From: Candidatus Eiseniibacteriota bacterium
GTDB taxonomy: Bacteria; Eisenbacteria; RBG-16-71-46
DNA length: 35,108 nucleotides
Assembly: GCA_025357055.1 (NCBI GenBank)
Contig: JANXPZ010000217.1
Coordinates: forward strand, 1-35,108
Reading direction: 5' to 3'
Positions 1 through 35,108 of the stretch are shown here, one piece after another. The notes under the pieces are model-generated. The model saw only the letters and a program-made list of their open reading frames with translations, did no database searches and had not been told where the DNA came from. The position numbers were made by a program, and so were the translations under genes. Positions within the stretch are counted from its first letter, which is position 1, and each line of letters begins with the position of its first letter.

Positions 1-755
1 CCGGAGCAGGCGAGCTCCGTGTCGGCGCCCCGCAGCACGCGGTACTGTTCGGGCGAAAGGATCCTGCGCCACTCGGCATCGCTCTTCACCACCTTCGCGG
101 GATCCTCGTGCGAAGGCACGCCGAGGCTCCCCGCCTTCCCGGCCGGGTCGTCGTGCGAGGGCTCGCCGGCGTTGACGAACCTCAGCACCTCCTCGACGTG
201 GCCGTTCACGTTCACCTTCGGCCAGACGCGCGCGATGCGCCCGTCCCGGCCGATCACGAAGGTCGTGCGCTGGATGCCCGTGTACGGGATGCCGTAGACG
301 CTCTGCCTGCCGTAGACGCTGTAGAGCTTCGACACCTTCGCGTCCACGTCCGCCAGCAACGGGAAGGGGAGCCTCTCCTTCTCCCGGAAGTGCTGGTGCG
401 ACCCCAGGCCGTCGTTCGACACGCCGAGCACGACGACGCCCGCCTTCTGGAGGTCGGCCGAGCGATCACGGAAGTCGCAGGCCTCCTTCGTGCAGCCCGG
501 CGTCTCGTCCTTCGGGTAGAAGTACAGCACGACGGTCTTGCCGCGGAGTTGCGAGAGCGTGACGTCCCTGCCCGTGGTCGAAGGGAGCGTGAAATCCGGC
601 GCGACCTGGCCGGTGGTGGGCAGGGCTGACGTGGTGGACGTGGGCACAGGGGCCTCCTTGCGGTCCCCCGCCCGGGCGCGTGATGCGTCCGGCAGGGCCA
701 GGATGAGTGCGACGAGGGCGGGGATGGCGAAGATGGCGAGGCGGGCGGGTCTCAT
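1..755 (-). CDS. Secreted BCP/PrxQ-type peroxiredoxin fused to MsrB (3' end outside window)
   Basis: The frame starts at ATG 755 with an AAGGAG ribosome site at 766-771 and runs open to base 1 (251 codons), so the gene is cut by the window edge. Residues 1-30 form a signal peptide with a hydrophobic core. Residues 48-200 are a BCP/PrxQ thiol peroxidase with the motif TPGCTKEACDFRD: peroxidatic Cys88 and resolving Cys93, five residues apart as in atypical 2-Cys Prx. After a linker holding two PSH(D/E)DPA repeats, residues 220-251 (KSDAEWRRILSPEQYRVLRG...TE) match the start of methionine-R-sulfoxide reductase B. The expected product removes peroxides and repairs oxidised Met in the periplasm. 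The domain order is seen directly. The MsrB catalytic cysteine and zinc motifs lie beyond the window, so activity of that half cannot be judged here. Confidence 0.88.
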   Translation of the reverse strand, partial: MRPARLAIFAIPALVALILALPDASRARAGDRKEAPVPTSTTSALPTTGQVAPDFTLPSTTGRDVTLSQLRGKTVVLYFYPKDETPGCTKEACDFRDRSADLQKAGVVVLGVSNDGLGSHQHFREKERLPFPLLADVDAKVSKLYSVYGRQSVYGIPYTGIQRTTFVIGRDGRIARVWPKVNVNGHVEEVLRFVNAGEPSHDDPAGKAGSLGVPSHEDPAKVVKSDAEWRRILSPEQYRVLRGADTELACS

Positions 756-871
756 GGGCGCGGGTCTCCTTCGGGCCTGAGACGGCGCGGGTCGCAGGGC
801 GGCGCCGCACGCTTGGCTCGGCCACACAGGAGCAGATGCGCCGGATCCGGTCGCGGCGCACGTTGATTGCA

Positions 872-910
872 GGTCCCTGACGAAGGGCGGGGGCTGCGGC
901 TGCAGGGACC
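872..910 (-). terminator. Hairpin downstream of the lipoprotein gene
   Basis: GGTCCCTG at 872-879 pairs perfectly with CAGGGACC at 903-910. It lies about 20 nt past the lipoprotein stop (933-935) and before the Prx-MsrB start. There is no clear U-tract, so it is only a candidate terminator separating the two transcription units. Confidence 0.35.
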
Positions 911-932
911 CGCGGCCCTCCGTCCCGTCCGC

Positions 933-1652
933 CTACCGGTTTGCGGCGAGCACCTTCTCCGTCCAGCTCTCGAGGGCGGGACGGATCTCCGTCAGGGGGG
1001 CGCCCTGCGCCGGCAGACGGCCGACGTAGTAGAGGTAGGTGACCCGGTTCTTCATCAGCAACACGGCCGTGCCGACGAGCGCCGCGCGCGGCCCGGTGAG
1101 TCCGTCTGCCGATTCGGGCATGCCGATCAGCGCGAAGCCGATGATGGCCTGCGCGTCGTCCCGCGTGACGGTGATGGGCACCTGTTCGCGCGGCAGGACC
1201 GTGACGTCCGCCCCGGCGGGATCGCTCACGCCCTCGCGCAGGCTCAGGGCCAGCGCCCGAATCTCGGGCCGGGCGGCCGCCCGGGCCCGTTCGTAGCGGA
1301 GCGGCATGAACTTGCGCATCTCCGCGAACAGGGCCAGCGAGCTCGCGTCCTCCGCCGGCAGGCTGCGCGCCATCTCGAACGAGGCGTGCAGGGCGCGCCG
1401 GGACGTGTCCTCGGGCGAGAAATGCGCGAGCATCTCGAGGTCCGAGGGCACGGCGATGCGGAAGGCCACGTCGGCGTCCGGATCGCGGCCGAGGTCCGAG
1501 ACCATGCCGTCCGGCGCGGGCACGTGGAAGGTCCTGCGGCTGGCCGAAACGACGGCGACGTGCGCATCGTCGCGGCCCGCGGGCGGAGCGCAGGCCGCCG
1601 CCAGGCAGCCCAGGGTGATGAGGGCGAGTGCGTGGGTTCTGACACGGCTCAC
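933..1652 (-). CDS. Hypothetical lipoprotein, 239 aa
   Basis: The start is GTG 1652, which overlaps the TGA of the upstream ABC exporter by four bases (GTGA), so translation is probably coupled. The N-terminus has a short basic segment, a hydrophobic stretch and LAAAC (Cys21), which I read as a probable lipobox. The mature part is about 215 residues with no family I recognise. It is mixed alpha/beta in appearance, with a helical middle region (about 85-140) and a C-terminal segment LVGTAVLLMKNRVTYLYYVG that looks like paired beta strands. Coupling to an exporter suggests a periplasmic partner or accessory, but that is inference from position only. Confidence 0.75.
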   Translation of the reverse strand: MSRVRTHALALITLGCLAAACAPPAGRDDAHVAVVSASRRTFHVPAPDGMVSDLGRDPDADVAFRIAVPSDLEMLAHFSPEDTSRRALHASFEMARSLPAEDASSLALFAEMRKFMPLRYERARAAARPEIRALALSLREGVSDPAGADVTVLPREQVPITVTRDDAQAIIGFALIGMPESADGLTGPRAALVGTAVLLMKNRVTYLYYVGRLPAQGAPLTEIRPALESWTEKVLAANR

Positions 1653-3493
1653 AGGGCCTCCGGCGTGGGCGTCCCGGTCACCGCGGGCTCGCGCCCCGGT
1701 GGTTCGGGAGTGAAGTCCTCGCCCGGGTTGATGAAGCGGTCGAATTCGATCTGGTACTGCTTGTCGTGGAGTTGCCGGTAACGGCCGCCCTTCGCGAACA
1801 GTTCGTCGTGCGTGCCGCGCTCGACGATCTCGCCGCCCTCGAGCACCAGGATCTGGTCGGCGCTGCGGATGGTGGAGAGCCGGTGCGCGATGACGAACGT
1901 CGTTCGCCCGTGCCGCAGGCGCCGCAGGCCGTCCTGGATCATCTGCTCGCTATCGGAGTCGAGACTCGAGGTGGCCTCGTCGAGGATCAGGATGCGCGGG
2001 TCGGCGAGGATGGCGCGCGCGATGGCGATGCGCTGGCGCTGCCCGCCCGAGAGCCGGATGCCGCGCTCGCCGACCACGGTGTCGAAGCCCTGGGGGAAGC
2101 GGTCCGCGAACTCGTCGCAATGGGCGATGTGCGCCACCGCGCGGATCTCCCGGGCGGTGGCGTTGGGCCGCGAGAAGGCGAGGTTCTCCGCGATGGTGCC
2201 GTCGAACAGGAAGTTCTCCTGGAGCACGATGCCCAGCCGCGCGCGGTAGTCCTCCAGGCGCAGGCTCGCGAGGTCGCGCCCGTCCACGAGGATGCGGCCC
2301 GACTGCGGCTGATTGAAGGCCATGACCAGGCTGATGAGCGTGCTCTTGCCCGAGCCGCTCGAGCCCACCAGCGCGGTGGTGGTCCCCGCGGTCGCGGTGA
2401 AGCTCACGTCCTTCAGCACCGGCTCGCCCGCGGTGTATCCGAACGAAACGTGCTCGAACGCGAGGTCGCCATGCAGGACGTCCAGTGCCCCGGAGCCCTG
2501 CCCGTCGCGCTCGGTGGGCGTGCCCAGGACCTCGCGGATGCGGTCGAGCCCGGCGAAGGCCTCGCTCATCTGCGTGCCGATCGAGGCGAGCTGGATGAGC
2601 GGCGCGGCCAGCATGCCGGTCAGCGCCACGTACGTGCCGAAGGTGCCGAGCGTCATGCGGCCGTCCAGGATGGCGGGCCCGCCGACCAGGATCATGAGGA
2701 TGCCGATGCCGCCGGCGATCACGCCCGCGACCGCCCCGATCGCCGAGACGCCGGTCATGGTGCGCGCGATGTTGCGCAGAAGCCGGTGCGCGCCGCGCGC
2801 GAAGACGAGCTGTTCGCGGCGCTCGGCGGTGTAGGCCTTGACCACGCGCACGCCGCCCAGGGTCTCGCCCAGGCGCCCGGTGACCTCGGCGTTGATCTTC
2901 CCGCGCTCGCGGAAGAGCGGACGCAGGGTGCCGAAGGCGATGGTCATGCCGGCGCCGAAGATCGCGAGGAAGACGAGGTTCAGCAGCGTGAGCTGCCACG
3001 AGATGGCGAAGAGCCAGATCAGCGCCACGACCGCCGTGACCACGCTGCTGGCGAGTTGCACGAGCCCGGTGCCGACCAGGTTCCGCACGCCCTCGGCGTC
3101 GGTCATCACGCGCGAGATCAGCACGCCCGTCTGGGTGGAGTCGAAGTAGCGGACCGGCAGGCGCGTGACGTGGGCCATCACCCGCTTGCGCATGTCGGTG
3201 ATGGCGCGTTGCGCGGCGACGCCGAGGAGCTGCGAGAGGACGAAGGAGCTCCCGGCCTGGATCACGGTCGCGACGCCGAGCGCCAGCGCGATCAAGGGCA
3301 GCAGCTCGGGGCGGTGCCTGCCGATGGCGTCGTCGATCACGAACTTGGGTGCGGCGGGCAGCACGAAGCCCGCCGCGCGGTTCACCAGCATCAGCGCGAA
3401 GCCGACGAGCAGCCGGCTGCGGTGCTGGCGCAGCAGGTCGCGGGCGTCGCGCCACGCCTGCGAGAAGCGCACCCTCGTCGGGGGAGAGGACAT
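1649..3493 (-). CDS. MsbA/BmrA-type ABC exporter, fused permease-ATPase half transporter
   Basis: The 614-aa product has an ABC type-1 exporter membrane domain (residues about 25-315, six membrane segments) followed by a nucleotide-binding domain. Seen directly: Walker A GSSGSGKS at 377-384, Q-loop Gln425, signature LSGGQ at 481-485, Walker B ILILDE at 501-506 and H-loop His537. All catalytic residues are intact. Length and order fit homodimeric lipid or multidrug exporters; the substrate cannot be told from sequence. I chose ATG 3493 because homology starts just after it and a -10-like TAGACT lies only seven bases upstream; a GTG at 3583 would add 30 Arg/Gly/Pro-rich residues with no family match. 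The gene overlaps the following lipoprotein gene by four bases. Confidence 0.93.
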   Translation of the reverse strand: MSSPPTRVRFSQAWRDARDLLRQHRSRLLVGFALMLVNRAAGFVLPAAPKFVIDDAIGRHRPELLPLIALALGVATVIQAGSSFVLSQLLGVAAQRAITDMRKRVMAHVTRLPVRYFDSTQTGVLISRVMTDAEGVRNLVGTGLVQLASSVVTAVVALIWLFAISWQLTLLNLVFLAIFGAGMTIAFGTLRPLFRERGKINAEVTGRLGETLGGVRVVKAYTAERREQLVFARGAHRLLRNIARTMTGVSAIGAVAGVIAGGIGILMILVGGPAILDGRMTLGTFGTYVALTGMLAAPLIQLASIGTQMSEAFAGLDRIREVLGTPTERDGQGSGALDVLHGDLAFEHVSFGYTAGEPVLKDVSFTATAGTTTALVGSSGSGKSTLISLVMAFNQPQSGRILVDGRDLASLRLEDYRARLGIVLQENFLFDGTIAENLAFSRPNATAREIRAVAHIAHCDEFADRFPQGFDTVVGERGIRLSGGQRQRIAIARAILADPRILILDEATSSLDSDSEQMIQDGLRRLRHGRTTFVIAHRLSTIRSADQILVLEGGEIVERGTHDELFAKGGRYRQLHDKQYQIEFDRFINPGEDFTPEPPGREPAVTGTPTPEAL

Positions 3494-3499
3494 GCCGCC

Positions 3500-3529
3500 G
3501 AGTCTACCGCCGGGGCGGCGCTCGGCGAA
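3500..3529 (-). promoter_or_regulatory. Candidate promoter of the ABC exporter, possibly leaderless
   Basis: On the minus strand TTCGCC, a 17-nt spacer and TAGACT precede the ATG at 3493 with only seven bases between the -10-like element and the start codon. That geometry would place transcription start at or next to the ATG. No Shine-Dalgarno sequence is visible, which fits. The -35 match is weak. Confidence 0.3.
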
Positions 3530-3658
3530 GCGCGACGGTCCGTGATCGAAGACGTTGCTCACGCGCGGGGCCCGGGCAGCCACTTCGACCGGTCGGGGGC
3601 CGCGACGCGGCGTGCCCGGGGCGGGCGGGTGGTCCCTCTCACACCGCCTCCGCCTGCC

Positions 3659-4663
3659 TCACCACTTCGCTCCCTTCGTCGCCTGCGCCTGGACCTCGGC
3701 GATCTGCTTCGGGTCGGCGGGGAACAGGTCCGCCTTCGGCAGGCGCTCCACCAGCGGCACCCAGCGCGCCTCCTGCGCGAAGACCTTCCGGAAGAGCGGC
3801 AGCGCCTCCTGCTGGCGGCCGTTCGTGTACATCGAGACCGCGGCCCAGAACTGGAGCTCCACCACGTCGGGCGCGAGTCTCATCGCCGCCTCGTAGTGGC
3901 GCAACGCCTCCTCGGGCCGCTTCTCGGCGATGGCGTTGTCGCCCGCGTCCTCGAGGTTGTAGGCGCGCCGCAGCCGCACCAGCCGCCGCAGCTCCTGGAG
4001 CGGCTCGGGGCTGTCCTCGACCCTCAGGTCGAAGAGCCGGTCGGCCCACGGCTTTCCGCTCGATCGCGCCTTCACCACCACGATCGCCGCCGACTGCCGT
4101 CCGCGGATGTCGCCGCCCGCCTGCTGCGCGGCGTCGAGCGCGGCGAGCAGCCGCTCGGCCAGATCCCCCGCCGTGCCCTCGTACGCTTTCGCCATGGCGG
4201 ACCAGATGCGGTCGTTCGCCATGAGGTTCGCCTGCACCGAGTACTGGGCGCCGCGCTGGTGCCCGGCGTCGGGGATGCAGGCCCGGCCGGTGTACGCGGC
4301 CACACCGCCCCTCGCGTCCACCATCGCCACCTGCCTGCCCTCGTTGTGCGCGTCCGCCCGCAGGAGCGAGTCGAGCGCCTGTCGCGCCGTCATCCCGGAG
4401 CGCATCAGGTCGAGGCCGTTCGGGCCGTAGTCCACCAGCACGAGCGACTGCGTGGCGACCGCCCCGACGCCGGCTTCGGCCCAGGGCACGATCGGGCCGA
4501 CGGAGAAGTAGTGCGACTGCACGGCGACACCCAGATCGCCCGTGACGGAATCGCGGGCGACGATGGAGAACGTGTGCGCGAGCGGCGTGGCGCGCGCCGG
4601 CGCGCCCGGCGAGGCGGGGGACACGGCGAGCAGCATGACCGGCAACAGCAGGGTCCAGGGCAC
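3659..4663 (-). CDS. Secreted DUF1028 (Ntn-hydrolase-like) protein with TPR-like C-terminus
   Basis: 334 aa, starting at GTG 4663 behind a perfect AAGGAGGT (4668-4675) four bases away. Residues 1-25 are a signal peptide. From HTFSIVARD (about residue 30) to RGRQSAAIVVVKA (about 200) the sequence follows the DUF1028 family: DLGVAVQSHYFSVG, GVGAVATQS, YGPNGLDLMRSGMTARQALDSL, GDIRGRQSA. DUF1028 is related in fold to Ntn-hydrolases; the Thr after the signal region is a candidate nucleophile, but the family's reaction is not established to my knowledge. Residues about 235-310 (NLEDAGDNAIAEKRPEEALRHYEAAMRL...) look like one or two TPR helices. It is divergent from the DUF5916 gene. Confidence 0.85.
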   Translation of the reverse strand: MPWTLLLPVMLLAVSPASPGAPARATPLAHTFSIVARDSVTGDLGVAVQSHYFSVGPIVPWAEAGVGAVATQSLVLVDYGPNGLDLMRSGMTARQALDSLLRADAHNEGRQVAMVDARGGVAAYTGRACIPDAGHQRGAQYSVQANLMANDRIWSAMAKAYEGTAGDLAERLLAALDAAQQAGGDIRGRQSAAIVVVKARSSGKPWADRLFDLRVEDSPEPLQELRRLVRLRRAYNLEDAGDNAIAEKRPEEALRHYEAAMRLAPDVVELQFWAAVSMYTNGRQQEALPLFRKVFAQEARWVPLVERLPKADLFPADPKQIAEVQAQATKGAKW

Positions 4664-4695
4664 GGCGACCTCCTTGAGAAGGTTATCCGCCGGGG

Positions 4696-4724
4696 AGGCT
4701 ACCAGCCGCGCGGGGGGCGGTCAC
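4696..4724 (-). promoter_or_regulatory. Candidate promoter of the DUF1028 gene
   Basis: On the minus strand GTGACC (4724-4719), a 17-nt spacer and TAGCCT (4701-4696) lie about 30 bases upstream of the GTG start and its Shine-Dalgarno sequence. The -10 hexamer is identical to the one proposed for pepT. Confidence 0.45.
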
Positions 4725-4802
4725 TTCATTTTCCGGGACCGTCCGTTCCCCACGCACCGCGGGCGAACCGCGCGGCGGAGAGGGCTCCGCAGCGGGATCG
4801 GT

Positions 4803-4841
4803 GAGGACCGCCCGATGCGCCTTGCACATCGTGCGGTCCTC
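4803..4841 (+). promoter_or_regulatory. Leader hairpin upstream of the DUF5916 gene
   Basis: GAGGACCGC (4803-4811) pairs with GCGGTCCTC (4833-4841), and the inner CGATG (4813-4817) with CATCG (4827-4831). One C/T mismatch separates the two helices and the loop is nine bases. The hairpin ends directly at the GTGGAG (4842-4847) that would serve as ribosome site for ATG 4860, so it could act on translation of the leader or on transcription. No matching known RNA family comes to mind. Confidence 0.5.
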
Positions 4842-4859
4842 GTGGAGACTACGCGCGCC

Positions 4860-7130
4860 ATGCGCCGCGTCCCCCGAATCCTCCTTGCCCTCGGCCTTGC
4901 CGCCGCGTGCGCCACCCCGGCGCAGGCGCTCGAGCGGCCGCGGGTGGCCGCGGTGCGCGCGACCGGGGCGATCCGCGTGGATGGCGTGCTCGACGAGGCC
5001 GACTGGGCGCGCGCCGCTCCCATCACGGGCTTCCGGCTCATCGAGGATCGCGAAGGCGAGGCGCCGTCGGAATCCACGGAGGTGCGCGTGCTGTTCGACG
5101 ACACGCACATCTACTTCGGCTGCCGTTGCTGGAATCGCGGGCCCGGAGCGATCCGCGCGAGCCTGGCGCCGCGCGACCAGATCCTCGAGCTGGACCAGAT
5201 CGGCGTCGCGCTCGACACCTACCGCGACCGGCGCCGCGGCTTCACCTTCGGCGTGAACCCGTACGGCGTGCAGTACGACGGCATCTTCATCGGCGGGGAG
5301 CTGGACACGCAGTGGGACGGCGTCTGGGACGCCGAGGTCACGCGCGACAGCGCGGGCTGGACCGCGGAACTGGCGATCCCGTTGAGCACCCTGCGCTTCC
5401 CGGAGCAGGGTCCCGGGGTGTGGGGGCTGTGGATCCGCCGCCAGATCCAGAAGAACGACGAGGCCTGCTCGTGGCCGCTCTACCGGAAGGCCGAGGGCGG
5501 CGACGTCCTGCTGCAGGCCGCGGACCTCACCGGGCTCGAAGGTCTCCGCGGCAGCGGCCTGTTCGACCTGCAGCCCTTCACGGCCTCGACCTGGTCCGCG
5601 CAGCGCGGGGCCGGCGGCGAGGGGGTGGCCACGGACTGGCAGCGCAAGCGCCTCACCAGCGTCGGGCTCGACGCGCGCGCGCCGCTGTCCTCGACGCTGA
5701 CGCTGAACGCGACGCTGAACCCGGACTTCAGCCAGATCGAGGCGGACGCCCTGCAGATCGACGTGAACCGGCGCTATCCGCTCCAGTTCGAGGAGAAGCG
5801 CCCCTTCTTCCTCGAGGGCGCGGACATCTTCAACACCGCGTTCGACCTGGTCTACACGCGCCGCATCACCGACCCGGCCTACGGCGCCAAGCTCACCGGC
5901 CGGCTCGGGCACGTGCGCCTCGGCGGCCACGTGGTGCGTGACGACGGCGGCGGCTCGCTCGAGGGGGTGGGCGGCGGGCCGTCGGAGGGCGTCTCCACGA
6001 AGGGCTGGTTCCAGGTCGGGCGCGCCTCCTGGGAGATCAGTGAGAACTCGAACGTGGGCGCGCTGGTGGCATTACACCAGAGCGACCGCGGCGCGGGTTT
6101 CACCGTGCCGCTCGGGGGGGAGGGCGCTTCCGAGGCCGACGGCGGCTCGAACGCCGTGTTCGCCGTGGACGCGGACGTGCGGTTGTCGCGCCGCTGGTTC
6201 TTCCACGGGCAGTTGGCGCACAGCCAGTCGCAGGCCGACACCGTCTCGTTCCCGGACCTGGCCGACAGCGCCCGCGCCGGCCTCGGCTGGGACCGGCGGC
6301 GCAGCACGAGCCGGGACGTCGCCTATGGCGGCGAGCTCGACTACAGCGACGGGGTCCGCGAGCTGCAGCTGTTCCACCAGTACCTGGGGCCCGACTTCCG
6401 CGCCGAGACCGGCTTCCTGAACCGGGTGGACCTGCGCCGGACCCGCGTGAACTCCAGCTTCATCGTGCGTCCGCAGAACGCTGTCGTGCGCTCGATCCAG
6501 CCCTTCCTCGACGGCTACGTCATGCACGACCGGACCGGCCGCCTCCAGGAGTGGTGGGTGAGCCCGATGATCGACTGGAAGTTCCAGAAGCAGACCTACG
6601 TGTACAGCGCGGTCGAACGCATCATGGAGCGCTGGCAGTCGCGTGACTACCGGAAGACCGTCGGATCGTTGTGGATGGAGAACACGACCTGGCGTGCGCT
6701 CGATCTCGAGCTGGGGGTGACCGTGGGGGACGGCCTCTTCTACGGCGAGAGCGATGCCGAGTCGTTCCGCGGCTGGTCCGAGGAGTACGAGATCGAGGCC
6801 ACGATGCGGCCCTCGCCGCGGCTCACGGCAGGGTTCTCCGCGAATCGCAACCGCTTCTCCCGCGACCACGGCCGCGGCGTGCTCTACGACGTGTGGGTGC
6901 TGGGCGCGAAGACCACCTGGCAGTTCACGCGCCGCCTCTACATGCGCGTCTATCCACAGTACGACACCGAGGCCAGGCACCTCGACGCCGATGCCCTGCT
7001 GGGCTACGTCCTTCACCCCGGCTCGGTGATCTACCTCGGATACAACGGCGACGCCGACCGGATCGCCGGCCGCCACCGCGCCACGGGGCACACGGTGTTC
7101 TTCAAGGTGTCGTACCTGTTCCAGAAGTAG
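4860..7130 (+). CDS. DUF5916 outer-membrane protein with N-terminal CBM9-like domain
   Basis: 756 aa from ATG 4860. A signal peptide (MRRVPRILLALGLAAACATPAQA) is followed by a CBM9-like sugar-binding beta-sandwich (about residues 28-215; motifs IRVDGVLDEADWARA, VRVLFDDTHIYFGCRC, WTAELAIPLSTLRF) and then the DUF5916 region to the C-terminus (LNPDFSQIEAD, QFEEKRPFFLEGADIFN). The end alternates short strands and finishes in YLFQK, as expected for a beta-barrel. Such proteins are predicted outer-membrane proteins of unknown cargo in Bacteroidota, Gemmatimonadota and Acidobacteriota. In-frame upstream starts (for example 4815) fall inside the leader hairpin and add nothing resembling the family. 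The 3' end overlaps the convergent tautomerase gene by 29 bases. Confidence 0.9.
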   Translation: MRRVPRILLALGLAAACATPAQALERPRVAAVRATGAIRVDGVLDEADWARAAPITGFRLIEDREGEAPSESTEVRVLFDDTHIYFGCRCWNRGPGAIRASLAPRDQILELDQIGVALDTYRDRRRGFTFGVNPYGVQYDGIFIGGELDTQWDGVWDAEVTRDSAGWTAELAIPLSTLRFPEQGPGVWGLWIRRQIQKNDEACSWPLYRKAEGGDVLLQAADLTGLEGLRGSGLFDLQPFTASTWSAQRGAGGEGVATDWQRKRLTSVGLDARAPLSSTLTLNATLNPDFSQIEADALQIDVNRRYPLQFEEKRPFFLEGADIFNTAFDLVYTRRITDPAYGAKLTGRLGHVRLGGHVVRDDGGGSLEGVGGGPSEGVSTKGWFQVGRASWEISENSNVGALVALHQSDRGAGFTVPLGGEGASEADGGSNAVFAVDADVRLSRRWFFHGQLAHSQSQADTVSFPDLADSARAGLGWDRRRSTSRDVAYGGELDYSDGVRELQLFHQYLGPDFRAETGFLNRVDLRRTRVNSSFIVRPQNAVVRSIQPFLDGYVMHDRTGRLQEWWVSPMIDWKFQKQTYVYSAVERIMERWQSRDYRKTVGSLWMENTTWRALDLELGVTVGDGLFYGESDAESFRGWSEEYEIEATMRPSPRLTAGFSANRNRFSRDHGRGVLYDVWVLGAKTTWQFTRRLYMRVYPQYDTEARHLDADALLGYVLHPGSVIYLGYNGDADRIAGRHRATGHTVFFKVSYLFQK

Positions 7131-7494
7131 CGCGGTTCGTGGTCTTGAAGTAGCCCTCGCGCCGCATCTCCCGGAGTTCGACCGTGAAGTCGCACGGCCG
7201 CCCGGCCCAGGCCCCCTCGAACGCCGCCTTGAGGATGGCCAGCAGGCGCTCGCCGATCTCCTGCTGCTGCGCGGGCGCGCGACCGGCGAAGATGGCGACG
7301 GTCAGGTGGACGAAGACGCTCTCCGGCGAGCCGGCTCCGACGCGGAAGCACGCGTGCGGGACCGCGCGGCTCTTGAGGTCGACGAGCCGGAACGAACCGA
7401 TCTCCACCAGGGCCTCGTGCAGGCGGGCGAAGAGCGGGCCGAAGTCCACCGGTGCGGGCAGGTTGTCGGAGTATTCCAGCGTCAGGTGCGGCAT
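7102..7494 (-). CDS. 5-carboxymethyl-2-hydroxymuconate isomerase family tautomerase
   Basis: 130 aa, the normal size for the HpaF/CHMI family. It begins MPHLTLEYSDN, giving the catalytic amino-terminal Pro of the 4-oxalocrotonate tautomerase superfamily once Met is removed. Further family positions are LFARLHEALVEIGSF, SVFVHLTVAIFAGR and a C-terminal basic tail. HpaF isomerises a muconate semialdehyde product in homoprotocatechuate breakdown; no other hpa gene is here, so the substrate is probably a different enol/keto acid. It starts inside the last 13 bases of the glcE-like gene and so is the last gene of that operon. A 2-oxo-acid-producing oxidase beside a keto-enol tautomerase makes metabolic sense but is inference. 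Its last 29 bases overlap the convergent DUF5916 gene. Confidence 0.87.
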   Translation of the reverse strand: MPHLTLEYSDNLPAPVDFGPLFARLHEALVEIGSFRLVDLKSRAVPHACFRVGAGSPESVFVHLTVAIFAGRAPAQQQEIGERLLAILKAAFEGAWAGRPCDFTVELREMRREGYFKTTNRATSGTGTTP

Positions 7495-8753
7495 GCGCGT
7501 GGTGCTCCTTCCGGGAGATCGTCTCGTTGCCAGCGCGGTCCGTATGCCATCACGCCCGCGGGGTCGAGCGCCGCACGGATGCGCGCGCGCAGATCGAGCA
7601 CCGCCGCCTGCGGGGCGATGAGCGGTCCGAGCGAGGCGACGCCGGCCGGGTCGCCGTCACCCGCGACGGCCTCGATCAGCCTGAAGCCCCCGGTCGCGAG
7701 CGGCTCGATCAGGTCCCGCGCGGCGGTGGCGCCGGGGAAGATGTGCAGGCGGCCCGCCGCGGCGTGGAACAGCGCGCCGGCGGAGACCCCGGGGCGCTCG
7801 ATCAGGGGCGCGAGCGCCGCGGGCGTGTTGGCCGGACTGGTGAACGTGAGCCGCGCCCCGTCGCGGTCCTCGAGGTCGGCGAGCGCCTGCCACAACGCGG
7901 TCGCCGAGTCGTCCTCGAGCCGTGCGTCGGGCTCGCCCAGGAGGCGCTCGAGGGCCGAGATCTGTTGATCCACGCGCGGCTCGTCGTCCTCGAGGCCCAC
8001 GATCACGGTGAAGGGGTCGGTGGGCGAGGCGACCGGCAGCGTCCCGGCGAGCCCCTGGCCGACGATGGTGAGCAGCGCCGGCTCGAGCCGCGGCAAAGCC
8101 GCCCAGCGTGTCGCGTCGCCCAGCGCGCGGGCCCCCGTGCCGAACAGCAGTGCCACGCGCCGCGCCGGGGCCGGCGCGAGCTTGAGGCTGACTTCGAGCA
8201 GCACGCCGAGCCCGCCGCGCGAGCCGCACAGCAGCCGGTGGATGGCGTAGCCCGCGACGTTCTTCACCACGCGGCCGCCGCTGCGGGCGAGCGTGCCGTC
8301 CGCCAGGGCGAAGTGGGCGCCGAGGATGCGGTCGCGCGGTGCGCCGAAGCGCAGCCGGCGCGGGCCGGAGGCGTTCGCGGCCAGCAGGCCGCCGAGCGTC
8401 GCGCGTTCCGCCCGCGCGCCCTCGAGCGCCGTCTCCTGCCCGTGCGCGGCGAGGGCCTCGCGCAGCGCCCCGAGCGTGACGCCGCACTCGGCGGTGACGG
8501 TCATGTCCTCGGGGCTGTATTCCACCACGCGGTCGAGCGCGGTGAGGTCCAGCGCCAGGCCGTAGCGCCGCGGCGCGCGCCCGCGCGCGAGCGACACGCC
8601 GCCGCCCCAGGGCACGACGGTGAGCCCGTCGCGCGCGGCGTCGCGCAGGATCCCGGCCACCTCCTCGCGCGTGGCCGGTCGCCGCACGGACGATGGCTCG
8701 ACGCCCGCGATGGCGTAGCGGGCGGGCTCGGGCGGGGCGGGTTCCGGGCTCAT
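7482..8753 (-). CDS. glcE: FAD-binding oxidase, GlcE-like subunit of glycolate-type dehydrogenase
   Basis: 423 aa from ATG 8753, seven bases after the stop of the membrane-protein gene. The FAD_binding_4 (PCMH) fold covers about residues 20-195: VVPWGGGVSLARG for pyrophosphate binding, then YSPEDMTVTAECGVTLGALREAL, ATLGGLLAANASGPRRLRFG and VVKNVAGYAIHRLLCGSRGGLGVLLEVSLKLAP, the last being the characteristic GlcE signature. The C-terminus (LDLRARIRAALDPAGVMAYG) matches the usual oxidase ending. In E. coli GlcDEF, GlcE is the second flavin subunit that oxidises glycolate to glyoxylate. It is about 70 residues longer than E. coli GlcE. Substrate could be another 2-hydroxy acid. Confidence 0.85.
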   Translation of the reverse strand: MSPEPAPPEPARYAIAGVEPSSVRRPATREEVAGILRDAARDGLTVVPWGGGVSLARGRAPRRYGLALDLTALDRVVEYSPEDMTVTAECGVTLGALREALAAHGQETALEGARAERATLGGLLAANASGPRRLRFGAPRDRILGAHFALADGTLARSGGRVVKNVAGYAIHRLLCGSRGGLGVLLEVSLKLAPAPARRVALLFGTGARALGDATRWAALPRLEPALLTIVGQGLAGTLPVASPTDPFTVIVGLEDDEPRVDQQISALERLLGEPDARLEDDSATALWQALADLEDRDGARLTFTSPANTPAALAPLIERPGVSAGALFHAAAGRLHIFPGATAARDLIEPLATGGFRLIEAVAGDGDPAGVASLGPLIAPQAAVLDLRARIRAALDPAGVMAYGPRWQRDDLPEGAPRACRT

Positions 8754-8760
8754 GGGGTCG

Positions 8761-9987
8761 TCAGTCCACGATCCCGCGGCCCGAGGACACGGGCCAGCGC
8801 GCGATGCGAGCGAGGTGCGGAAGGGCGACCAGCACGAACGCGGTCCACAGCGCGTAGAGCGCGAGTCCCTCGCCGAACGCCGTGTGCAGCGCGCGCACCC
8901 AGCCCTCACGGCCGGCGCGCAGTTGGCGCAGCAGGAGCAGGAGCAGCGCGACGAGATTCATCACGTTCCAGCCGATCACGGTGAGGCGGTTGGCGGTGAG
9001 CCCGTCCTGGGTCGTCCGCGAGAGGATGGCGACGAGGGCGTAGGTGCTGATCACGGCGGCGAGCAGCGCGACGGCCGCGATGCCGCGCCGCAGCCAGGCT
9101 CCGTGGCGCGGTGCGAGGTCGTCGGCGCGCAGCGGCGTGGCTCCCACGAGCAGGAGCATCACGGCGAACAGCATCGCGTTGAAGATCAGGAGCGTCCCGC
9201 GGTTCTCCGCGAGCGCCCCGAATCGCGCCGGGATCACGACGGCCACGAGCAGCAGCACGAGGAGCGTGAGCGGCAGGAAGAGTCGCGCCGCGATGAAGAA
9301 GATCCGCGTCACGCCCGCGCCGGAGCGCTGGGCCGAGGGTCGCAGCCTGGGGTCGTAGACGCTCGCCACCGCCAGCACGGGGACGAGTCCGAGGAGGAAT
9401 GAGAAGGCCCCCTGGATGACCGGGGGGGGGATCTTCACCTGCAGCGCCGTGAGCAGGCCGATCGTGACGCCGGAGAAGATGGCCACCACGCCGGCGTAGA
9501 TCGCGCCCGTCACCAGCACCTCGATGGACTTGACCACCGCGGCGAAGCGCTCGAGCGGGTCCCCCACGCGGCCCAGCACGACCACGCCCATGACGAGCCA
9601 GGTGAGCGCGGGCAGGTGGATGGCGCTGAGCAGCGCCAGCTGGTCGTGGCGCTCCGGTGCGAACGTGAGCGCGTTCGTGACGAAGGAGGCGATCACCAGC
9701 ACGGCCCACGCGACCTGCGCGGGCTCGGGCGAAGCGGTCTCGCCCTCGCACGCTCCGACTGCCCGAAGGCGGCCGCGGGCGAGCCACAGGTAGAGCAGGA
9801 TCGCCACGCCGGTCGCCGGGCCCCAGACGTAGCCCGGCAGCAGGGTCACGCCCAGGCTGTGCCAGGTGGTCAGCCGGAAGACGACCCCGAGCGCGATGCT
9901 GAGCGTGATCGCGATCGGCCACGCGGCGCGGGGAACGGATGCGGAGTCGAGCCCGGTCGCTCGCTCTGCGGTCTGCGGCGGTCTCAT
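8761..9987 (-). CDS. Polytopic membrane protein between glcD and glcE, about 11 TM segments
   Basis: 408 aa from ATG 9987, whose ATGA overlaps the glcD stop by four bases, so it is translationally coupled. About eleven hydrophobic segments are visible (for example PIAITLSIALGVVFRLTTW, IFFIAARLFLPLTLLVLLLVAVVIP, LTVIGWNVMNLVALLLLLL). The part GLTANRLTVIGWNVMNL recalls the DUF4153 membrane family, but the match is by eye and weak. It occupies the position where glcF (iron-sulfur subunit) usually stands and contains no CxxC clusters, so it is not GlcF. It may anchor the soluble flavin subunits or take their electrons to quinone, or transport the acid; none of these is shown. A run of nine C on the coding strand (9422-9430) encodes Pro-Pro-Pro in a loop. 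Confidence 0.78.
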   Translation of the reverse strand: MRPPQTAERATGLDSASVPRAAWPIAITLSIALGVVFRLTTWHSLGVTLLPGYVWGPATGVAILLYLWLARGRLRAVGACEGETASPEPAQVAWAVLVIASFVTNALTFAPERHDQLALLSAIHLPALTWLVMGVVVLGRVGDPLERFAAVVKSIEVLVTGAIYAGVVAIFSGVTIGLLTALQVKIPPPVIQGAFSFLLGLVPVLAVASVYDPRLRPSAQRSGAGVTRIFFIAARLFLPLTLLVLLLVAVVIPARFGALAENRGTLLIFNAMLFAVMLLLVGATPLRADDLAPRHGAWLRRGIAAVALLAAVISTYALVAILSRTTQDGLTANRLTVIGWNVMNLVALLLLLLRQLRAGREGWVRALHTAFGEGLALYALWTAFVLVALPHLARIARWPVSSGRGIVD

Positions 9988-11447
9988 TTCCACGGTCCCT
10001 CCGGGTCGTTCCTGGCGTCGGTGTTCCCGGGCTGCGCTGCTGCCCGGGCGTGCGTCGGTGGCGGGCCGCCCGGCAGGATCTTGCCCGGGTTCAGCAGGCC
10101 GCCGGGGTCGAAGGCGCGGCGCAGCCGGCTCATCGTCTCGAGGTCGGCGGGCGCGTAGATCTCGCCCATCATCGGGATCTTCTCCAGGCCGATGCCGTGC
10201 TCGCCCGAGATGGTGCCGCCCAGCCGGATGCAGACGCGCAGGATCTCCTGGGAGACCTCGAGCGCCGCCCGGTGCTGCTCCTCGTCGTCGGGGTCGAAGA
10301 GGATGTGCGGGTGCAGGTTGCCGTCGCCCGCGTGCATCAGCGTGCCGGCGGCAAGGCCGCGCGCCTCCGCCAGCGCGTACACGGCGGAGACGACCTCGGC
10401 CAGGCGGGAGCGCGGCACCGTGCCGTCCATCTGGGTGAACGCGAGCCCGGTGCGCCCGTAGGCCCCGAACGACGACTTGCGCCCGCGCCACAGCGCCGCG
10501 CGCTCCGCCGCGTCGCTCGCCACGCGCACCGAGCGCGCACCGTGCTCCCGGGTGATGGCGGTGATGCGCTCGACCTGCGCCGGCAGGCTCACGGCCGGCC
10601 CGTCCACCTCGACGATGAGCGCCGCGGCCGCGTCCAGCGGCAGTCCCAGGTGCAGCCAGGCCTCGACCAGCTCCATGGTCCGGCGGTCCATCAGCTCCAT
10701 CGCGGCGGGCACGATGCCTGCGGCGATCACCGCGGAGACCGCGCGGCAGGCGTCCTCGATCCTGGCGAAGTCGACGCTCATGGTGTGAACGGCCTCGGGC
10801 CGTGGCACCAGCCGCACGCAGATCTCGCAGAGGATGCCGAGCGTGCCCTCGCTGCCGGCCAGCACGGAGGCGAGTTCCGCGTCGGGCGCATCCGGCGCCT
10901 CGCCGCCCAGCGTGACGACGCTGCCGTCGTGCAGCACGACGACCAGGCCGAGCACGTGGTTCGCCGTGACGCCGTGCTTGAGGCAGTGCGGGCCGCCGGC
11001 GTTGGCGGCGACGTTCCCACCGATCGTGCTGACCGGCTGCGAGGACGGGTCGGGCGCGAAGTGCAGTCCGTGCGGTGCCGCAAGCTCGGAGAGCCGCGCG
11101 TTCACCAGCCCCGGCTGGACCCAGGCGAACATCCGTTCCGGATCGAGCGCGAGCACCTGGTCCATGCGGCTCGTCACGAGCAGCATGCCGCCGCGGTGCG
11201 GCGTGGCGCCGCCGGCGAGCCCGGTGCCCGCGCCGCGGGGCGTCACCGGCACGCCGCTCGCGTGCGCCCAGCGCACCAGTGCCGCGACCTCGTCGGTCGA
11301 ACGCGGCAGCACCACCACGTCGGGCAGGCCGCGCTCGAGTGTCAGCGCGTCCGCCTCGTAGGCGAAGCGGGCCGCCCCGCTGTCGAGCACGCCGTCGTCA
11401 CCCAGCAGGGCGCGCAGTTCGGCGAGGATGTCCGGAGTCCAGTCCAT
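9984..11447 (-). CDS. glcD: FAD-linked oxidase, GlcD-like (glycolate/2-hydroxy-acid dehydrogenase)
   Basis: 487 aa, close to E. coli GlcD (499). Start ATG 11447 is placed by homology; an in-frame start at 11513 adds 22 residues without support. The FAD_binding_4 domain has VPVTPRGAGTGLAGGATP, DPSSQPVSTIGGNVAANAGGPHCLKHGVTANHVLG and AGSEGTLGILCEICVRLVP. The C-terminal FAD-oxidase cap has the metal/substrate motif HAGDGNLHPHILFD and SGEHGIGLEKI. Expected reaction: oxidation of a 2-hydroxy acid such as glycolate or D-lactate to the 2-oxo acid. It is the first gene of the glcD-membrane protein-glcE-tautomerase unit. Confidence 0.92.
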   Translation of the reverse strand: MDWTPDILAELRALLGDDGVLDSGAARFAYEADALTLERGLPDVVVLPRSTDEVAALVRWAHASGVPVTPRGAGTGLAGGATPHRGGMLLVTSRMDQVLALDPERMFAWVQPGLVNARLSELAAPHGLHFAPDPSSQPVSTIGGNVAANAGGPHCLKHGVTANHVLGLVVVLHDGSVVTLGGEAPDAPDAELASVLAGSEGTLGILCEICVRLVPRPEAVHTMSVDFARIEDACRAVSAVIAAGIVPAAMELMDRRTMELVEAWLHLGLPLDAAAALIVEVDGPAVSLPAQVERITAITREHGARSVRVASDAAERAALWRGRKSSFGAYGRTGLAFTQMDGTVPRSRLAEVVSAVYALAEARGLAAGTLMHAGDGNLHPHILFDPDDEEQHRAALEVSQEILRVCIRLGGTISGEHGIGLEKIPMMGEIYAPADLETMSRLRRAFDPGGLLNPGKILPGGPPPTHARAAAQPGNTDARNDPEGPWK

Positions 11448-11530
11448 GCGCAGCAGGGTAGCACCGCGTGGCGCGGTCGCGGCAAGCAGGGGAAGGTCGC
11501 GGGGGCCCGGCACGCCCGGACCGCGGGGGG

Positions 11531-12652
11531 CTACGAAGCGCTCGCGCGCATCCCGTCGGCGAGCCGCGTCACCGCGTCCTCGACCTGCCGGTAGCCGGTC
11601 TCGAGCAGGAAGTCCGGCTCGTGCCCGTGCGGCCCGTGGCCGAGCGCGAAGAACTGCGGCTCGTCGTCGTCCAACTCGCGGCAGAGCCCCTCGTCGGGCC
11701 CGAAGCCCGCGTTGACGATGACGCGGTCCGCCTCCTCGGTGCGCGTCTCCTCGCCGGTGGCGAGGATCACGCGGTAGCGGTGCGTGGTCGAATTGAACTC
11801 GAACTCATCGACCTCGGCGCCGCCGACGTGCGCCACCGCCGGGTGCGCGCCGGTGGCGAGCGCCCGCGCCCGCATCCGCAGTTCCCGCCGCCCGGACAGT
11901 GGATCGTGCTCCGCCGCCGGGAAGATCTCCGCCGCGATCGCACGCGTGACCCACGCCACCGTCGTGCCCGGCGCCTCCTCGGCGAGGCGCGCCAGGGCCA
12001 CGACCGTCGTCGCCGCGAACGTCCCATCGCCGATCACGACGGTGCGCCGCCCCGCGTACTTCTCGCGGTCCAGGCCCAGCACGTCCTCGACGTGATAGGC
12101 CAGTTGCGGCCGCAGATACAGCTCGCTGCGCGCCGGGATGCCGCCGGTGCCGGCCCAGTCGGGATGGGCGTAGACGCCCGAGGCGTCCACCAGCGAGAAC
12201 GCGTGATGGAAGCTCTCCCGCCCGCCCTGGTCGCGCACCAGCAGCCGGAAGGGCCGCGCACGGCGCGTGCCCGCATCCGAGCCCTCGCCCCGCAGGAGAC
12301 CGAGCCGGCCCGCCTGCACGACCTGCGTGAACGCGTGGATGCGCCCGGCCAGTTCGGGCAGCTGCGCGAGCGGCTGCAGGTAGCGCTCGGCCAGTTCCGC
12401 TCCGGTCGGACAGGTCTCGGGATCGGGCACGGCCCAGCCCGCGGCCTCGAGATGCGCGCGCGAGTGCCTCCCCAGGTTCATGCGCCAGGGCGTGAACATC
12501 CGCACATGGCCCCAGGCGAGCGGGTGCGAGCCCACTTCGCCCTGCTCGAGCACCTGCACGTCGAAGTCATGATCGAGCCCGGCGAGGGCGGCCTCGAGGC
12601 CGACCGGACCGGCGCCGATGATGGCCAGCGTCTCGGGGGCGGGAAACGGCAT
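11531..12652 (-). CDS. FAD/NAD(P)-binding flavoprotein, monooxygenase-like
   Basis: 373 aa. The N-terminus has the FAD Rossmann motif IIGAGPVGLEAALAG (residues 10-24). A second dinucleotide fold begins around residue 205 (TVVIGDGTFAATTVVALARL), an altered GxGxxA pattern for NAD(P)H. A late FAD motif may be VIVNAGFGPDE. This layout resembles flavin-containing monooxygenases and thioredoxin-reductase-like flavoproteins; the redox CxxC of TrxR is absent, which favours a monooxygenase-like or sensory role. Substrate unknown. The gene stands 53 bases after the EEP gene and has its own candidate promoter inside that gene's 3' end. Confidence 0.75.
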   Translation of the reverse strand: MPFPAPETLAIIGAGPVGLEAALAGLDHDFDVQVLEQGEVGSHPLAWGHVRMFTPWRMNLGRHSRAHLEAAGWAVPDPETCPTGAELAERYLQPLAQLPELAGRIHAFTQVVQAGRLGLLRGEGSDAGTRRARPFRLLVRDQGGRESFHHAFSLVDASGVYAHPDWAGTGGIPARSELYLRPQLAYHVEDVLGLDREKYAGRRTVVIGDGTFAATTVVALARLAEEAPGTTVAWVTRAIAAEIFPAAEHDPLSGRRELRMRARALATGAHPAVAHVGGAEVDEFEFNSTTHRYRVILATGEETRTEEADRVIVNAGFGPDEGLCRELDDDEPQFFALGHGPHGHEPDFLLETGYRQVEDAVTRLADGMRASAS

Positions 12653-12701
12653 GCGGACTCCGCGTGTGGGAGTGGACCGGAAGGTGGGGTTCGGACCGGG
12701 G

Positions 12702-12731
12702 ACTCTAGCCGGGCGCCGCCGGATGCAGCAA
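12702..12731 (-). promoter_or_regulatory. Candidate promoter of the flavoprotein gene
   Basis: On the minus strand TTGCTG (12731-12726), an 18-nt spacer and TAGAGT (12707-12702) lie about 50 bases upstream of ATG 12652, overlapping the last codons of the EEP gene. It fits the TTGnnn-N18-TAGnnT pattern seen elsewhere in the window. Confidence 0.45.
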
Positions 12732-13880
12732 GGCGGGCGGGAACTCCGCCACGAGCGGCGCGTGGTCGCTCGCCCGCCCGGGGCCGTCGAGGTCCGCCAC
12801 CGTGGATCCGCGCCCGCCCCGCCAGCCGCGGCCTGCGAACCAGTCCAGCCTCAGCCGCGAGCGCCGTTCGGCCCGGGCGAACAGCCGGCGCGCCAGTCCG
12901 TGCGCCGGGCCGAACAGCGCGTGCAACTCCTCGAGCCGGTCGAAGCGCAGCCGGAGCGTGGGCTCGTGGTCCGTGAACGGCGCCCACTCGAAGCCCGCGC
13001 CGCGCAACTCGTCGAAGAGCGGCTCGCGCGCCGGGCCCTCGTCGGGATGGAGCAGCCGGCGCCGCAGCGCGCCGCCCGGGGTCAGCAGCAGCGCCAGCGC
13101 GCCCGCCAGCGGCGCGTGCCACAGCCCGCGGTCGAAGGTGTGCGAGTTGAAGTCGCCCGCGAGGATCACGGGGCGGGGCTCGTCGCGCAGCGCGTCCGCC
13201 AGCACGCGCACCTGCGTGGCACGGTGCGCGCGCGTGCGGTGGACCTCCAGATGGGTGGAGACCGCCACGAACGGCGCGCCGGGACGCTCGATCCCGGCCG
13301 CGAGCGCGATGTGGCGCCCGATCATGCGCTCGACGTCGAACTGGATGTGCCCGGGGCTCGGCAGGTCCACGACCCTCGCGCCGGTGATCGGCCAGCGCGA
13401 GAGGATGGTGACACCGAAGAGGCTCTCCTGGTTCTCGCGGCGCGCCGCGAAGCGCAGATCGTCGTCACGCCCGGGGGTCAGCTCGAGGAACAGCGCGCCG
13501 AAGACGCCATGCAGCCCGAGGGCCTTCGCCAGGTCGGCGGCGACGTCGCGATTGCCGGAGCGGGCCATGCCGAGGTCCACCTCGTTGAGCAGCACCAGGT
13601 CGGCATCGCGCAGCCCGGGGTGGGTGAGCAGCGCTCGCTCGATCTGCGCGTACTCGTTGCCGTGCTCGAGATTCCAGTGCACCGCCCGCACGCGCGCAGG
13701 ATCGGACGACGGCGGCGGCGGGGAAGGCGCCGGGAGGAGGCGCGGCGTGCCGAGCAGGCGCCGAAGACGCACGTCGAGCGCCGGCCACCCGGGCGCGGCG
13801 CGCAACGCCTCGATGGTCGGAAAGCCCTCGACGTCGCTCCGCAGCGCGCGGCATTCCTCGAGCAGGGCGGGATCGCGCAT
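12705..13880 (-). CDS. Endonuclease/exonuclease/phosphatase (EEP) family protein
   Basis: 391 aa from ATG 13880. The EEP (DNase I-like) fold is shown by its ordered motifs: HWNLEHGNEY, LVLLNEVDLGMARSGNRDVA (metal-binding Glu), GVTILSRWPI, VAVSTHLEVHR, ILAGDFNSHTFD (catalytic Asp/Asn) and RASDHAPLVAEF (catalytic Asp-His). The whole active site is present. An insertion with LLTPGGALRRRLLHPDEG precedes the last third. The members range from DNA repair nucleases to phosphoinositide and sphingolipid phosphatases; no signal peptide is seen and the substrate is open. In-frame ATGs exist at 13892 and 13982; the extra N-terminal residues from 13982 resemble a serine hydrolase rather than an EEP protein, so I prefer 13880. 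Confidence 0.85.
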   Translation of the reverse strand: MRDPALLEECRALRSDVEGFPTIEALRAAPGWPALDVRLRRLLGTPRLLPAPSPPPPSSDPARVRAVHWNLEHGNEYAQIERALLTHPGLRDADLVLLNEVDLGMARSGNRDVAADLAKALGLHGVFGALFLELTPGRDDDLRFAARRENQESLFGVTILSRWPITGARVVDLPSPGHIQFDVERMIGRHIALAAGIERPGAPFVAVSTHLEVHRTRAHRATQVRVLADALRDEPRPVILAGDFNSHTFDRGLWHAPLAGALALLLTPGGALRRRLLHPDEGPAREPLFDELRGAGFEWAPFTDHEPTLRLRFDRLEELHALFGPAHGLARRLFARAERRSRLRLDWFAGRGWRGGRGSTVADLDGPGRASDHAPLVAEFPPALLHPAAPG

Positions 13881-13899
13881 GGCCGGCAGCATAGCGCAG

Positions 13900-14094
13900 A
13901 AGCGCGCCGTCGCGGCCGCGCCGTTCGCCGCGTGGAGCTGACGGAAGCTCGCCGCCGAGAGCAACTCGGGACGGCCCCGCATCGCAGGCAGGTGCAGGCG
14001 CGCGAACCGGGCGTAGTCGCCGACCGCAAGCGCGCAGCCCGCGTTCGAGGAGGGAGGGTGCCCGACGGACCCGGCCGGGGGCTGGCGCAGCCGT
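13900..14094 (-). pseudogene. Remnant of a serine hydrolase/beta-lactamase-family gene (C-terminal part)
   Basis: In the same frame as the EEP gene, the minus strand is open from a stop near 14095 and reads SSNAGCALAVGDYARFARLHL, then RGRPELLSAASFRQLHAANG. This is the pattern found near the end of class C beta-lactamase-like hydrolases (NPAGxxxxxxDxARFxxxHL...LLSPASFRRLHxP). No catalytic SxxK or YxN part is present and homology is lost after about residue 45 of the piece. It looks like a decayed tail now joined in frame to the EEP gene. It also explains most of the 13881-14321 stretch; 14096-14321 shows no gene, only GC-rich inverted repeats. The match is by eye. Confidence 0.4.
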
Positions 14095-14321
14095 CAGCGC
14101 GGTCGCCTGGCGCCCTCCGGCGTCCTCGTGCCGGCGGGCCGCGAGAACCGCGGGCCCGGGCGGGGCATCCAATCCCCATGACGTGATACCGTCGCGGTCC
14201 GATCCAGGGACCCGAGGCGAGACGCCATGGCAACTCGCGCCCGGCCGGGACGCGGCCCCGCTCTCCGCGGGGCCGGGTGCTCCGCCGGCCCCGACCCGAA
14301 TCGCAGGAGATCCCCAGGTCC

Positions 14322-15821
14322 ATGTCCCATCCCCGCACTTTCGGAGCGCTCAAGGCCTCCGGACACCGGCCGCGCCCGGTCCGCGAGGAGTTGCGCGCGA
14401 ACCTGATCGCCGCGATCCGCGCGGGCGAACGGTTGTTCCCCGGGATCGTGGGCTACGAGCGCACGGTCGAGCCGCAGATCGTGAACGCCCTGCTCTCGCG
14501 CCACGACTTCATCCTGCTCGGCCTGCGCGGCCAGGCCAAGACGCGGCTGCTGCGCTCGCTCACGCGCTTCCTGGACGAGTGGAGCCCGGCGGTCGAGGGC
14601 TGCCCGCTCAACAGCGATCCCTGCAACCCGGTCACGCGCCATGCGCGCCAGCAACTCGAGACACTGGGGGACGAGACGCCGCTCGTCTGGCTCCATCGCG
14701 ATCAGCGCTACCAGGAGAAGCTCGCCACGCCCGACGTCACCATCGCGGACCTGATCGGCGACATCGACCCGATCAAGGCGGCCACGCTCAAGCTCGACTA
14801 CGCGGACGAGCGCGTCATCCACTACGGCATCATCCCGCGCACCAACCGCGGCATCTTCGCCATCAACGAGCTGCCCGACCTGCAGCCGCGGATCCAGGTG
14901 GGGCTGCTGAACATCCTCGAGGAGAAGGACTTCCAGATCCGCGGTTTCCCGGTGCGCGTGCCGCTCGATCTGCTGGTGGTATTCTCGGCCAACCCCGAGG
15001 ACTACACGAACCGCGGCAACATCATCACGCCGTTGCGGGACCGCATCAGCTCGCAGATCATCACCCACTACCCGCTCGCCCGCGAGGACGGCATGGCCAT
15101 CACCGCACAGGAGTCCTGGATCGAGCGCGGCGGCGAGGTCGCGGTCGCGGTGCCCGGCTTCCTGCGCGAGTTGGTGGAGGAGGTCGCCATCCAGGCGCGC
15201 CGCAGCGAATACGTCGACCAGAACTCGGGCGTGTCCGCGCGGCTCCCGATCGCGCTCATGGAGAACCTCATCTCGAACGCCGAGCGCCGCGGCCTGGTCA
15301 CGGGCGAGCCGCACGTGGTCGCCCGCGTGTGCGACCTGCAGCAGGCGGTCTCCGCGGTGAGCGGCAAGGTCGAGCTGGTGCTCGAGGGCGAGCAGGAGGG
15401 CGCCCTGAACGTGGCCCGCGCCCTGCTGGGACGCGGCATCAAGTCGCTCTTCGCCCAGCGTTTCCCCGACGCCTTCAAGCCGAAGCGCGCCCGCCGCGCG
15501 CCCGCCACACCGGCGGCCGAGCCGGCGCCGTCCGAGTACCGCACGGTGCTCGAGTGGTTCGCGGCCGGACACCACGTCGCCATCGCCGACGACCTGCCGC
15601 AGGCCGAATACGCGCAGCAACTGGCCGCGGTGCGCGGGCTGGCGGCGCTGGCGGACCAGTATCTCGAGCCGAAGGACGCCGCGGAGGCCGCGGTCGCCAT
15701 GGAGTTCGTGCTCGAAGGCCTGCACCAGAATTCGATGCTCTCGCGCGAGCGCAGCGACGACGCGCGCACGTCCTACAAGGACATGCTCAAGTCCATGCTC
15801 AGCGGCATCGGCGAGGACTGA
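14322..15821 (+). CDS. MoxR/ChlI-type AAA+ ATPase (magnesium-chelatase-like)
   Basis: 499 aa from ATG 14322, with AGGAGA eleven bases upstream. Walker A is GLRGQAKT (67-74, Lys73). The Walker B region reads RGIFAINELPDL, with Asn for the usual Asp, which as far as I recall is normal in this subfamily. Next come LNILEEKDFQIRGFPVRVPLDLLVVFSANPEDYTNRG (sensor 1 Asn) and ITPLRDRISSQI (arginine finger region). Residues about 385-410 are a Pro/Ala-rich linker; the C-terminus is helical. It pairs with the VWA protein two genes on, as ChlI with ChlD or MoxR with its VWA partner: ATP-driven remodelling or cofactor insertion for an unknown client protein. Confidence 0.9.
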   Translation: MSHPRTFGALKASGHRPRPVREELRANLIAAIRAGERLFPGIVGYERTVEPQIVNALLSRHDFILLGLRGQAKTRLLRSLTRFLDEWSPAVEGCPLNSDPCNPVTRHARQQLETLGDETPLVWLHRDQRYQEKLATPDVTIADLIGDIDPIKAATLKLDYADERVIHYGIIPRTNRGIFAINELPDLQPRIQVGLLNILEEKDFQIRGFPVRVPLDLLVVFSANPEDYTNRGNIITPLRDRISSQIITHYPLAREDGMAITAQESWIERGGEVAVAVPGFLRELVEEVAIQARRSEYVDQNSGVSARLPIALMENLISNAERRGLVTGEPHVVARVCDLQQAVSAVSGKVELVLEGEQEGALNVARALLGRGIKSLFAQRFPDAFKPKRARRAPATPAAEPAPSEYRTVLEWFAAGHHVAIADDLPQAEYAQQLAAVRGLAALADQYLEPKDAAEAAVAMEFVLEGLHQNSMLSRERSDDARTSYKDMLKSMLSGIGED

Positions 15822-15852
15822 GCCCGTGGGGAGGAACGTGGCGGAGCGGCCT

Positions 15853-15897
15853 GGACCCACCTTTCGCGCGGGTGGACCCACGCCTCGCGTGGGTACC
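15853..15897 (+). repeat. Tandem pair of a 24-nt palindromic repeat
   Basis: Two copies of GGACCCAC-N7-G(C/T)GGGT overlap by two bases: copy A 15853-15875 (spacer CTTTCGC) and copy B 15874-15897 (spacer GCCTCGC). Each can form a hairpin. They lie between the ATPase stop and the methyltransferase start. A third copy with the same 7-nt spacing lies at 34975-34998. Confidence 0.6.
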
Positions 15898-15909
15898 CCG
15901 GAGCGCCCG

Positions 15910-16545
15910 ATGGACCACATCCGCGATCCGCGCGAGCTGGTGCGCGTGGGCTACGACCTGGCGTCGCACGCCTACCGTGGTGACACCTTCGACCTCGAGG
16001 GTTCGGGCTACGGCTACTGGCTCGGCCGCTTCACGCCCCTGCTGGCCGACGGCGCGCGCGTGCTCGACCTCGGCTGCGGCAACGGCGTGCCGGTGGCGCG
16101 CGAACTGGTGAAGCGTTTCGCCGTGACCGGGGTGGACCTCTCGGGCGTGCAGATCGCGCGTGCGTGCCAGTTGGTGCCCGAGGCGCGCTTCCTCTGCGCC
16201 GACATGACCGCCGTCGATTTCCCGGCGGGCTCGTTCGACGCGGTGGTCGCGTTCTATTCCATCTTCAACCTGCCGCTGGCCGATCAGCCCGCGCTGATCG
16301 CGCGCGTGGCGGGCTGGCTGGCGCCCGGTGGCCGCTTTCTCGCCATGGTCGGCAAGCAGCCGTGGACCGGGGTCGAGAAGGACTGGCGCGGCGTGCCGGG
16401 CGTGCGCATGTACTACAGCCAGGCCGACGTGGGGACCTACCGCGGCTGGTTCGCGCTGGCGGGACTCACGATCGAGGCCGAGGGCTCTGAGCCCCGCGAC
16501 GGCAATCCCGGCTACGCGGTGCTCATCGCGCGACGCGGGTCATGA
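15910..16545 (+). CDS. Class I SAM-dependent methyltransferase
   Basis: 211 aa. Motif I is VLDLGCGNGVPVARE (about residues 50-64), followed by VTGVDLSGVQIARA (motif post-I acidic Asp), CADMTAVDFPAGSFDAVVAFYSIFNLP (motif II) and LAPGGRFLAMVG (motif III). This is a typical Methyltransf_11/25 Rossmann enzyme; the substrate is unknown. Start ATG 15910 is chosen because an in-frame GTG at 15826 would translate through the palindromic repeats. The gene sits between the AAA ATPase and VWA genes on the same strand, 88 bases after the former and 21 before the latter, so it is probably co-transcribed and could modify the client or the metal-chelatase-like complex; that link is inference. Confidence 0.88.
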   Translation: MDHIRDPRELVRVGYDLASHAYRGDTFDLEGSGYGYWLGRFTPLLADGARVLDLGCGNGVPVARELVKRFAVTGVDLSGVQIARACQLVPEARFLCADMTAVDFPAGSFDAVVAFYSIFNLPLADQPALIARVAGWLAPGGRFLAMVGKQPWTGVEKDWRGVPGVRMYYSQADVGTYRGWFALAGLTIEAEGSEPRDGNPGYAVLIARRGS

Positions 16546-16566
16546 ATCCTCCAGGCTAGGGCGGCG

Positions 16567-17658
16567 ATGCGGTTCGACTACACGCAGTGGCAGGGCCCGC
16601 GCCCCGAGGACCTCGACTTCATCCGGCAGATGATGGAGATCTACCGGAACCTGCTGCTCCAGACCGGCGGCGACGTGGACGAGGCCCTGCGCTGGATGGC
16701 GCACTTCGGCGAGCAGTACGGCTTCTTCAACGAGACGTTCGGCCTCGAGGACTTCCAGCGACTGCTCGAGGAGTCGGGCGAGGCCCGGCGCACGCCCGGC
16801 GGCTTCGAGGTCACGCCGCAGGGCGAGAAGCGCATCCGCCAGGACTCGCTCAACGAGATCTTCACCGCATTGCAGGTCGGCGGGGCGGGCGACCACCGCA
16901 CGCCGGTGGCCGGTCACGGCGGCGAGCGCCTCTCGGAGACGCGGCCCTACCAGTTCGGTGACGACCTCGGCAACCTCGACCCGCTCGCCACGCTGAGCAA
17001 CGCCGTCCGCAACCGCGGCATCGAGGATCTGAGTCTCGAGGAGGAGGACCTCGAGGTCTACGAGCAGGAGCACCTCTCGTCGGCCGCCACCGTGCTGATG
17101 GTGGACGTCAGCCACAGCATGGTGCTCTACGGCGAGGATCGCATCACGCCGGCCAGGAAGATCGCGCTGGCGCTGGCCCACCTGATCGAGACGCGCTATC
17201 CGAAGGACACGCTCGACGTGGTGCTGTTCGGCGACGACGCGGCGCAGGTGCCGATCCGCGACCTGCTGAGGATCCAGGCGGGGCCGTTCCACACCAATAC
17301 CCAGGCCGGGCTGGCGCTCGCTCGGCGCATCCTCGAGGGACGCCGGGGCGTGAACAAGCAGATCTTCATGGTCACCGACGGCAAGCCCTCGGCCATCCGC
17401 GAACAGGGCCGGCTCTACAAGAACCCCTACGGACTCGATCCGAAGATCGTGAACCGCACGCTCGATGAGGCGGCGCACTGCCGCCGCAAGCGCATCACCA
17501 TCACGACCTTCATGCTCGCCGCCGACCCGCCGCTGCTCGACTTCGTGCGCCGGCTGACGGAGCTGAACCACGGCCGCATCTACGAGGCCGACCCGCAGAA
17601 CCTGGGCGCCTACGTGTTCCGCGACTTCGTGCGCAACCGGAGGAAGCGGCTGCACTGA
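16567..17658 (+). CDS. VWA-domain protein, partner of the MoxR/ChlI-type ATPase
   Basis: 363 aa. Residues 1-110 are an alpha-helical region (YGFFNETFGLEDFQRLLEES). The von Willebrand A domain spans about 173-355 with a complete metal-ion-dependent adhesion site: DVSHS (Asp180, Ser182, Ser184), Thr245 in HTNTQAG and Asp271 in VTDGKPS. No signal peptide or membrane segment, so cytoplasmic. ChlD/CobT/MoxR-associated VWA proteins bind client proteins through the MIDAS metal while the ATPase hexamer drives the change. The spacing and order with the ATPase at 14322 support that pairing. Confidence 0.9.
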   Translation: MRFDYTQWQGPRPEDLDFIRQMMEIYRNLLLQTGGDVDEALRWMAHFGEQYGFFNETFGLEDFQRLLEESGEARRTPGGFEVTPQGEKRIRQDSLNEIFTALQVGGAGDHRTPVAGHGGERLSETRPYQFGDDLGNLDPLATLSNAVRNRGIEDLSLEEEDLEVYEQEHLSSAATVLMVDVSHSMVLYGEDRITPARKIALALAHLIETRYPKDTLDVVLFGDDAAQVPIRDLLRIQAGPFHTNTQAGLALARRILEGRRGVNKQIFMVTDGKPSAIREQGRLYKNPYGLDPKIVNRTLDEAAHCRRKRITITTFMLAADPPLLDFVRRLTELNHGRIYEADPQNLGAYVFRDFVRNRRKRLH

Positions 17659-17696
17659 CGCGACGGCAGCGGCTGTGGGCTCCCGCGTCCGGAGAG

Positions 17697-17728
17697 TTGT
17701 GGGTCCGGTCGCCGTCCTTTGATAGAGT
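17697..17728 (+). promoter_or_regulatory. Weak candidate promoter upstream of the membrane protein gene
   Basis: TAGAGT at 17723-17728 is preceded by TTGTGG at 17697-17702, but the spacer is 20 nt, longer than optimal. The 204-nt gap between the VWA stop and the next start otherwise shows nothing clear. Confidence 0.25.
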
Positions 17729-17862
17729 GCTCCTGAGGACCGGCTCGACCTGCGGTCCGTGAGCCACGCCGCCGGCCTCCGCACCCCCGTGACGCACCCC
17801 GCCGGAGCGCCCGCGGCATACCAGAATCCCCAGCGCGCCCGCGCGGCGCGGGAGGCCGTCGG

Positions 17863-18855
17863 ATGAACGTCTCGTACCTCGGTCCGCTGCAACGCGCCAT
17901 CGCGCGCGCCCGGAGCATCCTGTTCACGCCGTTCCGGCTCGATACCTGGCTCGTGCTGGGCTTTGCCGCCTTCCTCGCGGACTGGTTCTCCGGCGGTTGG
18001 GGGCAGTCGGGCTGGGGGCAGAAGTCCCGGGGCGGGCCTTTCGTCGGCGGGCCCTTCGTCCGCGGCCAGTTCTCGTGTCCTCACCTGCACGATCTCCTGC
18101 CCGGGCTGGTCTGGGGACCGCTGGTGGCCGGCCTGGTGCTGCTGGCCGTCCTCGCAGGCATCGTCTTCCTGTGGCTCGGGTCGCGCGGCAAGTTCGTCTT
18201 CCTCGAGGGCGTGGCCCTCGGGCGCGCCGCGATCGTCCAGCCCTGGAACCGCACCGCGCCGCTGGGGAACTCGCTCTTCCTGTGGAAGCTCGGTTTCGTG
18301 ATCGTGTCGGGTCTGGCGATGCTCGGGATCGTGTTCGCGACCTTTGGCACTGCGCTGCTGGGCTGGCTCGGCTTCCACGAGCGCGTGGCGATGGCGCCGC
18401 CGATCATCGGCGGGATCGTGCTGGCGGGCTTCATCGGGTTGCTGATCGCGTTCGTGGGCGTGATGCTCGACGACTTCGTGGTGCCGCTCATGTACCGGCA
18501 CGGGTTGCGGGCGAACCAGGCCTGGCGGCGCTTCCTGCCGCTCCTGCGTGAGCACCTGGGCCAGTTCGTGCTCTACGCACTGTTCCTGCTGGTGCTTGCC
18601 GTGCCGGTTCTCCTCGCGATCATGTTCGTGGGCTTCTCGACCTGCTGCGTCGGCTTCCTGCTGCTGGTCGTGCCGTACGTCGGCCAGGTCGTGCTGCTGC
18701 CGCTCCACGTGGCCTACCGCGCGCTCGGTCCGGAGTTCCTCGGGCAGTTCGGCCCGGAGTTCCAGATCTTCGCCTCCGGACCGCCGGCGCAGGCTCCCAC
18801 GCCGCCGGTGACGCCGGCGCCGCCCGCGCCACCGGTGCCGGGAGCGCCGGCGTGA
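17863..18855 (+). CDS. Polytopic inner-membrane protein with Pro-rich tail
   Basis: 330 aa. After MNVSYLGPLQRAIARARSILFTPFRLDTWLVLGFAAFL, about six hydrophobic segments follow (LVAGLVLLAVLAGIVFLW, LGFVIVSGLAMLGIVFATFG, IIGGIVLAGFIGLLIAFVGV, FVLYALFLLVLAVPVLLAIM, TCCVGFLLLVVPYVGQVVLL). The last 25 residues are Pro/Ala repeats (PPVTPAPPAPPVPGAPA), probably a disordered cytoplasmic tail. The overall plan (N-terminal amphipathic piece and a repeated motif before DDFVVPLMYRHGLRANQAWRRF) resembles bacterial DUF7544/glycerophosphodiester-phosphodiesterase membrane-domain proteins; function unknown. It overlaps the DUF2752 gene by four bases. Confidence 0.8.
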   Translation: MNVSYLGPLQRAIARARSILFTPFRLDTWLVLGFAAFLADWFSGGWGQSGWGQKSRGGPFVGGPFVRGQFSCPHLHDLLPGLVWGPLVAGLVLLAVLAGIVFLWLGSRGKFVFLEGVALGRAAIVQPWNRTAPLGNSLFLWKLGFVIVSGLAMLGIVFATFGTALLGWLGFHERVAMAPPIIGGIVLAGFIGLLIAFVGVMLDDFVVPLMYRHGLRANQAWRRFLPLLREHLGQFVLYALFLLVLAVPVLLAIMFVGFSTCCVGFLLLVVPYVGQVVLLPLHVAYRALGPEFLGQFGPEFQIFASGPPAQAPTPPVTPAPPAPPVPGAPA

Positions 18856-19277
18856 GTCTCGCGCCCGGCCACGCGTTCGCGCCGGCGGGGAGCCGGCGCG
18901 GCGCGTGGCTGGCCTGGCTCGGGGCGGGCGCGGCATTGGCCCTCGCCTGGGCGGCCCTTGCCGCGCCGCACACCGCGACCGGCGAGCCGCTGTGCGCGCT
19001 GCGGCGCGCGGCCGGGCTCGCGTGTCCGACCTGTGGCGTCACGCGTGCGCTGACGCTGCTCGCCCACGGCGCGTGGCGGGGATCGCTGGCGCTGCACCCG
19101 TGGGCGGTGGCGCTGGCGCTGCAGGCCGTGGCCGCCTGGGCGGTGTGGGCGGCGTGGCTCGCGGGCCGCCTGCGCTCCCGCCCCGACCGCTGGATCCCAC
19201 ACGCGCTCGCCGCGAACCTCGCCGCGTTCGCCTTGCTCTGGCTCGCGCGCCTGGCGACGGGGACGCTGCCCGGCTGA
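18852..19277 (+). CDS. DUF2752 membrane protein
   Basis: 141 aa, GTG start at 18852 whose GTGA overlaps the stop of the previous gene. The family signature is clear: LCALRRAAGLACPTCGVTRALTLLAHGAWRGSLALHPWAV, i.e. the CPxCGxTR motif followed by G...NP-like spacing (here HP). Three to four membrane helices are visible. DUF2752 proteins are small inner-membrane proteins of unknown function; the two cysteines suggest metal or redox chemistry. Coupled translation with the upstream polytopic protein suggests a joint role. Confidence 0.85.
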   Translation: MSLAPGHAFAPAGSRRGAWLAWLGAGAALALAWAALAAPHTATGEPLCALRRAAGLACPTCGVTRALTLLAHGAWRGSLALHPWAVALALQAVAAWAVWAAWLAGRLRSRPDRWIPHALAANLAAFALLWLARLATGTLPG

Positions 19278-19347
19278 CGGGTCGCCCGGGCCGGACGTCG
19301 GGAACGGGTGCGTGGCGCGGACATCGCCCGCCGCGGTCCCCCCGCGC

Positions 19348-19377
19348 TTGACCCCGTCTCCGGCCCCGCGCTAGCGT
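19348..19377 (+). promoter_or_regulatory. Promoter of the TRAP operon, probably leaderless
   Basis: TTGACC (19348-19353), an 18-nt spacer and TAGCGT (19372-19377) precede the ATG at 19384 by only six bases. This is the best sigma-70-like match in the window. Transcription would begin at or within a base or two of the start codon, and no Shine-Dalgarno sequence is present. Confidence 0.6.
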
Positions 19378-19383
19378 GCGGGC

Positions 19384-20346
19384 ATGTCCCCCCGTGCACC
19401 GCGCCAGGTCCTCGCGCTCGCCCTGCTCCTCCTGCTGCCCTTGACGCTCTCCTCGTGCTCGGTCAAGCGCTGGGCGGTCCGGAGCGTCGCCAACTCCCTC
19501 ACCGGCGGCGTGGACGTCTACGGCACCGACGAGGACCCCGAGCTGGTGCGGGACGCGCTGCCGTTCGGCCTCAAGACCATGGAATCTCTGCTCGCGGTGG
19601 TGCCCGACCACGAGGGACTCCTGCTCACCCTCTGCAAGGGCTTCACGCAGTATTCCTACGCGTTCGTGCAGGCCGAGGGCGACCTGCTGGTGAACAGCGA
19701 CTACGCCCGGGCCACGGGCCTGCACGAGCGCGCGCTCAAGCTCTACCTGCGCGCGCACGGCTATGGGCTGCGTGGGCTCGAGAAGCGCTGCCGGGGCATC
19801 TCCACGGAGCTCCAGCTCGATCCCGTGAAGGCCGCGGCGCGCATCCAGAAGCGCGACCTGCCGATGCTCTACTGGACGGCGGCCTCGTGGGGCTCGGCCA
19901 TCTCGCTCGGCAAGGACCGGCCGGAGCTGCTGGCCGACCTGCCGGCGATCCGCGCGCTCATGGAGCGCGGACTCGCGCTCGACGAAGGGTACGAGGGCGG
20001 GGCGATCCACGAGGCGCTCATCCTGCTGGACGCGCTGCCCGAGGCGATGGGCGGCTCCGAGGCGCGCGCGCGCCGGCACTTCGCGCGGGCGGTGGAGCTG
20101 TCGAAGGACACCAAGGCCTCGCCCTACGTGACGCTCGCCACGACCGTCTCGGTGCTCAAGCAGGACCGCGGGGAGTTCGAGACCCTGCTGAACCGTGCGC
20201 TCGAGTTCGACCCGGACCGCGACCCGGCGCAACGCCTGGTCACGATCGTCCTGCAGCGCAAGGCCCGCTCGCTGCTCGAGCACGAGGACGAGTTCTTCGT
20301 CGACGAGACTGCTCCCCCCGACACCACGCAGACCCAGGAGAAGTGA
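19384..20346 (+). CDS. tatT: TatT family lipoprotein, TRAP-transporter-associated TPR protein
   Basis: 320 aa with a type II signal peptide ending LTLSSC (Cys25). The body is all-helical, TPR-like, with family features GFGL-type segment ALPFGLKTMESLLAVVPDHEGLLLTLCKGFTQYSYAFV and LPMLYWTAASWGSAI. TatT (Treponema pallidum Tp0956 is the studied member) is a periplasmic lipoprotein that forms a trimeric TPR scaffold with a pore able to bind the substrate-binding protein TatP, feeding ligands (proposed hydrophobic) to the TRAP permease. The next two genes are exactly that binding protein and permease, and its stop overlaps the dctP start by one base (TGATG). Confidence 0.9.
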   Translation: MSPRAPRQVLALALLLLLPLTLSSCSVKRWAVRSVANSLTGGVDVYGTDEDPELVRDALPFGLKTMESLLAVVPDHEGLLLTLCKGFTQYSYAFVQAEGDLLVNSDYARATGLHERALKLYLRAHGYGLRGLEKRCRGISTELQLDPVKAAARIQKRDLPMLYWTAASWGSAISLGKDRPELLADLPAIRALMERGLALDEGYEGGAIHEALILLDALPEAMGGSEARARRHFARAVELSKDTKASPYVTLATTVSVLKQDRGEFETLLNRALEFDPDRDPAQRLVTIVLQRKARSLLEHEDEFFVDETAPPDTTQTQEK

Positions 20347-21410
20347 TGGGACCTGTTTCCCGGATGAGCTGCTCCGTCCGTTCCGCCGTCCCGGCGGTGC
20401 TCTGTGCCGCGGCGCTCGCGCTGGCCGCCACCATGCTCGCGCCGGCGCCCGCGGCGGCACAGCCGCAGATCATCAAGCTCGCCACCCTCGTGCCCGAAGG
20501 CTCGGTCTGGGACAAGTCCATGCGCGACATGGGCGCCCAGTGGACCGCCGGCACGCAGGGACGGGTCGTGCTGCGCGTCTACCCGGGCGGCGTGGCGGGC
20601 GACGAGCCGGACCTGGTGCGCAAGATGCGCATCGGGCAGCTGCAGGCGGCGGCCGTCACCACCGCGGGGCTCGCCAACATCGACCCGGCCTTCAACGTCT
20701 TCAACATCCCGATGTTCTTCACCTCCTACCCCGAGCTCTACGCCACGCTCGACAAGCTCACCCCGGTGCTCAAGCAGCGGCTCGAGGCCAAGGGCTTCAT
20801 CCTGCTCGCCTGGGGGCACGGCGGCTGGGTCTACTTCTTCACCAAGCAGCCGGTCGAGTCGGCGGAGGGGCTGCGCAAGACCAAGATGTTCGTCTGGGCG
20901 GGGGACGACCAGATGGTGGCGCTCTGGCGGGAGCTCCACTTCCAGCCCGTGCCGCTCGCGGCCACCGACATCATGACCGCGCTGCAGACCGGCATGATCG
21001 ACTCCTATCCGACCACGCCGCTGCTCGGGCTCACGCTGCAGTGGTACCGGATGACGCCCAACCTGGTGGGCATGGGGCTGGCGCCGCTGGTGGGCGGGCT
21101 CGTCATGACCAAGCAGGCGTGGGCGAAGATCGCCGAGCCCGACCGCGCGCGCATCCTGGAGTCGTGCCGCCGGCTCGAGCACAAGCTCGAGGTCGAAGTG
21201 CCACGCCAGGACACCACCGCCGTGGCCGAGATGATGAAGCGCGGGCTCAAGGTGAACGCCGTGAGCGGGGCGAATGCCACCCAGTTCCGCCTGGTGGCGG
21301 AGGAGTTCGCCAACGGGATGAAGGGCATCCGCGTGCCGCCCGACATCCTCGAGCTGGCGCGCCGCGAGCGCGACGCGTACCGCCAGAAGAGCGGCGCAGG
21401 CACGCGCTGA
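20346..21410 (+). CDS. dctP: TRAP transporter substrate-binding protein, DctP/TatP type
   Basis: 354 aa from ATG 20346. Residues 1-38 are a long signal peptide ending APAAA before QPQIIKLATLVPEGSVWDKSM. The DctP fold is shown by QWTAGTQGRVVLRVYPGGVAGDEPDLVRKMRIGQLQAAAV, FNIPMFFTSYPEL, GWVYFFTKQPV and TDIMTALQTGMIDSYPTTPLLGL. The usual conserved ligand-carboxylate Arg of dicarboxylate-type DctP is not obvious by eye, in line with the TatT-linked subgroup, which may bind non-dicarboxylate ligands. Second gene of the TatT-DctP-DctQM operon; the permease starts seven bases after its stop. Confidence 0.9.
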   Translation: MGPVSRMSCSVRSAVPAVLCAAALALAATMLAPAPAAAQPQIIKLATLVPEGSVWDKSMRDMGAQWTAGTQGRVVLRVYPGGVAGDEPDLVRKMRIGQLQAAAVTTAGLANIDPAFNVFNIPMFFTSYPELYATLDKLTPVLKQRLEAKGFILLAWGHGGWVYFFTKQPVESAEGLRKTKMFVWAGDDQMVALWRELHFQPVPLAATDIMTALQTGMIDSYPTTPLLGLTLQWYRMTPNLVGMGLAPLVGGLVMTKQAWAKIAEPDRARILESCRRLEHKLEVEVPRQDTTAVAEMMKRGLKVNAVSGANATQFRLVAEEFANGMKGIRVPPDILELARRERDAYRQKSGAGTR

Positions 21411-21416
21411 TCCACG

Positions 21417-23246
21417 ATGCCTGACGCACCGCAGCCGCGGCCGGGTGGCGTCCTGGCGGCCCTGAGGAACCTCGAAGGCGGGGTGCTGGTCCTCGCCTTC
21501 CTGGTCTCGATGGCGCTGCCGCTGATCGACGCCGTGGGCCGCCCGTTCGGCGGCTTCGCGGTCCCCGGCTCGGCCACCTACCGCGCGCAGTTGACGCTCT
21601 GGCTCGCCTTCCTCGGCGGCCTGCTGGCGACGCGCGAGCGGCGGCACCTGACGCTCTCGACCGCCGAGGTGTTCGGACACGCGAAGGCGCGGGACGTCGC
21701 GCGCCTGTTCTCCTCCGCGGTCGCGGCCGCCGTCTGCAGCGTTCTGGCCTACTCGGCCTGGGGGGTGGTGCTCGCCGACCGCGCGCAGGGCGAGGTGCTG
21801 GCGATCGGGCTGCCGGTCTGGATCAGCGAGTGCGTCATGCCGGTGGCGCTGGCGCTGATCGCGATCCGCCTGGCGTGGGGCGCGGCGGACGGCTGGAGGG
21901 GCAGGGCGCTGGCGTTCGGCGCCATGGCGTTCGCCTTCGGGCTCGGAGCCGTCCCCGCGGTCGGGCACGCGCTCTGGGTGCCGGTCCTGGCGGTGATCGT
22001 GCTGGCCGCGCTGGTCGGCGCGCCGGTCTTCGTCGCCATGGGCGGCATCGCGCTGCTGCTGTTCTTCAAGGACTCCGTGCCGGTCGCGTCGGTGACGGCG
22101 GAGGTCTACCGGCTCATGCTCTCGCCGACGCTGCCGGCCATCCCGCTGCTGACCGCCTGCGGTTACGTGCTGGCCGAGTCGCACGCCTCGCTGCGCCTGG
22201 TGCGCTTCTTCCGTGCGCTCTTCGGCTGGATGCCCGGCGGCGTGGCGGTGCTGGTAGCCGCGGTGTGCGCGCTGTTCACCACCTTCACCGGCGGCTCGGG
22301 CATCACCATCATGGCGCTGGGCGGGCTGCTCTATCCCATCCTGCGAGAGGAGAAGTACCCGGAGGGGTTCTCGCTCGGTCTGGTGACCGCCTCGGGCAGC
22401 CTCGGACTGCTCTACCCGCCCAGCCTGCCGGTCATCCTCTACGCGGTCGTGGCCAGCGTGCCCGCTGACTCGCTCTACCTCGCCGGCCTGCTGCCCGGCA
22501 CCCTGCTGGTGCTGCTCGTGGCGCTCTACGGCATCCGCGTCGGCGGCAAGGTCCAGGCCCCGCGGCAGGCGTTCTCGTTCAAGGAGGCGCTGTTCTCCGG
22601 CTGGGCGGCCAAGTGGGAACTGTCCGTGCCGGTGCTGGTGGTGGTGCTGTTCACCACCGGGATGGCCACCATGGTCGAGGCCGCGGCAGTGGCCTTCGCC
22701 TATGCCATCGTGATCGAGTGCTTCGTGATGCGCGACATCCACCCGGTGCGCGAGCTGCCCGGCGTGCTGCTCAAGGCCGGCGTGCTGTGCGGCTCGGTGC
22801 TGATCCTGCTGGCGAGCGCGATGGGGCTCACGAGCTGGCTGGTGGACGCGCAGATCCCGATGGCGCTCCTGGCCGCGGTGCGGACGCACATCCACTCGCC
22901 GGTCGTCTTCCTGCTGGTGCTCAACGTCGTCCTGCTGGTGCTGGGCAGCGTGCTCGAGATCTACTCGGCGATCATCATCCTGGCGCCGCTGGTGGCGCCC
23001 ATCGGGGCCGCGTTCGGCATCAACCCCATCCACCTTGGCGTGGTGTTCCTGGCGAACCTCGAGTTGGGGTTCCTGTTCCCGCCGGTGGGGCTGAACCTCT
23101 TCCTGTCGTCGTCGCGCTTCAACAAGCCGCTGCCCGAGCTCTACCGGCACGTCCTGCCCTTCCTGCTCATCCTCGGCATCGGCGTGCTGCTGATCACCTA
23201 CATGCCGTGGATGACCACCGGCATCCTGGGGCTGCTGGGCCGGTAG
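21417..23246 (+). CDS. dctQM: TRAP transporter fused permease, DctQ-DctM
   Basis: 609 aa. Residues about 15-165 form the small four-helix DctQ part (LALWLAFLGG-like LTLWLAFLGGLLATRERRHLTL). Residues about 185-605 form the large DctM permease with twelve or so helices: ALVGAPVFVAMGGIALLLFF, IPLLTACGYVLAES, FTTFTGGSGITIMALGGLLYPIL, GLVTASGSLGLLYPPSLPVILYAV, EIYSAIIILAPLVAPI and LELGFLFPPVGLNLFL. These are the paired sodium/substrate-site loops of TRAP elevator transporters (GGSGIT and PPVGLN). Length equals the sum of separate Q and M proteins, so it is an intact fusion. It uses a sodium gradient to import the ligand delivered by DctP. Confidence 0.93.
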   Translation: MPDAPQPRPGGVLAALRNLEGGVLVLAFLVSMALPLIDAVGRPFGGFAVPGSATYRAQLTLWLAFLGGLLATRERRHLTLSTAEVFGHAKARDVARLFSSAVAAAVCSVLAYSAWGVVLADRAQGEVLAIGLPVWISECVMPVALALIAIRLAWGAADGWRGRALAFGAMAFAFGLGAVPAVGHALWVPVLAVIVLAALVGAPVFVAMGGIALLLFFKDSVPVASVTAEVYRLMLSPTLPAIPLLTACGYVLAESHASLRLVRFFRALFGWMPGGVAVLVAAVCALFTTFTGGSGITIMALGGLLYPILREEKYPEGFSLGLVTASGSLGLLYPPSLPVILYAVVASVPADSLYLAGLLPGTLLVLLVALYGIRVGGKVQAPRQAFSFKEALFSGWAAKWELSVPVLVVVLFTTGMATMVEAAAVAFAYAIVIECFVMRDIHPVRELPGVLLKAGVLCGSVLILLASAMGLTSWLVDAQIPMALLAAVRTHIHSPVVFLLVLNVVLLVLGSVLEIYSAIIILAPLVAPIGAAFGINPIHLGVVFLANLELGFLFPPVGLNLFLSSSRFNKPLPELYRHVLPFLLILGIGVLLITYMPWMTTGILGLLGR

Positions 23247-23279
23247 CCCCGCCGGGCCGCGATCCGCGCTCGTGGGCGC

Positions 23280-23344
23280 GGGCCCCGGGAGTGGGGAGGG
23301 TGAGCGGAGGCACCATGCGCTCGCGTCCCCCATTCCCGGGGCCC
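23280..23344 (+). terminator. Large nested inverted repeat after the TRAP operon
   Basis: A 17-nt arm (23280-23296) pairs along its full length with 23328-23344, with one G-U wobble. Inside it GAGCG (23302-23306) pairs with CGCTC (23318-23322). It starts 34 bases after the dctQM stop and is likely its terminator, though there is no U-tract. The rest of the 296-nt gap to 23543 is GC-rich with another palindrome (CGCGCCC/GGGGCGCG near 23401-23415) and no gene. Confidence 0.5.
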
Positions 23345-23542
23345 GCTTGCTCGGTGTCACCCCCACGCCGGGCTCCTCCGCGCCGGACCGCCCGAACGCT
23401 CGCGCCCGGGGCGCGTTTCTCCGCGCAGGTTCGACGGCGCCCGCCGGGCCGGCGCGGGGGCGGTAGGGTCGCCATCGGGCCGCGCACGCGCCCGGTCGCG
23501 GACCGGCCGGGGCGCGCGAGTGAAGTGCCCTGGGAGGGGATC

Positions 23543-25015
23543 GTGAACGCGAGAAGCCGTGGAACCCTGTTGGCCTGTCTGGTGCTCCTGATCTGCGTCC
23601 CGGTCGCCCGCGGCGCGGGGCGGGACGACTTCGAGAAGGCGAGGATCGACAAGGTCATTCGTACGTCGATCGAGTGGGCGATGACCAAGGACACGGTGGC
23701 GTCCTACAACTGCTTCGCCCAGGACTCGAACCTCTTCTTCTTCAATCCGGACACGAGCGCGTCGGAGGGCTTCCGGGAATTCAGGGAGACCACCGAGTCC
23801 TTCTTCATGGATCCCAGGTTCAAGGCCGTGAGCTCGAGGTTCACCGATCTGCGGATCCACCTCTCGAAGTCCGGTGACGTCGCCTGGTACTCGTGCCTGC
23901 TGACCGACCACAACACCTGGGACGGCCGGCCGGCGAACTGGGACGACGTGCGCTGGACGGGCGTGCTCGAGAAGCGCCAGGGCAGATGGGTGATCGTGCA
24001 GATGCACTTCTCGAAGGCGGAAGAGGACGTGAGCGCGGTGGCGCGCGGGGGGGCGAGCTTCGCCGCCTGGAGCGGTCCATATCTCGGGCAGAAGCCCCCG
24101 GGCGGAACGCCGGAGCTGTTCGCGCCCAACCTGGTCTGCACCGGGATGAGCGAGCGGGACGTGGCGATCTCGCCGGACGGTCGGGAGATCTACTTCGGCG
24201 TCATGGTCGGGCGGGTCAACACCATCATGGTCACGCGCCTCGAGAACGGCCGCTGGACCGAGCCCGCGGTTGCCCCGTTCGCTGCCGACCTGCGTTACTT
24301 CCACTTCGAGCCGTGCCTGTCGGCGGACGGGAAGCGGATGCTCTTCCTGACCACGCGGCCCACGGTGGGCGAGGAGCCAAGGCCCGGCTGGGCCAACCAG
24401 AACATCTTCGCCGCCGACCGCGGGGACGACGGCGCCTGGGGCGAGCCGTACGATCTGGGCGCGCCCGTCAACACGGCCGGCGCCGAGTTCTTCCCCTCGC
24501 TCACGCGCGACGGCACGCTCTACTACACGTGCGGGGCACCGCGGAGCAGCCAGACGAAGATCGTGCGCTCACGGGTCGTGGACGGCAGGTACCAGCCACC
24601 CGACACGCTCCCAGCGGCCGTGAACGGCAAGGGAGTCCCGTACAACGCCTTCATCGCACCCGACGAGAGCTACCTGATCGCCTGCGTGGAGGGGAGGACC
24701 GATGGCGCCGAACCGGGAAAGCCCCAGTACTTCGTCTTCTTCCGCGACGCCGACGACCGCTGGAGCGAGGGCGTCTGCCTGGGGAAGGAAGTGAGCCCCG
24801 TCAGCGGCAACGCGGGGTCCGCCTATCTCTCGCCGGACGGCCTATATCTCTTCTTCGGTTCGGCGAAGTCGCGGGAGGTGACCCCGCCATCGCAGGCGCC
24901 CCTGACCCTGCGCGGGCTGCGGGAGGCCAACGGCCGGGCGCAGAACGGGAACCCGGACATCTACTGGGTGGACGCATCGTTCCTCGAGCGGTTGCGGCCG
25001 GCACGGAGGGAATGA
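23543..25015 (+). CDS. Secreted NTF2/SnoaL-like domain fused to a PD40 (TolB-like) propeller
   Basis: 490 aa from GTG 23543, with GGGAGGGG just upstream. A signal peptide (LLACLVLLICVPVARG) is followed by an NTF2/SnoaL (DUF4440-like) domain at about 27-160: IRTSIEWAMTKDTVASYNCFAQDSN-type helix, then FREFRETTESFF, SSRFTDLRIHLSKSGDVAWYSC and a GRWVIVQMHFS end. Residues about 195-480 carry PD40 beta-propeller repeats: ERDVAISPDGREIYFGV, EPCLSADGKRMLFLTT, FFPSLTRDGTLYYTCG, YNAFIAPDESYLIACV and GSAYLSPDGLYLFFGS. Both folds are known; the combination in one periplasmic protein suggests ligand binding or an ester/isomerase-like pocket displayed on a propeller. Reaction unknown. Confidence 0.82.
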   Translation: MNARSRGTLLACLVLLICVPVARGAGRDDFEKARIDKVIRTSIEWAMTKDTVASYNCFAQDSNLFFFNPDTSASEGFREFRETTESFFMDPRFKAVSSRFTDLRIHLSKSGDVAWYSCLLTDHNTWDGRPANWDDVRWTGVLEKRQGRWVIVQMHFSKAEEDVSAVARGGASFAAWSGPYLGQKPPGGTPELFAPNLVCTGMSERDVAISPDGREIYFGVMVGRVNTIMVTRLENGRWTEPAVAPFAADLRYFHFEPCLSADGKRMLFLTTRPTVGEEPRPGWANQNIFAADRGDDGAWGEPYDLGAPVNTAGAEFFPSLTRDGTLYYTCGAPRSSQTKIVRSRVVDGRYQPPDTLPAAVNGKGVPYNAFIAPDESYLIACVEGRTDGAEPGKPQYFVFFRDADDRWSEGVCLGKEVSPVSGNAGSAYLSPDGLYLFFGSAKSREVTPPSQAPLTLRGLREANGRAQNGNPDIYWVDASFLERLRPARRE

Positions 25016-25066
25016 GAGCGCGCGCCGATCCCGGCCCGCGCGTGGCCGCGGCGCCCGCGCCCGTGT

Positions 25067-25096
25067 TTGCCTCTCCCGGCGGGGCTCGACTAGCCT
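25067..25096 (+). promoter_or_regulatory. Candidate promoter of pepT
   Basis: TTGCCT (25067-25072), an 18-nt spacer and TAGCCT (25091-25096), 44 bases before the pepT ATG. Same spacing as the TRAP promoter. Confidence 0.45.
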
Positions 25097-25140
25097 CAGC
25101 TTCGTCCCTCGGAACGATCCGCCCAACCTCGGAGCCTGCC

Positions 25141-26397
25141 ATGTCCCCGAACCCGTCGCTGAAGACCACCGAACTCGAGCGCTTCCTGCGCTACGTCACG
25201 TATGACACCCAGTCCGACGAGAACTCCACGACCTACCCGAGCACGGCGAAGCAGATCGTGCTGCTGGACCGGCTGGTCGAGGAGCTGCAGGCGATCGGGC
25301 TCAAGGACGCCGTACGCGACGAGCACGGCTACGTCTTCGCAACGGTGCCGGCCACGACGAAGAAGGCGAACGTCCCGGTGGTCGGCTTCATCGCGCACGT
25401 GGACACCTCGCCGGAGGCGGACGGCGCGAACGTGAAGCCGGTCATCCACCGCGACTGGCAGGGCGAGGACATCGTGCTGCCCGACGACCCGACGGCGGTG
25501 CTGCGGCTCAGGGACAACCCGATGCTCCTGCGGCAGAAGGGCAACGACATCATCACGGCTTCGGGCAAGACGCTCCTGGGAGCGGACAACAAGGCGGGCG
25601 TGGCGGAGGTCGTGGCGGCGGCCGAGTACCTGATGCAGCACCCGGAGATCGCGCACGGCGCGATCCGCGTCGGCTTCACGCCGGACGAAGAGGTGGGTGG
25701 TGGGACGAAGTACTTCGACGTGAAGAAGTTCGGGGCCTTCTGCGCCTACACCGTGGACGGCGAGGAATTGGGCGAGGTCGAGATGGAGACCTTCTCGGCC
25801 GACTCGATGACCGTCACGTTCGAAGGCTTCAACACGCACCCCGGCTTCGCCAAGGGCAAGATGATCAACTCGATCCGGATCGCCGCGGACTTCGTCTCGC
25901 GGCTGCCCAGGGAGCGGCTCTCGCCCGAGACCACCGACAAGCGCGAGGGCTTCGTCCACCCGTACGTGGTGGACGCCGCGGTCGAGAAGACCTCGGTCAA
26001 GTTCCTGATCCGCGATTTCGCCACCGCGGAGCTGAAGACGAAGGAGGACTTCCTCGAGAAGATCGCGAAGGAGACCGTCGCGGCGTGGCCGGGCGCCTCT
26101 GTCACCTGCAAGGTCGATGAGTCCTACCGCAACATGAAGGAAGTGCTCGACAATTATCCACAGGTGGTCGAGAACGCGCGCGAGGCGGTGCGCCGCTCGG
26201 GCCTGCAACTGCACGAAGCGGCCATCCGCGGCGGCACCGATGGCTCGCGGCTCTCGTTCATGGGCCTGCCGACACCGAACATCTTCGCCGGCGAGCACAA
26301 CTTCCACTCGCGCCTGGAGTGGATCTCGGTCCAGGACATGGCGAAGGCGGTCGAGGTGATCGTCAAGATCGCGCAGGTGTGGGAGGAGCGGGCCTGA
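25141..26397 (+). CDS. pepT: Peptidase T (tripeptide aminopeptidase), M20 family
   Basis: 418 aa, close to E. coli PepT (408). The two-zinc site residues are present: His86 and Asp88 in HVDTSP, Asp149 in LLGADNKAGV, Glu183/Glu184 in TPDEEVGGGT (catalytic base and ligand), Asp206 in YTVDGEELGEVE and the late His in EHNFHSRLEW (about 386). The dimerisation/lid domain holds NTHPGFAKGKMINSIRIA. It removes the N-terminal residue from tripeptides in the cytoplasm. Start ATG 25141 agrees with homologues and lies downstream of a promoter-like pair; longer in-frame extension upstream belongs to the antisense-like shadow of the PD40 gene. Confidence 0.95.
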   Translation: MSPNPSLKTTELERFLRYVTYDTQSDENSTTYPSTAKQIVLLDRLVEELQAIGLKDAVRDEHGYVFATVPATTKKANVPVVGFIAHVDTSPEADGANVKPVIHRDWQGEDIVLPDDPTAVLRLRDNPMLLRQKGNDIITASGKTLLGADNKAGVAEVVAAAEYLMQHPEIAHGAIRVGFTPDEEVGGGTKYFDVKKFGAFCAYTVDGEELGEVEMETFSADSMTVTFEGFNTHPGFAKGKMINSIRIAADFVSRLPRERLSPETTDKREGFVHPYVVDAAVEKTSVKFLIRDFATAELKTKEDFLEKIAKETVAAWPGASVTCKVDESYRNMKEVLDNYPQVVENAREAVRRSGLQLHEAAIRGGTDGSRLSFMGLPTPNIFAGEHNFHSRLEWISVQDMAKAVEVIVKIAQVWEERA

Positions 26398-26440
26398 TCC
26401 ATCGAATCCCGCCGCCTCCGCGTCCGGCGGCTCTGCGGTG

Positions 26441-26514
26441 AGCATCGCCTCCGACCTGCGCACGGGCGATGCTGGTGGTCAGCGACGAACCAGAGCCTCC
26501 GGGCCCTGGTTCGT
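26441..26514 (+). terminator. Two tandem hairpins downstream of pepT
   Basis: AGCATCGCC (26441-26449) pairs with GGCGATGCT (26465-26473), and ACGAACCAG (26485-26493) pairs with CTGGTTCGT (26506-26514), both nine bases and perfect. They stand 43 and 87 bases past the pepT stop. A smaller CCGCCG/CGGCGG pair precedes them. They probably end the pepT transcript; U-tracts are lacking. Confidence 0.5.
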
Positions 26515-26629
26515 TCCGTCGGGGTCGCTCCGGCCCGGATTCCAGTTCCGCAAACCGCCGCTCGCCGACCCGGCCCCATGCTAGGTTCGCGGCCTGACCC
26601 CACGAAAGTCGTTCACACCGGGAGGGCGC

Positions 26630-27445
26630 ATGGCCACCGAGAAGGAATACGTCCTCGGCACGCACGATGCCGAGTTGGAGCGCCTGGGACTGCAGCACGA
26701 CGTCTGGCGCCCGCGCGCCAGCCACACCTGGCGGCGCGCAGGCTTCTCCGTCGGCCAGACGCTGCTGGACGTGGGCTGCGGCCCGGGCTACGCGGCGCTC
26801 GACCTTGCCGGGATCGTCGGACCGTCGGGCCGGGTGGTGGCGATCGACCGCTCGCGCCGGTTCCTCGACGCACTCGAGAGCCTCGCGCGCGCGCGTGGCC
26901 TGGCGCAGATCGAGGCGCACGAACTCGATCTCGACGTGGATCCGCTGCCCGAGGTGCGCGCGGATGGGGCCTGGTCGCGCTGGGTGTACGCGTTCGTGAC
27001 CCGGCCGCAGGCGCTGCTCGGGAACGTTGCGGCCACGCTGCGCGCGGGCGGGACCATGGCGTGCCACGAATACGTCGACTACCGCGCGTGGCGGCTGTCG
27101 CCGCGCAGCGCGGCGTTCGAGGAGTTCGTGGCCGAAGTGATGGCTTCGTGGCGCGCGAACGGCGGAGAGCCGGACATCGCGCTCGACCTGCCGCGCTGGC
27201 TCGAGTCGCTCGGATTCGAGGTGCAGGTGACGCGCGCGATCAGCGAGGTCGCGCGGCCCGGCGACTTCGTGTGGCAGTGGCCGAAGGCGTTCGTCGCCAC
27301 CGGACTGCAGCGCCTGGTGGACCTCGGCCGGGTGGACGCCGCCCGCGCCCGCGCCATGCAGCAGGCGTTCGATGACGTCGAGCGCACGCCCGGCGCGTTC
27401 ATGCTCACGCCGACCGTGTTGGAGATCGTCGCGCGCAAGCGGTGA
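26630..27445 (+). CDS. Class I SAM-dependent methyltransferase, 271 aa
   Basis: Start ATG 26630 follows GGGAGG by four bases. Motif I is TLLDVGCGPGYAALDLA (about residues 43-59), then GRVVAIDRSRRFLDALE (acidic Asp for the ribose), a motif II region WSRWVYAFVTRPQALLGNV and motif III LRAGGTMACHEYVDY. The C-terminal 120 residues (LPRWLESLGFEVQVTRAISEVARPGDFVWQWPKAFV) are typical of UbiE/ArsM-like small-molecule methyltransferases. Substrate unknown. A -10-like TAGGTT lies at 26582-26587 without a clear -35. It stands alone between terminator-like hairpins, so it is probably monocistronic. Confidence 0.85.
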   Translation: MATEKEYVLGTHDAELERLGLQHDVWRPRASHTWRRAGFSVGQTLLDVGCGPGYAALDLAGIVGPSGRVVAIDRSRRFLDALESLARARGLAQIEAHELDLDVDPLPEVRADGAWSRWVYAFVTRPQALLGNVAATLRAGGTMACHEYVDYRAWRLSPRSAAFEEFVAEVMASWRANGGEPDIALDLPRWLESLGFEVQVTRAISEVARPGDFVWQWPKAFVATGLQRLVDLGRVDAARARAMQQAFDDVERTPGAFMLTPTVLEIVARKR

Positions 27446-27455
27446 GGAGGTCCGG

Positions 27456-27471
27456 CCCCGGGTCACCGGGG
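27456..27471 (+). terminator. Hairpin after the methyltransferase gene
   Basis: CCCCGG (27456-27461) and CCGGGG (27466-27471) with a four-base loop, eleven bases past the stop. Candidate terminator without U-tract. Confidence 0.35.
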
Positions 27472-27536
27472 CGGCCGGCTGGCACCCACGACCCGCTCTC
27501 GCGTACCTTCGCCCTCCCCAACGGAGGCGGAGGTCC

Positions 27537-27677
27537 ATGATGCGCACGCTCCCCGAGTCCAGGCTTCATCGCGTGACGGTCACGCAGAGCGAACTCCACC
27601 ACCAGGGCTCCCGGGTGGTGGAGAGGAACCAGATTCCCGGGGCAAAGTCCGCGTCCGCGGGCCTGTCGCGCGCTTGA
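27537..27677 (+). pseudogene. panD: Truncated aspartate 1-decarboxylase (panD) remnant, 46 codons
   Basis: A strong ribosome site (GGAGGCGGAGG, 27523-27533) precedes ATG 27537. The first 25 codons match the start of PanD (E. coli [25 protein letters not shown]) position for position: RT at 3-4, LHRV at 10-13, VT at 15-16, LH at 20-21 and Gly24-Ser25, the bond that PanD cleaves to make its pyruvoyl group. Homology stops right after Ser25 and the frame ends at 27677 with unrelated residues. The catalytic alpha chain (about 100 residues) is absent from all frames before the next gene at 27739. So this cannot make beta-alanine. It is either a decayed gene or a short peptide/leader derived from one. 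Confidence 0.7.
27594..27623 (+). promoter_or_regulatory. 30-nt hairpin at the end of panD homology
   Basis: CTCCACCACC (27594-27603) pairs perfectly with GGTGGTGGAG (27614-27623), with a further GGG/CCC inside (27605-27607 and 27610-27612) and one A/G mismatch. It contains the Gly24-Ser25 codons (27606-27611), exactly where similarity to panD ends. Confidence 0.55.
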
Positions 27678-27738
27678 GTCCGAGACCCATCACGCGGGGC
27701 GCCCGTCGCCGCGCCCGTCCCACGCCCCGGAGCAGCCC

Positions 27739-28635
27739 GTGAGATTCGCCGGCGAGTTCGCCGCGCTCGGCACGGCCGTGTGCTGGGCGGCCGGCTCCAA
27801 CTTCTTCGCCGCCGCCGGCCAGCGCATGGGCTCGGTGGTGCTCAACCGGTTGCGCATCAGCGTGGCTGCCGTGCTGCTCTGCACGGCGCTGCTCGTCCTG
27901 CGCGGCTCCCCCTGGCCGGTGTGGGCGACCTCGTGGCAGGTCGTGCTGCTCGCATTGAGCGGGCTCGTGGGCTTCGTCTTCGGCGACACCTACTATTTCC
28001 GCTCGCTGGTCATCCTCGGCCCGGGCCGCGCCGCGCTCGTGACCTCGACGGCGCCCGTCTTCACCGTGTTCCTCGCCTGGCCGCTGCTGGGCGAGCGGCC
28101 GGGGCCGCTCGTGCTGCTCGGCATGGCGCTCACGCTGGGCGGCATCGGCTGGGTGATCTGGGAACGCGAGCACCCGGCGCAGGAGCACGTCGAGGGCTCG
28201 ATCTTCGTCGGCGTGGTGGCGGGCGTGCTGGCTGCGCTGGGGCAGGCGGGCGGCTACGTCCTTTCGAAGGCGGCCCTGCGCACGGGTCTCGATCCGCTCT
28301 CGGCGACCGTGATCCGCATCGTGGCGGCCGCCGCCGGCATCTGGCTGTTGGCGGCGGCGCAGCGCGACGTGCGCCGCACGCTCGGCGCCCTGCGCGACCG
28401 CCGGGGCTCGGCCTTCATGGTGGGCGGCGCCTTCTTCGGGCCGTTCATGGGCGTGACCCTGTCGCTGACCGCGCTCAAGTACATCGAGGCCGGCGTGGCC
28501 GCCTCCATCACCGCCATCTACCCGGTGCTCACCCTGCTGCTCTCGTCCCGCTTCCACGGGGAGCGCCTGACCCTGCGCACCCTGGCCGGGGCGCTGGTGG
28601 CGGTGGCGGGGGTGGTGGTGCTCTTCCTGCGCTGA
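27739..28635 (+). CDS. EamA-family (DMT superfamily) transporter
   Basis: 298 aa from GTG 27739. Ten membrane segments in two five-helix EamA repeats are visible: first FAALGTAVCWAAGSNFFAAAGQRMG through GMALTLGGIGWVIW, second SIFVGVVAGVLAALGQAGGYVLSKAAL through LAGALVAVAGVVVLFL. Repeat hallmarks are SLVILGPGRAALVTSTAPVFTVFLAWPLLGER in the first half and LKYIEAGVAASITAIYPVLTLLLSSRFHGERLT in the second. These transporters export or exchange amino acids, nucleobases and other metabolites; the substrate is not predictable. It lies 61 bases after the panD remnant. Confidence 0.9.
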   Translation: MRFAGEFAALGTAVCWAAGSNFFAAAGQRMGSVVLNRLRISVAAVLLCTALLVLRGSPWPVWATSWQVVLLALSGLVGFVFGDTYYFRSLVILGPGRAALVTSTAPVFTVFLAWPLLGERPGPLVLLGMALTLGGIGWVIWEREHPAQEHVEGSIFVGVVAGVLAALGQAGGYVLSKAALRTGLDPLSATVIRIVAAAAGIWLLAAAQRDVRRTLGALRDRRGSAFMVGGAFFGPFMGVTLSLTALKYIEAGVAASITAIYPVLTLLLSSRFHGERLTLRTLAGALVAVAGVVVLFLR

Positions 28636-28643
28636 TCCCGGGG

Positions 28644-28658
28644 CCCCGGCCGCCGGGG
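28644..28658 (+). terminator. Hairpin after the EamA gene
   Basis: CCCCGG (28644-28649) and CCGGGG (28653-28658) with a three-base loop, nine bases past the stop, followed by GACTCCTTCT. Candidate terminator. The following 28660-28905 leader has no gene; it holds an unusually AT-rich patch near 28829-28849 (GGAAATGTTATCC) that may be part of a promoter. Confidence 0.4.
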
Positions 28659-28905
28659 GACTCCTTCTACAACCGGTCGGAGCCGCCCGCCGATCCTGTG
28701 GCCGCGCGCTTCTTCACAGGCCCCTCACAGCCGTTTCCGCGGCTTCGCGTACACTCATCCCGTGGTTTCGCCCGTCCGCGGGGTCCCACCGGGGGGTCCG
28801 AAAGTCCCCTTGTCGTTGCGGCCGCGGCGTGGAAATGTTATCCGGTTCTGTTCCGCCCTCCCGGTCCCTTCTGGGCGGGCGATCCGTTTCAGACTGGAGC
28901 CTTCG

Positions 28906-29655
28906 ATGAGCCCCCCTGTCTACGACTGGGATGCCGACGAGTACCTCACCTCCGAGGAGGAGCGCATGATCGACGAACTCGAGGCCATGCTGCGCCCACC
29001 GGCGCTGCCCATGGCCCCCTATCCCCCGAAATCCGTCCTGCTGGCGAGCGGCGAGACCATGGTGGTGCGCCAGGCCCTGGTGGAGGAAGTGGACCTGATG
29101 CTCAAGGTCATCCAGCCGCTCTCCTGGGTGACCCGCGACTTCTACGACATCGTCTCGGCCCGCCTGTTCGCCGAGCTGCTCGGCTGGAAGACGCACCGTG
29201 TGCGCGACGAGTACTGCCTGGTCGGCGTGATCGACGGCGTGCTGGCCGGCATCGTGAACGGCCGCCTCTTCGACGAGAAGCACGGCGTTTCGTTCCACAC
29301 GCTGACCCTCAAGCGCGGCCTGCGCGTGGGCTCGCACCTGTTCGCCTCGAAGATGGAGCACCACATCGAGTACCTGGGCCAGGACGAGGTCTGGATCGTG
29401 GCCGAGAGCCCGATCGGCCACCGGCGCTGGATGATCGAGTATCCGCTCGAGAAGAAGTTCGAGGTGCAGCACGAGCTGGGCGGCGCGCCCGCCTGGGTGC
29501 TGACCCGCGACACCTATTTCAAGGCCAAGTCGCGGCTGGTCACGGGCACGCGCCCGGTCTCCGACGAGCTGCTGGCGAAGTCCTACCCGCTGCGCGAGCC
29601 GGACCTGCGCGTCATGCTGACGCAGATCGAGCACACGCTGGAGGCCCGCGTATGA
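28906..29655 (+). CDS. GNAT-like acyltransferase, first gene of the thiolase-like cluster
   Basis: 249 aa from ATG 28906 with GGAG seven bases upstream. Residues 1-48 are acidic and disordered-looking. From VVRQALVEEVDLMLKVI (53-69) the order of elements resembles a GNAT N-acyltransferase: CLVGVIDGVLAGIVNG (beta-4 like), HTLTLKRGLRVGSHLFASKMEHH (131-153, the acetyl-CoA pyrophosphate region, R/Q-x-x-G-x-G/A type) and EVWIVAESPIGHRRWMIEY (161-179). The motif is divergent, so this is a fold-level call. Its ATGA overlaps the thiolase-like gene, so it is made with it and may acylate a substrate or carrier in the same pathway. No close named homologue comes to mind. Confidence 0.65.
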   Translation: MSPPVYDWDADEYLTSEEERMIDELEAMLRPPALPMAPYPPKSVLLASGETMVVRQALVEEVDLMLKVIQPLSWVTRDFYDIVSARLFAELLGWKTHRVRDEYCLVGVIDGVLAGIVNGRLFDEKHGVSFHTLTLKRGLRVGSHLFASKMEHHIEYLGQDEVWIVAESPIGHRRWMIEYPLEKKFEVQHELGGAPAWVLTRDTYFKAKSRLVTGTRPVSDELLAKSYPLREPDLRVMLTQIEHTLEARV

Positions 29656-30839
29656 GGGACGTGGCCATCGTCGGCGTGGGCTCGACGCAGTTCGGTCGGG
29701 CGCAGTGGAGCCTGCTCAAGATGATGTGCGAGGCGTCGAACGACGCCATCGTGGACGCCGGCATCGGCGAGCGGAAGATCGACGCGGTCTACGTCGCCAA
29801 CATGGGCGCGTCGCGCAACAACCGCATGGCCGGCCTGTCCAGCGGGCTCGTGGACCGGATGAACCTGTACCCGCACACGGTCTCCGAGACCATCGAGAAC
29901 GGTCCGGCCTCGGGGGCCTCGGCCATCAAGCACGGCGTGCACTCCGTGGCCTCCGGATACTGCGACCTGGTGCTGGTGTGCGGCGGCGAGCGCATGCAGG
30001 AGGTCAACAACTTCGAGGCGACCGAGTTCGTCTCCTACCTCTCGCATCGCTACGCCGAGTATCCCTACGGCGTGACGCTGCCCTCGCTGGCGGGCATGTT
30101 TACGCGCCTGTACATGGAACGCTACGGGGTCGAGGCCCGGCACCTGGCGATGGTGGCGATCAAGAACCACCTCAACGGCGCGAAGAACAAGAAGGCGCAC
30201 CTGCGCATCCCGATCACGATGGAGGGCATCCTGACCGGGCCGGACGCGCTCAACAACAATCCGTGGATCGCCGAGCCGCTGCGTTTCTTCGACTGCTGCC
30301 CGGTCAGCGACGGCTCCTCGGCGGTGCTGCTGGCGCCGGCCGAGATGGTGAAGGAGTTCAAGAAGACGCCGGTGCTGATCGCCGGCATGGGCCAGGCGAC
30401 CGACTCGCAGGCGGTGCAGGACCGGCCCGACCCGACCGAGCTGACCGCGGTGCGGATGGCGGCGGAACGGGCGTTCGCCATGGCGAAGCTGACGCCGAAG
30501 GACATCGACGTGGCCGAACTGCACGACGCCTTCACCATCCTCGAGATCGTCGAGAGCGAGGAGTGCGGGTTCTTCAAGAAGGGCGAGGGCCACAAGGCGC
30601 TCGAGCGGGGCGAGACGCAGATCGGCGGGAAGCTGCCCATCAACCCGTCGGGAGGGCTCAAGTCCCGCGGGCATCCCGTGGGCAACACCGGCGTGTCGCA
30701 GATCGTGGAGCTGGTGCTGCAGCTGCGCGGCGAGGCGGGCGACTACCAGGTGCCGAAGCAGCCGAAGCACGGTTTCGCCGTGAACTTCGGCGGTTTCGGC
30801 AACAACGTCGTCGCCACCGTGCTCAAGCGGGGGGTGTGA
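29652..30839 (+). CDS. Thiolase-fold protein lacking the nucleophilic cysteine (SCP2/Ltp2-like)
   Basis: 395 aa from ATG 29652. The thiolase fold is clear: MRDVAIVGVGSTQFG, a nucleophile-loop region IENGPASGASA (81-91), AELHDAFTILE with His291, SGGLKSRGHPVGNTG with His341 and the ending VNFGGFGNNVVATVL. In ordinary thiolases the loop reads VENACASG, with Cys as acyl acceptor; here Pro85 takes that place. The second Cys of thiolases (CxGG) is Asn378-Phe-Gly-Gly. So Cys-dependent Claisen condensation or thiolysis is not expected. Thiolase-like aldolases such as Ltp2 also lack the cysteine and work with DUF35 partners, and a DUF35 gene follows one base later. A retro-aldol or similar acyl-CoA lyase is therefore a reasonable, unproven guess. 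Confidence 0.85.
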   Translation: MRDVAIVGVGSTQFGRAQWSLLKMMCEASNDAIVDAGIGERKIDAVYVANMGASRNNRMAGLSSGLVDRMNLYPHTVSETIENGPASGASAIKHGVHSVASGYCDLVLVCGGERMQEVNNFEATEFVSYLSHRYAEYPYGVTLPSLAGMFTRLYMERYGVEARHLAMVAIKNHLNGAKNKKAHLRIPITMEGILTGPDALNNNPWIAEPLRFFDCCPVSDGSSAVLLAPAEMVKEFKKTPVLIAGMGQATDSQAVQDRPDPTELTAVRMAAERAFAMAKLTPKDIDVAELHDAFTILEIVESEECGFFKKGEGHKALERGETQIGGKLPINPSGGLKSRGHPVGNTGVSQIVELVLQLRGEAGDYQVPKQPKHGFAVNFGGFGNNVVATVLKRGV

Positions 30840-30840
30840 C

Positions 30841-31179
30841 ATGGCCATGAACGTCGAAGTCGCCAAGTGCACGAAGTGCGGCAAGCTCTCGTATCCGACG
30901 CACTTCTACTGTCCCTCGTGCCACGGTACGAAGTTCGAGCCGGTCCCGGTCGGGGGTGAGGGCAGGTTGCTGACCTGGACGCGGGTCTACGCGCTGCCGC
31001 TGGACTACGCCCAGCTCTACGTCACGCTCGGCATCGTCGAGCTGGACATGGGGGTGCGGGCGACCGGCCGGCTGGAGATCGCCGAGCCGAAGACCGGCGC
31101 GCGGGTGCGGACCCACATCGGCAAGGTGCGCGAGATCAACGGCAAGGACATCACCGGGCTGGTCTTCACAGCCGTCTAG
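30841..31179 (+). CDS. Zn-ribbon/OB-fold protein (DUF35), partner of the thiolase-like protein
   Basis: 112 aa. A rubredoxin-like zinc ribbon uses Cys10, Cys13, Cys24 and Cys27 (CTKC and CPSC), followed by an OB-fold (residues about 35-112: GEGRLLTWTRVYALP, YVTLGIVELDMGVRATGRLE, VRTHIGKVREI). DUF35 proteins bind thiolases or thiolase-like aldolases and shape their acyl-CoA channel, as in archaeal thiolase/HMG-CoA synthase complexes and ChsH2-Ltp2. It starts one base after the thiolase stop. An alternative start is ATG 30847. Confidence 0.9.
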   Translation: MAMNVEVAKCTKCGKLSYPTHFYCPSCHGTKFEPVPVGGEGRLLTWTRVYALPLDYAQLYVTLGIVELDMGVRATGRLEIAEPKTGARVRTHIGKVREINGKDITGLVFTAV

Positions 31180-31265
31180 TCCGGACGTTCCCGGTGCCCC
31201 GCGGCGCGCTCGCGACCGCGGGAGCACCGGCGTTCCGGGCGTCGGATCGCAGGGGAGAAGAGACG

Positions 31266-32120
31266 ATGAGTGGCTTCCGCTACGAAAGACCTGGCACGCT
31301 GGCCGAGGCCACCGCGCTGTTGGCCGGGGCCGGCGGAGGCGCGAGGATCCTGGCCGGCGGGACCGACCTGATGATCGCGCTGCGCGGCGGTCCGCAACCC
31401 ACCGTGCTGGTGGACATCAAGCGCATCCCCGAGCTGGGGGCCGTCCGCTGGACACCCGCGGGCGACCTCGAGATCGGCGCCTGCGTGCGGGTGCAGGACG
31501 TCGCCGATGACGCGCGCATCCGCGAGGTCTTCCCGGCGCTCGCGGAGGGGGCGGAGGCGATCGGCTCGCTGCAGATCCGCTGGCGGGCGACGGTCGCGGG
31601 GAACCTCTCGAACGCCTCGCCCTGCATGGACACGGCCCCGCCGCTGCTGGTGCTGAACGGGCGGTTGCGCGTCACGGGCCCGCAGGGGACGCGTGAGGCG
31701 CCGCTTGCGGACTTCTTCCTGGGCGTGAAGCAGACCGCGCTCGCTCCCGGCGAGCTGGTGACGGCGGTGATCGTGCCGAAGCCGGCCGCGGGGCTGAGCA
31801 GCGCGTTCGACAAGATCAAGCGCTCGTACGGTCACGACCTCGCGATCGTGAACTCGGCCGCCGCCTGGGACCCGGCGGCGGGCACGCTGCGCGTGGCGAT
31901 CGGCTCGTGCGCGGTGCGGCCGGCGCTGGTGCCGGCACTCGCGGGCGTGGGACCGAAGTCGGACCCGAAGCACGCCGGTGAGCGCCTTGCCGCGCTGGCG
32001 CAGGAGCACATCCTGCCGATCGACGACGTGCGGGCCTCGGCCGAGTACCGGCGCGAGATGACCAGCCTGCTGTGCCGCAGGCTTGCCGCGCGGCTGCTCG
32101 GCGCGGGGAGGACGTCATGA
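31266..32120 (+). CDS. Molybdenum hydroxylase FAD-binding subunit (XdhB/CoxM type)
   Basis: 284 aa from ATG 31266 with GGGGAG upstream. FAD_binding_5 domain with the flavin motif ARILAGGTDLMIALRGG (28-44), DIKRIPEL, and the second motif TVAGNLSNASPCMDTAPPLLVLNG. The CO-dehydrogenase flavoprotein C-terminal domain follows (SSAFDKIKRSYGHDLAIVNSAA). It passes electrons from the FeS subunit to NAD+ or another acceptor. It follows the DUF35 gene after 86 bases and its stop overlaps the next gene (ATGA). Confidence 0.92.
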   Translation: MSGFRYERPGTLAEATALLAGAGGGARILAGGTDLMIALRGGPQPTVLVDIKRIPELGAVRWTPAGDLEIGACVRVQDVADDARIREVFPALAEGAEAIGSLQIRWRATVAGNLSNASPCMDTAPPLLVLNGRLRVTGPQGTREAPLADFFLGVKQTALAPGELVTAVIVPKPAAGLSSAFDKIKRSYGHDLAIVNSAAAWDPAAGTLRVAIGSCAVRPALVPALAGVGPKSDPKHAGERLAALAQEHILPIDDVRASAEYRREMTSLLCRRLAARLLGAGRTS

Positions 32121-35017
32121 GTCTGCATCCCATCACGCTGACGGTGAACGGCGAGACCTCCACCCTCGAGGTCCCCGCGAACCGGACGCTGCACCAGCTG
32201 CTGGCCGAGGACCTGCACCGGCACGAAGTGAAGTCGGGCTGCTACATCGGCGAGTGCGGGCTGTGCACGGTGATCCTCGACGGCAAGCCGGTGAACTCCT
32301 GCCTGGTGTTCGCGGTCGAGGCCGACGGCGCGGTGATCGAGACCTCCGCCGCCGAGAACGGCGAGCCCGGCACGCTCTCCGACCTGCAGCAGGCGTTCGT
32401 GGACCACGGCGCCATCCAGTGCGGTTTCTGCACCCCGGGCATGCTCGCCTCCGCCCGCGCGCTGTTGCAGCGCAACCCGAAGCCGGCGCGTGACGAGATC
32501 GTCGAGGCGCTCTCGGGGAACTACTGCCGCTGCACGGGCTATCAGCCCATCATCGACGCAGTCGAGGCCGTGGCGAAGGGCGGCTACCGGGCCAAGCCCG
32601 CGCCCACGGCGCCCTACGTGGGCGGCGAGGCCAACCGCGTGGACGCGGCGGCGAAGGTGACGGGCTCGGCGACGTTCGTGCACGACATGGTGCTCGACGG
32701 GATGCTGCACGGCCGCATCCTGACCTCGCCGCATCCCTCGGCCCGCATCAAGCGCATCGACGTGTCGAAGGCGAAGGCGATGCCGGGGGTGAAGGCCGTG
32801 CTCACCGGCGCCGACCTGCCGTACAAGCTCGGGCTCTACATGGAGGACAAGGACATCCTCGCCCGCGGCGTGGTTCACCACCAGGGCGAGGCCGTCGCGG
32901 CGGTGGCGGCCGAGACCTGGATCCAGGCCAAGCTCGCCACGCTGGCCATCGAGGTCGAGTACGAGGTGCTGGAGCCGGTGCTCGACGTGCACGCCGCGCT
33001 GAAGGAGGGCGCGCCGCAGGTGCACCCGGGCCTGGCGGACTACTCGTGGATGAAGGGCGTGTTCTTCCCGCAGCCGGGCCGCAACACCGCCCACCACCAG
33101 AAGATCCGCAAGGGTGACGTCGAGCAGGGCATGGCCCAGGCGGACCACGTCTTCGAGTTCCACTTCCAGAACCCGCCGGTCCAGCACGTGCCGATGGAGA
33201 CGCACGTGGCCATCGCCACCGCGCGCGCCGACGGCGAGGTCGAGATCATCACCTCGGCCCAGTCGCCGTTCACCGTGCGCACGCTGTTCTGCCGCACCTT
33301 TGGCATGGCGCCGGGCAAGGTGCGCGTGCGGGTGCCCTACGTCGGCGGCGGTTTCGGCGGCAAGGCCGGCATCCACCTCGAGCCGCTGGTCTACTGCCTG
33401 TCGAAGGCGGCGGGCGGGCGTCCCGTGAAGATCAGCGCCACGCGCGAGGAGGAGTTCAACACCCTGCCTTCGCGCCAGGGGCTGCAGAGCACCATCAAGA
33501 CCGGGGTGACGAAGGACGGCCGCATCACCGCGCTCGACCTCACCTACCTGTGGGACGCCGGCGCCTTCGCCGACTACGGCGTCAACGTCGGACGCGCCGC
33601 GGCCTACTCCGGCGCCGGGCCCTACGTCGTGCCGAACTGCAAGCTCGATTCGCTGGTGGTCTACACCAACAAGATCCACGGCACCGCCTACCGCGGCTTC
33701 GGCCACCTCGAGGTGCTCTGGGGCATCGAGCGCAACATGGACATGGTGGCGCGCGCGCTGGGCCTGGATCCGGTCGAGTTCCGCAGGAAGAACCTGCTGC
33801 GCGTGGGCGAGACCACCATCACCGGCGAGCCATTCACGGCCGGTCACGGCCGGCCCGAGGAGTGCCTGCGACTCGTTAGCGAGGCGATCGGCTGGGACGC
33901 GAAGGCGCGCGCCGCCACGCCGGTCGCGCCGGGCTCGGGCAAGGTGCGGGCGAAGGGCGTGGCGATGCTGCACAAGGCGCCCGCCATGCCGACCTACACC
34001 TCGTGCGCTGTCACCATCCTGTTCAACGGCGACGGCTCGGCCAACGTGCTGGTGAGCGGCGTGGACTACGGCCAGGGGACCTACACCGCGCTCGCGCAGA
34101 TCGCGGCGGACGAGCTGCGGCTCCCGCTCGAGATGGTGCGCGTGCCGTGGGACAGCGACACCGACTACACGCCCTACGACTGGCAGACGGTGGCGAGCCG
34201 CTTCTCGGTGATGGGCGGCAACGCCGTCATCCAGGCGGCGAAGGAGTGCCTCGACCAGATCCGCAGCGTCGCCGGGCAGGCGCTGCACGCCCCGCCCGAG
34301 CAGATCGAGTGCGGCAATGGCAAGGTCTGGGTGAAGGGCAAGCCTGCCCGCACGCTGGACTACAGCCAGCTCGTGCTGGGCTACACCTACCCGGACGGCA
34401 GCAGCATCGGCGGACCGGTGATCGGCAAGGGCCGCTACATCGCCACCGGCCTGACGAACCTCGACCCGCAGACGGGCCAGGGGCTGCCGGCGCTCAACTG
34501 GACCTACGGCGCGCACGCCGTCGAGCTCGAGGTGGACACCGACACCGGTCACATCCAGGTGCTCAAGCTGGTCTCGGCCTTCGACGCGGGCAAGGTGCTG
34601 AACGCGCAGCAGTGCCGCATGCAGGTGATCGGCGGGGTGGTGCAGGGACTGGGCTCGGCGGTGATGGAGAAGTTCGTGTTCCAGAACGGCCGGCTGCTCA
34701 ACAATTCGTTCACGGACTACAAGATCCCGACCGCGAAGGACATCCCGGCCGAGATGCAGCAGTTCTTCGTCGAGACGCCGCACCCGCAGGGGCCCTACGG
34801 CGCGCGGGGCGTGGCCGAGCACTCGATGATCTCGGTGCCGGGCGCGGTGGGCAACGCGGTCGCGAACGCCACCGGCGTGGAGTTCTTCGAGCTGCCGCTG
34901 GATCCGGAGCGTGTCTTCCTGACGCTCAAGCGCGCGGCGGAGGGGAAGGCGCAGCCGGTGAAGACCGCCGACCCGGACCCACGTTCCACGCGGGTGCCCC
35001 CCGCGGCCAGGAAGTAG
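32117..35017 (+). CDS. Molybdenum hydroxylase, fused [2Fe-2S] and molybdopterin subunits
   Basis: 966 aa from ATG 32117. Residues 1-155 hold two [2Fe-2S] clusters: plant-type Cys42, 47, 50, 62 and the alpha-helical cluster Cys102, 105, 137, 139 (CGFC, CRC). From about 165 on is the molybdenum cofactor domain: GSATFVHDMVLDGMLHGRIL, VPYVGGGFGGKAG, GTAYRGFGHLEVLWGIE, SGVDYGQGTYTALAQI and GPYGARGVAEHS with Glu901 as the base that activates the metal-bound water. Here the usual GVGE reads GVAE. Fusion of the small and large subunits with a separate FAD subunit is less common than three genes. Substrate is likely a purine or other N-heterocycle or an aldehyde; the FdrA homologue downstream favours purine/ureide metabolism. 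Confidence 0.9.
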   Translation: MSLHPITLTVNGETSTLEVPANRTLHQLLAEDLHRHEVKSGCYIGECGLCTVILDGKPVNSCLVFAVEADGAVIETSAAENGEPGTLSDLQQAFVDHGAIQCGFCTPGMLASARALLQRNPKPARDEIVEALSGNYCRCTGYQPIIDAVEAVAKGGYRAKPAPTAPYVGGEANRVDAAAKVTGSATFVHDMVLDGMLHGRILTSPHPSARIKRIDVSKAKAMPGVKAVLTGADLPYKLGLYMEDKDILARGVVHHQGEAVAAVAAETWIQAKLATLAIEVEYEVLEPVLDVHAALKEGAPQVHPGLADYSWMKGVFFPQPGRNTAHHQKIRKGDVEQGMAQADHVFEFHFQNPPVQHVPMETHVAIATARADGEVEIITSAQSPFTVRTLFCRTFGMAPGKVRVRVPYVGGGFGGKAGIHLEPLVYCLSKAAGGRPVKISATREEEFNTLPSRQGLQSTIKTGVTKDGRITALDLTYLWDAGAFADYGVNVGRAAAYSGAGPYVVPNCKLDSLVVYTNKIHGTAYRGFGHLEVLWGIERNMDMVARALGLDPVEFRRKNLLRVGETTITGEPFTAGHGRPEECLRLVSEAIGWDAKARAATPVAPGSGKVRAKGVAMLHKAPAMPTYTSCAVTILFNGDGSANVLVSGVDYGQGTYTALAQIAADELRLPLEMVRVPWDSDTDYTPYDWQTVASRFSVMGGNAVIQAAKECLDQIRSVAGQALHAPPEQIECGNGKVWVKGKPARTLDYSQLVLGYTYPDGSSIGGPVIGKGRYIATGLTNLDPQTGQGLPALNWTYGAHAVELEVDTDTGHIQVLKLVSAFDAGKVLNAQQCRMQVIGGVVQGLGSAVMEKFVFQNGRLLNNSFTDYKIPTAKDIPAEMQQFFVETPHPQGPYGARGVAEHSMISVPGAVGNAVANATGVEFFELPLDPERVFLTLKRAAEGKAQPVKTADPDPRSTRVPPAARK
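34975..34998 (+). repeat. Third copy of the 24-nt palindromic repeat, inside the hydroxylase gene
   Basis: GGACCCAC (34975-34982), a 7-nt spacer (GTTCCAC) and GCGGGTGC (34990-34997) repeat the structure at 15853-15897. It encodes the last residues (DPRSTRVPP) before the stop at 35015-35017, a tail with no similarity to other hydroxylases, so the repeat may have extended the protein. Confidence 0.5.
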
Positions 35018-35027
35018 CGGGAGAGAC

Positions 35028-35108
35028 GTGGCCGCCTTCGTGCTGGTCCGCAAGGACTCGTATCACGACTCCGTTCTCCTGATGCGCGTCTCGCAGGCCC
35101 TGAAGGGG
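35028..35108 (+). CDS. FdrA/AllF-family protein, N-terminal 27 codons (cut by window edge)
   Basis: GTG 35028 follows GGGAGA and lies ten bases after the hydroxylase stop; no stop occurs before base 35108. The 27 residues (VRKDSYHDSVLLMRVSQAL at positions 7-25) match the start of the FdrA family (FIKKGCFQDSVSLMIISRKL in E. coli). FdrA, also called AllF, resembles succinyl-CoA synthetase in fold and acts with YlbE/YlbF (AllG, AllH) in oxamate/carbamoyl transfer during allantoin breakdown. Being downstream of a molybdenum hydroxylase, it suggests purine or ureide catabolism. The fragment is short, so the family call is good but not certain. Confidence 0.7.
   Translation, partial: MAAFVLVRKDSYHDSVLLMRVSQALKG

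Follow-up and report, generated by a model that had tools for sequence, protein, structure and literature searches.

Several proteins with the thiolase fold carry out their chemistry without the nucleophilic cysteine of ordinary thiolases. Thiolases that form an acyl-enzyme carry this cysteine in a CxS/CASG loop and an acid/base cysteine in an HDCF or CxG motif, and their Asn/His or His/His pair stabilises the enolate (PMC3406046). The steroid aldolases Ltp2-ChsH2 (6ok1) and Sal-Shy (9myr) have lost the nucleophile and work with a DUF35 partner, relying instead on Tyr294/Tyr344 in Ltp2 and on Tyr302/Cys304 in Sal, while the Cys-less thiolase-like protein TbSLP (5ab4-5ab7) is reported to decarboxylate malonyl-CoA only very slowly and Sal not at all (PMC12329534). 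KS-Q domains, the decarboxylases of polyketide synthase loading modules, belong to the thiolase superfamily and have the cysteine replaced by Gln with His retained. A further Cys-less protein, ST0096 from Sulfolobus tokodaii, has a solved structure (4yzo), but we found no function assigned to it. A DUF35 partner is, on the other hand, also found with the archaeal acetoacetyl-CoA thiolase (6esq/6et9), which keeps its nucleophile.

We analysed a 35,108-nucleotide stretch of DNA, here called the window (Candidatus Eiseniibacteriota bacterium, assembly GCA_025357055.1, contig JANXPZ010000217.1). A sequence-only reading had pointed to a thiolase-fold protein in it with Pro in place of the nucleophilic Cys, without the second catalytic Cys, with both active-site His and with a DUF35 partner. 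It likened the pair to the aldolase Ltp2-ChsH2, while seeing no steroid genes. The observation was confirmed, whereas the interpretation was only partly supported. The features discussed below are collected in Table 1.

Results

Table 1. Positions of the features discussed, in the window and in related loci (L numbers denote loci of relatives).
Sequence	Coordinates	Strand	Feature
Window	7482-12652	-	Two FAD-linked oxidase genes and a Pyr_redox-type gene in a row (glycolate-oxidase-like arrangement)
Window	19384-23246	+	TRAP transporter T-component (TAtT) and a fused DctQ-DctM permease
Window	28906-29655	+	Divergent protein with predicted GNAT fold (P0003); start uncertain, ATG at 28906 or 28966; ends in a 4-bp overlap with the thiolase start
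Window	29652-30839	+	Thiolase-fold protein, 395 aa (Pro-thiolase)
Window	30841-31179	+	DUF35 / ChsH2-type Zn-ribbon + OB-fold partner, 112 aa; zinc-ribbon Cys10/13/24/27
Window	31266-32120	+	XdhB-type FAD subunit of a molybdenum hydroxylase (FAD_binding_5 + CO_deh_flav_C); the ORF opens at 31194, 31266 is the likely ATG
Window	32117-35017	+	Fused XdhC-XdhA ([2Fe-2S] + Mo-cofactor subunits) of a xanthine-dehydrogenase-type hydroxylase, candidate uracil hydroxylase
L027	7524-8687		PF09663 ring-opening amidase
L117	3344-5137		PF09663 ring-opening amidase
L118	3506-4669		PF09663 ring-opening amidase
L119	12127-13308		PF09663 ring-opening amidase
L068	4325-5206		PF04199 cyclase-family gene (42 other loci also carry one)
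L097 (Clostridiaceae BL-3)	10006-10995		3-Hydroxyacyl-CoA-dehydrogenase-like gene after carbamate kinase
L099 (Longilinea arvoryzae)	9564-10763		Acetate/propionate-family kinase just upstream of the operon

The thiolase-fold protein was first examined to confirm the loss of its cysteines. It matches Pfam PF22691 and PF00108 and reads SETIENGPASGASAI, with Pro85 at the nucleophile position of the loop IENGPASG; AELHDAF (H291, A293), GHPVG (H341) and NFGG (N378) are also present. A scan for relatives returned 80 loci, 55-73% identical, from Anaerolineae, Acidimicrobiia, Neomarinimicrobiota, Ignavibacteria, Zixibacteria, Eisenbacteria, Elusimicrobia, Riflebacteria, Verrucomicrobia, Clostridia and others. 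All 80 have ENGPASG, and in the alignment of all 81 proteins Pro85, H341 and N378 are invariant, while H291 is present in 80 with one gap. The proline is therefore not due to chance or a sequencing error. A wider signature of the family comprises N83-G84-P85, H132, Y139, C216, F382 and N384-N385.

To determine which cysteines are missing, we compared ten moderately related proteins (37-45% identical) from genomes of the window's family and class, which have VESACASG-type loops and HDCF. Position 378, where classical thiolases carry their second Cys (CxG), is Asn in these Cys-bearing relatives as well and is thus normal for the subfamily; the second Cys lost here is the one of HDCF (Ala293). 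That loss also occurs in BbsB (7pxp) and in the P. furiosus thiolase 7yvy, both of which keep the nucleophile, and only the Cys-to-Pro change is distinctive.

The position of the family was examined by sequence, structure and phylogeny. The AlphaFold model (pTM 0.92) gave 6et9/6esq as the best fold match, and sequence scores were highest for archaeal-type proteins (7yvy, 266 bits; 6esq, 240; 4yzo, 237), well ahead of Ltp2 (6ok1, 123 bits), Sal (9myr, 92 bits) and TbSLP (62 bits to the window's protein, P0001). Foldseek agreed that archaeal-type thiolases and 4yzo are the nearest relatives, ahead of Ltp2 and Sal. A FastTree analysis of 47 family members, 30 other thiolase-like proteins and 5 PDB sequences, which did not include Ltp2 and Sal themselves, placed all 47 members in one clade (support 0.83), with ST0096 as its sister (support 1.0). 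Loss of the Cys in this sequence alone, the outcome named beforehand as refuting the sequence-only reading, is excluded by these data. Other thiolase-like proteins without Cys were seen at L128, L129, L130 and L134, with a GGGTG loop, a YDPF motif and GN in place of GH; at L128 two such genes lie in tandem, and these proteins are possibly aldolase-like.

Analysis of the flanking genes identified a third partner. DUF35 is adjacent to the Pro-thiolase in 78 of 81 loci, but it was also adjacent to 12 of 12 Cys-bearing relatives and does not point to an aldolase. A gene of roughly 250 codons immediately upstream was present in 80 of 81 loci, with a gap of at most 12 bp in the 79 relatives measured, and was not found near the 12 Cys-bearing relatives. 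Its product has no family hit above cut-off, but its AlphaFold model (pLDDT 89.7) has the GNAT order of strands and helices and the listed Foldseek matches are GNATs (E about 1e-6). At the position of the acyl-CoA motif R/Q-x-x-G-x-G/A it reads RGLRVG (R139-G144), invariant or nearly so, with Arg at the middle Gly. The GNAT gene, not DUF35, marks the Pro clade.

Clustering of the neighbours within about 6 kb gave a cyclase-family hydrolase (PF04199) in 43 loci, AllG (PF06545) in 41, CoA-ligase-type AllF in 37, XdhA in 31, AllH (PF11392) in 30, XdhB in 27 and XdhC in 17; these are lower bounds, as many loci are cut short. No MaoC hydratase was among the conserved neighbours. NCS2 permeases lie in 15 genomes, those tested scoring best with uracil-permease and RutG models; carbamate kinase flanks four operons and cytosine-deaminase-like genes flank two. 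Clostridiaceae BL-3 also carries upstream what reads, by eye, as a PucR-type regulator and Mo-hydroxylase maturation genes, one of them matched by similarity. The kinase gene near the Longilinea arvoryzae operon fits acetyl-CoA as an end product. Two regions, L102 and L104, on contigs not shown to be the right ones, were left out.

The operons that lack the cyclase, mostly from Acidimicrobiia, gave an indication of the ring that is opened. In four of them (L027, L117, L118 and L119) the operon holds a PF09663 ring-opening amidase. The NCBIfam equivalog for cyanuric acid amidohydrolase, tested on L118 and L119, scored above its cut-off (458 against 360 bits); all four, however, are 68-70% identical to solved barbiturase 5hwe and only 48-49% to TrzD, and they carry Asn (SNG, as in 5hwe) where cyanuric acid hydrolases have Arg188 (SRG) (PMC4051656, which gives Gln for its barbiturase subgroup). 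Across 40 genomes, PF09663 was found in 10 of 11 without the cyclase and in 0 of 29 with it (Fisher p = 1.3e-8). The 11th is a 1.4-Mb assembly, and the two groups differ in taxonomy, so the p-value overstates independence. We read these data as indicating that the ring is barbiturate and that the cyclase is a candidate second, non-homologous barbiturase.

In 47 genomes of the window's phylum, AllG was found in two, G019 and G095, the only other genomes with the Pro-thiolase (p = 0.003). In G095 the GNAT-thiolase-DUF35-Xdh genes and an AllF-AllG-cyclase block lie about 25 kb apart on one contig, and G019 has AllF-AllG-cyclase in a row. Of 36 genomes with no, or only partial, operon in view, 24 have AllG somewhere and 12 have none detectable. 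In the window itself the contig ends at 35108, 91 bp after XdhC-XdhA. The closest relative, L003, has the same gene order (the XdhC-XdhA neighbour being 68% identical) followed directly by AllF, with AllG further along its contig. Searches of the window's own assembly revealed no AllG, no PF09663 barbiturase and only a weak, unrelated AllF hit; this may be a gap, and membership of the window's copy in the full pathway is inferred from relatives. No Rfam or tRNA features were found in the window.

Discussion

Our preferred explanation, to which we assign a probability of about 0.45, is that the Pro-thiolase is one subunit of a three-protein, CoA-dependent module (GNAT, thiolase-fold protein and DUF35) that handles the three-carbon product of oxidative pyrimidine breakdown. 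In this view, nucleobases would enter through the NCS2 permease, uracil (or thymine) would be hydroxylated to barbiturate by XdhABC, and the ring would be opened to ureidomalonate by the cyclase or, in lineages that lack it, by true barbiturase. AllFGH acts on an acyl-urea in E. coli (PMC11326118), and ureidomalonate is the next homologue; by analogy with oxalurate to oxamate, transfer of the carbamoyl group to phosphate would give malonamate and carbamoyl phosphate, from which carbamate kinase would make ATP. The module would then turn the malonyl unit, whether met as malonamate, malonate or an upstream acyl-urea, into acetyl-CoA, CO2 and NH3. The GNAT would form or exchange the thioester, DUF35 would bind CoA and close the pocket, and the thiolase-fold subunit would decarboxylate the thioester, with two His stabilising the enolate and Pro removing both the nucleophile and a backbone N-H, so that no acyl-enzyme can form. 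A protein that keeps this His pair but has lost the nucleophile and the acid/base Cys would be suited to making an enolate by loss of CO2, as KS-Q domains do.

The analysis itself establishes the conservation of the residues, of the module and of the operon, and the mutual exclusivity of barbiturase and cyclase. The pathway is well supported by context, but the substrates of XdhABC, the cyclase and AllFGH in these operons, including carbamoyl transfer itself, are inferred, and the decarboxylase chemistry is a further inference from residue pattern and pathway, without biochemical support. Clade-wide conservation is near certain and a nucleobase/barbiturate context is likely; AllFGH acting on ureidomalonate is somewhat more likely than not, while decarboxylation by the thiolase subunit, which is probably a CoA-dependent C-C-bond-cleaving enzyme, remains tentative. 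The slow or absent decarboxylation by TbSLP and Sal shows that loss of Cys alone does not make a decarboxylase, and we know of no precedent for a GNAT forming a thioester from an amide. The lack of detectable AllG in 12 of 36 genomes also speaks against the explanation, as does the absence of AllG, AllF and a PF09663 barbiturase from the window's own assembly, which may be a gap. The 3-hydroxyacyl-CoA-dehydrogenase-like gene of BL-3 is not explained by the proposed pathway.

It is also possible, however, that the thiolase-fold subunit is a retro-aldolase like Ltp2 or Sal that cleaves a beta-hydroxyacyl-CoA, with DUF35 helping to shape the pocket. Absence of the Cys, the DUF35 partner and the dehydrogenase-like gene of BL-3 would fit, and the sequence-only reading was right that this cannot be an ordinary thiolase and that no steroid genes are seen. 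Kinship to Ltp2-ChsH2 is, nevertheless, not supported: the family has HDAF where Ltp2 has its catalytic Tyr in YDHF and Sal has Tyr302 and Cys304 in YDCY (His291 and Ala293 here), and the second catalytic Tyr344 of Ltp2 is probably His341 here, judging by equal spacing without alignment of Ltp2 itself. Retro-aldol chemistry would need a base such as these Tyr, the closest relatives are archaeal-type thiolases, DUF35 is not diagnostic, and no beta-hydroxyacyl-CoA is expected in nucleobase catabolism. We consider this explanation unlikely. Equally unlikely is an acyl-transfer or Claisen-type enzyme working without an enzyme-bound acyl group, for example by direct transfer between CoA and a substrate held by the GNAT or DUF35 subunit; the His pair, the similarity to archaeal acetoacetyl-CoA thiolase and the adjacent acyltransferase fold are compatible with it, but Pro removes the nucleophile and a backbone N-H, and no ketoacyl-CoA step is evident in the operon.

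Slightly less improbable, though still doubtful, is that the GNAT-fold subunit is the catalyst, itself decarboxylating or transferring a malonyl unit, and that the thiolase-fold protein with DUF35 is a catalytically silent CoA-binding scaffold. The GNAT gene is as strictly conserved as the thiolase and has many invariant residues, and GNAT-like domains occur in polyketide loading modules (PMC7242659); some GNAT-like domains decarboxylate malonyl thioesters. The conservation of both active-site His and the surrounding loops is, however, more than a bare scaffold would need. About as doubtful is that the operon serves another heterocycle (cyanuric acid, a purine, hydantoin or allantoin) and the module a different acyl-CoA. 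XDH-type hydroxylases, NCS2 permeases, PucR-type regulators and AllFGH are best known from purine catabolism, and NCBIfam names the ring-opening amidase cyanuric acid amidohydrolase, but the similarity of the amidase to barbiturase and its lack of the Arg of cyanuric acid hydrolases argue against this, and cyanuric acid gives no carbon skeleton for a CoA enzyme. An ordinary thiolase whose Cys was lost only in this genome by decay or assembly error is refuted by the conservation of Pro85, although a generic thiolase model scores almost at its cut-off (PRK06064, 410.7 against 420 bits).

If the full reading is right, which is possible but somewhat less likely than not, these operons encode a widespread, undescribed, ATP-yielding route that ferments pyrimidines: uracil to barbiturate by a molybdenum hydroxylase, ring opening by a new cyclase-family barbiturase, phosphorolytic carbamoyl transfer by AllFGH homologues, and conversion of the malonyl remainder to acetyl-CoA by a new decarboxylase complex. 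Literature searches, limited to open-licence papers, found no description of this combination. It would give candidate genes for oxidative pyrimidine breakdown (a uracil hydroxylase and a second kind of barbiturase), explain why AllFGH homologues occur with nucleobase genes in many uncultured bacteria, and add a member to the small set of thiolase-fold enzymes that do C-C chemistry without a cysteine. The database names thiolase, oxamate carbamoyltransferase and cyanuric acid amidohydrolase are probably wrong for these operons.

Among described proteins, ST0096 shares with the Pro family the AELHDxxTILEI region, FKKGEG and NPSGG, but is about 35% identical and has Ser aligned with Pro85 and Met with Ala293. 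The archaeal acetoacetyl-CoA thiolase and 7yvy are the best fold and sequence matches (37-40% identical) and have the same His pair; they keep the nucleophilic Cys, 6esq also keeps HDCF, and no GNAT subunit is known for them. In Ltp2-ChsH2 and Sal-Shy, DUF35 is fused to or acts with a MaoC hydratase, whereas here it is a free protein. KS-Q domains offer a functional analogy only, acting on ACP-bound substrates. TbSLP has a YDCF motif and no known DUF35 or GNAT partner. Finally, barbiturase homologues, as in the Rhodococcus-type oxidative pyrimidine pathway (barbiturase, ureidomalonase), and homologues of AllF, AllG and AllH of the E. coli oxamate carbamoyltransferase are both present in these operons; in the proposed pathway an AllFGH-type phosphorolytic step would replace ureidomalonase, with the GNAT-thiolase-DUF35 module downstream.
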